In this document: positions 1 through 40,543 of the stretch, one piece after another
Layout of the letters: every line of letters begins with the position of its first letter
How positions within the stretch are numbered: position 1 is the stretch's first letter
Source: Magnetococcales bacterium
GTDB lineage: Bacteria > Pseudomonadota > Magnetococcia > Magnetococcales > JADFWU01
Direction: 5' to 3'
Assembly: GCA_015234045.1 (NCBI GenBank)
Contig: JADFWU010000026.1
Location: 1 to 40,543 of the forward strand
Length of the DNA stretch: 40,543 bases
Translations under genes and position numbers: made by a program
Notes under the pieces: generated by a model
Database searches by the model: none
What the model saw: only the letters and a program-made list of their open reading frames with translations
Told to the model about the DNA's origin: nothing

Positions 1-45
1 CTCAACCAATGCCATGATATAGCCAGTTAACGGCAGCAATACCAC
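1..45. other. Inverted copy of 801-845, probable chimeric junction
   Basis: Bases 1-45 are the exact reverse complement of 801-845, which lie inside the CopD-like gene. The match stops at base 45, and from base 47 a normal open frame of another gene begins. In that frame a TAG stop occurs at 20-22, inside the copied part, so the copy is not a natural upstream part of that gene. This is seen directly. A fold-back chimera from multiple displacement amplification, or an assembly-graph overlap at a contig end, is the likely cause (inference). Confidence 0.85.
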
Positions 46-46
46 A

Positions 47-472
47 GCCATTGGCCATGGTCGCATTGCCGCTGAGAATATGGAACTTCTGTTTGCAGGC
101 AAGCCTCTTCCCGGTCGTCCAGACCGTGTTCGGGTGGCTGACTATCAACGTCTGAAATCAGATTACTTTGTTGAGAAACCTCAGGCAAAGCGTACCATCG
201 TCCATCCTGATGTCGTTGTAAACGATTGGAAAGAGACGCTAGAAGCGCTCGCCCAGGGTGATGTAACGACAGAAGCTGATCGCTGCATGAGCTGTGGTCT
301 CTGTTTTGAGTGTAATCAGTGTATGCTGTTCTGCCCTCAAGACGCGATTACCAAGTTCCGTGGCAATCCCGAAGGTCAGGTGATGTACACCTACTATGAA
401 CAGTGTGTGGGTTGCCACATCTGTTCGGAGATCTGCCCGACCGGCTACATTGACATGGCAATGGATCACTAA
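47..472 (+). CDS. DsrL-like NAD(P)H oxidoreductase, C-terminal ferredoxin part (5' truncated)
   Basis: This is the C-terminal end of a GltD/DsrL-type flavoprotein. The frame is open from base 47 (A-I-G-H-G-R...) through an internal ATG at 80 to the stop at 472, so the true start lies outside the window. The tail carries two [4Fe-4S] ferredoxin motifs, CMSCGLCFECNQC..CP and CVGCHICSEICP. The first has extra cysteines, as is usual in the C-terminal ferredoxin domain of DsrL, the NAD(P)H-linked electron carrier of the dissimilatory sulfite reductase pathway. No other dsr gene is visible, so the DsrL name depends on this domain alone. A related GltD-like iron-sulfur oxidoreductase remains possible. 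A strong terminator at 511-546 ends the transcript. Confidence 0.6.
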   Translation, partial: AIGHGRIAAENMELLFAGKPLPGRPDRVRVADYQRLKSDYFVEKPQAKRTIVHPDVVVNDWKETLEALAQGDVTTEADRCMSCGLCFECNQCMLFCPQDAITKFRGNPEGQVMYTYYEQCVGCHICSEICPTGYIDMAMDH

Positions 473-510
473 TCATCGTTTGATGGTGGGTCTATTCTCA
501 TGATGAAAAT

Positions 511-546
511 CCAAGGAGCGTTTTCCTTTGTGAAAACGCTCCTTGG
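511..546 (+). terminator. Strong hairpin terminator after the DsrL-like gene
   Basis: A perfect 15-bp stem (511-525 with 532-546) has a six-base loop. A short mixed stretch follows, then a run of seven or more T from about 559. It sits 38 bases after the stop codon at 472. The T run is slightly distant from the stem, which is the only weakness. Confidence 0.75.
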
Positions 547-632
547 TCCTTATACCCATTTTTTTGTGTTTGGATGCGAAAGGTAACACATCCAAGAAAC
601 AGAAAATGGTATGGTTCAGCGGGCCGTAAATT

Positions 633-1088
633 ATGTCTTATTACATGGCCGTTCATTTGGTTTCTGCTGTCATATGGGTTGGCGGTATGTTTTTCGCTCA
701 TATGGTGTTACGGCCAGCTTCTTTGGCATTGGAAGTACCAGAGCGGGTGCAGTTGTGGTTTGGGGTGTTGAATCGTTTTTTTCCATGGGTTTGGTTATCG
801 GTGGTATTGCTGCCGTTAACTGGCTATATCATGGCATTGGTTGAGTTTGATAGTAGTATGGCTGACTTGGGGCTGCATATTCATATTATGCAGGGCCTTG
901 GGATCATCATGATCCTGCTTTTTTTATATGTTTTCTTTGTTCCTTTTCAAACCATGCGTAAACGTGTCAGTGAGTGTTTATTTCCTGAAGCGGGTATGTA
1001 TATGAATCGGATTCGGATAGCAGTGACTATCAATCTGGTTCTTGGTTTATTAGTTACTCTTGTTGCATCTGCTGGACGGTATTGGTAA
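633..1088 (+). CDS. CopD-like four-helix integral membrane protein
   Basis: A 151-residue hydrophobic protein with four predicted membrane spans, at roughly residues 3-25, 45-68, 80-102 and 125-148. It begins SYYMAVHLVSAVIWVGGMFF, and the His-Leu...Trp-Val-Gly-Gly pattern in helix 1 is typical of small CopD-family proteins. These are poorly characterised inner-membrane proteins, some tied to copper or haem. The ATG at 633 is the first start after an in-frame TAA at 627 and has no clear ribosome site. The stop at 1088 lies five bases before the likely hspQ start, so the two are probably cotranscribed. Its interior (801-845) is the source of the inverted copy at the window start. The substrate is unknown. 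Confidence 0.6.
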   Translation: MSYYMAVHLVSAVIWVGGMFFAHMVLRPASLALEVPERVQLWFGVLNRFFPWVWLSVVLLPLTGYIMALVEFDSSMADLGLHIHIMQGLGIIMILLFLYVFFVPFQTMRKRVSECLFPEAGMYMNRIRIAVTINLVLGLLVTLVASAGRYW

Positions 1089-1092
1089 CTCA

Positions 1093-1455
1093 ATGGATCA
1101 TCTGCTCGATCGGACACGACATTTAGGCATCCAGTTACCGCAACCGGTCGGAACACGTTTTTTTATAGGACAATTGATTTGTCATGCGCTTTTTGAGTAT
1201 CGCGGCGTGATTATTGATGTTGACCCAGTGTTTCAAGGCAGCAATGAATGGTATGAAGAGATGGCAAAGAGCCGTCCACCCAAAGATCGGCCTTGGTATC
1301 AGGTATTGGTTGATGGCAGTACCACTGAGACTTATGTTGCTGAACGCAATTTGCAAGCGGATTGGTGTTTAGATCCGATAGTGCATCCTAAGGTTTCTTT
1401 GTTTTTCAGTGGGTTTGATGCGGGTGTTTATCAATCTAACAAGACGATTAACTAG
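1093..1455 (+). CDS. hspQ: HspQ-family hemimethylated-DNA-binding / heat shock protein
   Basis: A 120-residue protein of the HspQ/YccV family. In enterobacteria HspQ binds hemimethylated DNA, affects DnaA stability and acts as a Lon specificity factor. Recognisable core segments are RFFIGQLICHALFEYRGVI, DVDPVF, the W-Y-E-E-M-A segment and PWYQVLVDG followed by TYVAERNL, in the usual order. I chose the ATG at 1093 because it follows the CopD-like stop and fits the family length of about 105 residues. An ATG at 1060 in the same frame would overlap the upstream gene by 29 bases. The residues ending the protein (S-N-K-T-I-N) and the TAG stop fall inside a 22-bp tandem repeat. Confidence 0.85.
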   Translation: MDHLLDRTRHLGIQLPQPVGTRFFIGQLICHALFEYRGVIIDVDPVFQGSNEWYEEMAKSRPPKDRPWYQVLVDGSTTETYVAERNLQADWCLDPIVHPKVSLFFSGFDAGVYQSNKTIN

Positions 1456-1506
1456 GGCCAATAAGACGATTAACTAGGGCCAATAAGACGATTAACCAAG
1501 GCATGT
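1441..1506 (+). repeat. 22-bp tandem repeat across the hspQ stop codon
   Basis: Two identical 22-base units (1441-1462 and 1463-1484) begin AAGACGATTAACTAGGGCCA. A third partial copy from 1485 shares the first 12 bases and then diverges. The first unit contains the hspQ TAG stop at 1453-1455. The array could vary in copy number without changing the protein, because every full unit carries a stop in the hspQ frame only in its first copy. Confidence 0.9.
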
Positions 1507-1643
1507 AGGCCATCTAGGTTTTGAATTCTGGCTTGTGTGTTTTAACGATGAGCACAACATTCGCAGTATATACGCGAGTATGATGCGACTGTTTTTATAA
1601 TTATGACTCTTTCAAACCCTCTCAACGGCGGAGGAAGTACACG

Positions 1644-2009
1644 ATGAGCAAGGAAGAACTGGTTCAGCAGGTTACTCAGGCCATTGAAGAAGCTGAGAAT
1701 TGGGCCAAAAAAGGTTGGTCCATGACCTTTGGTTTTCGCAATGATGCATTCAACAGCATGGAAGAGTATGAAAAATCAGCTTCCAACATGGTACATCGTG
1801 AGGAAGCCAAGGCTTTTTGGGATATTGTAGAGCGTACTGGGCAGGAATCTGCGGTTCAAGGTCGTTCCGCTTTAGACGCTTTGGCCAAAGATGATGTGCT
1901 TGGTGCATCTCGTTTGGTCTATTTTGCGATGTTCAAAGAGAAGCAACTCCTTGAGCGTACCACCACTTGGGGACCAGTCTTCAAGGCGCTTCAAGCGGCT
2001 GCAAAATAA
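1644..2009 (+). CDS. Small acidic helical protein of unknown function
   Basis: I do not recognise this 121-residue protein. It has no signal peptide, membrane span or cysteine. It looks mostly helical, with a charged N-terminus (KEELVQQVTQAIEEAENWAK), a Trp/Phe-rich segment near residues 23-32 (GWSMTFGFRN) and a C-terminal helix ending in an Ala-rich tail. The start is well supported: GGAGG lies nine bases before the ATG. It is flanked on the right by a hairpin terminator at 2019-2054 and sits alone 188 bases after hspQ, so it is probably a single-gene transcript. A conserved, well-expressed cytoplasmic protein is the most that can be inferred. Confidence 0.75.
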   Translation: MSKEELVQQVTQAIEEAENWAKKGWSMTFGFRNDAFNSMEEYEKSASNMVHREEAKAFWDIVERTGQESAVQGRSALDALAKDDVLGASRLVYFAMFKEKQLLERTTTWGPVFKALQAAAK

Positions 2010-2018
2010 AAGAATAAA

Positions 2019-2054
2019 TTCAAGAAAACCGAATGGTTAGTTGGTTTTCTTGAA
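2019..2054 (+). terminator. Hairpin after the 121-residue gene
   Basis: A perfect 12-bp inverted repeat (2019-2030 with 2043-2054, TTCAAGAAAACC) has a 12-base loop and lies nine bases after the stop codon. No T run follows directly, so it may act as a 3' stabiliser, with the second hairpin at 2067-2108 doing the terminating. Confidence 0.55.
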
Positions 2055-2066
2055 GCAGAATCTTAG

Positions 2067-2108
2067 AAAAAAAAGAGCCTCCCGATTAGGGAAGCTCTTT
2101 TTTTTTAT
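2067..2108. terminator. Bidirectional terminator between convergent genes
   Basis: An A-rich left flank and a GAGC-TCCC/GGGA-GCTC stem are followed by nine or more T. The symmetrical A and T runs suit termination in both directions, between the plus-strand orphan gene and the minus-strand chemoreceptor whose stop is at 2109. Confidence 0.85.
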
Positions 2109-4268
2109 TTAGTCCAGGGTCTGTTGATGCATAATCATGGGTGGTGTGCGCACAACATGAGATCCAGCACCTTGTAGTTTGAAAAATTGGATGACATCAT
2201 GAAGCTGTTCTGCTTCATCTGCCAAGTTATTGATCGTGGTTACCATTTCATTTGATGTTGCTGCATTATGTTGGATTACTTGATCAAGACGTTGAATAGC
2301 CTGATTAATTTGATCGGCACCAGCATTTTGTTCTGCACTGGAGGCGCTGATTTCCTGGACCAGTTGAGAGGTACGTTGGATGTCGGGCAGGATTTTTTTC
2401 AGCATGGTGCCAGCACGTTCTGCAACCTCGACACTGGAGGATGAAAGCTGAGTAATTTCACCGGCAGCTGCTTGGCTGCGTTCTGCAAGCTTACGTACTT
2501 CTGCTGCGACTACGGCAAAGCCTTTGCCGTGTTCTCCAGCTCTGGCGGCTTCAATGGCGGCATTTAGGGCTAGGAGATTGGTTTGTCGGGCGATTTCTTC
2601 AATTACTGAGATTTTTGATGCGATCTCTTTCATAGCGTCTACTGCTTCAAAAACAGCAGCACCGCTTTTTTCAGCTTCTTTTGCTACAGCGGATGAAAGA
2701 CCTTCTGTTTCTCTGGCGTTATCGGCATTTTGTTGGACATTAGCGGCCATTTCTTCCATGGCTGAGGATGTTTCCTCGATGGAAGCTGCCTGTTCGGAAG
2801 AGCCTCGGGAGATAATGTTTGCTGTAGAGCCTAGCTCCTGGCTTCCTGTTGTTACCTGACTAATGACGGTGTTGATATCACCAACCACACTACGGAGTTT
2901 GCTGACCATCAATTGCAGAGAGGTTAGCAAACCACCGCATAGTTCGTTTGTTGTGCATTGTGGATTGATTTGCACGGTTAAATCACCTGCAACGATGCGT
3001 TTAGCGGCATCCATCGCTGTTCTTAAGGGCTTAATAATACTGCGGGTGATGGTGATGGCAAAGAAGGCACCAATCATGATTGCCGCGATGGCTACAGCGA
3101 TTGCAATCTGTGAACTGCTTTGTGCTTCGGTTTCCACCTGATCCATTGAGTATTCGAGGACTTTTTCCACATCTTCAAGTTTCTCTGTAATCAGTGGCAA
3201 CATATGGACAACGGCTGAATCCATTTCAGTGATATTTTTGGATATACCGTTGGATACTTCGACCAATTTAAAAAACGCTTTACTATATGTATCAAGATCA
3301 TTAGCAAATAGAGCTTTTGATTCATCAGAGAGTAATGAGTCATCTACAGCGGCGGTTATGCGCGTTAGTGTTTCTTGCAGTTTTCCAACATACTTTGGAC
3401 TACCGCGCAGTAGGAAATCTTTTTCATGACGTCGGGCCATGAGATAAAGTCGCCAAACATCTGGAACATAGTGACCATTGAGAATTTTTTCAACGACTTT
3501 AGCCTTACCACTCATATTTGAGTATAGCGGTACATTTGTTGGCACATCTTCATGCATGGCTGTACCAATATAGGCGCTTACAGCTGATTTATAATCAGAG
3601 ATAGCTTCGGCCAGGTCTGCACGCATTTCCTCATTGATACGCGATGCGGAAAGATAGTCATAAAATAGTTGAAGGTTTTTCTTGAACTTTTTGATATATT
3701 TAGATTTTTTACGGACTACAAAATCTTTTTCATTGCGGCGTAGTTCACCGAGATAGATTCTAAGTTGAGCGGTATCAAAATCATATAAGCGTTTTTCCAG
3801 GCCATGTGCGGCATTTCTAAAGGCCCCTTGCAGGCCTTCTTTATGGCTCATACCGTTTATTTTCTGGGCAGCATACACGGTTTGGAATGCGTCATGATAT
3901 TGGGTAAGAGCGTGTTTGATTTTTTCGGCATGTTCGATCTCTTCCTGATCATCATCAATGGCTTCTAATGCAAGTAAAGCCTCTGTTTCAGCGATTGCTT
4001 TGTTGATGAAATTCGTAACTTCCTGTGTATCTTCTACAGTTGGTTTTTTCAAAAAGGATTTTTCATGAATTCTAGCGAAGTTTGCATATCGATCAATTCC
4101 GATAGCATGTACTTTTTTCATCTCCACATGGGTCATCATGTGTCGATATTTTTGTTCGGTTTCGATTAATGTCCAGTGGTATAGAACAACGACCAAAGAA
4201 AACATTAATCCAACGATTGCGAACCCGGACCCCAATTTTGAGCTTACTTTCCAGTCAAAAAGCTGCAT
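2109..4268 (-). CDS. Methyl-accepting chemotaxis protein with HBM-like periplasmic sensor
   Basis: A 719-residue transmembrane chemoreceptor. The order is a short cytoplasmic N-terminus, TM1 (about residues 16-35), a long helical periplasmic region (about 36-385), TM2 (about 388-408), HAMP (about 409-465) and the signalling domain with hairpin tip [20 protein letters not shown] (570-589). The periplasmic part is all-helical and carries R-x-x-E-K-x-F motifs, as in helical bimodular (HBM) sensors that bind organic acids in McpS-like receptors. The ligand here is unknown. I chose the ATG at 4268 because GGGGA precedes it; the longer frame begins at 4307. There is no C-terminal CheR-binding pentapeptide. 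No chemotaxis genes are adjacent, so it is an orphan receptor. Confidence 0.92.
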
Positions 4269-4418
4269 TTTCCCATCCCCAATTGAAGACTGCTTCTTCG
4301 AATACAAAAAATAATAACAAGTTTTCTTTGATAATAAAATAATTATGTATGCTTTATTAATGAATATAAATCTAGCAAAAAGCTATCTTAATTCAATAGT
4401 TATTCGTAAATCAATAAT

Positions 4419-4449
4419 TTTTTCACAACTTAATCACAACTTGTTCACA
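4419..4449 (+). repeat. Three 11-base phased direct repeats with DnaA-box-like cores
   Basis: Nonamers ending in CACA start at 4419 (TTTTTCACA), 4430 (TTAATCACA) and 4441 (TTGTTCACA). They are exactly 11 bases apart and in the same orientation. The first fits the relaxed DnaA consensus TTWTNCACA; the other two each miss one position. They sit in an AT-rich intergenic stretch. They could be DnaA sites or the operator of another regulator of the chemoreceptor gene. Confidence 0.6.
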
Positions 4450-4567
4450 AAAAAGTTATATTACCCATTGTTTTATGATATCTATATGATGGTTTGTCGA
4501 TATTAAGAAAGTGATATAGTTATTTCGACTCAAAATCAGACAATGACTTATTGCCTGTATGGAGGCT

Positions 4568-4632
4568 CTGGTGACGTTTTTTCGTCCGCTGTTGATATGC
4601 GAAGCAGATCATCAGAGAAAAAACATCACCAG
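4568..4632. repeat. 16-bp inverted repeat, one mismatch
   Basis: The arms 4568-4583 (CTGGTGACGTTTTTTC) and 4617-4632 pair at 15 of 16 positions around a 33-base spacer. The tracts inside the arms are T and A runs rather than a terminal T run, so it does not look like a simple terminator. No gene ends near it on the plus strand. Its role is unknown. Confidence 0.6.
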
Positions 4633-4677
4633 GGTTGGAACGGTTGACTGTTCAAATTTTAGACGAAACCACTATAC

Positions 4678-4713
4678 AAAAAAAACCGGCTCCTGTGTTG
4701 CACAGAAGCCGGT
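4678..4713 (-). terminator. Terminator of the sdhABE operon
   Basis: Read on the minus strand, a GC-rich 13-bp stem (4685-4697 with 4701-4713, one mismatch, three-base loop) is followed by eight T. It lies 38 bases beyond the sdhE stop. Confidence 0.9.
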
Positions 4714-4750
4714 CTCTACTCACTGCTCGTTATTACTTGCTACGATAGAA

Positions 4751-5638
4751 TTACAGCACACCACAAGCCGCTAAAGCAGGCTTGGGATTAACATGTAACC
4801 GCTTCAAGCCAACCGTTGATTGATCAAGGCCCATGGCCAGTCCCAACAGTTGAGCAAAGTTCATTTCAGGCAAGCCGATCTGGTGACCAATGGTCTGTTC
4901 GGCAATTTCCTGATAGGAACCCATGGACATATCACACAACGTACAAGGCGAAATCATCACCTCAGCACCGGCATCCTTGGCGCTCAAGCAGTTTTTAGCA
5001 ACCATCTGCCGCATCTCTGTCTTGTCAGACAGCATGACATGGAAGCCACAGCATTTATCATGACCATCATAGGCCACCGCTTCACCACCCATCACATTGA
5101 TCAGACGGTCCAGATGATCGGCATCCTGACCCGCTTTAGAGTCAAAGATCATCTCAGGGCGCAGATTGTGACAGCCATAGAACGGAGCAACACGCAGCCC
5201 ATTCAGAGGTTTCACAATCTTACTGGCCAGCAATTCCTGGTCTACTTGATCTGTGATCACCCAAAGCAGATGGTATACTTTACGCGTGGCCTGATAAGGC
5301 CGTACACCCGCTTCTTTGAGAACACCATTAATCTGTTCCAGAATTTCCGGTTCATTTTTGAAACGGAAATTCGCATGGGTCAATGTCTGCAAACAGGTGT
5401 TGCAGATGGTAACAATATCCCGTCCCTGCTCTTCAGCTTCCGAAAGGATCCGGGCTGAAACAGCCAGTGAAAAGGCGGGTTTGGTCTCACGCAAGCTAAC
5501 TGCACCACAGCAGGTGGCACGTGGCATTTCGTGTAAACCAATTCCCAGTGCTTCACTAACAGCACGTGCAGACCAGTCCGCTTCTTTCTGGACCTGTGTG
5601 GCAGCGCAGCCGGGATAGTAGGCAAATTCCAAGGACAT
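4751..5638 (-). CDS. sdhE: Succinate dehydrogenase/fumarate reductase subunit E (CCG-domain, HdrB-like)
   Basis: A 295-residue cysteine-rich subunit of type E succinate:quinone oxidoreductase, related to HdrB and to MfrE/TfrB. Two complete CCG motifs are visible: C11, C43-C44, C79, C82, and C156, C196-C197, C232, C235. In the family these bind unusual [4Fe-4S]-type clusters and take the place of a haem-containing membrane anchor. There are no membrane spans. The start at 5638 is fixed by AGGAGG eight bases upstream. It is third and last in the operon, 26 bases after sdhB, with a strong terminator downstream. This is not the unrelated flavinylation factor also called SdhE in enterobacteria. 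Confidence 0.9.
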   Translation of the reverse strand: MSLEFAYYPGCAATQVQKEADWSARAVSEALGIGLHEMPRATCCGAVSLRETKPAFSLAVSARILSEAEEQGRDIVTICNTCLQTLTHANFRFKNEPEILEQINGVLKEAGVRPYQATRKVYHLLWVITDQVDQELLASKIVKPLNGLRVAPFYGCHNLRPEMIFDSKAGQDADHLDRLINVMGGEAVAYDGHDKCCGFHVMLSDKTEMRQMVAKNCLSAKDAGAEVMISPCTLCDMSMGSYQEIAEQTIGHQIGLPEMNFAQLLGLAMGLDQSTVGLKRLHVNPKPALAACGVL

Positions 5639-5664
5639 CTTTTAACTCCTCCTGCCAGCTTTGC

Positions 5665-6648
5665 TCACTCAGGTGGCCGCTCATCGGCTTTGGTTTCAAC
5701 ATCCAGCGGATTATTTTCAATAATCTCATACATCCGCTTCAGCTCATCATGTCCAGCGGCCTTATGCGGGAATGGTGAGGGCGCTTTACCTTTTTTGATC
5801 AGGTGCAGAGCCGAGCCCATTTCAGCCAGAGTTCCCCAGAATCCAACGGTTCTCATCAACAAGGTGAATTCGTTGAGATGACCGGTTTTTTGGATATCGG
5901 TATGGAAGGCCAGTGCGTGGCGTTGGCCAGCACCATCATGATAGTCACGATCAACACCGCGTGTACGCAGTTTGACAATCGCTTCCATGGGGGCCACATC
6001 TTTGGGACACATTTCAACGCACATGGCACAGCGTGCACAAGACCACATGCCGCTCGGATCAGACAGATCTTTCAATCGTTCTGATTTAGCACCTTCACGT
6101 GGGTCAGAGACAAAACGAAATGCTTTAGCCAGAGCAGCAGGCCCGAGAAAATCGGGGCTGACTTCTGCCATGGTGCAGTCCGAATAGCAGCAACCACACA
6201 TGATGCACTGTGTCACGTGGTTTACCTGCTCATAGGCAGATTTACCGACATTGGTATCGGTCTCATCGCCTTCTTGCAGATAGGGTTTGATTTTATGAAC
6301 CCGCTGGAAGAAGGGCCGAATATCCACAGCCAGATCTTTCAGAACCGGTTGATTTGCCTGTGGTGCAATCTCCACGATGCCATTTTTGACCGCATCAGCA
6401 ACATGCGTTTTACACGCCAGCCGAGTACGTCCGTTGATCTTCATGGCACAACTGCCACAGATCGCCGAACGGCAGGACTGACGGAATGTCAGTGAACCAT
6501 CCTGGTGCCCTTTAATCTCTTCAAGGGCGGTGAGAACGGTGCTGGTAGGCTCTGCCTCTACCCGAAATTCCTGCCAGCGGGTTTCCAGCGTCCCATCCTC
6601 TCGCGGCGTATTCCGCTGAATGCGAAAGGTATAAAGGTTGACAGCCAT
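5665..6648 (-). CDS. sdhB: Succinate dehydrogenase/fumarate reductase iron-sulfur subunit
   Basis: A 327-residue electron-transfer subunit, longer than the usual 235-260 residues because of a C-terminal extension. The N-terminal plant-type ferredoxin domain holds the [2Fe-2S] ligands C59, C64, C67 and C79. The C-terminal domain has C148, C151, C154, C158 and C204, C207, C210, C214. Canonical SdhB has no cysteine at the position of C207. The extra one matches archaeal and type E enzymes, where the [3Fe-4S] centre is replaced by a second [4Fe-4S]; that assignment here is inference. Start at 6648 with AAGGA upstream; 17 bases follow the sdhA stop. It passes electrons from sdhA flavin to the CCG subunit. 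Confidence 0.93.
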   Translation of the reverse strand: MAVNLYTFRIQRNTPREDGTLETRWQEFRVEAEPTSTVLTALEEIKGHQDGSLTFRQSCRSAICGSCAMKINGRTRLACKTHVADAVKNGIVEIAPQANQPVLKDLAVDIRPFFQRVHKIKPYLQEGDETDTNVGKSAYEQVNHVTQCIMCGCCYSDCTMAEVSPDFLGPAALAKAFRFVSDPREGAKSERLKDLSDPSGMWSCARCAMCVEMCPKDVAPMEAIVKLRTRGVDRDYHDGAGQRHALAFHTDIQKTGHLNEFTLLMRTVGFWGTLAEMGSALHLIKKGKAPSPFPHKAAGHDELKRMYEIIENNPLDVETKADERPPE

Positions 6649-6665
6649 CGGTCGTTCCTTTTGGT

Positions 6666-8357
6666 CTAGTATACCCGCTCTTTGGGTGTGTAAGCCTCTT
6701 TACCCACGGTACGCACTTCTTCGTAGGAGAGAGCAATCTGTTCCTGATCTTCATCCCAGTTGGCCAGGGTATGTTTACGCCAGTTTTCATCATCCCGATC
6801 TTTATAATCGGTACGGGAATGGGCACCACGGGACTCGAAACGAGCCGCAGCACCTTTGATGATACATTCAGCGAGATCGATCAAGAAACCAAGTTCAAGG
6901 GCACGTAGCAGATCCACGTTGAATGACTTGGATTTATCATCAATATGGATAAGTTTGTAGTCCTTGCGCAGTTTGGGCAGCTGTTCTACAGCAGTTTTAA
7001 GGCCGTCTCCATCCCGATAGACACCCACATAGGCGTTCATCACCGCAGCCATTCGCGCATGCAGTTCAATGGGACGCAGACCCCAGTTTTCACGTTCAAT
7101 CAGCTCTTGGATCTGCTGGCGTACCTGCTCAAGGGCGGACATGGGAAAGTCGCCCTGTTTGGCGGTGGAGACATATTCACACGCTGCCTCACCGGTCAGT
7201 TTACCGAACACCACCGCATCCAACAGGGAGTTACCACCAAGGCGGTTGGCACCATGCACGGATACACAGGCCGCTTCACCAGCGGAGAAAAGACCCGGTA
7301 GCGGAGACGCGCCATATTTATCAGTTCGGATACCACCCATTGAATAGTGGGTAGTCGGACGTACTGGAATCGGTTTATGGATTGGGTCCACACCTTCAAG
7401 ATCAATGGTCAGTTGCCGAATCTGCGGCAATTTTTCCAAAATCTTTTTTGCACCCAGATGACGCAGATCAAGGAAGATCGCGCCATTTTCGCCGCGTCCT
7501 TCGAGGATTTCAGTCTGTTCCGCGCGGGAAACCACATCACGAGAGGCCAGCTCCTTTTTATTAGGCGCATATTTACTCATGAAGCGTTCGCCCTGGGCGT
7601 TGATCAGATAACCACCTTCACCACGGGCACCTTCAGTAACCAGGATACCAGAGGTCAACAACCCAGTGGGATGGAACTGCACAAACTCCATATCCGCCAG
7701 TGGTGCGCCAGCACGCAGTGACATGGCCATGCCATCACCGGTATTGGATGTGGCATTGGTGGAATGCAGATAAACCCGACCATAACCACCGGTGCCCATC
7801 AGCACACCTTTGGCCTTGAGCGGAAACAGATCACCGGTTTTGATGTCGTAGACAACGACACCGGAGACTTTTTTGTCAGCATCGGTCACCAGGCGCAGAA
7901 CCTGGCACTCTTCATACACTTCAACACCGGCTTTAACCAGTTGCTCCCACAGCGTGTGGAGCATGACTTGTCCGGTTCGGTCAGCTGCATAGCAGGTGCG
8001 ATCGAAACTGGCTCCGCCGAAAGGACGCTGGGCAATACTGCCATCATCCAGACGAGAAAAAGGACACCCCATACGATCCATTTCAAGGATGGCTTCAGGT
8101 GCCGTTTGCGCCATCAGTTCAATGGCATCTTCATCGCCCAGATAATCAGACCCCTTCACCGTATCATAGGCGTGAGAGTCCCTGGAGTCTCTTTCGTCGA
8201 TAGCAGCATTAACGCCGCCCTGAGCCGCGCAGGAGTGGCTGCGCAGGGGATGGATTTTTGTGACGATAGCCACATCAATCTTATTTTTTACCCCTTCAAG
8301 AGCAGCACGCATTCCTGCCAAGCCTGCACCGACAATAATCAGGTCATGGCTCTTCAT
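6666..8357 (-). CDS. sdhA: Succinate dehydrogenase/fumarate reductase flavoprotein subunit
   Basis: A 563-residue FAD-containing catalytic subunit. It starts with the dinucleotide-binding motif ([20 protein letters not shown]) and then [15 protein letters not shown], whose His is the conserved covalent FAD attachment site. FHPTGL, the catalytic EGARGEGG segment, HYSMGGI and [18 protein letters not shown] follow. I chose the ATG at 8357: it gives the normal N-terminus, while a longer frame to 8504 runs over the promoter. There is no Tat signal, unlike periplasmic MfrA of Epsilonproteobacteria, so the enzyme should be cytoplasmic. It may run as succinate dehydrogenase or as fumarate reductase (for example in a reductive TCA cycle); the sequence does not decide. 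Confidence 0.95.
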
Positions 8358-8474
8358 AACTCGCTTTTCTCCAAAGCTTTGGATGATATCTCGGAGGCCC
8401 AACCGTACCGGATAGCACGGCTCGCGGGCGCCCCCTTTTTTCCGCCCACAGCGGTTTTTTTGCAAATCCGGCTT

Positions 8475-8504
8475 AGTGTATCGGATATCTGTACCCGGTG
8501 TCAA
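8475..8504 (-). promoter_or_regulatory. Sigma70-type promoter of sdhABE
   Basis: On the minus strand, a perfect TTGACA (-35, at 8504-8499) is followed after 18 bases by TACACT (-10, at 8480-8475). The distance to the sdhA ATG at 8357 is about 110 bases. Confidence 0.6.
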
Positions 8505-8674
8505 AACTCTGTCTTAAACGACAGCAACTTTAGGATATGTCTTTCTGTGTTATATTCGATTCAAAAGGCGCAAATATCTCCATTTACGGTGATAACCAAT
8601 GACCATGTTTACTACAAATACGCCATACGGAAGTGTGCTGAAAGTTAGTTCCTACTAATCCCAAACTTCCAGCG

Positions 8675-8680
8675 TATAAT
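8675..8680 (+). promoter_or_regulatory. leuS: Perfect -10 box upstream of leuS
   Basis: TATAAT lies 59 bases before the leuS ATG. No good -35 hexamer sits at the right distance (the best is weak, around 8652-8657), so this may be an activated promoter or a chance match. Confidence 0.45.
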
Positions 8681-8739
8681 GGTGTTTTTTTTACGGACAA
8701 TATGAAATAACCTACTCCCAGGAAGGCTTTGAACTCGGC

Positions 8740-11322
8740 ATGCTGAAATACGAACCTCAGGCCATTGAGGCCAAATGGCAGGAGATTTGGGAAACACAAG
8801 GCACATTCAGTGTCAGCGAAGATCCCAAAAAAGAGAAATATTACACCCTGGTAATGTTCCCCTACCCCTCGGGACGCATTCACATGGGCCATGTACGCAA
8901 CTACGCCATTGGTGATGTGGTGGCACGTTATCAGCGACTTTGTGGACGTAATGTACTCAATCCCATGGGTTGGGACGCATTTGGCATGCCTGCTGAAAAT
9001 GCCGCCATTCAAAAGGGTATTCATCCCCGCTCCTGGACCTATGACAATATCGACAATATGCGCAAAGAGCTGAAAAGCATGGGCCTGGCCTATGATTGGA
9101 AGCGTGAATTTGCCACCTGTGATCCTGACTATTCGCACTGGGAACAGGTTCTGTTTCTTCGTTTGCATGAAAAGGGCCTGATCTATCGCAAACGTTCGTT
9201 GGTCAACTGGGATCCGGTGGATAATACTGTTCTGGCCAATGAGCAAGTGATTGATGGTAAAGGTTGGCGCTCAGGCGCTCCGGTTGAGCGTAAAGAGTTG
9301 TTTCAGTGGTTTATGAAAATCACTGATTATGCGGATGAGCTTCTGGAAGATATTCAGAATAATCTGCCCGGCTGGCCGGATACCGTCCGAACCATGCAAG
9401 CCAACTGGATTGGCAAAAGCCACGGTGTGGAGTTCTCCTTCTCCATTAAGGATCGTGAAGAGACCCTACCCGTCTATACGACACGTCCAGACACCATCAT
9501 GGGTGTGACCTTCTGCTCCATTGCCGCAGAACATCCTCTCGCTCAATCCGTTGCCGACAACGATCCGAAAGCCGCTGCCTTTCTCAAAGAGTGCCAATCA
9601 TCCGGCACCAGCGAAGAAGCTATTGAACGTATGGAGAAAAAAGGCTACGACACCGGATTGAGAGCGATTCATCCGCTCACCAACCGGGAAGTGCCAATCT
9701 TCATTGCCAACTTTGTGTTGATGAACTACGGCACCGGCGCGGTGATGGCGGTCCCTGCCCATGATCAACGGGATTTCGAATTCGCCCGTAAGTATGACAT
9801 CCCGGTAATCCCGGTGATCCAACCAGACAATAGCGACACCCTGGTTGGCGATGCGATGACCGAAGCCTATACCGGTCCTGGAACCCTGTTCAATGCCGGA
9901 GAATTTGATGGTATTGACAATGAGTCAGCCAAAGCCAAAGTAGCCGACACATTCGAACAAATGAACATCGGTAAAGCCACGGTAAACTACCGTCTGCGTG
10001 ATTGGGGTATCTCCCGACAACGCTATTGGGGCAACCCGATCCCGATGATTCATTGTGATGTATGCGGCACGGTTCCCGCGCGGGATCTGCCGGTTAAACT
10101 GCCCGATGATGTTGAGTTGACCGGCGCAGGAAATCCTCTTGAGTTACACCCGGAATGGAAAAAAACCACCTGTCCGCACTGTGGCGGTGCTGCCCAGCGG
10201 GAAACCGATACCATGGATACCTTCATGGAATCATCGTGGTACTTCCTGCGTTACTGCTGTGCAGATCTGAATAACAATCCTTTGGATAAAAAGCGTTTGG
10301 ATTACTGGATGCCCGTTGATCAGTACATCGGTGGCATTGAACATGCGGTACTTCATCTGCTCTACTCTCGCTTTTTCCATAAATCACTGAGTGATATCGG
10401 TGAAGTCACCAGCCGCGAGCCGTTCAAAAATTTGCTCACTCAAGGCATGGTACGCAAAGATACCCATAAGTGCCCTACCCATGGTTGGCGCTACCCTGAT
10501 GAAGTTGTGGAAAAAGAAGGAAAGCTACACTGTGTTGAATGTGATGCGCTCATTGAGATTGGCCGCAATGAGAAGATGTCTAAATCCAAGCACAATGTGG
10601 TTGATCCCAATGCGTTGATTTCAACCTATGGTGCAGATACCGCTCGCTTGTTTATTCTCTTTGCAGCACCGCCTGAACGGGATCTGGAATGGAGTGACAG
10701 CGGTGTTGATGGTGCTTGGCGCTTTTTAAATCGCTTCTGGCGTATCAATAGTGAGATCTGCGACCGTACCGAGGGCGTTGAACCCGCTTCCAGTCAACCC
10801 AAAGATCCAGAGCTGAAAAAATTACGTTCCAAGCTGCACCAAACCATCACAAAAGTAAGTGAAGATCTAAAGCGTTTTCAATTAAATACCGGTATCGCTG
10901 CGGTGATGGAGTTGATGAATGAGGTATCCCCTGTTCTCAGCAAGGCGGCGGAAGGCACTCTAACCGGTGAGACCGCTGCCGTACTTCGTGAAGTGGCAGA
11001 GCGTTCGGTTGTACTGCTCAATCCCTATGTACCACACATGACTGAAGAGTTGTGGGAACAAGTGCTCAAGCACGAAACGCCTTTGAGTGAATCCAGTTGG
11101 CCGCTGATTGATCCAGACGCACTGGTTCAAGAGACCATGACCATTGTGGTTCAGGTCAACGGTAAACTGCGTGGCCGCCTGACCGTTCCAGTGGGACTGG
11201 ACCAGGAACAACTCAAAGAAATGGCTCTGGCAGAAGAGAAGGTTCAACCCCATACGGAAGGCAAAACCATTCGTAAGGTGATTGTTGTTCCTGGTCGTTT
11301 GATCAACATCGTTGCCACTTAA
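8740..11322 (+). CDS. leuS: Leucyl-tRNA synthetase
   Basis: An 860-residue class Ia aminoacyl-tRNA synthetase, the normal bacterial length. The HIGH motif reads HMGH at residues 48-51 (PYPSGRIHMGHVRNYAIGD). The editing domain (about 220-415) contains TTRPDTIMG and the catalytic-region GTGAVMAVPAHDQRD. A zinc-type Cys cluster lies near 435-500, KMSKS is at about 612-616, and the anticodon-binding domain is C-terminal. AGGAAGG lies somewhat far (13 bases) before the ATG at 8740. It heads leuS-lptE-holA, a very common proteobacterial gene order; lptE starts 16 bases after the stop. Confidence 0.98.
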   Translation: MLKYEPQAIEAKWQEIWETQGTFSVSEDPKKEKYYTLVMFPYPSGRIHMGHVRNYAIGDVVARYQRLCGRNVLNPMGWDAFGMPAENAAIQKGIHPRSWTYDNIDNMRKELKSMGLAYDWKREFATCDPDYSHWEQVLFLRLHEKGLIYRKRSLVNWDPVDNTVLANEQVIDGKGWRSGAPVERKELFQWFMKITDYADELLEDIQNNLPGWPDTVRTMQANWIGKSHGVEFSFSIKDREETLPVYTTRPDTIMGVTFCSIAAEHPLAQSVADNDPKAAAFLKECQSSGTSEEAIERMEKKGYDTGLRAIHPLTNREVPIFIANFVLMNYGTGAVMAVPAHDQRDFEFARKYDIPVIPVIQPDNSDTLVGDAMTEAYTGPGTLFNAGEFDGIDNESAKAKVADTFEQMNIGKATVNYRLRDWGISRQRYWGNPIPMIHCDVCGTVPARDLPVKLPDDVELTGAGNPLELHPEWKKTTCPHCGGAAQRETDTMDTFMESSWYFLRYCCADLNNNPLDKKRLDYWMPVDQYIGGIEHAVLHLLYSRFFHKSLSDIGEVTSREPFKNLLTQGMVRKDTHKCPTHGWRYPDEVVEKEGKLHCVECDALIEIGRNEKMSKSKHNVVDPNALISTYGADTARLFILFAAPPERDLEWSDSGVDGAWRFLNRFWRINSEICDRTEGVEPASSQPKDPELKKLRSKLHQTITKVSEDLKRFQLNTGIAAVMELMNEVSPVLSKAAEGTLTGETAAVLREVAERSVVLLNPYVPHMTEELWEQVLKHETPLSESSWPLIDPDALVQETMTIVVQVNGKLRGRLTVPVGLDQEQLKEMALAEEKVQPHTEGKTIRKVIVVPGRLINIVAT

Positions 11323-11338
11323 CAAAGAGGAACCCGCC

Positions 11339-11851
11339 ATGCATCGAGGCATACTCTTGATCTTTGCCCTGCTGATGACTCTGTTTTCAGCCTGTGGCTA
11401 TCGATTTCCCGGTGATGAACACACCAAAACGCTGATTCCAGAAATGCAAGATGCTGTGATTCATGTAGAAGGCGTTGGTGCCAAAGAGCACCCGGTTCTT
11501 GGGCGTTTGTTATTGGTAAAGTTAAAAGATCGTCTGAATCTCAGGCGTTCCCGTGCCTCAATTGCCAAACCGCCGCATCTTCATGTCAGCCTTCAACGGC
11601 CTGAACGTGTCCTCAGCCTGGAGGATCGTGAAGGCCGTGCGGATCAATACCAAGTGACATTGACGGCCAATGCGGTATTGAAATTTCCTGATGATCGCAA
11701 GCCAATGGTGTTTTCTGAGGTCCAAGCTCAAACCAGTTATTATGAACTGCGTGAGGCGACGTTCACACAGGCCAGCCGCGAACAAGCACGCATGGAAGCC
11801 CTGGAAGAACTCGCAGGCTCCTTGGAAGCCATCTTGACAGGCGGGCTGTGA
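11339..11851 (+). CDS. lptE: LPS-assembly lipoprotein LptE
   Basis: A 170-residue outer-membrane lipoprotein that plugs the LptD barrel during lipopolysaccharide export. The N-terminus is a type II signal peptide (MHRGILLIFALLMTLFSAC) with a lipobox cysteine at residue 19, followed by GYRF, typical of LptE. The ATG at 11339 is preceded by AGAGG at eight bases; a longer frame from 11312 would overlap leuS and lose the signal peptide. The rest of the protein is weakly conserved, as is usual. The leuS-lptE-holA context makes the identification firm, and it fits the lipid A genes further right in the window. Confidence 0.9.
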   Translation: MHRGILLIFALLMTLFSACGYRFPGDEHTKTLIPEMQDAVIHVEGVGAKEHPVLGRLLLVKLKDRLNLRRSRASIAKPPHLHVSLQRPERVLSLEDREGRADQYQVTLTANAVLKFPDDRKPMVFSEVQAQTSYYELREATFTQASREQARMEALEELAGSLEAILTGGL

Positions 11852-11855
11852 TGTT

Positions 11856-12866
11856 GTGAAGCGCTCTCAACAACAATTGACCCAACAACTGAACACTCTG
11901 ATCAAAACACCACCATCCGCGTTTTTGTTCTATGGACAAGAGCGCGGTAGCATCCAAACGCACTGTGATCAGATTCGTAAACAGGTTCAGTCTGATGATG
12001 AGATGGATAACACGTTTGATAGTGAAGTGTTCCATGCTGCTGAACTGAATGAAGAGGCATTTTTCAGCGCATGTGGTGCCATTCCGATGTTTTCCCAATA
12101 CCGTTTTGTCTGGCTGAAAGAGGCCAACAAACTGTTAGCCGGCACGGTAAAAGAGTTGGTCCGCTATCTGGATGATCCCAATCCAGATACAATTCTGGTT
12201 CTCACCGCTGGTCCGTTGGATGCAAAAAGTCCACTCCGAAAACAGTTCGAAAAACACAAAACCGCTATTATAACACCTTTCTATCCCATGGAAGGCCGAG
12301 AGCGTAGCCGCTGGATTCAGGAGCATCTACAATCGGCTGGACTACAAGTGGCTTTTGATGCTCTCAGGCAATTAACGGTTATTCTTGACGGAGACTCTGA
12401 AAACGCCGCTCGAGAACTGGAAAAACTGATTCTCTACATGGGATCAGAACCAAGAGTCCAGATTGAAGATGTACTGGCCGTGGTCGGCGAAACCACCATC
12501 TACAATGCGTTCGGCCTTGCCGATGCCGCACTGGAAGGCAACAGCAAGGCGGCCTTAACCATGCTGGACCGCCTCATGGACGAAGGTGCAGAACCCATAG
12601 CCATCCTCGGCGGCCTATTACACCGCATCCGACAAATTGCCCAAGCCAAAGACCTGTTAGCCGATGGCCTACCTGCAAAACAGGTTGGCGGGCGCTGTCG
12701 GGTATTCTGGAAAGACCAACAACGTTTTTTTTCCATTTGCCACCGACTTTCACCAATGCGCATTGGTCAGATTTTATTGATGTGTCTGGAAGCCGAGTTC
12801 CGAGTACGTGATAGCGAAGGACGTGAGAGAGTTATGGAAGGGTTGATTATTCAGATTGCCAGATGA
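11856..12866 (+). CDS. holA: DNA polymerase III delta subunit
   Basis: A 336-residue clamp-loader subunit that opens the beta sliding clamp during replication. It shows the family order: an N-terminal RecA-like fold without a Walker A motif (SAFLFYGQERG, about residues 21-31), an FRFVWL-like strand (QYRFVWLKEANKLL), then a helical AAA+ lid and collar domain with ELEKLILY near 185-192. The start is a GTG at 11856, four bases after the lptE stop, so translation is probably coupled. No better start exists because the overlapping ATG at 11851 runs into a stop. A terminator follows at 12888. Confidence 0.93.
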   Translation: MKRSQQQLTQQLNTLIKTPPSAFLFYGQERGSIQTHCDQIRKQVQSDDEMDNTFDSEVFHAAELNEEAFFSACGAIPMFSQYRFVWLKEANKLLAGTVKELVRYLDDPNPDTILVLTAGPLDAKSPLRKQFEKHKTAIITPFYPMEGRERSRWIQEHLQSAGLQVAFDALRQLTVILDGDSENAARELEKLILYMGSEPRVQIEDVLAVVGETTIYNAFGLADAALEGNSKAALTMLDRLMDEGAEPIAILGGLLHRIRQIAQAKDLLADGLPAKQVGGRCRVFWKDQQRFFSICHRLSPMRIGQILLMCLEAEFRVRDSEGRERVMEGLIIQIAR

Positions 12867-12887
12867 AGCACAATACCCTGAACCAAT

Positions 12888-12922
12888 AAAGCCGTTCAGA
12901 TCGCTATGATCTAAACGGCTTT
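12888..12922 (+). terminator. Terminator of leuS-lptE-holA
   Basis: A 15-bp stem with one mismatch (12888-12902 with 12908-12922, AAAGCCGTT in the left arm) and a five-base loop ends in a short T run. It lies 22 bases after the holA stop. Confidence 0.8.
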
Positions 12923-12971
12923 TGGAACAGAGATATCCTGCCGACTCAACAGATAACACTCTGGAATCTTT

Positions 12972-13007
12972 CGCAGAATAGCAGTGTGGCGCAGAATAAC
13001 GATGTGG
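12972..13007 (+). repeat. 18-bp imperfect tandem repeat
   Basis: CGCAGAATAGCAGTGTGG at 12972-12989 is followed immediately by a copy at 12990-13007 with three mismatches in 18. It lies between holA and the small HTH gene, in non-coding sequence. Confidence 0.7.
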
Positions 13008-13034
13008 TTGACTGAGTTTATTTAAACCCTATCT

Positions 13035-13271
13035 TCAAGCGGCTTGAATGGCTTTGCCATTTTTCTTCAAGCCAATGATGAAGTCATGAATTCGCCTCTC
13101 CAATGCGAACTGTGCGGACGGGATTTGGTAATCCGGCGGACTGTTCCACCAACGGTAAACAGTACGCTCAGGTATCCGTAGATCACGGGACAATACACGA
13201 ATGTACACCCAGTCCACGACACCTTTTCCATAGAGCAGCTTGGCGGCGGCATGCAATTCCCTTGCGGTCAT
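13035..13271 (-). CDS. Small helix-turn-helix protein
   Basis: A 78-residue protein of unrecognised family. A helix-turn-helix is visible at about residues 28-45 (LSRDLRIPERTVYRWWN), where a Thr-Val-Tyr-Arg-Trp recognition helix follows a short turn. The C-terminus is basic (GLKKNGKAIQ). The start at 13271 is strongly supported by AAGGAGG seven bases upstream. It stands alone on the minus strand between the holA terminator and the stress-protein terminator. A perfect palindrome lies 88-102 bases upstream of its start and may be its own operator. It may be a small transcription regulator or a mobile-element remnant; nothing else mobile is visible nearby. Confidence 0.7.
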   Translation of the reverse strand: MTARELHAAAKLLYGKGVVDWVYIRVLSRDLRIPERTVYRWWNSPPDYQIPSAQFALERRIHDFIIGLKKNGKAIQAA

Positions 13272-13358
13272 TTGTTTGCCTCCTTATCTTTGATTTTCTA
13301 TCGCATTCATTACTACTTATCGACAATATCCACCAAATACTTGAGCACTTTTTTCTAC

Positions 13359-13373
13359 ACTGTGTCTCACAGT
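13359..13373. promoter_or_regulatory. Palindromic operator candidate upstream of the HTH gene
   Basis: ACTGTG-TCT-CACAGT is a perfect 6-3-6 palindrome in the upstream region of the HTH gene. It is of the size bound by a dimeric HTH repressor. No promoter boxes are clear around it. Confidence 0.4.
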
Positions 13374-13436
13374 TTTTACTTGGTGATGAAAATCTTTTCG
13401 GATAAATAGGTGACAAACTTTAGCGCTGTTTACCAT

Positions 13437-13477
13437 AAAAAAAGCCTCTGACCCAATTAACAGGATCAGAGGCTTTT
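13437..13477 (-). terminator. Terminator of the stress-protein/transporter operon
   Basis: A perfect 12-bp stem (13440-13451 with 13466-13477, AAAAGCCTCTGA) has a 14-base loop. On the minus strand seven T follow, and it lies 22 bases beyond the stop at 13499. The flanks are A/T on both sides, so it may also act in the other direction. Confidence 0.85.
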
Positions 13478-13498
13478 AATTTTGAGCTATGGAAAGAA

Positions 13499-14449
13499 CT
13501 ATCTGACGATCAATACCGAAGTCTTGGAATTTTCCAATATACTGAACGCAATTCCACTCATAAAGTACTTCTGCAAACCGGAAGAACGTGTTCCACTTAC
13601 TACAACCACTGAGTGATGCTCACCTTCTTTGATGATTTCCTTGACCGGATCACCAACTCTGACAATGGATTTTTCCACCGGGATATTCATTTCATCAAGA
13701 AGCGCTTTTGATTTCTCAATGGCCTGATCAGCATCTCCACGCTGTTGTTCAGTTGGGGCAACAGAAATCAAACTGATGGGACAGTTACAGCGACTGGCCA
13801 AATGTGCATCCTTACGGATCATATTCAAGGAGTCTTCAGAGCCGTCTGTGCAGATCAGATGGCCTTTACCCTCTTCAATTGCCCGACCTACCAATACTGA
13901 ACTTTCAGCATTTGTCGCCACTTTAAGGGCAATAGGCGCGATTCCAAATACCCGTTGCAGTTTCGACCGGTGATCAGAAGTCACACCGAGAATAATCAGA
14001 TCATGTTTGCCCTTTTCCCAGCGCTCCATGATACCGCCTTCAACGGTTTCAGCCACTTTCAACCAAAGGCGTATTTGTTTTCCTTCCTCATTGGAATACT
14101 CGATCATATTGTCACCAAGTGGATCACCTCGGCTTTCGACATGAGTCGTTCTTTCGATCCAATCTTCTTCCATGTGGCCCAATTCAATGAGTAGATCGCG
14201 ACCTTTTTTCAGGTAGCGAATACCGGGCAGGTCGAGATCCCAATCCATCATGTTTTGGCGTGCAACCCGCACTTGAAGACCACCGGAGTTCAGTCCCTGG
14301 TCCACAGGGCGGACGTACACCATGGTGATATCTGCATCTAGGCCACTGCCTAATCGAGAAGCATAACGCAGCCCTTGATAGGATTCTTCTGAGCCATCAA
14401 TACAGACAAGAATACGAAACCGATTATTATTTTGATCTGCCAGAGTCAT
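13499..14449 (-). CDS. Tandem-domain universal stress protein (UspA family)
   Basis: A 316-residue soluble protein with two Usp folds. The N-terminal one begins RFRILVCIDGSEESYQGLRY, and the C-terminal one has HLICTDGSEDSLNMI at about 200-214 and ends with VVVVSGTRSSGLQKYF...SVLIVR. Both have the typical beta-strand plus D-G-S-E motif. The C-terminal Gly-rich loop is only partly like the ATP-binding G-2x-G-9x-G(S/T) pattern, so ATP binding is uncertain. AGGGGGAG seven bases upstream favours the ATG at 14449 over a longer frame from 14470. It begins 13 bases after the transporter stop, so the two genes form an operon, an arrangement that suggests the Usp protein modulates the transporter (inference). 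Confidence 0.88.
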   Translation of the reverse strand: MTLADQNNNRFRILVCIDGSEESYQGLRYASRLGSGLDADITMVYVRPVDQGLNSGGLQVRVARQNMMDWDLDLPGIRYLKKGRDLLIELGHMEEDWIERTTHVESRGDPLGDNMIEYSNEEGKQIRLWLKVAETVEGGIMERWEKGKHDLIILGVTSDHRSKLQRVFGIAPIALKVATNAESSVLVGRAIEEGKGHLICTDGSEDSLNMIRKDAHLASRCNCPISLISVAPTEQQRGDADQAIEKSKALLDEMNIPVEKSIVRVGDPVKEIIKEGEHHSVVVVSGTRSSGLQKYFMSGIAFSILENSKTSVLIVR

Positions 14450-14462
14450 ATCACACTCCCCC

Positions 14463-15857
14463 TTATGCAATCAGAGGCCAGTACACTGATGCAAAGATCA
14501 ACATCAGTATGGTGGACATCAGCGCCATCTTCCAACCAACATTCAAAAAGTCGGTGGTTTTCAAGTAGCCCGATGCATAAACGATGGTACAAGCTGGTGT
14601 TCCAACTACGGTCAGATAGGCAAAAGCCGAAGAGATCGCGGTAATAAAACCAATAACGACTGGACTTTCGCCAGCTGCATTGGCCAAATTAAGAACAATC
14701 GGCCCAAGAACCGCAACTGCCGCACCGTTAGACATGGTGTTGGTAACACCGGTGGTCAACACAGAGACGGAGAGCCACAAGCCCATACCCTTATCAGCGC
14801 CCAATGGTGTAAGCATATCCAAAAAGCTTTGAGCAATCCAGGCGGCGGCACCAGTATCTTTCATCTGGACACCCAGAGAGATTGCCGCAGCATAGAGTAG
14901 AACAACACCCCAGTTGACACCGTTGTTGAGATCTTCCCAACGTACCAGACCAGCAATCAAAAACGCTGCTGCACCCAATACCGCAACGATACCCATACCA
15001 ATGGTACTGGACATTGTTACCCAGCCGTATAGCACAAAAGCAAACAGGATAATAGAGACATAATCCCGCCCTTTCAGTGGTCCTTGTGCGGCAACCTGTG
15101 CTTTGAGTTTATCCACAGCCGGGCTTAGATCGCTCACCTCTGGCTTAAAGGTAAGAATCAGAATAAATGTAACAAAAGGAAGCTGAATCAGAAACATCGG
15201 ATAGGAGTACAACATCCATTTCAGATAATCGATGCCGATGTTATAAAACTCTTGCCAATAGCCAATCATGATGGCGTTTCGTGCACCACCAGAAGGTGTG
15301 CCGATACCGGCAACAGAACACCCATAAGCGATGGAGAACAACAACACAGCGGCCAAGTTACGCACTTTTTTCGGATCGTCCGAAGTGAGCGTGATCAAGG
15401 TAATACCCACTGGCAACATCATAGCCGCAACGGTGTGCTCACCAATGAACGATGCCAGGATACCGGATACTGTTGAAATGCCGAGGGCAATACGTGTGGT
15501 TTTTGTACCGGTTACCCTGATGATCATCAAGGCAATACGCTTATCCAGTTTCTGCTTCACTACAGCCACAGCCAACATGAGCGAACCCATGATGAATAGG
15601 ACAGAGTCTTTCATAAGGCTTTTTGCCACAACATCCGAGGCAACGCCTAATAGAATCACCTGCCCGACGACAATCAACAATGCCACCGTAGGCAGCGGCA
15701 CAGGTTCTGTCACAAACAGGATAGTTGCCACAACCGTCATGGCCAGAACGACCAATCCTGCTTGTGTCAACCCTTCCGGGATGGGAAGTGACATTATAAT
15801 AGCCCCGACAATCATGGCTATAAAAAACCACTTCTTCTCTGTTAAATACTGAGTCAT
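14463..15857 (-). CDS. DASS/SLC13-family divalent anion:sodium symporter
   Basis: A 464-residue inner-membrane transporter with about 11-12 hydrophobic spans. Family motifs visible are GTPSGGARNAIMIGYW, SNGAAVAVLGPIVL in the second repeat and GTPACTIVYASGYLKTTDFL near the C-terminus. The two helical hairpin repeats are characteristic of the DASS family, which carries sulfate or C4-dicarboxylates with Na+. The substrate cannot be read from sequence; sulfate would fit a sulfur-oxidising host and succinate would fit sdh. GGAGGGG four bases before the ATG at 15857 decides the start. A longer frame reaches a GTG at 16070, but it has no ribosome site and its added 71 residues look unlike a transporter N-terminus. 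Confidence 0.9.
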   Translation of the reverse strand: MTQYLTEKKWFFIAMIVGAIIMSLPIPEGLTQAGLVVLAMTVVATILFVTEPVPLPTVALLIVVGQVILLGVASDVVAKSLMKDSVLFIMGSLMLAVAVVKQKLDKRIALMIIRVTGTKTTRIALGISTVSGILASFIGEHTVAAMMLPVGITLITLTSDDPKKVRNLAAVLLFSIAYGCSVAGIGTPSGGARNAIMIGYWQEFYNIGIDYLKWMLYSYPMFLIQLPFVTFILILTFKPEVSDLSPAVDKLKAQVAAQGPLKGRDYVSIILFAFVLYGWVTMSSTIGMGIVAVLGAAAFLIAGLVRWEDLNNGVNWGVVLLYAAAISLGVQMKDTGAAAWIAQSFLDMLTPLGADKGMGLWLSVSVLTTGVTNTMSNGAAVAVLGPIVLNLANAAGESPVVIGFITAISSAFAYLTVVGTPACTIVYASGYLKTTDFLNVGWKMALMSTILMLIFASVYWPLIA

Positions 15858-16084
15858 TGACCCCTCCAAACCTCGTCTGGGAACAACAGGAACGACAGTT
15901 GCCGCCGCAGAAAACGGCAGTCTGCCAATCGATTTCATGATCTGCGAATAATTAAAGCTGGTTCTAAAAGGCTTATACTGAGTAGCAGAAAGCGGAAAAA
16001 TAGGCGTTGTACAGTCTGGATCGTTTGGATCATTCAGACCGGTTATTTTATCATCTTCAGGCTTTTTCACTCAGGGATCTCAGG

Positions 16085-16336
16085 TCAGCTCATGCCCAGG
16101 GCTTGCTTGTACAAGTGGGTCAAAGCTTCCTGTTCGTCTAATTCCCTTTGATCCATCTTTCGCATACGGACGATAAGCCGCATCACCTTTGGATCAAACC
16201 CTGTGCTTTTGCCTTCTGCATATATTTCACGTATATGCGCTGCAATATCGTTTTTTTCTTCCTCAAGACGCTCAATGCGTTCGATCATTTGACGTAGCTG
16301 ATCTGCCGCAATTCCGCCGGAATCTTCCTCACTCAT
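16085..16336 (-). CDS. gapR: GapR-family (DUF2312) nucleoid-associated protein
   Basis: An 83-residue protein homologous to Caulobacter GapR, which binds overtwisted AT-rich DNA ahead of the replication fork and RNA polymerase and stimulates gyrase and topoisomerase IV. The family signature is clear: [20 protein letters not shown], then [20 protein letters not shown] and [20 protein letters not shown]. The long N-terminal coiled coil forms the dimer interface. The ATG at 16336 has GGAGG at seven bases, which favours it over a start at 16390. The family is largely alphaproteobacterial, so the gene supports that lineage for this DNA. Confidence 0.92.
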
Positions 16337-16661
16337 TGACAAGCCTCCAACGTGTCTATTTCCTAAACTGGTATTCTCCGCTAAACTCAATCCATTCCAA
16401 TGATCAAACGATCAACAAAATGGTATCATCCAACTGAGGAGATCAAGATCTATATTAGTAAATATAAAGATTCAAATATTCTAATACTCCAGTATACTGA
16501 TTTAGCCAGGCAATACCAGGATCTATAAGCACTTATTCCATCCAGATTGACACCGGACACACGCAAAATTATCGGTGTATCGGAAAGAAGGTAGAAATAA
16601 TCCATAGCCTTCTGTTTTTCAAGGATTGAACACAGCTGACAACGACCGAGGGGAGAGCACA
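16337..16661. other. Divergent intergenic region between gapR and the coiled-coil gene
   Basis: A 325-base gap that is AT-rich between about 16440 and 16600. It must hold promoters for both neighbours. One weak candidate on the plus strand is listed separately. No gene, RNA family or repeat array was recognised. Confidence 0.5.
16471..16498 (+). promoter_or_regulatory. Weak promoter candidate for the coiled-coil gene
   Basis: TTCAAA at 16471-16476 and TATACT at 16493-16498 are separated by 16 bases. The -10 matches five of six positions and the -35 four of six. The start codon is 163 bases downstream, so the leader would be long. Confidence 0.3.
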
Positions 16662-18356
16662 GTGGCCACATCTGAAGAAAAAACAATCACCCAACTCAAT
16701 CGGATTTTATCGCTACTGTCTGCCATTCCCGGCAAAAGCAGCGAAGGTTTTTCCAATATTACCGAGCATATGGGTAATTTTTCCGGCAGTTTTGCCACGG
16801 CCTCTACCCGCGCAAGTTCCATTCAGGAACGCATAAAGGCAGACGGTGAATTGGGTCTGACACCACTCAAGTCCGATCTTCGCAAGGTCTATCGGGAAAT
16901 CAACGGTATTTTCAAAGCAATGGAAGGTATTGTTGATACAATGAGTCACTTTAATGAACACATGATCCACATGGTTGATTGGAGTATGACCATTGAACAA
17001 GGCATGTTCCTACCGCCCACCGTTGACCAGATTAAGGCCACCAGTGGTGAACGGCTGGAAATTCAAACCATGGGTGCGGTGATTGATAGTCTGATTCAAC
17101 AGGCGCGTCCTTTGATTCAGGATGTGATTCAATCCAGTCAATACGCCAGCGATGGTGTTAACCAACTGTCTCGCCGAATTTTAGCGGATTTGGACTCCTC
17201 TCTTCACGGCATGGGTATTCTACGTGAAAACAGCAACCGTACCCTGCGTCGTCTTGGTAGTTCGGTAAAGAGTTTCAGTAAATCATGCGGTACGATTGAT
17301 GGGCGCTCTGGCAAAGTAACCAATGTGGTGTTCGAAATGGTTCAGGCCATGCAGTTTGATGACATCACTGCCCAGCGTGTGTCTCATGCAGTGACCACGA
17401 TCGAGAAAATCATCGAGAAAGTGGACGACGGTCTGAATGACGATGACCGCCGCTGGGTCTCCATTGCAGCGCACATCACTTCCCATCAGATGACAGAAAC
17501 GGTAAATGATCTGCTCAACGCCATTGAAAACGCCAACGGTCAAATGTTGCGTATTGAAGATCTAGCCACCGAACAGGTAGAAGATATCGGCACAATTCGC
17601 ACCACGTCCATGACATTCCGTCAGGATACTGCGGATATCTCCTATCACATGCAGGCACTCAGTAAGCTTGGTGTGTTTAGTGAATCATTGTCAGATGAAG
17701 TCCTCTCAACGCTCTCCAATGCGGAAAACGCGGTCTTTCAATCCAAGCGTGCCTTGAATATGCTTACGGTCATCGCGGCCAGGCTTGATCATCTTGCCTC
17801 TTCTTTGAAGACACAGGGTAGTGATCGGCTGGAAATCCTGACCCGCTCTATTATTTCACTAGCCACTACCATTAAACGGGAAGGTCCAGATCGGGTAAAT
17901 GATCTGAACAATGCCGCTTCTCGTCTTCAGGCGATTTCATTGGCTTTTTCTGATAAAGCAACACCACGTTTGGTACGCACCAACAGCTTGTTGCGTCGCG
18001 CACCATTGTCTACCAAACAGTTGGAAACCAATAACAGTGATTTAATGGGCGAAATGAATGCCTCTTTGGCTGATGCTCAGGCCACTGCCATTCAATTGTC
18101 ATTGCTCATGGCCGAGCTATCTTTCCATATGGATATCAAAGAGACTGTTAATAAAGCTAACAAAGGACTTCGCACTGTACTGCATGATATTGGTGGCGCA
18201 GAAACCTTGGAGGGTGATCTATTCGCTATGGCGGAAGAGTTTGAAGATTTAGCCAGCATGTACACCATGGATTCCGAACGCCGCGTTCATAATGCTGCTT
18301 TGGATGGCGAAGATACGGATACCGGTGATGATGGTGGAGATATTGAACTGTTCTAA
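16662..18356 (+). CDS. Cytoplasmic coiled-coil protein with CheZ/MCP-like FDDITxQ motif
   Basis: A 564-residue, all-helical protein with no signal peptide, no membrane span and no HAMP or MCP hairpin-tip motif. Near residues 223-250 it carries VFEMVQAMQFDDITAQRVSH. This resembles the F-(Q/D)-D-(I/L)-T-x-Q segment of CheZ and of several chemotaxis-linked coiled-coil proteins. The C-terminus is a very acidic tail (DGEDTDTGDDGGDIELF). GAGGGGAG seven bases before the GTG at 16662 decides the start; a TTG at 16626 is less likely. A terminator follows, so it is a single gene. A chemotaxis-related phosphatase or scaffold is possible, but the motif alone is weak evidence. I do not recognise the family. 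Confidence 0.75.
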   Translation: MATSEEKTITQLNRILSLLSAIPGKSSEGFSNITEHMGNFSGSFATASTRASSIQERIKADGELGLTPLKSDLRKVYREINGIFKAMEGIVDTMSHFNEHMIHMVDWSMTIEQGMFLPPTVDQIKATSGERLEIQTMGAVIDSLIQQARPLIQDVIQSSQYASDGVNQLSRRILADLDSSLHGMGILRENSNRTLRRLGSSVKSFSKSCGTIDGRSGKVTNVVFEMVQAMQFDDITAQRVSHAVTTIEKIIEKVDDGLNDDDRRWVSIAAHITSHQMTETVNDLLNAIENANGQMLRIEDLATEQVEDIGTIRTTSMTFRQDTADISYHMQALSKLGVFSESLSDEVLSTLSNAENAVFQSKRALNMLTVIAARLDHLASSLKTQGSDRLEILTRSIISLATTIKREGPDRVNDLNNAASRLQAISLAFSDKATPRLVRTNSLLRRAPLSTKQLETNNSDLMGEMNASLADAQATAIQLSLLMAELSFHMDIKETVNKANKGLRTVLHDIGGAETLEGDLFAMAEEFEDLASMYTMDSERRVHNAALDGEDTDTGDDGGDIELF

Positions 18357-18381
18357 ATGAATGAACAGTGTAGAGTGCATC

Positions 18382-18416
18382 AAAAAAGGCGAACCATTCA
18401 TCGGTTCGCCTTTTTT
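18382..18416. terminator. Bidirectional terminator between convergent genes
   Basis: AAAAAAGGCGAACC (18382-18395) pairs perfectly with 18403-18416 around a seven-base loop. Six A and six T flank the GC core, so it can stop the coiled-coil gene (plus) and htpG (minus). Confidence 0.92.
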
Positions 18417-18468
18417 GATATTTTAGATGAGAATGTTTATTTAATGCACTATTCTCATTGAGTTTTTG

Positions 18469-20406
18469 TTAGGTGGTCAGCAGTGAATTCAACCGTTTTA
18501 CAAACGCGGTTGGATCAGAAAGAGAACCACCTTCACTGAGAATCGCCTGATCAAGCAAAATGTTACTCAGATCACCAAATCGTCCATCATCTTTTTCATT
18601 CTGAAGACGAACAACCAATGCATGGCTTGGATTGAGTTCCAGAATCCGTTTGGTCTCCGGTAAATTCTGACCTGCCTCACGCAGTAGCCGTTCCATGGTA
18701 GCACTCATTTCGTTAGTGTCACCAACAAGGCAGGATGGAGAATCGGTCAAACGATAGGTCAAGCGGACATCTTTAACGGACTCACCAAGAGTCTCTTTTA
18801 CTTTGGTGACAATACCTTCAAAGTCATCCTCTTTTTTCTTGCGCTCTTCTTTGACTTTTTCGTCATCACCATCAAGATCAAGATCACCCTGGCTGACAGC
18901 TTGAAGTTGTTTACCTTCGAATTCGCTCAGATGAGAAATCAACCATTCATCAATACGGTCGGAAAGCAGAAGAACTTCAATGCCTTTCTTACGGAAGATT
19001 TCAAGGTGTGGGCTATGTGCCGCACCGCTGTGGCTCTCACCAAACACATAGTAAATTTTGTCTTGGTCTTCCTTCATTCGGGACACATAGTCCGCAAGGC
19101 TGACTGTTTGAGCTTCGGGTTTTTCACCGCTTTCATTCTGCGTGGACGCAAAGCGCAACAGTTTGGCCAAGCGCTCTTTGTTGGTCATATCTTCGATCAC
19201 GCCCTCTTTGAGCACTAAACCGAAGGTATCCCAAAAGCCTTGGTACTTTTCACCATCTTCCGCTTTAGCCAGCGATTCAACCATGGAAAGGGATTTGGAT
19301 ACCAAACCCTTTTTGATGGCTTGTACGGCTTTATCCTGCTGAAGGATCTCACGGGAAACGTTCAGTGGCAGGTCCGAGGAGTCCACCACACCACGCATGA
19401 AGCGCAGATAGCGTGGCAGCAACTCTTCGGCACCTTCCATGATGAAAACGCGCTTTACGAACAGTTTAACGCCGTGCTTGCGGTCACGATCCCATAGGTC
19501 AAAGGGCGGACGCTTGGGAATGTAGAGCAGCAACGTATAGTCGTAGTTACCTTCCAAGCGTACATGCAGATGGGAAAGCGGCTCTTCGAAATCATGGCTG
19601 ATATGCTTGTAAAATGCGGTGTACTCTTCTTCTTCGATTTCGCTTTTCGAGCGTGTCCACAGGGCGGACGCTTTATTAACGGTTTCCCATTCCAGCAGGA
19701 CTTCAGCCTCTTCTTCCTTGGCCTCTTCGCCTTCCTCTGGCTCTGCGGCCGGCTCAGGCGGTTTTTCCATCAGGATGGGCCAGGAGATGTGATCGGAAAA
19801 CTTTTGTACCAGATTTTTTAGACGCCAATTATCCAGGAATTCTTGCTCATCTTCACGCAGATAGAGAACGACTTCGGTGCCACGGGATTCTTTTTCTACT
19901 GTTTCAAGGGTATAGCTTCCATCACCGGCGGATTCCCAATGCACGCCTTGATCTTTCTCCGTGCCTGCACGACGCGTGATCAGGGCGACACGATCCGCAA
20001 CGATGAATGAGGAGTAGAAACCAACGCCGAATTGACCGATTAAATGGGCGTTTTCGGCTTCATCGCTGGATAGATTTTTCAGAAACTCTTTGGTGCCGGA
20101 TTGAGCAATGGTGCCAATATTGGCAACCACTTCATCACGGGTCATGCCGATACCGGAGTCAGCAATGGTGAGTGTGCCGGCCTCTTTATCGAATGTGATA
20201 CGCACATCAATTTCTGAAACGCCCTCATACAGCTTATCATCGGAAAGCGCTTCAAAGCGCAGTTTGTCGGCGGCATCCGAAGCGTTGGAGATCAATTCAC
20301 GAAGGAAAATCTCTTTATTGCTATAGAGAGAATGGATCATAAGATCCAGCAGTTGTCGCACTTCGGTTTGAAATTGCCGAGTCTCTTTTTCTGGTGCTGT
20401 GGTCAT
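18469..20406 (-). CDS. htpG: Molecular chaperone HtpG (Hsp90)
   Basis: A 645-residue bacterial Hsp90, the usual length. The GHKL ATPase domain shows EIFLRELISNASDAADKLRF near residue 34, DSGIGMTRDE and GTIAQSGT. The lid and nucleotide site continue with GQFGVGFYSSFIVAD. The middle domain contains LPLNVSREILQQDK. A charged linker rich in Glu (PAAEPEEGEEAKEEEAEVL) sits near 220-240, and the C-terminal dimerisation domain follows. A/G-rich AGGGA precedes the ATG at 20406. A heat-shock-type promoter is visible 17-42 bases upstream, which fits its known regulation by sigma32. Confidence 0.98.
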   Translation of the reverse strand: MTTAPEKETRQFQTEVRQLLDLMIHSLYSNKEIFLRELISNASDAADKLRFEALSDDKLYEGVSEIDVRITFDKEAGTLTIADSGIGMTRDEVVANIGTIAQSGTKEFLKNLSSDEAENAHLIGQFGVGFYSSFIVADRVALITRRAGTEKDQGVHWESAGDGSYTLETVEKESRGTEVVLYLREDEQEFLDNWRLKNLVQKFSDHISWPILMEKPPEPAAEPEEGEEAKEEEAEVLLEWETVNKASALWTRSKSEIEEEEYTAFYKHISHDFEEPLSHLHVRLEGNYDYTLLLYIPKRPPFDLWDRDRKHGVKLFVKRVFIMEGAEELLPRYLRFMRGVVDSSDLPLNVSREILQQDKAVQAIKKGLVSKSLSMVESLAKAEDGEKYQGFWDTFGLVLKEGVIEDMTNKERLAKLLRFASTQNESGEKPEAQTVSLADYVSRMKEDQDKIYYVFGESHSGAAHSPHLEIFRKKGIEVLLLSDRIDEWLISHLSEFEGKQLQAVSQGDLDLDGDDEKVKEERKKKEDDFEGIVTKVKETLGESVKDVRLTYRLTDSPSCLVGDTNEMSATMERLLREAGQNLPETKRILELNPSHALVVRLQNEKDDGRFGDLSNILLDQAILSEGGSLSDPTAFVKRLNSLLTT

Positions 20407-20422
20407 ATTGAATCTATCCCTC

Positions 20423-20448
20423 TAAATGGTATTTATAGATTTGTTCAA
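20423..20448 (-). promoter_or_regulatory. htpG: Sigma32-like heat-shock promoter of htpG
   Basis: On the minus strand TTGAAC (20448-20443) is followed after 13 bases by CCATTTA (20429-20423). The sigma32 consensus is CTTGAA then CCCCATNT at 11-16 bases. The position just upstream of htpG makes a chance match less likely. The downstream box is only 17 bases from the start codon, giving a very short leader. Confidence 0.55.
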
Positions 20449-20507
20449 CTTAAGGATAGAGATAAGGCTTTTTTTTCATTAAGCAATAGCGAACGGGAAA
20501 AAAATAT

Positions 20508-20546
20508 AAAAAAAAGCGAACCAATGATGCATTTGGTTCGCTTTTT
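20508..20546 (-). terminator. Terminator of the winged-helix/AAA+ operon
   Basis: AAAAAGCGAACCA (20511-20523) pairs with 20534-20546 around a ten-base loop. On the minus strand a run of T follows. It lies about 86 bases beyond the ATPase stop and before the htpG promoter. Its GCGAACC core resembles that of the terminator at 18382. Confidence 0.85.
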
Positions 20547-20631
20547 ATTGTCATCTGACCAACTGTCAATCGTAATGTGGCTATATGATACGCGCTTGTA
20601 TCGATGTGTTAATTTCAGGTTATAATTTACA

Positions 20632-22458
20632 TTAATCTGAATCATCTATACTTTGGATTTCTTTTGCTTTTTTTCTAACAAACCGACTCAACTCATCCAT
20701 ACTGACTGTTCGATGTCTGCCATCTGTTTCACGGATAGTGATATCACCTGCTTCCACAGCGAATTGTAAAAGTGCAAGACCATACCATCGAGCCGCTCTT
20801 TTCCACGGCAGTTCGACCAATTTTCCACCAAGATCCAAGAAAGTTTCCAAAAGTCGGTTGGTTTCGGGCCAATTGGGCGGTGCTGGTATTTCTTGGCGGC
20901 CATCACGGAAGAACACCACCGGAATTGTGGCATGTTTGATAAGAAACCGATGAGCCGCTGTAAGAATTGCACGGATTGCTTGGTGACTATCATCAACACT
21001 GAGCAGAAACGCTTTAATCGGCGTTTGGTTGGTATCCTGTTCAATCAGGATAACGCGGTCACCACCTTCATCCATCCAATGAAGTTGTTTTTCTTCCACT
21101 TGAGAGCTGAGTACCAGCATCAATGCACGCTGCATCTGCTCCAGGTTTGGCGGGTAGAGATCAGGGCTGTTGTAAACTGTCTGAAATCTATGATTAAATG
21201 ATTGGTTTAAAACTGAAAATATTGGATCTTCCTGCTGAATATCTTCACTGGTTCGAGAACCTCTGTTTTTCAATCGTTGATTGGCTTGTATGATTACCTG
21301 ACGTGGGCTTTTACGAATCCACGCCCCCTCTTCCAACAGATTTTCCAGCTGTTGACCGGTTTTTTCCAACCAAAGAGCACCGAGTTCTCGGTCCAGCCGA
21401 GCCTGTATCAGTGATTCTGCTTGAGGGCGTGTGCATCCTCGCAAGGAAAAAGCATTGCTTTCCAAACGGGTAGAGACACGACTATCGAGTTTTTCTGCTA
21501 GATATTCTCGCCAGTGGCTACCACGAATAAAGGCCAATGGCACCACCGAGGATACCTCATCGACCAATAAGGTAATGATTCTGGCAAAGGCATCTATTTG
21601 GCCTTGTCCATCGAGATTTTCCAAGCAATCAAAACAGATTACTAGAGGAAAACCAAACCGGCCCATAAGATAGCCAACAGAACGTAGAATTGTTCTAGCT
21701 TCTGACTCTATATCTTCTGAATCATAATGTTTTCTGTTTGGTACCGACATCTTTTTGCGGTATCTTTTTTCAGGATCTGCGCCCATAAGCCAATCCCGGG
21801 CTGCGATTCTCAGACCGGGTTCACCTTGGCAAAAGTGGAACAGTACATTGAGCGTATCCGCAGAAAGAGAGGCTTCGTCTTTACGAATATATTGTGTAGT
21901 ACGTTGTTGGATCTGTTTTCTGTGCGTGGGCGTGAGTTGTTCAAGAATGGCCAGATAGTGTTGAGGTTCTGTAATGATTCTTTGGATTAATTTATTATTT
22001 TTTATGCTTTTCCCTGGACGAAAGAAGCGCTTAAGCATGGCACCGGTCATTTCGGCAACGAGCATATCCAGGATGGATCGACCATTAAACCCGGAGTCAC
22101 TACGGCTGAGATCACCGATGATCTCTTTCAATAGATGCCGATAGGGATAGCGTTTCCCTTCAACAGGATGAACATAGGAAAAGAACCAGCGTCCCAAGGG
22201 ATCTTGATGACGTTGACGCAACAGCCGCCCAATCAAATGGGTTTTACCGCTCCCAGCTTCACCGAGCACCAGACCAGCCACATGAGCGGACGGATCACGG
22301 CTCACGGTATCAATCATCTCTTTAATCCCGAGATAGACCGGTTGATGAATTTCCGCCACATCGGCAACAGGCTTATCTTCCCAGGGATTACCGGCACTTG
22401 CAGACAGAAATGGATTCGTCACATTAGCTAATTCGGTGTCAATATCGGTCATGGTCAC
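20632..22458 (-). CDS. ORC/Cdc6-like AAA+ ATPase with unassigned C-terminal domain
   Basis: A 608-residue P-loop protein. Walker A is GEAGSGKTH at residues 66-74, and Walker B is PLVICFDCLENLD at 271-283 with D277 and E280. A sensor-1-like strand (PLAFIRGSHW, 307-316) and a candidate arginine-finger region (SRVSTRLE, 326-333) follow. A helix near 383-397 (KSPRQVIIQANQRL) resembles the sensor-2 region of ORC/Cdc6 and DnaA-type ATPases. Between the Walker motifs lies an unusual helical insert of about 200 residues. The last 170 residues form a separate alpha/beta domain I cannot name. The ATG overlaps the upstream winged-helix-like gene by four bases (ATGA), so the two are translationally coupled. 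The function is unknown; defence, DNA partitioning and replication control are all possible. Confidence 0.85.
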   Translation of the reverse strand: MTMTDIDTELANVTNPFLSASAGNPWEDKPVADVAEIHQPVYLGIKEMIDTVSRDPSAHVAGLVLGEAGSGKTHLIGRLLRQRHQDPLGRWFFSYVHPVEGKRYPYRHLLKEIIGDLSRSDSGFNGRSILDMLVAEMTGAMLKRFFRPGKSIKNNKLIQRIITEPQHYLAILEQLTPTHRKQIQQRTTQYIRKDEASLSADTLNVLFHFCQGEPGLRIAARDWLMGADPEKRYRKKMSVPNRKHYDSEDIESEARTILRSVGYLMGRFGFPLVICFDCLENLDGQGQIDAFARIITLLVDEVSSVVPLAFIRGSHWREYLAEKLDSRVSTRLESNAFSLRGCTRPQAESLIQARLDRELGALWLEKTGQQLENLLEEGAWIRKSPRQVIIQANQRLKNRGSRTSEDIQQEDPIFSVLNQSFNHRFQTVYNSPDLYPPNLEQMQRALMLVLSSQVEEKQLHWMDEGGDRVILIEQDTNQTPIKAFLLSVDDSHQAIRAILTAAHRFLIKHATIPVVFFRDGRQEIPAPPNWPETNRLLETFLDLGGKLVELPWKRAARWYGLALLQFAVEAGDITIRETDGRHRTVSMDELSRFVRKKAKEIQSIDDSD

Positions 22459-23258
22459 GCCTCACCCCACCACGTCATCGTGACGTAGAGACTGCCATTA
22501 TGATCTCTAAACGATCCAGCCACTTCATCAGGTGTCAGGAAGGAGGGATCGCCGCCATGGATCTCTATGAAATCCATTTCCAATAGTTTAAGCATTGTCT
22601 TATCAAAGCGTTTAGATTCCCATCCCAGATCTTCGCGCACACGGTGGATTCTTATAAATCCTTGGCCATGGCCCATTTTTTCACAGACCTTACGGAACGC
22701 TTGGATATCTGCACCTAAGTTACTACTTTGCGGACTTTTTCTAGGTATTGGCTGTGATTTTACTGATTTTTCATCAGATAACCATTCATCGGTTGCAGAG
22801 TGAGACGCAGGCTTAGGCCCTACTCTCAGATTTAGACCATAATCTGTTGAGAGATGGGTGATAACTTCGGCTTTTGCCATAAGTTCGTTCAGGATTTCAA
22901 TGGCTTCCATTTTTTTTAAAGGTAGGTGTTGGACCAGCTGACGCGGAGACAGGCCGGTTGGTTTGTTTTGCAGTTTTGCCAGGAGAAACCGTTTTAGCGG
23001 TTGATTACGCGCCAGGTAGGTTTTTCCGGCATAGCCGGTACGTAGAGTGAACTGATTATTTCTATCAAGTATTTTTCTTAGAGATACTGCCAGTTTGGAC
23101 ACGGCCATTGTTTTGTTGATACTGGCGGCATCCATCACTTTTTTTGGCAACTGCTTGACTTCAGCCATGGAGAGGTAGTCACGTCCATGGCGGTTCATGC
23201 GTTGGTTTATTGCTTCGAATATAGCTATATTTATCGATCCAGACGATTGATTTTTCAT
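22455..23258 (-). CDS. Probable winged-helix DNA-binding partner of the AAA+ ATPase
   Basis: A 267-residue protein I do not recognise. It looks like two helical winged-helix-type regions, at about residues 1-130 and 180-260, joined by a Ser/Pro/Lys-rich linker (about 150-182). The first contains KTYLARNQPLKRFLLAKLQN then GLSPRQLVQHLPLKKMEAI. The second contains RIHRVREDLGWESKRFDKTM, a likely recognition helix. It is basic overall. AGGA lies ten bases before the ATG at 23258. Its last codons overlap the ATPase start. A DNA-binding adaptor for the ATPase is the natural inference. The assignment as winged helix is by pattern only. Confidence 0.75.
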   Translation of the reverse strand: MKNQSSGSINIAIFEAINQRMNRHGRDYLSMAEVKQLPKKVMDAASINKTMAVSKLAVSLRKILDRNNQFTLRTGYAGKTYLARNQPLKRFLLAKLQNKPTGLSPRQLVQHLPLKKMEAIEILNELMAKAEVITHLSTDYGLNLRVGPKPASHSATDEWLSDEKSVKSQPIPRKSPQSSNLGADIQAFRKVCEKMGHGQGFIRIHRVREDLGWESKRFDKTMLKLLEMDFIEIHGGDPSFLTPDEVAGSFRDHNGSLYVTMTWWGEA

Positions 23259-23448
23259 GGATCATAATTCCTATACCGCTTTGGATGAGGGTGTTTTGTT
23301 GGTATGAAATTGTCTGTGCTGAGATAGGTTAATGCAGATAATAGGCCAGGAAGAGAGGATGAGGCATGGTAACTAAAACTGGTTGGTTTGCCAGGCCGCA
23401 ATGCCGAACATTGAATTCGAGTCGAGCCCAGTTATCTCTAAGTATCAC

Positions 23449-23492
23449 AAAAAAAGGTGTTGGCACGCGAAATATCGGCACCAACACCTTTT
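23449..23492 (-). terminator. Terminator of trxA
   Basis: AAAAGGTGTTGG (23452-23463) pairs perfectly with 23481-23492 around a 17-base loop. On the minus strand seven T or more follow. It lies 53 bases beyond the trxA stop. Confidence 0.85.
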
Positions 23493-23544
23493 CCAATAAC
23501 ATTCTGAAACTGTCTTGTAATTACAGCGTTAAGCTTTTGGTAGC

Positions 23545-23931
23545 TTAGTTAGGCTTTTGCCCTTCGGCTTCTGCCTGTTGCTTGGCAACTTCAGCACGCA
23601 CTTCATCCATGTCCAAACCTTTGACCTGTTTGATCAACTCTTCCAGACCTTGTTCAGGCACCATGCCCGGTTGAGAGAAGACCACGATCTGCTCGCGGAA
23701 AATCATCAAGGTTGGAATGGAACGAATCTGAAAACCTTGGGCCAACTCACGTTGCGCATCGGTATCCACTTTGGCAAAGGTGATATCGGTATTGGCTTCA
23801 GCAACTTTTTCGAATACTGGCGCAAACGCTTTACATGGTCCACACCAAGCCGCCCAAAAATCAACAATCACAATATCATTGTTGGTTACGGTTTCTTGGA
23901 AATTTTCTTTAGTCAGGTCTACGGTCGCCAC
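23545..23931 (-). CDS. trxA: Thioredoxin
   Basis: A 128-residue cytosolic disulfide reductase with the active site WCGPCK. Using the GTG start at 23931, the catalytic cysteines fall at residues 30 and 33, close to Cys32/35 of E. coli thioredoxin, and AGGAG lies six bases upstream. An ATG at 23958 in the same frame would add nine residues but has no ribosome site. The cis-proline is seen in IRSIPTLMIF. Compared with E. coli it has a C-terminal extension of roughly 20 charged residues (EVRAEVAKQQAEAEGQKPN). It is a single gene, flanked by its own terminator. Confidence 0.93.
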   Translation of the reverse strand: MATVDLTKENFQETVTNNDIVIVDFWAAWCGPCKAFAPVFEKVAEANTDITFAKVDTDAQRELAQGFQIRSIPTLMIFREQIVVFSQPGMVPEQGLEELIKQVKGLDMDEVRAEVAKQQAEAEGQKPN

Positions 23932-24103
23932 AGGTTTCTCCTGAGAATTAATATTCATTAGGCGTTTTTGCGTTTTGGCTATCCGCTATCCCAGATCCAT
24001 ACACTCATAGATCCCTCTCCATGCAGACAACTCAACCAAAGATCAAAATACGCCGGGTAGGATTGATTCTGCAAACATATCGTTCTCAAACAGTGTAATG
24101 AAC

Positions 24104-25258
24104 TCAGCCGCCAGATACCACCGACAATGTACCATCCAACCAATCGGACACCACATCAACAGCCGTTCTCTGTGGATTGGACAACTGTTGCGTTACCGCT
24201 TGAAGGTTGTTGCGTATTTCTTGACTTTTTTCTTTACTTTCAAGAATATTTAACAAATCTTCAGCGATCATTTCCGGATTGGCTTCATGCTGTAAACGTT
24301 CTGGTACAACCTGTTTTCCTGCAACCAAATTAGCCAGCGAAAAAAACGGAATTTTTACAATTCGTAAGCCAATCTGATACGTGATAGCGTTAACACGATA
24401 GATCACGACCATCGGTGTCTGTATCAGAGCAGTCTCTAAGGTTGCTGTTCCCGATGCCACCAGAGCCGCATCTGAAGCACCGAGAAGATCATAGGTCTTG
24501 TGCCCAATCGGCTCTATCCAGTCTGGTAAACCCGCCGCACCTGCCGCATGATCCAGATCTGCCAAAGTCACAGTATCTGCCTGGGCGAGAACAAAGCGTA
24601 CATGGCCGTGTTTCTGGTGAATACGTTCGGCACTCGCCACCATCACTGGCAATAACCGCTTTAATTCACTCTGCCGACTGCCAGGCAATAACGTAACCAG
24701 TTGGGCATCGTCTGCAATGGACAACGCATGACGCACTTTTAAAGGATCACCGTGATCCTTTACCAGATCCACCAACGGATGGCCAACAAACGTGACTGGT
24801 AATCCCGTGGGTTTATACATCTCTGGCTCAAAGGGAAACAGCGCTAAAAGATGATTCACCCGCTTGGCAATGGAATAGATACGATTCTTTCGCCATGCCC
24901 ACACCTGTGGGCTCACATAATGAACTACAGGAATGCCCAATTTGCGTGCCTCTTTGGCCAAACGCAAATTAAAATCCGGTAGATCAATGGTCACCAATAG
25001 CGTGGGTTTTTCTTTTTTCAGCTGATTTTTCAGATGATTGAACACCCGAATAATTCGAGGTAGGCGCTTGATGACCTCAGCCAAACCAATCACCGAGATA
25101 TCGTTTACATCAAAGGGACTGTGCAAACCGGCTGCGGCCATCTTCGGACCGCCCATCCCGATAATCTCCAGACCATTAAAACGCGCTTGGAGCCCTGATA
25201 TTAAATTGGCTCCAAGATAATCGCCTGATGATTCCCCTGCAACGATCATCAGCTTCAT
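24104..25258 (-). CDS. lpxB: Lipid-A-disaccharide synthase
   Basis: A 384-residue GT-B glycosyltransferase (GT19) that joins UDP-2,3-diacylglucosamine and lipid X to make the lipid A disaccharide on the inner membrane. Motifs are AGESSGDYLGANLISGL at the N-terminus, YVSPQVWAWRKNRI, LPGSRQSEL and SGTATLETAL with PMVVIYRVN in the C-terminal half. Length and motifs are normal. It is the last gene of the supercluster, 11 bases after the oxidoreductase gene. The promoter is presumably far upstream. Confidence 0.97.
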   Translation of the reverse strand: MKLMIVAGESSGDYLGANLISGLQARFNGLEIIGMGGPKMAAAGLHSPFDVNDISVIGLAEVIKRLPRIIRVFNHLKNQLKKEKPTLLVTIDLPDFNLRLAKEARKLGIPVVHYVSPQVWAWRKNRIYSIAKRVNHLLALFPFEPEMYKPTGLPVTFVGHPLVDLVKDHGDPLKVRHALSIADDAQLVTLLPGSRQSELKRLLPVMVASAERIHQKHGHVRFVLAQADTVTLADLDHAAGAAGLPDWIEPIGHKTYDLLGASDAALVASGTATLETALIQTPMVVIYRVNAITYQIGLRIVKIPFFSLANLVAGKQVVPERLQHEANPEMIAEDLLNILESKEKSQEIRNNLQAVTQQLSNPQRTAVDVVSDWLDGTLSVVSGG

Positions 25259-25269
25259 TGTCTATCTCT

Positions 25270-26262
25270 TTACGTATCCCACTTAAGGCCATTAACCGAT
25301 TGCTTGGCAATGGCTTCACGAATCCGAATGGCAACATCCAACGCCTTACGACCATCCCGACCAGAAACCTGTGGCGCAACACCACGAGATACGGAATCAA
25401 CAAACGCCGCAATCTCAACTTCCAACGTATCATGATCTTCAATTGGCAAGCTGGACTCTTCAACCGCCGCAACTTCAGCACCATCTTTTATCATGGTGCC
25501 CTCTGTACGCTGCATTAAACGGATCTCTTTTTTGGGAAAGTCCAACACGATATAGGCATCATTCTGAAACAGCCGTATATTACGAATCGTGCCCCGAGCA
25601 ATACGCGATGCCGTTACATCTGCTATACAACCGTTGGTAAACTTGATCCGTGCGTTGGCGATGTCTACATGTTTGGTCAAAACCGGTGTACCTATCGCTT
25701 CAATCTCAACAGGTTCGGATTGGACAAAGTTTAGAATCAGATCAATGTCATGAATCATCAGATCCATCACAACATCCACATCCAAGGAACGACTCTTGAA
25801 TGGTGCCAAACGCTGGGCCTCAATAAACTTCGGCGTATCCAGTATTTTGCTCTTATTAAGCGCAACCACCGCAGGATGAAAACGCTTCAAATGACCAACC
25901 TGAAGGACCAGATTTTTCTTTTCTGCCAACGCAATCAGCGTATCCGCCTCTTCCAGCGTATTGGTCATCGGCTTTTCCAACAATACATGCACACCCGCTT
26001 TTAAACAGGTCTGCGTGATGCCGAAATGGAGTTGCGTTGGCACACTGATTGACACCAAATCCACTTGGTCCAATATTTTTCGATAGTCCGTGTAACCCGG
26101 CACACCAAGCTCTTCACCAATCTCTTTAGCCCGCTCAGCCGATGAGTCCACAACCGCGACCAAGTCAACAGTGTCCAGATGCTTGTATTTTTGAGCATGA
26201 AAACGCCCAAGATATCCGACACCAATTACTGCTGCACGCAGTCTGCGCGAAGAGTCAGCCAT
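25270..26262 (-). CDS. Gfo/Idh/MocA-family oxidoreductase in the lpx cluster
   Basis: A 330-residue NAD(P)-dependent sugar dehydrogenase. The N-terminal Rossmann fold shows AVIGVGYLGRFHAQKY. The family Lys-Pro motif appears as LLEKPMTNTLEEAD near residue 95, and the catalytic His in MIHDIDLILNF near 168-178. It overlaps lpxI by eight bases and is followed by lpxB 11 bases on, so it is embedded in lipid A synthesis. It could act on a UDP-sugar precursor. GnnA, which starts the UDP-GlcNAc3N pathway, is one analogue, but no GnnB aminotransferase is present here. The role is therefore undefined. Confidence 0.88.
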   Translation of the reverse strand: MADSSRRLRAAVIGVGYLGRFHAQKYKHLDTVDLVAVVDSSAERAKEIGEELGVPGYTDYRKILDQVDLVSISVPTQLHFGITQTCLKAGVHVLLEKPMTNTLEEADTLIALAEKKNLVLQVGHLKRFHPAVVALNKSKILDTPKFIEAQRLAPFKSRSLDVDVVMDLMIHDIDLILNFVQSEPVEIEAIGTPVLTKHVDIANARIKFTNGCIADVTASRIARGTIRNIRLFQNDAYIVLDFPKKEIRLMQRTEGTMIKDGAEVAAVEESSLPIEDHDTLEVEIAAFVDSVSRGVAPQVSGRDGRKALDVAIRIREAIAKQSVNGLKWDT

Positions 26263-27205
26263 GGCTTTGTCCTTCTATAGTATTTCCAAAAAGTCTGGGA
26301 GGTGTTCCGGAATCAATATCACTCTGACAACAAGAAATGAGTGAAACACCAAGCTTTTCCGCTGTTGATAACGTCTTTTCCAGGTCCAGAATCATGGTAG
26401 AACCTGCTTCAATGGCCAGCATCAATATGCCGGCTTTATGCAGATTCTTAATAGTACTCGGTCCAATGGTTGGCAAATCAATCCGTCTTTCTTGTTCCGG
26501 TTTGATCACCTTTACCAAAATGCCCTGCCCTCTGGCAAGAGGCCCGGCCCTTTGTATCATCGCGTCAGTGCCTTCCATGGCCTCAGCAGCCACAACAACA
26601 CGTTGACGCACAACAACACCTTGACCAATATCAAGATCACCTAACGCTTTGGCCATTTTCCAACCAAATGCAATGTCTCGCCATTGGTCATCATTTGGCA
26701 AATTATGGGTAAGCACTCCTGGTGGCGCAAGGAGTTCCGGTACAAAATCTGTTACAGAGTGTACACGAAAACCGCGCTCTTCCAAGATCTCAATAACAGC
26801 CCGTAACAACAGATCGTCATTCAGATGCTTCAATTTCGCCAACAAACGTACTGCGATTATATCTGGTCTGGTTTGCCACATCCGGGTCTTTTTGACCCCG
26901 CCAACCATGACTAAATCTTTCACTTTATGGCGTTTTAACAGTTTTATGATACGCTTGAATTGTCCGAGTCGAACAAGATGAAAAAAATCGGTCAACCGAC
27001 CCAGGGAAGGATCAGTCTCATGTTTCAAACCAATGGCAACAGCCAAAGGTGTGCCACGTTGATACAGTTTTTCTGCCAAAATAAACGGAAGACGACCATT
27101 GCCAGCAATGAGCCCCAAAGGTCCGATTGTATCCGATAGCTTAACCGGTTGGCTCTGTTTACAAGATGATTTATCAACCGCCATGACCGCGCTGGTCAAC
27201 GACAA
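26255..27205 (-). CDS. lpxI: UDP-2,3-diacylglucosamine pyrophosphatase LpxI
   Basis: A 316-residue DUF1009 protein that hydrolyses UDP-2,3-diacylglucosamine to lipid X in bacteria lacking LpxH. Motifs include LIAGNGRLPFILAE, MVGGVKKT near residue 100, DDLLLRAVIEILEERGF, VVVRQRVVVAAEAMEGTDAM and KAGILMLAIEAGSTMILD. Length is slightly more than usual because of about 25 N-terminal residues. The start is either TTG at 27205 (GAGAGG just upstream) or ATG at 27184 (no good ribosome site). I keep the first. It overlaps the lpxA end by ten bases. Confidence 0.95.
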   Translation of the reverse strand: MSLTSAVMAVDKSSCKQSQPVKLSDTIGPLGLIAGNGRLPFILAEKLYQRGTPLAVAIGLKHETDPSLGRLTDFFHLVRLGQFKRIIKLLKRHKVKDLVMVGGVKKTRMWQTRPDIIAVRLLAKLKHLNDDLLLRAVIEILEERGFRVHSVTDFVPELLAPPGVLTHNLPNDDQWRDIAFGWKMAKALGDLDIGQGVVVRQRVVVAAEAMEGTDAMIQRAGPLARGQGILVKVIKPEQERRIDLPTIGPSTIKNLHKAGILMLAIEAGSTMILDLEKTLSTAEKLGVSLISCCQSDIDSGTPPRLFGNTIEGQSHG

Positions 27206-27981
27206 ATGCCTCTCTGGCTATTTTGAAGAAACTCGACAATGCACTGTACATTCGGATTGACAGGATGATCCCTTTCCAACTGCGAAATAGCTTCTTCCAA
27301 ACGCAAATTGGAGCGGAAAATCACCCGATGAGCCGCCCGAATCAAACGCACATCATCTTCAGAATATCCGCTACGCCGCATGCCAACCACATTGACACCC
27401 GTCACGCGGGAACGATTACCCGCTGCGGATGCAAAAGGCACCACATCCATGGATACTGCTGAAGCGCCACCAATAAACGAATTCCGACCAACCCGAGCAA
27501 ACTGATGAATCGCCGTCAAACCACCGATAACCGCATGGTCCTGAATTTCCACATGTCCGGCAAGCGTCGCGGCATTCGCCATGACAACATGATCACCAAT
27601 CCGACAATCATGTGCAATATGGCAATAGGCCATCAACATGCATCCATCACCCATTTGAGTCAGGCCACCGCCCTTCTCAGTACCTCGGTGAATGGTAACA
27701 AATTCACGAATATCATTATGTTTTCCAAGTACAACCCGTGTAGGCTGTCCGGCATAATTTACATCCTGTGGCGGCTGGCCAATGGCCACAAAACTGGATA
27801 CTTTGGTTTCTGATCCAATTTCAGTATGGCCTTCGATGACCACATGTGAACCCAGTTGAACACGATCATCCAAAACCACGTCCGGTCCAACCACACAAAA
27901 TGGACCAATCTGGACATCCTTGCCGACACGCGCCTTGGGATCAATAACTGCACTTGGATGAATCATAGATTGACTAGCCAT
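27196..27981 (-). CDS. lpxA: UDP-N-acetylglucosamine O-acyltransferase
   Basis: A 261-residue left-handed beta-helix acyltransferase doing the first step of lipid A synthesis. Hexapeptide repeats run through residues 5-190 (for example IHPSAVIDPKARVGKDVQIG). The catalytic His lies in LMAYCHIAHDCRIG near 122-135. The C-terminal helical domain completes the normal length. A GTG at 27984 adjoins the ATG at 27981, and another ATG at 27966 would start MIHPSAV, nearer to the family norm. All overlap or adjoin the fabZ stop at 27974. Overlap indicates tight coupling. Confidence 0.97.
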   Translation of the reverse strand: MASQSMIHPSAVIDPKARVGKDVQIGPFCVVGPDVVLDDRVQLGSHVVIEGHTEIGSETKVSSFVAIGQPPQDVNYAGQPTRVVLGKHNDIREFVTIHRGTEKGGGLTQMGDGCMLMAYCHIAHDCRIGDHVVMANAATLAGHVEIQDHAVIGGLTAIHQFARVGRNSFIGGASAVSMDVVPFASAAGNRSRVTGVNVVGMRRSGYSEDDVRLIRAAHRVIFRSNLRLEEAISQLERDHPVNPNVQCIVEFLQNSQRGICR

Positions 27982-28414
27982 CACGAACCATTGCCATCAC
28001 TTCGGCTTCCGCAGCAATCTGATCATCGGTAAAGGCTTTACCGGTAAAACGCCAGATATCCCGCCGCCGTTTGGTCAAAATCATCTCAATTTTCAGTTGA
28101 TCACCAGGAACAACCGGTTTGCGAAAACGTGCTTTGTCGATGGACATAAAGTAAACAATACGCCCCTTGACCGAGTCTGGATCAGTCGCACCCGCCAACA
28201 GTGCGGATGCCTGTGCCATGGCTTCAAGAATCAACACACCAGGCATCACCGGATGATCGGGAAAATGGCCCTGAAAATGCGGTTCATTAAAGGTAACGTT
28301 TTTCAGCGCTACAATTTTCTCACCAGGAACCGTCTCTTCAATGCGATCAATAAGAAGGAAAGGATACCGATGTGGAAGCGTTGCCAGAATCTCTTGAATT
28401 TGTGAATCAGTCAT
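27974..28414 (-). CDS. fabZ: 3-hydroxyacyl-ACP dehydratase FabZ
   Basis: A 146-residue hot-dog-fold dehydratase of fatty acid synthesis. The catalytic His is in FQGHFPDHPVMPGVL, with the Glu in ILEAMAQASA; both are present. It starts three bases after the ompH stop and overlaps lpxA by eight bases. In most proteobacteria lpxD sits between ompH and fabZ; here it is missing. FabZ and LpxA compete for the same 3-hydroxyacyl-ACP pool, which explains their usual linkage. Confidence 0.97.
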   Translation of the reverse strand: MTDSQIQEILATLPHRYPFLLIDRIEETVPGEKIVALKNVTFNEPHFQGHFPDHPVMPGVLILEAMAQASALLAGATDPDSVKGRIVYFMSIDKARFRKPVVPGDQLKIEMILTKRRRDIWRFTGKAFTDDQIAAEAEVMAMVRDG

Positions 28415-28417
28415 GAA

Positions 28418-28936
28418 TCAGAACCCTTTTTTGGTTCTTTGGTTAAGACGTTTCAAAACAGTATCGGTAATATCAATAGAGGGCGAATGATAAAGTACCT
28501 GCCCTTTACCAAACACAACCGTATAACCCGCTTCTTTGCCAATTTCCTGAATCACTTCGCCCAGCGCAGACATGATGCGCTTGTTCCAACGTCCCGATTC
28601 ACGATCCAATACCGCTTGATTATCTTCCATAAACCGCTGATAAGCCCGATATTTCCGGCTAATATTCTCTTTAAGTTCCATTTGAGCATCAGCATTCATG
28701 AAGCTTTTTTGCTTATCAAGCTTCTCTTTTAGCGTTTTCAGCTCCTCTTCCATGGCACTGATCTCTTTTTGCTTGGTAGCAAGCTTCTTCTTCAGACTGG
28801 ACCGCGCCTCATCAGCAGCGTCCGCTGAAGAGAGTATCCGCGTCACATCCACGTAAGCAAACTTACTTTCAGCTGCCCCTGCACTCACAGGTAATAGCGC
28901 CAACATCAAACAAAATGCAAAAAATGTTCTGAACAT
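28418..28936 (-). CDS. skp: Periplasmic chaperone OmpH/Skp
   Basis: A 172-residue periplasmic chaperone for outer-membrane proteins. The N-terminus is a Sec signal peptide (FRTFFAFCLMLALLPVSAGA) with a likely cut before AESKF. A long coiled coil spans about residues 45-110 (charged helices with Lys/Glu repeats), as in Skp. The ATG at 28936 is favoured over a GTG at 28942 because GAGGAAG lies six bases before it. It follows bamA by 48 bases and is three bases from fabZ. Confidence 0.93.
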   Translation of the reverse strand: MFRTFFAFCLMLALLPVSAGAAESKFAYVDVTRILSSADAADEARSSLKKKLATKQKEISAMEEELKTLKEKLDKQKSFMNADAQMELKENISRKYRAYQRFMEDNQAVLDRESGRWNKRIMSALGEVIQEIGKEAGYTVVFGKGQVLYHSPSIDITDTVLKRLNQRTKKGF

Positions 28937-28984
28937 AAACACCTTCCTCTGGGAAAGCGGAAACTAAAAAAGATCCACAGACTA

Positions 28985-31333
28985 TTATAACGCTGTACCG
29001 ATACTAAATTCAAAGCTGCGGGTCTTGTCGTAATCTTCCTTACTCAATGGGAATCCAAGCGTAAAGCGCAATGGACCAAATGGTGAATTCCAGTGAACGC
29101 CAAATCCCGTTGACATGCGTAAAGAATCTTCCTGACGAACACCACTGCCAATTGTGTCGAAATCACCCAACATGCCCATATCCAAAAAGGCAAGACCACG
29201 AACACCCTTTTCACCTAATCCGAAGAATGGAAAAATCAATTCCGCGTTGATCTGCTCCAAATGAGTGCCACCAAAAGCATCTCCTTCCAAGGTACGTGGA
29301 CCGACACCGCCATTGCTGAAACCACGCAAAGAACGCGGTCCACCTAAATGGAAACGCTCAAAGATTGGCACATCTTCGCTCAATCCTTCAACCACACCAA
29401 ATCGACCGCGTATATGACCAACCAAATCATCCTTGCCAATCAGTGTATGGTAAAAACTATGCTCTGTCAGCAGACGAAGAAAGTGTACATCACCACCTAT
29501 ACCCGAGAAATCGGTAGTCAGTCGATGGATACGTCCTTTAGTCGGTAGGAACGGATCATCCAAATTTGACCAGCGAATCGTATTGGAGATCATGGATTGA
29601 TTGTATGGACTGCGGGCCGCTTGTTCCTGAATCACCAATGAAGGATTGGTGCCCACATCGGTAATATCCACATTGGTAAAGCGATAGCTTATCGTATCTT
29701 TCAAATAGTCAGAAAGTGGAAAGCTCACACGCAGTGCTGTACCGTAAATGCTCTGCTCAAAAGAAGAGGTGGACGATTCGTCAATCTCTTTATTAAACAA
29801 ATCAAAGCCTACACCAATCCGACGGCCCATGAAAAATGGTTCGGTAAAGGAGATGTCAAAGTGTGTTGTCCGTGCTGATAGCGCCATACTGAGCGATAAA
29901 CGCTGACCACGGCCCAAAAAGTTATTCTGACTGACACTGGCCGTACCAATCATTTTTTCAGTAGTAGAGAAACCCGCACCAATGGTAAATGAACCGGTCG
30001 GCTGCTCACTGACATTGACATGCAGATTGACCCTGTCTTCACCCTCCGGTGACGGTGGTGTGAGAATCTCCACTTTTTCAAAGAAACTCAAACGTTCAAG
30101 ATTGGTCTTGGAACGGCGCAACTTGCTGACAGAGAACCGATCCCCTTCCATCAAACGAATTTCTCGACGAATCACCTCATCACGGGTGCGACTGTTGCCG
30201 GAGATTTCAATCCGATCAACATAAACACGGCGGCCCTTGGCAATTTGGAAGGTGAGATTGACCACCTTTTTATCATCATCAATCTGACTATTAGGCTGAA
30301 TCCGCAGTTGCGCGTAGCCATAATCGCCCACTTTAGCGCGCAGATTCTGAATTGAGTTACGAATGGTACGTCTGTCGTACCATTCACCACTTGTCACCTC
30401 AATCTCTTTGCGTAACTCGGACTCAGGCAGTTCATCAAAATCGGTCTGAATTTCAACAGAACCAATCCGATAACGCTCACCTTCATTGACCGTATGCGTA
30501 ATAATAAATGATTCCCGATCTGGCGTTAACTCCGCAACCGAAGTTAACACTTTTACCCGAACATAACCGTTGTCCAGATAGTTGTTGCGGATCTGAGACT
30601 GGTCAAACATCAACTTGTCTCGATCATACACATCATCTTCGGAAAAGAACGAAAACCAACCGGTAGGCTGGATGGTCAAATCCTCTAGCAAGGTATCATC
30701 ATCCAGTTCACTGTTGCCCACCACATTGACCTGACGAACCCGCGAACGCTCCCCTTCACGCACACGATAAACCAGATCAATACGGTTCTGATCCAATGGC
30801 TGAATCATCATGTTGATGTCCGCCAGGAACAGACCTTTGATCCGGTATGCCTGTTGCAGTGCCAGGAGATCTTGTTCGGATTTCGCACGGTTGTAAATGG
30901 AGTAGGAACGCTGTTGGACGATCTTGTTCAACTCTTCATCAGAAAAAGCTTCCGTACCTTCAAAGCTCACCTGATTGATCATGGCGTTTTCAATAACGCG
31001 CACCACAAGAACACCGTCATCCACCATTTCAAGCGAAATATCGCGGAAAAAACCGGTGCCATAGAGCGCGCGAATACTCTTGCGTAAGGCACTTCTGCTC
31101 AGAGTATCGCCTTTTTTCAACGCCAAATAGCTGAATACCGTCTCAGGCTCAATACGCTGACTGCCCTCCACCTTGATGGAACGCACCGTTTCAGCCTGGG
31201 CGTAACGCGGTGGCAGCACTGTTAAAACAGCGAACCCCACAAGGAGAAACAGCATGCGGGCAACCCAACCAACAGCCCGTTTATCGTCCATTATGTGAGT
31301 ATTTCTTTTTGCGTTCATGGGCACCGTAATCAT
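28985..31333 (-). CDS. bamA: Outer-membrane protein assembly factor BamA
   Basis: A 782-residue Omp85 protein inserting beta-barrel proteins into the outer membrane. It has a signal peptide near residues 25-47 ending AQA-ETV, five POTRA domains (about 48-440, the first starting RSIKVEGSQRIEPETVF) and a C-terminal 16-strand barrel, with the conserved L6 motif in GPRSLRGFSNGGVGPR. The terminal residues are EFSIGTAL; most outer-membrane barrels end in Phe or Trp, so Leu is unusual. The ATG at 31333 overlaps the rseP stop as TGATG. Internal ATGs at 31318 and 31291 would give shorter signal regions. Confidence 0.96.
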   Translation of the reverse strand: MITVPMNAKRNTHIMDDKRAVGWVARMLFLLVGFAVLTVLPPRYAQAETVRSIKVEGSQRIEPETVFSYLALKKGDTLSRSALRKSIRALYGTGFFRDISLEMVDDGVLVVRVIENAMINQVSFEGTEAFSDEELNKIVQQRSYSIYNRAKSEQDLLALQQAYRIKGLFLADINMMIQPLDQNRIDLVYRVREGERSRVRQVNVVGNSELDDDTLLEDLTIQPTGWFSFFSEDDVYDRDKLMFDQSQIRNNYLDNGYVRVKVLTSVAELTPDRESFIITHTVNEGERYRIGSVEIQTDFDELPESELRKEIEVTSGEWYDRRTIRNSIQNLRAKVGDYGYAQLRIQPNSQIDDDKKVVNLTFQIAKGRRVYVDRIEISGNSRTRDEVIRREIRLMEGDRFSVSKLRRSKTNLERLSFFEKVEILTPPSPEGEDRVNLHVNVSEQPTGSFTIGAGFSTTEKMIGTASVSQNNFLGRGQRLSLSMALSARTTHFDISFTEPFFMGRRIGVGFDLFNKEIDESSTSSFEQSIYGTALRVSFPLSDYLKDTISYRFTNVDITDVGTNPSLVIQEQAARSPYNQSMISNTIRWSNLDDPFLPTKGRIHRLTTDFSGIGGDVHFLRLLTEHSFYHTLIGKDDLVGHIRGRFGVVEGLSEDVPIFERFHLGGPRSLRGFSNGGVGPRTLEGDAFGGTHLEQINAELIFPFFGLGEKGVRGLAFLDMGMLGDFDTIGSGVRQEDSLRMSTGFGVHWNSPFGPLRFTLGFPLSKEDYDKTRSFEFSIGTAL

Positions 31334-32421
31334 CAGCCTGTGAAAAACAGACGAACGAGATCATTATAAAAAGCCAGTACCATCAGACAGACCAAAAACA
31401 CAAGCCCGGCCCGATTAGCAAATTCCTGAACCTGCAAATGCACGGGTGTTCGCTTAATACCTTCAATCAGGAAGAAGAATAGATGGCCACCATCCAGAAT
31501 CGGAATAGGCAACAAATTCAAAATACCCAGATTAATAGAGATAAAGGCCATAAAGTACAACAGATCCGCTGTACCCTGTGAAGCCGTTTTACCAGCCATT
31601 TCGGCGATCAACAAGGGTCCACCAATCTGAGCAGGGTCCACGACCTGGGTAATCATCTTCCAAATACCCTGAACGATCAGATGAGAAACCATCCACGTTC
31701 GCTCAACCCCGATGACCAGCGATTCTACAGGATTATACTGAACCATCACTGAGGAACTGCCCTGAGAAACACCAATCAACGGTACTTTTTTCGGCTCACC
31801 AAACAGGTTGGGAACCTCTCTAATCTCAGGTGTAATAACCGTCTCAAAGATCTCAGATTCACGCATGATGGTAAAGCGCATGCCATTACCATCGGAACTT
31901 TTGATCCGATCACTCATAGTGGCCCAACGATCAATGGCTTCTCCATTGATATGGGTAATGTGATCGCCCGAAAGCAACCCGGCATGTGCCGCAGGTGTCT
32001 CTTCACCCACCTGCCCAACCACGGGCAACGCCTCTTGAATACCGGTCATGGCAAGCCCGGCAAAGGCAACGATGGCAAAAAGAAAATTAAACGCCGGTCC
32101 TGCAAAAACGATCGCAAATCTCTGCCAAAGCGGCTTGAAACTAAAGGCGAATGGACGATCAACCTCGTCTACGACTTCGCCCTCTCCTTGAGATTCGCCA
32201 AGCATTTTGACAAAACCACCCAGAGGCACCGCAGAGATACGATAGTTTGTGCCATTATCGCCTTTGGCTGTCCAACTCAGAATCTGAGGGCCAAAACCGA
32301 TCGAGAAAACCTCAACCCGCACACCACACCAACGCGCCACCAGAAAATGGCCCATTTCATGGACAAATATCAAAACGCCCAGAACTAAAAGCGCCCAAAA
32401 AGCTGTTGTCAAAATCTCCAT
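31333..32421 (-). CDS. rseP: Site-2 protease RseP (RIP metalloprotease)
   Basis: A 362-residue intramembrane zinc protease that cleaves membrane-bound anti-sigma factors or other regulators. The zinc motif HEMGH is at residues 21-25 in the first span. One PDZ domain spans about residues 115-200 (VGEETPAAHAGLLSGDHI). The second motif NLLPIPILDGGHLFFF is near 310, followed by the C-terminal span. E. coli RseP is about 450 residues with two PDZ domains; this is the shorter single-PDZ form common in Alphaproteobacteria. It is 16 bases after dxr. Confidence 0.96.
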   Translation of the reverse strand: MEILTTAFWALLVLGVLIFVHEMGHFLVARWCGVRVEVFSIGFGPQILSWTAKGDNGTNYRISAVPLGGFVKMLGESQGEGEVVDEVDRPFAFSFKPLWQRFAIVFAGPAFNFLFAIVAFAGLAMTGIQEALPVVGQVGEETPAAHAGLLSGDHITHINGEAIDRWATMSDRIKSSDGNGMRFTIMRESEIFETVITPEIREVPNLFGEPKKVPLIGVSQGSSSVMVQYNPVESLVIGVERTWMVSHLIVQGIWKMITQVVDPAQIGGPLLIAEMAGKTASQGTADLLYFMAFISINLGILNLLPIPILDGGHLFFFLIEGIKRTPVHLQVQEFANRAGLVFLVCLMVLAFYNDLVRLFFTG

Positions 32422-32437
32422 TCAACTACCATTTTAT

Positions 32438-33610
32438 TCAACGCTGTTGGACCCAGGATTCGGCAAACTGTCGCGCAGTATGATCCGCATCCAGAATCTG
32501 CTCCATTGATGGAGAAGCAATCGTATCAACCGTCATTAAACTCTCTTCAATGAGGGTTGGAATATCTAAAAATGCAATTCGCTCTGTGAGAAACGATTCA
32601 ACGGCAATCTCATTGGCCGCATTCAGTATGGCCGGTGCTGTTCCGCCTTGTTCAAGGGCTTGGAACGCCAACCACAAACAAGCAAAAGCATCTCTCTCCG
32701 GTGGCGGTTCAAAAGTAAGCGTTCCCAATGTTGGCAGATCCACCGTTTCCACCCCGGATTCAATACGCTCAGGCCAGGAAAGCGCAAGAGCAATCGGTGT
32801 ACGCATATCCGGCAACCCCATCTGCGCTAACACAGATCCGTCCGCATAGGTGACCATTGAGTGTACGATGCTTTCAGGATGTACCGCTACCCTGATTCTT
32901 TCCGGTGGCATGTTAAACAACCACCGCGCCTCTATCACTTCCAGACCTTTATTCATCATCGTGGCGGAATCAATAGAGATTTTTCGCCCCATGGACCAAT
33001 TGGGATGTGCCAGCGCTTGTGCCGGCGTCACTGCGGTGAGCGCATCCCGCTTCCAACCACGAAATGGACCGCCAGAGGCTGTTAATACCAACGATTGTGG
33101 CGTTTGTTGCCGATGAAATACTTGAAAAATCGCGCTGTGCTCAGAATCCACTGGAATCATAGTCACTTGATGGCGCTTAACTTCTGCCATCATCAACTCA
33201 CCAGCCATGACCAAACACTCTTTGTTAGCCAATCCGATGTTTTTTCCTGCCCGAATGGCAGCAAGGGTCGGCAATAGCCCCGCAGCACCAACGATGGCTG
33301 AAATCACCAGCGTCACACCATCCCATTCGGCTGCCCTAACTACACCGTCAACACCCTGTAAAACCGTAATACCCAATGGCTCCAGGGCTGATTTGACCAC
33401 TTTCGCGCTGTCAGGATTGTTTACTGCAACCACTTCAGGGCGAAATGCTTTTGCCTGTTCTATCACCAACGCACTGTTTGATCCAGCACTCAGCGCAACG
33501 ATACGAAACCGGTCAGGATGCAGTGCGGCAACACGCAATGTATTGACACCAATGGAGCCAGTGCAACCCAATACCGCTATGGACTGGATGGATGTGACAT
33601 CACTGGCCAA
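32438..33610 (-). CDS. dxr: 1-deoxy-D-xylulose 5-phosphate reductoisomerase
   Basis: A 390-residue NADPH enzyme making 2-C-methyl-D-erythritol 4-phosphate in the non-mevalonate isoprenoid pathway. The nucleotide motif is VLGCTGSIGVNTL (13-25). The metal and substrate sites are LANKECLVMAGELM, PVDSEHSAIFQ, ASGGPFRG and MGRKISIDSATMMNKGLEV. The start is a TTG at 33610, inside the end of cdsA (11-base overlap), supported by AGGGG six bases upstream. Dxr supplies isoprenoids to UppS, its near neighbour. Confidence 0.97.
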   Translation of the reverse strand: MASDVTSIQSIAVLGCTGSIGVNTLRVAALHPDRFRIVALSAGSNSALVIEQAKAFRPEVVAVNNPDSAKVVKSALEPLGITVLQGVDGVVRAAEWDGVTLVISAIVGAAGLLPTLAAIRAGKNIGLANKECLVMAGELMMAEVKRHQVTMIPVDSEHSAIFQVFHRQQTPQSLVLTASGGPFRGWKRDALTAVTPAQALAHPNWSMGRKISIDSATMMNKGLEVIEARWLFNMPPERIRVAVHPESIVHSMVTYADGSVLAQMGLPDMRTPIALALSWPERIESGVETVDLPTLGTLTFEPPPERDAFACLWLAFQALEQGGTAPAILNAANEIAVESFLTERIAFLDIPTLIEESLMTVDTIASPSMEQILDADHTARQFAESWVQQR

Positions 33611-34397
33611 GTATCACCCCTGTATAAAAATAGATAATAGGTGCGGCGAATAAAAGACTGTCCAATCGATCCAACAGTCCACCATGTCCTGGAATCAGGT
33701 TACCCGAATCTTTAATCTTTACCACGCGCTTGATATACGACTCAGCCAAATCACCAATCTGTCCAAATGATGACGCAATCATGCTCAACGTAACAGCGTG
33801 CCAAAGCGGCATAGGCAACTCAAGAAAAACCGCTACACCAGTGCCGATGAGTGCGGCCATAAACAGGCCGCCTAACGTGCCCTCCCATGTCTTGTTTGGA
33901 CTGACACGCGGAGAAAATTTGTGCTTTCCAATGGCCTTACCAACAAAATAAGCACCGGAATCAGTAGACCATAGTATCGAAAAAATATAAATAATCCAAT
34001 CGCTTCCCTGTGCCACTTGAGCAACCATCAACAGCATGCTCAAAGGCAGTGCGATATAAAGCACGCCAAAGAAATGGACCAACATACCTGACAGTCCATC
34101 ATGATCAACAGCCCTGCCACTGGCAAGCTCTTGTAAAAAAAGCAGAAAAAACCAGCCAAACGGAATCAAAACAAGAGGAAAGGCGAAACCATAGCCTTGC
34201 AATAGTATCAATACGCCAGCCGCGACAGAGAGTATATAGCGCAGCGGTGCAATCGGCTTGAACAGACCATGCCACTCGTAGAGCAGCCCAGCGGATAGTG
34301 GAATGAGAACAAGCAGGTAGTGGAGCGGCTCGCCCTTGAGTAGCAATAATAAAACAAGCGGGACTAAAACAATTGTAGAGAGAATCCGGGTTAACAT
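33600..34397 (-). CDS. cdsA: Phosphatidate cytidylyltransferase
   Basis: A 265-residue inner-membrane enzyme making CDP-diacylglycerol for all phospholipids. It has about seven or eight membrane spans, beginning with ILSTIVLVPLVLLLLL. The family signature is complete near the C-terminus: SYIKRVVKIKDSGNLIPGHG followed by GLLDRLDS. Another conserved piece is STDSGAYFVGKAIGKHKFSPRVSPNKTWEG (described by position, about 145-175). It starts 13 bases after uppS and overlaps dxr. Confidence 0.96.
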   Translation of the reverse strand: MLTRILSTIVLVPLVLLLLLKGEPLHYLLVLIPLSAGLLYEWHGLFKPIAPLRYILSVAAGVLILLQGYGFAFPLVLIPFGWFFLLFLQELASGRAVDHDGLSGMLVHFFGVLYIALPLSMLLMVAQVAQGSDWIIYIFSILWSTDSGAYFVGKAIGKHKFSPRVSPNKTWEGTLGGLFMAALIGTGVAVFLELPMPLWHAVTLSMIASSFGQIGDLAESYIKRVVKIKDSGNLIPGHGGLLDRLDSLLFAAPIIYFYTGVILGQ

Positions 34398-34410
34398 CTA
34401 GCCCGGCCCG

Positions 34411-35151
34411 CTATTTGGTTGCGCCAAATCGGCGCTCCCGGCGGCTGAACTCTTCAATGGCCTGTATCATGTGAATTTTTTCAAACTCCGGCCAATAAAG
34501 ATTCATGAATACCAACTCCGTATAAGCCAACTGCCAAAGTAGAAAATTACTAATCCGATGATCACCACCGGTACGAATCAATAAATCAGGATCAGCTTGC
34601 CCGACAGTGGTGAGTTGATCAGCAAAAAGCGTTTCATCAATATCATCTGGATTCAATGTACCTTGAGCAACTTTGTGCGCCAGCTCACGCGCGGCATCCA
34701 CCAGCTCTAATCGACCACCATAATTCACAGCAATATTGAAATTAAGCCGCCTGAAATCCTTGGTAGTGGACTCCAACAGGTCGATGCCTTCCAGAATCTT
34801 GTCAGGCAGACCATCAAGCCGCCCTAATGCACGGAAACGGACTTCCTTTTCGACAAAATCTTCCATCTCTTTGCGCAGATGAAAAGAGAGCAGATTCATC
34901 AATGCACTCACCTCTTCAGCGGCGCGTTGCCAGTTTTCCGAAGAGAAGGTATAAACTGTCAGCGTTTCAATACCCAAATCCAGACAGGCACTGATGGTCC
35001 GACGCACTGATTTGACACCACGGCGGTGCCCTTCGAGGCTTGGAAGATGTCGCCTCTTTGCCCAACGCCGATTACCGTCCATGATAATCGCAACATGGCG
35101 CGGCATGCTTTCAGGCGGTACGTTGGGAATCCTTTGGACAGATCTGGTCAT
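34411..35151 (-). CDS. uppS: Isoprenyl transferase (undecaprenyl diphosphate synthase)
   Basis: A 246-residue cis-prenyltransferase making the C55 lipid carrier for peptidoglycan and O-antigen. The Asp of the first motif lies in VAIIMDGNRRWAKRR (about 20-34). Later motifs are FSSENWQRAAEEV near 69-81 and RTGGDHRISNFLLWQ near 193-207. The ATG is at 35151; no strong ribosome site is visible. It sits 164 bases after frr, the largest gap inside the supercluster. Confidence 0.96.
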   Translation of the reverse strand: MTRSVQRIPNVPPESMPRHVAIIMDGNRRWAKRRHLPSLEGHRRGVKSVRRTISACLDLGIETLTVYTFSSENWQRAAEEVSALMNLLSFHLRKEMEDFVEKEVRFRALGRLDGLPDKILEGIDLLESTTKDFRRLNFNIAVNYGGRLELVDAARELAHKVAQGTLNPDDIDETLFADQLTTVGQADPDLLIRTGGDHRISNFLLWQLAYTELVFMNLYWPEFEKIHMIQAIEEFSRRERRFGATK

Positions 35152-35279
35152 GACTCAGCTGATGGAAAAGGCATTAATGTGCGCAAGGCGCAGCTAAACG
35201 TGATGAATGGAAAAATGCCAACCACCACCCTTTGACCATGAGAATTGCCACAACCTGATCGGCCACTCTTCATGGGATG

Positions 35280-35300
35280 TCTGGAAAAACAGGTTCCAGA
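35280..35300 (-). promoter_or_regulatory. Hairpin in the frr-uppS gap
   Basis: TCTGGAA (35280-35286) pairs perfectly with 35294-35300 around a seven-base loop, just past the frr stop. No T run follows on the minus strand, so it may be an RNA-processing or attenuation site rather than a terminator. A uppS promoter in the rest of the gap is possible but not evident. Confidence 0.35.
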
Positions 35301-35315
35301 TTATTGTGGCCAATG

Positions 35316-35873
35316 TCAGACCTGCATGACATCCTTCTCTTTAGACTCAATAACGCCGTCAACCTCTTTGACATAGGTATCAGTCAGTTCTTGAACCGTT
35401 TTCTCATGAGTGCGGAGATCGTCCTGAGAGATCTCTTTATTCTTTTCAGCGCGTTTCAACTGATCCATACCATCACGACGAATGTTACGGACAGCGATTT
35501 TTGCCTGTTCGCCATACTTGTGAACAAGCTTGACCATCTCTTTCCGGCGCTCTTCGGTCAATTCTGGTAAAGGCACGCGCAGAACTTGGCCATCGTTGAG
35601 CGGATTCAAACCCAAATCCGATTCACGAATCGCCTTTTCAATTGCCGTCATTGTGCCTTTGTCCCAAGGCTGAACCGAGATCATCCGAGGTTCAGGAACA
35701 GAAAGCGTAGCGAGCTGATTGATGGCCATATCCTGACCATAGGCATTGACGATGATATTTTCCAGAATTGAAGTGGATGCACGACCAGTACGCACGCCAT
35801 TCATATCTTCCTGAAGCGCCCCTACGGCTTTTCCCATTCGACTTTTAAGATCTTTGAATAAAGCTACGTGCAT
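35316..35873 (-). CDS. frr: Ribosome recycling factor
   Basis: A 185-residue factor that, with EF-G, splits the post-termination ribosome. Family landmarks are [20 protein letters not shown] at the start, [31 protein letters not shown], then the domain I helix with [20 protein letters not shown] and [11 protein letters not shown]. Its length is exactly typical. The ATG overlaps the pyrH stop as TGATG. Confidence 0.98.
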
Positions 35874-36625
35874 CAGTCCACCTCAATCAATGTTCCTTTA
35901 GTGATATCACCCTGAAGCACTTCTGTCAGATCTCCACGCTTCAGAATGGAAAAAACCAAAATAGGAATTTGGTTGCCCCGGCACATGGTCAACGCAGTCT
36001 GATCCAAAACCCGAAGCTCTCGTGATATTGCCTCACTCAGATCAATACGATCAAACCGTTTGGCAGTATCATTTTTTTCAGGATCAGAATCATAAACGCC
36101 GTCAACTTTAGTGCCCTTCATCAAAACATCCGCACCGATCTCAGCGGCTCTCAGAGCGGCTGCGGTATCGGTGGTGAAAAAGGGATTACCTGTGCCAGCT
36201 GCAAAGATGATAACACGGCCGGCTTCAAGATGTTCAATCGCATGACGCTGAATAAATGTCTCGGCAACCCGAGGCATCTCCAGTGCTGACATCACACGGG
36301 CTTGAACGCCTTCATTTTCCAGTCCGCCTTTCAAGGCCAACGCATTGATGACCGTGGCCATCATACCCATATTATCAGCGCTGGTGCGCTCCATGCCCAG
36401 CTCGCTGGCCAGGCCGGAGACACCGCGAAAGATATTGCCACCACCAACAACCAGGGCCAACTGTGTACCCAGTTTGCTGACAGCAGCAATCTCTTTGCAT
36501 AACGCTGACAGGAAACGGGGTTCAACCCCGTATTCCTGATCACCCATCAGGGCCTCGCCTGACAACTTCAGCAAGACCCGTTTATATGGAGCGCTTTTAT
36601 TACTAGAGTCTGACGCCATTATCAT
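35873..36625 (-). CDS. pyrH: UMP kinase
   Basis: A 250-residue amino-acid-kinase-fold enzyme converting UMP to UDP. Motifs are [19 protein letters not shown], the nucleotide site GGGNIFRG and [51 protein letters not shown] and QIPILVFSI. The start overlaps the tsf stop by four bases (ATGA); an ATG two codons later is also possible. It is part of rpsB-tsf-pyrH-frr, one of the most conserved bacterial gene orders. Confidence 0.98.
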
Positions 36626-37536
36626 CCCTGATTGATTTGCGCGTTGACTTCATCAGCAAAATTTTCCTGCTTTTTCTCGATACCTTCACCCAAAGCCAGA
36701 CGGGAAAAAGCAACGATCTTCACAGGGCTTCCAATGGATTTAGCTGCCGCAGCAACCGCCTTGGAAACGGAAGTATCCTGATCCATCACAAAGGCTTGGT
36801 CCACCAAACAGTTCTCATTGTAGAACTTGTTAATGCGGCCCATAACCATTTTTTCGATGATATTATCAGGCTTGCCGGAAGATTTAGCCTGTTCGGTAAG
36901 CACAGCCTTTTCCCGTTCAAGATCCGCAGCAGGTACAGCCGTACGATCCAGATAGGAGGGATTAGCCGCTGCCACATGCATGGCAACTTTCTTACCCAGT
37001 TCCTCCAATGCCGCGGTGTCGCCATCACTTTCAAGAGCGACCATGGAACCAATTTTACCACCCATATGGATGTAGGTTACCACAGCACCCTTTTCGATGT
37101 TGAGCACTTCGACACGACGCACAGCCATGTTCTCGCCGATGGTGGCGATCTGGTTGGGCACTTCGTCTGCCAGAGTCCGACCGGTCTCGGGATAGGTCAG
37201 AGCCAACAGTGCGTCGATATCAGCGGGTCCATTCTCCAACGCCAATGCCAATGTGTTATTGGCAAACGCGGTAAACTTCTCATTTTTCGCGGCAAAGTCA
37301 GTTTCGGTATTGACTTCAAGCAGTACACCGCGTGTTGCGGTGGTGTCAGCCATTACCCGACCTTCAGCAGCGATACGCCCCGATTTTTTCGACGCAGAGG
37401 CGATACCCTTTTTCCGCAGCCAATCAACAGCGGCTTCCATGTCACCGTTATTTTCGGTGAGGGCTTTTTTACAATCCATCATGCCTGCGCCGGTTTTATC
37501 CCGGAGCTCTTTTACCAATTTTGCAGTTACTGCCAT
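36622..37536 (-). CDS. tsf: Elongation factor Ts
   Basis: A 304-residue guanine-nucleotide exchange factor for EF-Tu. The N-terminal UBA-like domain is VKELRDKTGAGMMDCKKALT followed by AVDWLRKKGIASASKK. The core contains ETDFAAKNEKF and the conserved HVAAANPSYL, and then the coiled-coil and C-terminal segments. The length is normal. It starts 11 bases after the rpsB stop. Confidence 0.98.
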   Translation of the reverse strand: MAVTAKLVKELRDKTGAGMMDCKKALTENNGDMEAAVDWLRKKGIASASKKSGRIAAEGRVMADTTATRGVLLEVNTETDFAAKNEKFTAFANNTLALALENGPADIDALLALTYPETGRTLADEVPNQIATIGENMAVRRVEVLNIEKGAVVTYIHMGGKIGSMVALESDGDTAALEELGKKVAMHVAAANPSYLDRTAVPAADLEREKAVLTEQAKSSGKPDNIIEKMVMGRINKFYNENCLVDQAFVMDQDTSVSKAVAAAAKSIGSPVKIVAFSRLALGEGIEKKQENFADEVNAQINQG

Positions 37537-37547
37537 GATTGAAATCC

Positions 37548-38315
37548 TTACTCCTCAACCGCGATCATCAACTCATCGTCAGCGCTTACACCACCGACCA
37601 TTTCCGCACCATCAGCACCACTGCGTTGACGCTCAATCTGGACACCATCCAGAGCGGCATCAGCAACTTTGCTGAGAAACAGGCTCAATGAGCGAATCGC
37701 ATCATCATTGCCCGGCACAACCCAATCAATAGGGTCAGGATCACAGTTGGTATCCACCAAAGCGATCACAGGAATACCCAGTTTGCGGGCTTCATTGACG
37801 GCCAGATTTTCTTTTTTAGTATCCACAACCACCATGGCGGAGGGCAGATTACTCATCTCTTTGATACCACCAAGGGAGCGTTCCATTTTCATACGGGAAC
37901 GTTCCAAGCCCTGGACCTCTTTTTTGGTCAGTGCTTCGTAGGTGCCATCAGTCTGCATCCGTTCGATCTCTTTCAAGCGACGGATGGAGCCTTGGATGGT
38001 CTGCCAGTTGGTGAGTGTGCCACCAAGCCAGCGATGATTCACAAAAGGTTGGCCTGAGCGTTTGGCTTCTTGAGCGATAAGATCAACCGACTGCCGCTTG
38101 GTTCCAACAAACATGACACTACCCCCTTCGGCAGTGATGTTGCGGATTGCGGTACAGGCATCACGAAACATGGTGACGCTTTTTTGCAGATTGATAATAT
38201 GAACGCCGTTACGGGCCGAATGGATGTAACGTTTCATTTTGGGGTTCCAACGTTTGGTCTGGTGACCAAAGTGGAAGCCAGCTTCCAGCAATTCCCGGAT
38301 GGAGTACGTAGCCAT
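37548..38315 (-). CDS. rpsB: 30S ribosomal protein S2
   Basis: A 255-residue ribosomal protein. Conserved parts are [80 protein letters not shown] and the Asp-rich [26 protein letters not shown] lies before the ATG at 38315. It is the first gene of the long minus-strand supercluster, and the promoter should lie in the 200 bases upstream. Confidence 0.99.
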
Positions 38316-38420
38316 CGGATCTCCTTGATTCGATTTCGGTTATACGTCCGCCGAACACATTGTATGTCCTCCAACCTCGAAAGGCACCGGGAGGACTGCG
38401 CAACGACGTGTGGGTTATAT

Positions 38421-38441
38421 GAAACAGGTCAATCCTGTTTC
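38421..38441 (-). promoter_or_regulatory. Hairpin in the rpsB upstream region
   Basis: GAAACAGG (38421-38428) pairs perfectly with 38434-38441 around a five-base loop, 106 bases before the rpsB ATG. rpsB leaders are often autoregulated by S2, and this hairpin could be part of such a leader. I cannot match it to a known leader family. Confidence 0.3.
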
Positions 38442-38518
38442 ACAGTGAGATTAAACAAGGCTTTGTAACACCCCAGCCGCTGGCAATCAAGTTACCAGAA
38501 CAGCGTAGCGTGTATTAA

Positions 38519-39136
38519 TCACCCTTGGAAGATGGACGGATCGCCAACACCTTCACGCAGTACAACCGGGCTTTCGCCAGTCAGGTCAACCACGGTAGAA
38601 GGATTTGAGGGCAAGACACCGCCATCAATGATCATATCCACCTGAGTTTCCACCATCTCACGAATTTTCTCAGGATCAGACTCAATTTGCTGACCTGGTA
38701 AACGGAAAGAAGTGGAAAGAACGGGTTTGCCAAATGCTTTGAGCAAGTCAAGGCAGATTGGATGATCAGGAATACGCAAACCAATGGTCTCACGCTTGGG
38801 AAGAATGGACTTGGGCACTTCCCGAGACGCTTTGAGAACAAAGGTGTACGGACCCGGCAAAAAGCGTTTGATCAAACGATAGGTCGGATTGTCCACACGC
38901 GCATAAGTGGAGATGTCCGACAGATCGGCACATAGGATGGAAAGTTGATGGCTGCTTTTCAGCTCTTTGAGACGGACGATCCGCTCTACGCCTTTCCTGT
39001 TGAAGATGCTGCACCCCAAACCGTAGTTCGTATCGGTTGGGTAGACCATGATCCCGTCTTCCTCCAATATGGCAGCTGCCTTGTCGATAAGGCGCTTCTG
39101 GGGATTTTCAGGATGGATTTTAAAATACTGGCCCAT
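38519..39136 (-). CDS. yciO: YciO-type TsaC/Sua5 family protein
   Basis: A 205-residue YrdC-domain protein. Its opening (MGQYFKIHPENPQKRLIDKA), VYPTDTNYGLGC and its length match E. coli YciO closely. The ending is VVDLTGESPVVLREGVGDPS. TsaC makes threonylcarbamoyl-AMP for tRNA t6A37; YciO is a paralogue with weak or uncertain activity. The Lys-Arg-Ser/Asn substrate motifs are only partly kept (RLKELKSSHQLSILCADLSD). AGGGAG six bases before the ATG at 39136 decides the start. It is likely a single gene on the minus strand, ending about 200 bases before rpsB. Confidence 0.9.
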   Translation of the reverse strand: MGQYFKIHPENPQKRLIDKAAAILEEDGIMVYPTDTNYGLGCSIFNRKGVERIVRLKELKSSHQLSILCADLSDISTYARVDNPTYRLIKRFLPGPYTFVLKASREVPKSILPKRETIGLRIPDHPICLDLLKAFGKPVLSTSFRLPGQQIESDPEKIREMVETQVDMIIDGGVLPSNPSTVVDLTGESPVVLREGVGDPSIFQG

Positions 39137-39286
39137 GGTGGCTCCCTGCTCGGTTTTTGTTGAAACAGTAGCATAATAATGGTTGAATCCAAGGTCTGTT
39201 TAGACTCAAATGAGGCATTCAGACCACGAAGCCCTTTAACTTGTCATAAGAACGCCCTGAAAAAAAGGGCAATTAAAGGAAAAATA

Positions 39287-40543
39287 ATGCCTAACTTCCG
39301 TTCTCGTACTTCTACCCATGGCCGAAATATGGCTGGAGCCCGTGCTTTATGGCGTGCTACGGGGGTTAAGGAAGGCGATTTTGGCAAACCAATTATTGCT
39401 GTTGCCAACTCCTTTACCCAGTTCGTTCCCGGCCATGTTCACCTGAAAGATATCGGTCAGCTTGTTGTTCGAGCCATCGAAGAGGCCGGTGGTATTGCCA
39501 AAGAGTTTAACACCATTGCCGTGGATGATGGTATCGCCATGGGCCATGGTGGCATGCTCTACTCCCTACCCTCGCGGGAACTGATTGCCGACAGTGTGGA
39601 GTATATGGTCAACGCCCATACTGCGGATGCGTTGGTCTGTATTTCAAACTGCGACAAGATTACACCGGGCATGTTGATGGCGGCCTTGCGGCTCAATATT
39701 CCGGCTATCTTTGTTTCCGGTGGTCCTATGGAAGCCGGAAAAGTGGTGATGAATGATCAAACCATCAAACTTGATCTCATTGATCCCATGATCAAAGCGG
39801 GTGACAGTTCTGTCTCTGATGCTGATTTGGATAAATATGAGCGCTCTGCTTGTCCGACATGCGGTTCCTGCTCCGGGCTGTTTACGGCCAACTCCATGAA
39901 CTGCCTTACCGAAGCATTAGGATTGGCTCTGCCTGGTAACGGTACGTTGGTAGCGACTCATTCGGCTCGTAAAGAGTTATTTCTCGAGGCGGCCAGCCGG
40001 ATTGTTGATCTGTGCCAGCGCTATTACGAGAAAGGCGACACAACGGTACTACCGCGCAGTATCGCCACCTTTGAAGCTTTTGAGAACGCCATGTGTTTGG
40101 ATATTGCCATGGGCGGATCAACCAACACGATTTTGCATCTGTTGGCAGCGGCACAGGAAGGTGAAGTCGATTTCTCCATGTCAGATATCGACAAACTATC
40201 ACGCAAAGTGCCATGCATTTGTAAAGTTGCGCCGTCTACCAATAAATTTCACATGGAAGATGTGCATCGTGCAGGCGGTATCGCCTCTATCCTTGCTGAA
40301 TTGAATCGGGCTGGCATGCTGCACACCCAGTGCCATACGGTCCATGAGGCCACTATGGGCGATTTTGTCGCCAACTGGGATATCGCTGGTAAAAATCCTT
40401 CCGAAGCGGCTAAAAAGCGTTTCCTGGCCGCGCCTGGTGGTGTTCCTACTCAGGAAGCATTCAGTCAATCTCGAGAATGGGATAGCCTGGATATCGACCG
40501 TACTGAAGGGTGTATCCGTACCAAACAGAGTGCCTACTCTCAG
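39287..40543 (+). CDS. ilvD: Dihydroxy-acid dehydratase (3' truncated by the window)
   Basis: The first 419 codons of an Fe-S dehydratase of about 610 residues in branched-chain amino acid synthesis. The frame is open from the ATG at 39287 to the last base, so the stop lies outside. It begins [20 protein letters not shown]. Motifs are [55 protein letters not shown] (first cluster Cys), [18 protein letters not shown] (second cluster Cys) and [20 protein letters not shown] lies seven bases before the ATG. The long IlvD/Edd form without a shift is evident; Edd is excluded by the N-terminus. Confidence 0.96.

What the first reader, a model, noticed from the sequence alone, without database searches (positions are those of the whole stretch)
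20632..23258. Translationally coupled winged-helix-like protein and ORC/Cdc6-like AAA+ ATPase
Two unrecognised genes overlap by four bases, have their own terminator and sit between the housekeeping genes htpG and trxA. The ATPase has intact Walker A (GEAGSGKTH) and Walker B (FDCLE), a roughly 200-residue helical insert between them, and an unnamed alpha/beta C-terminal domain of about 170 residues. The partner looks like two winged-helix regions with a disordered linker. A DNA-binding adaptor plus an AAA+ switch with an extra domain is a layout seen in defence, partition and initiation systems. This is the strongest candidate here for an undescribed system.
Basis: partly seen in the sequence, partly recalled or inferred. 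Interest (0 to 1): 0.7.

Follow-up and report, generated by a model that had tools for sequence, protein, structure and literature searches.

The report
Stripped-down ORC-like ATPase and DNA-binding partner
Two linked bacterial genes encode a DNA-reading protein and a ring-type ATPase that in other bacteria come with a DNA-cutting motor; here the cutting part is missing but the pair is still kept, which suggests it has a job of its own.

Summary
Window 22455-23258(-) (gene B, 267 aa) and 20632-22458(-) (gene A, 608 aa) are adjacent and conserved. A is an ORC/Cdc6-fold AAA+ ATPase with a helical insert and an extra alpha/beta C-terminal domain. B is three (not two) winged helices. B lies directly upstream of A in 60 of 62 loci from several phyla, so the pairing is real.

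It is not undescribed. In many relatives a third gene follows: a Cas4-like PD-(D/E)XK nuclease, often fused to an FtsK translocase. That layout matches the ORC/CDC6-coupled 'HerA/FtsK capture systems' predicted to be anti-invader by Rakesh, Aravind and Krishnan (2024, PMC10853773). I found no experimental study.

The window copy is a reduced form. No nuclease or dedicated translocase was found in its genome, A lacks the C-terminal winged helix that every nuclease-linked relative has, and it sits among housekeeping genes. Pair-only genes in related Magnetococcales are under purifying selection, so the reduced form is probably functional. Best guess: B marks DNA sites and A forms an ATP-dependent complex there, acting with host enzymes in trans. 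Nothing here shows whether its target is invading or chromosomal DNA.

The parts
20632..22458 (-). gene A: ORC/Cdc6-fold AAA+ ATPase, 608 aa, GTG start
22455..23258 (-). gene B: triple winged-helix protein, 267 aa, ATG start
22455..22458 (-). 4-base overlap of the B stop and the A start (depends on the GTG start of A)
   Evidence: overlaps usual in relatives
22237..22263 (-). Walker A region of A, residues 66-74
   Evidence: invariant residues in 34 homologues
21619..21639 (-). Walker B region of A (ICFDCLE, residues 274-280)
   Evidence: D277 invariant in 34 homologues
21655..22170 (-). mostly helical insert of A between Walker A and Walker B, about residues 97-268
   Evidence: model secondary structure
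20650..21225 (-). C-terminal region of A, about residues 412-603, with an alpha/beta domain; no conserved nuclease residues; probably the inactive REase-like domain named in PMC10853773
   Evidence: fold assignment not proven
23004..23258 (-). B winged helix 1, residues 1-85
   Evidence: model secondary structure
22809..23003 (-). B winged helix 2, residues 86-150 (MarR/ArsR-like fold match, Z 10 over 64 residues)
22719..22808 (-). B linker, residues 151-180, low model confidence
22470..22718 (-). B winged helix 3, residues 181-263, the best conserved part of B
20511..20546 (-). terminator-like hairpin after A
   Evidence: pattern match only

Best explanation
The pair is the DNA-targeting core of an ORC/CDC6-type HerA/FtsK 'capture' system that has lost its dedicated nuclease-translocase. 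B, with three winged helices, recognises a DNA sequence or structure. A, an ORC/Cdc6-type ATPase, is recruited by B and assembles in an ATP-dependent way on the DNA; its degenerate C-terminal domain is a docking surface. In the complete systems this complex would hand DNA to the Cas4-like nuclease and FtsK motor of the third gene. Here it must act with an unlinked host partner (for example the chromosomal FtsK or a housekeeping nuclease) or as a DNA-bound switch. Shown here: folds, pairing, homology to the three-gene operons, apparent absence of the third gene, purifying selection on pair-only relatives. Inferred: DNA binding, A-B contact, assembly on DNA, partner in trans, the target.
For: A fits ORC/Cdc6 and TnsC structures (Z 16.1 to 1fnn, 15.2 to TnsC, 14.0 to BrxC). 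B is a tandem winged-helix protein. B lies directly upstream of A, usually overlapping, in 60 of 62 loci. In Desulfobacterota/Myxococcota, Synergistota and a cyanobacterial plasmid a PD-(D/E)XK nuclease gene follows, often fused to FtsK, with all catalytic and four-cysteine positions conserved. In three loci the FtsK motor is fused to A itself. The layout matches a published class. No third gene was found in the window genome or in 13 Magnetococcales with pair sequences (positive control). In pair-only Magnetococcales dN/dS is 0.16-0.24 for close pairs, and Walker motifs are intact.
Against: No DNA binding, complex or assembly is shown. The genome is 93% complete in 117 contigs, so the third gene could be missed. 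Selection was measured in related Magnetococcales, not on the window copy, which has no close relative here (at most 33% identity). The restriction-enzyme fold of the C-terminal domain rests on one unlocalised Foldseek hit and the literature; profile comparison gave nothing.
Confidence: 0.5

Rival explanations
1. Anti-invader defence: the pair still restricts phage or plasmid DNA, through an unlinked nuclease or by blocking invader replication.
For: The published class is predicted to be anti-invader (PMC10853773). The ATPase fold is shared with the defence ATPase BrxC. Occurrence is patchy over phyla: 16 of 48 genomes of the order with some match, 40 of 121 Synergistota, 9 of 297 genomes of the phylum of L035. 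A and B evolve much faster than HtpG.
Against: No nuclease in the genome, no defence neighbours, no homologue in 50,697 phage records and none found in viral contigs. In one Magnetococcales genus 10 of 11 genomes carry it, and its divergence tracks HtpG (Mantel p 0.013), which suggests long residence.
Confidence: 0.3
2. Domesticated chromosome-maintenance factor: the pair works with the cell's own FtsK or repair nucleases in chromosome segregation or DNA-end processing.
For: In gut Synergistaceae the clade whose nuclease lost the FtsK motor (25 rows, one clade, 100/100) has B-A-nuclease at one chromosomal place: pilM downstream in 19 of 20 loci with enough flank, cellular-type ftsK further downstream in 13 of 14, rsmH upstream in 15 of 22. 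None of six other Synergistota loci, five with a fused motor, shows pilM or rsmH nearby. Long residence in a Magnetococcales genus.
Against: Magnetococcales pairs have no conserved neighbours. Shared operons are not shared function. Synergistota lacking the pair were not checked for the same locus.
Confidence: 0.25
3. Decaying remnant of a deleted three-gene system with no present function.
For: The nuclease gene and the C-terminal winged helix of A are lost together: 32 of 32 nuclease-linked A proteins have the extension, 16 of 19 pair-only ones lack it, as one deletion across the A/third-gene junction would give.
Against: Both frames are intact, Walker motifs kept, dN/dS well below 1 in pair-only Magnetococcales, and the pair-only state is scattered on the tree.
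Confidence: 0.1

Closest known systems
ORC/CDC6-coupled HerA/FtsK capture systems (Rakesh, Aravind, Krishnan 2024, PMC10853773)
   Same: ORC/CDC6 ATPase with an extra domain after the AAA+ core; fast-evolving multi-winged-helix partner; relatives carry an active nuclease and an FtsK motor with the FtsK-alpha domain.
   Different: No nuclease, no dedicated FtsK and no C-terminal winged helix on the ATPase in the window copy; not in a mobile neighbourhood.
SspB-SspC of the SspABCD phosphorothioate system
   Same: According to PMC10853773, SspB is a triple winged-helix protein and SspC an ORC/Cdc6 ATPase: the same kind of pairing.
   Different: No PADLOC match of A or B to SspB or SspC; no sulfur-modification genes beside the pair.
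DndFGH / SspFGH (DptFGH)
   Same: The paper calls DndG triple winged-helix; the FtsK motor of the relatives' third gene best matches the SspH (DndH-type) profile.
   Different: A and B match no DndF/G/H profile; the nuclease here is Cas4-like rather than the DndH type.
BREX BrxC
   Same: ORC/Cdc6-type ATPase fold, Z 14.0 over 290 residues.
   Different: No BrxC profile match for the window protein; no PglX, PglZ or other BREX genes.
TnsC (Tn7-family transposon ATPase)
   Same: Same AAA+ fold class, Z 15.2 over 242 residues.
   Different: No transposase or target-selector genes nearby; extra helical insert and C-terminal domain.

Membership tests
ORC/CDC6-coupled HerA/FtsK capture system (PMC10853773) | ORC/CDC6-family AAA+ ATPase | tested here: met
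   model Z 16.1 to Cdc6 1fnn, best of the list; Walker residues invariant
ORC/CDC6-coupled HerA/FtsK capture system (PMC10853773) | inactive restriction-enzyme-like domain after the AAA+ core | tested here: inconclusive
   alpha/beta domain present, no conserved catalytic residues; EcoT38I hit unlocalised; hhalign negative
ORC/CDC6-coupled HerA/FtsK capture system (PMC10853773) | C-terminal winged helix on the ATPase | tested here: not met
   window A ends 12 residues after residue 596; nuclease-linked relatives have 79-115 more residues
ORC/CDC6-coupled HerA/FtsK capture system (PMC10853773) | active nuclease in the operon | tested here: not met
   none beside the pair or elsewhere in the genome (control); present in relatives
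ORC/CDC6-coupled HerA/FtsK capture system (PMC10853773) | HerA/FtsK translocase in the operon | tested here: not met
   only a second FtsK-like ORF in a Dnd-like locus and a long-frame FtsK, taken to be the chromosomal one
ORC/CDC6-coupled HerA/FtsK capture system (PMC10853773) | fast-evolving protein with 2-4 winged helices (in a subset) | tested here: met
   B has three and only 19-33% identity to relatives
ORC/CDC6-coupled HerA/FtsK capture system (PMC10853773) | anti-invader activity | not testable with these tools
   needs experiments; only predicted in the paper
SspBC | profile match to SspB and SspC | tested here: not met
   no PADLOC match at E up to 1
DndFGH | profile match to DndF, DndG or DndH | tested here: not met
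   no PADLOC match for A or B at E up to 1
BREX | BrxC profile match and BREX gene set | tested here: not met
   no match for A; no BREX hits among ten neighbours
ORC/Cdc6 replication initiators | sequence match to known initiators | tested here: not met
   no PDB sequence match for A alone and only weak P-loop matches for the profile; shared fold only

The most novel reading that the evidence does not exclude
Reduced or locus-fixed members of this supposed anti-invader family have been domesticated: the B-A core acts as a chromosomal DNA-loading complex working with the cell's own FtsK or nucleases.
Probability: 0.25. Interest if true: 0.7.

Novelty: new variant of a known kind. Interest (0 to 1): 0.45.

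Why it matters
It separates the DNA-targeting core of a predicted, untested defence family from its nuclease-motor. A pair that is kept without a cutter, and a nuclease-bearing version fixed beside cell-division genes in gut Synergistaceae, question the assumption that these systems are always mobile defences. The pair is small enough to test biochemically.

Tried and rejected
Viral contigs with A, A1, A2 and the third gene: no relatives confirmed; phage records: none. PHROGs, NCBIfam and PADLOC gave no real match for A or B. The second FtsK-like ORF of the window genome was considered as the missing partner and rejected: it lies in a DndC/DndD-type locus and such ORFs occur in many genomes without the pair. 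Independent acquisition of the window copy was suggested by the tree, but one clade with the other Magnetococcales is not rejected (AU p 0.21). An empty-site test failed because relatives do not keep trxA beside htpG. The joint loss of the nuclease and the C-terminal winged helix is striking in counts but has only 3 independent contrasts. Profile comparison of the C-terminal domain with the nuclease domain: nothing. Other restriction-enzyme families were not compared. FokI, SspB and DndG do not appear in the fold-match lists of B; those lists are partial, so this says little.

Full report
What is there. The A start at GTG gives a 4-base overlap with the B stop; an ATG two codons on would leave a 2-base gap, so the exact overlap is not certain, though overlaps are usual in relatives. 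A terminator-like hairpin follows A. The surroundings are housekeeping genes: holA, htpG, trxA-type thioredoxin, lpxB, lpxI, lpxA, rseP. None of ten neighbours is a real PADLOC match.

Protein A. Pfam sees only a weak AAA domain, and PADLOC, NCBIfam, PHROGs and PDB sequences give no real match. AlphaFold on 34 homologues gives a good model (pLDDT 86.9, pTM 0.86). VIA-align puts Cdc6 (1fnn, Z 16.1), TnsC (15.2) and BrxC (14.0) on top. The stretch between Walker A and Walker B is mostly helical. The C-terminal domain has strands and helices in an order compatible with a restriction-enzyme-like fold, but no catalytic residue is conserved. EcoT38I is a Foldseek hit of the whole chain, without localisation, and profile comparison with the Cas4-like domain found nothing.

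Protein B. The model (pLDDT 88.6, pTM 0.58) has three winged helices and a floppy linker between the second and third. Only the second was well covered by the fold comparison. The third is the most conserved.

Relatives. In the order of the window genome (relatives are titled Magnetococcales) 16 of 48 genomes have some A match, two of them weak or divergent, and the partner search agrees. A scan of 84,980 species genomes gave full-length relatives in Desulfobacterota, Myxococcota-labelled bins, SAR324, Synergistota and a partial one in Planctomycetes. B lies directly upstream in 60 of 62 loci (one contig is counted twice). Of the two others, L146 has an unmatched 310-aa ORF in the B position and L038 has no candidate. 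More distant A-like proteins in cyanobacteria, Thiotrichales, Sulfurovum and Planctomycetes are fused to exonuclease or HerA/FtsK-type domains.

The third gene. In L035, L037 and many Synergistota the next gene encodes a PD-(D/E)XK nuclease, with FtsK-alpha and FtsK motor domains in some. The nuclease keeps the invariant C15, H46, D172, E187-x-K189, Q202, Y206 and C277/C280/C286, the Cas4/AddB-type iron-sulfur nuclease signature (the name of the signature is from general knowledge). A plasmid of Pseudanabaena has the same three-gene order. In L036, L147 and L136 the FtsK motor is fused to A. The motor best matches the SspH (DndH-type) profile.

The reduced form. A model of the nuclease domain finds nothing in the window genome or in 13 other genomes with pair sequences, while it finds its targets in control genomes. 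The window A also ends before the C-terminal winged helix. Among classifiable loci all 32 nuclease-linked A proteins have that extension and 16 of 19 pair-only ones lack it; this rests on only three independent contrasts. The pair-only state needs about nine changes on the tree, at least six on well-supported branches. In pair-only Magnetococcales, close pairs have dN/dS of 0.16-0.24 for both genes and intact Walker motifs. In one genus 10 of 11 genomes have the pair and A divergence follows HtpG divergence (Spearman 0.52, Mantel p 0.013), although gene neighbourhoods differ. The window copy itself is divergent (at most 33% identity to any other), so selection on it could not be measured; nor is separate acquisition shown.

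Synergistota. The clade whose nuclease stands alone has the operon at one chromosomal place, with pilM downstream in 19 of 20 loci, a cellular-type ftsK downstream in 13 of 14 and rsmH upstream in 15 of 22 with enough flank. Six other Synergistota loci, five of them with a fused motor, show neither pilM nor rsmH. I read this as a hint that the nuclease now relies on the cell's FtsK; this is inference from gene order.

What is known. Rakesh, Aravind and Krishnan (PMC10853773, section 22) describe ORC/CDC6 ATPases with an inactive REase domain, an active REase, a HerA/FtsK motor (some with FtsK-alpha) and, in a subset, a fast-evolving protein with 2-4 winged helices related to DndG, SspB and FokI. 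They propose an anti-invader role. A follow-up on BREX describes a related capture system (PMC12839542). Literature searches found no experiment; the library holds open-licence papers only. The match to the three-gene relatives is close. The window pair fails three tested features, so I file it as a reduced variant and not as a full member.

Mechanism. Most likely B selects DNA and A assembles on it with ATP, as ORC, TnsC or, as proposed, SspB-SspC do. What it then does without its own cutter is open: host partner in trans, blocking, or signalling. Defence and chromosome maintenance are both possible, and neither is excluded by evidence here.

Noticed in passing
G000:C21, locus L088:4163-11096: The window genome carries a Dnd/Pbe-type locus: DndC, DndD/PbeC, a 500-aa FtsK-like protein with an SspH-type motor, an AAA ATPase and one more ORF.
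   Followed up: partly
window 16626-18356 (+): A 576-aa protein without any significant Pfam or NCBIfam match lies beside htpG here, and homologues lie beside htpG in several other Magnetococcales.
   Followed up: no
L057, L059, L121, L123, L125, L127, L128, L130, L131, L133, L137 and others: In gut Synergistaceae the B-A-nuclease operon is fixed between rsmH-ftsI and pilM-mltG-ftsK, and the nuclease ORF often runs on into a pseudopilin-like sequence.
   Followed up: partly
L069, L074, L075, L032, L033: Distant A-like proteins of cyanobacteria, Thiotrichales and Sulfurovum carry an N-terminal RNase T-type exonuclease-like domain (for L069; the rest by sequence resemblance).
   Followed up: no
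L032:8082-9496: On Synechococcus plasmid p11801_1 the distant A relative is followed by genes annotated as TIR-domain and macro-domain proteins.
   Followed up: no
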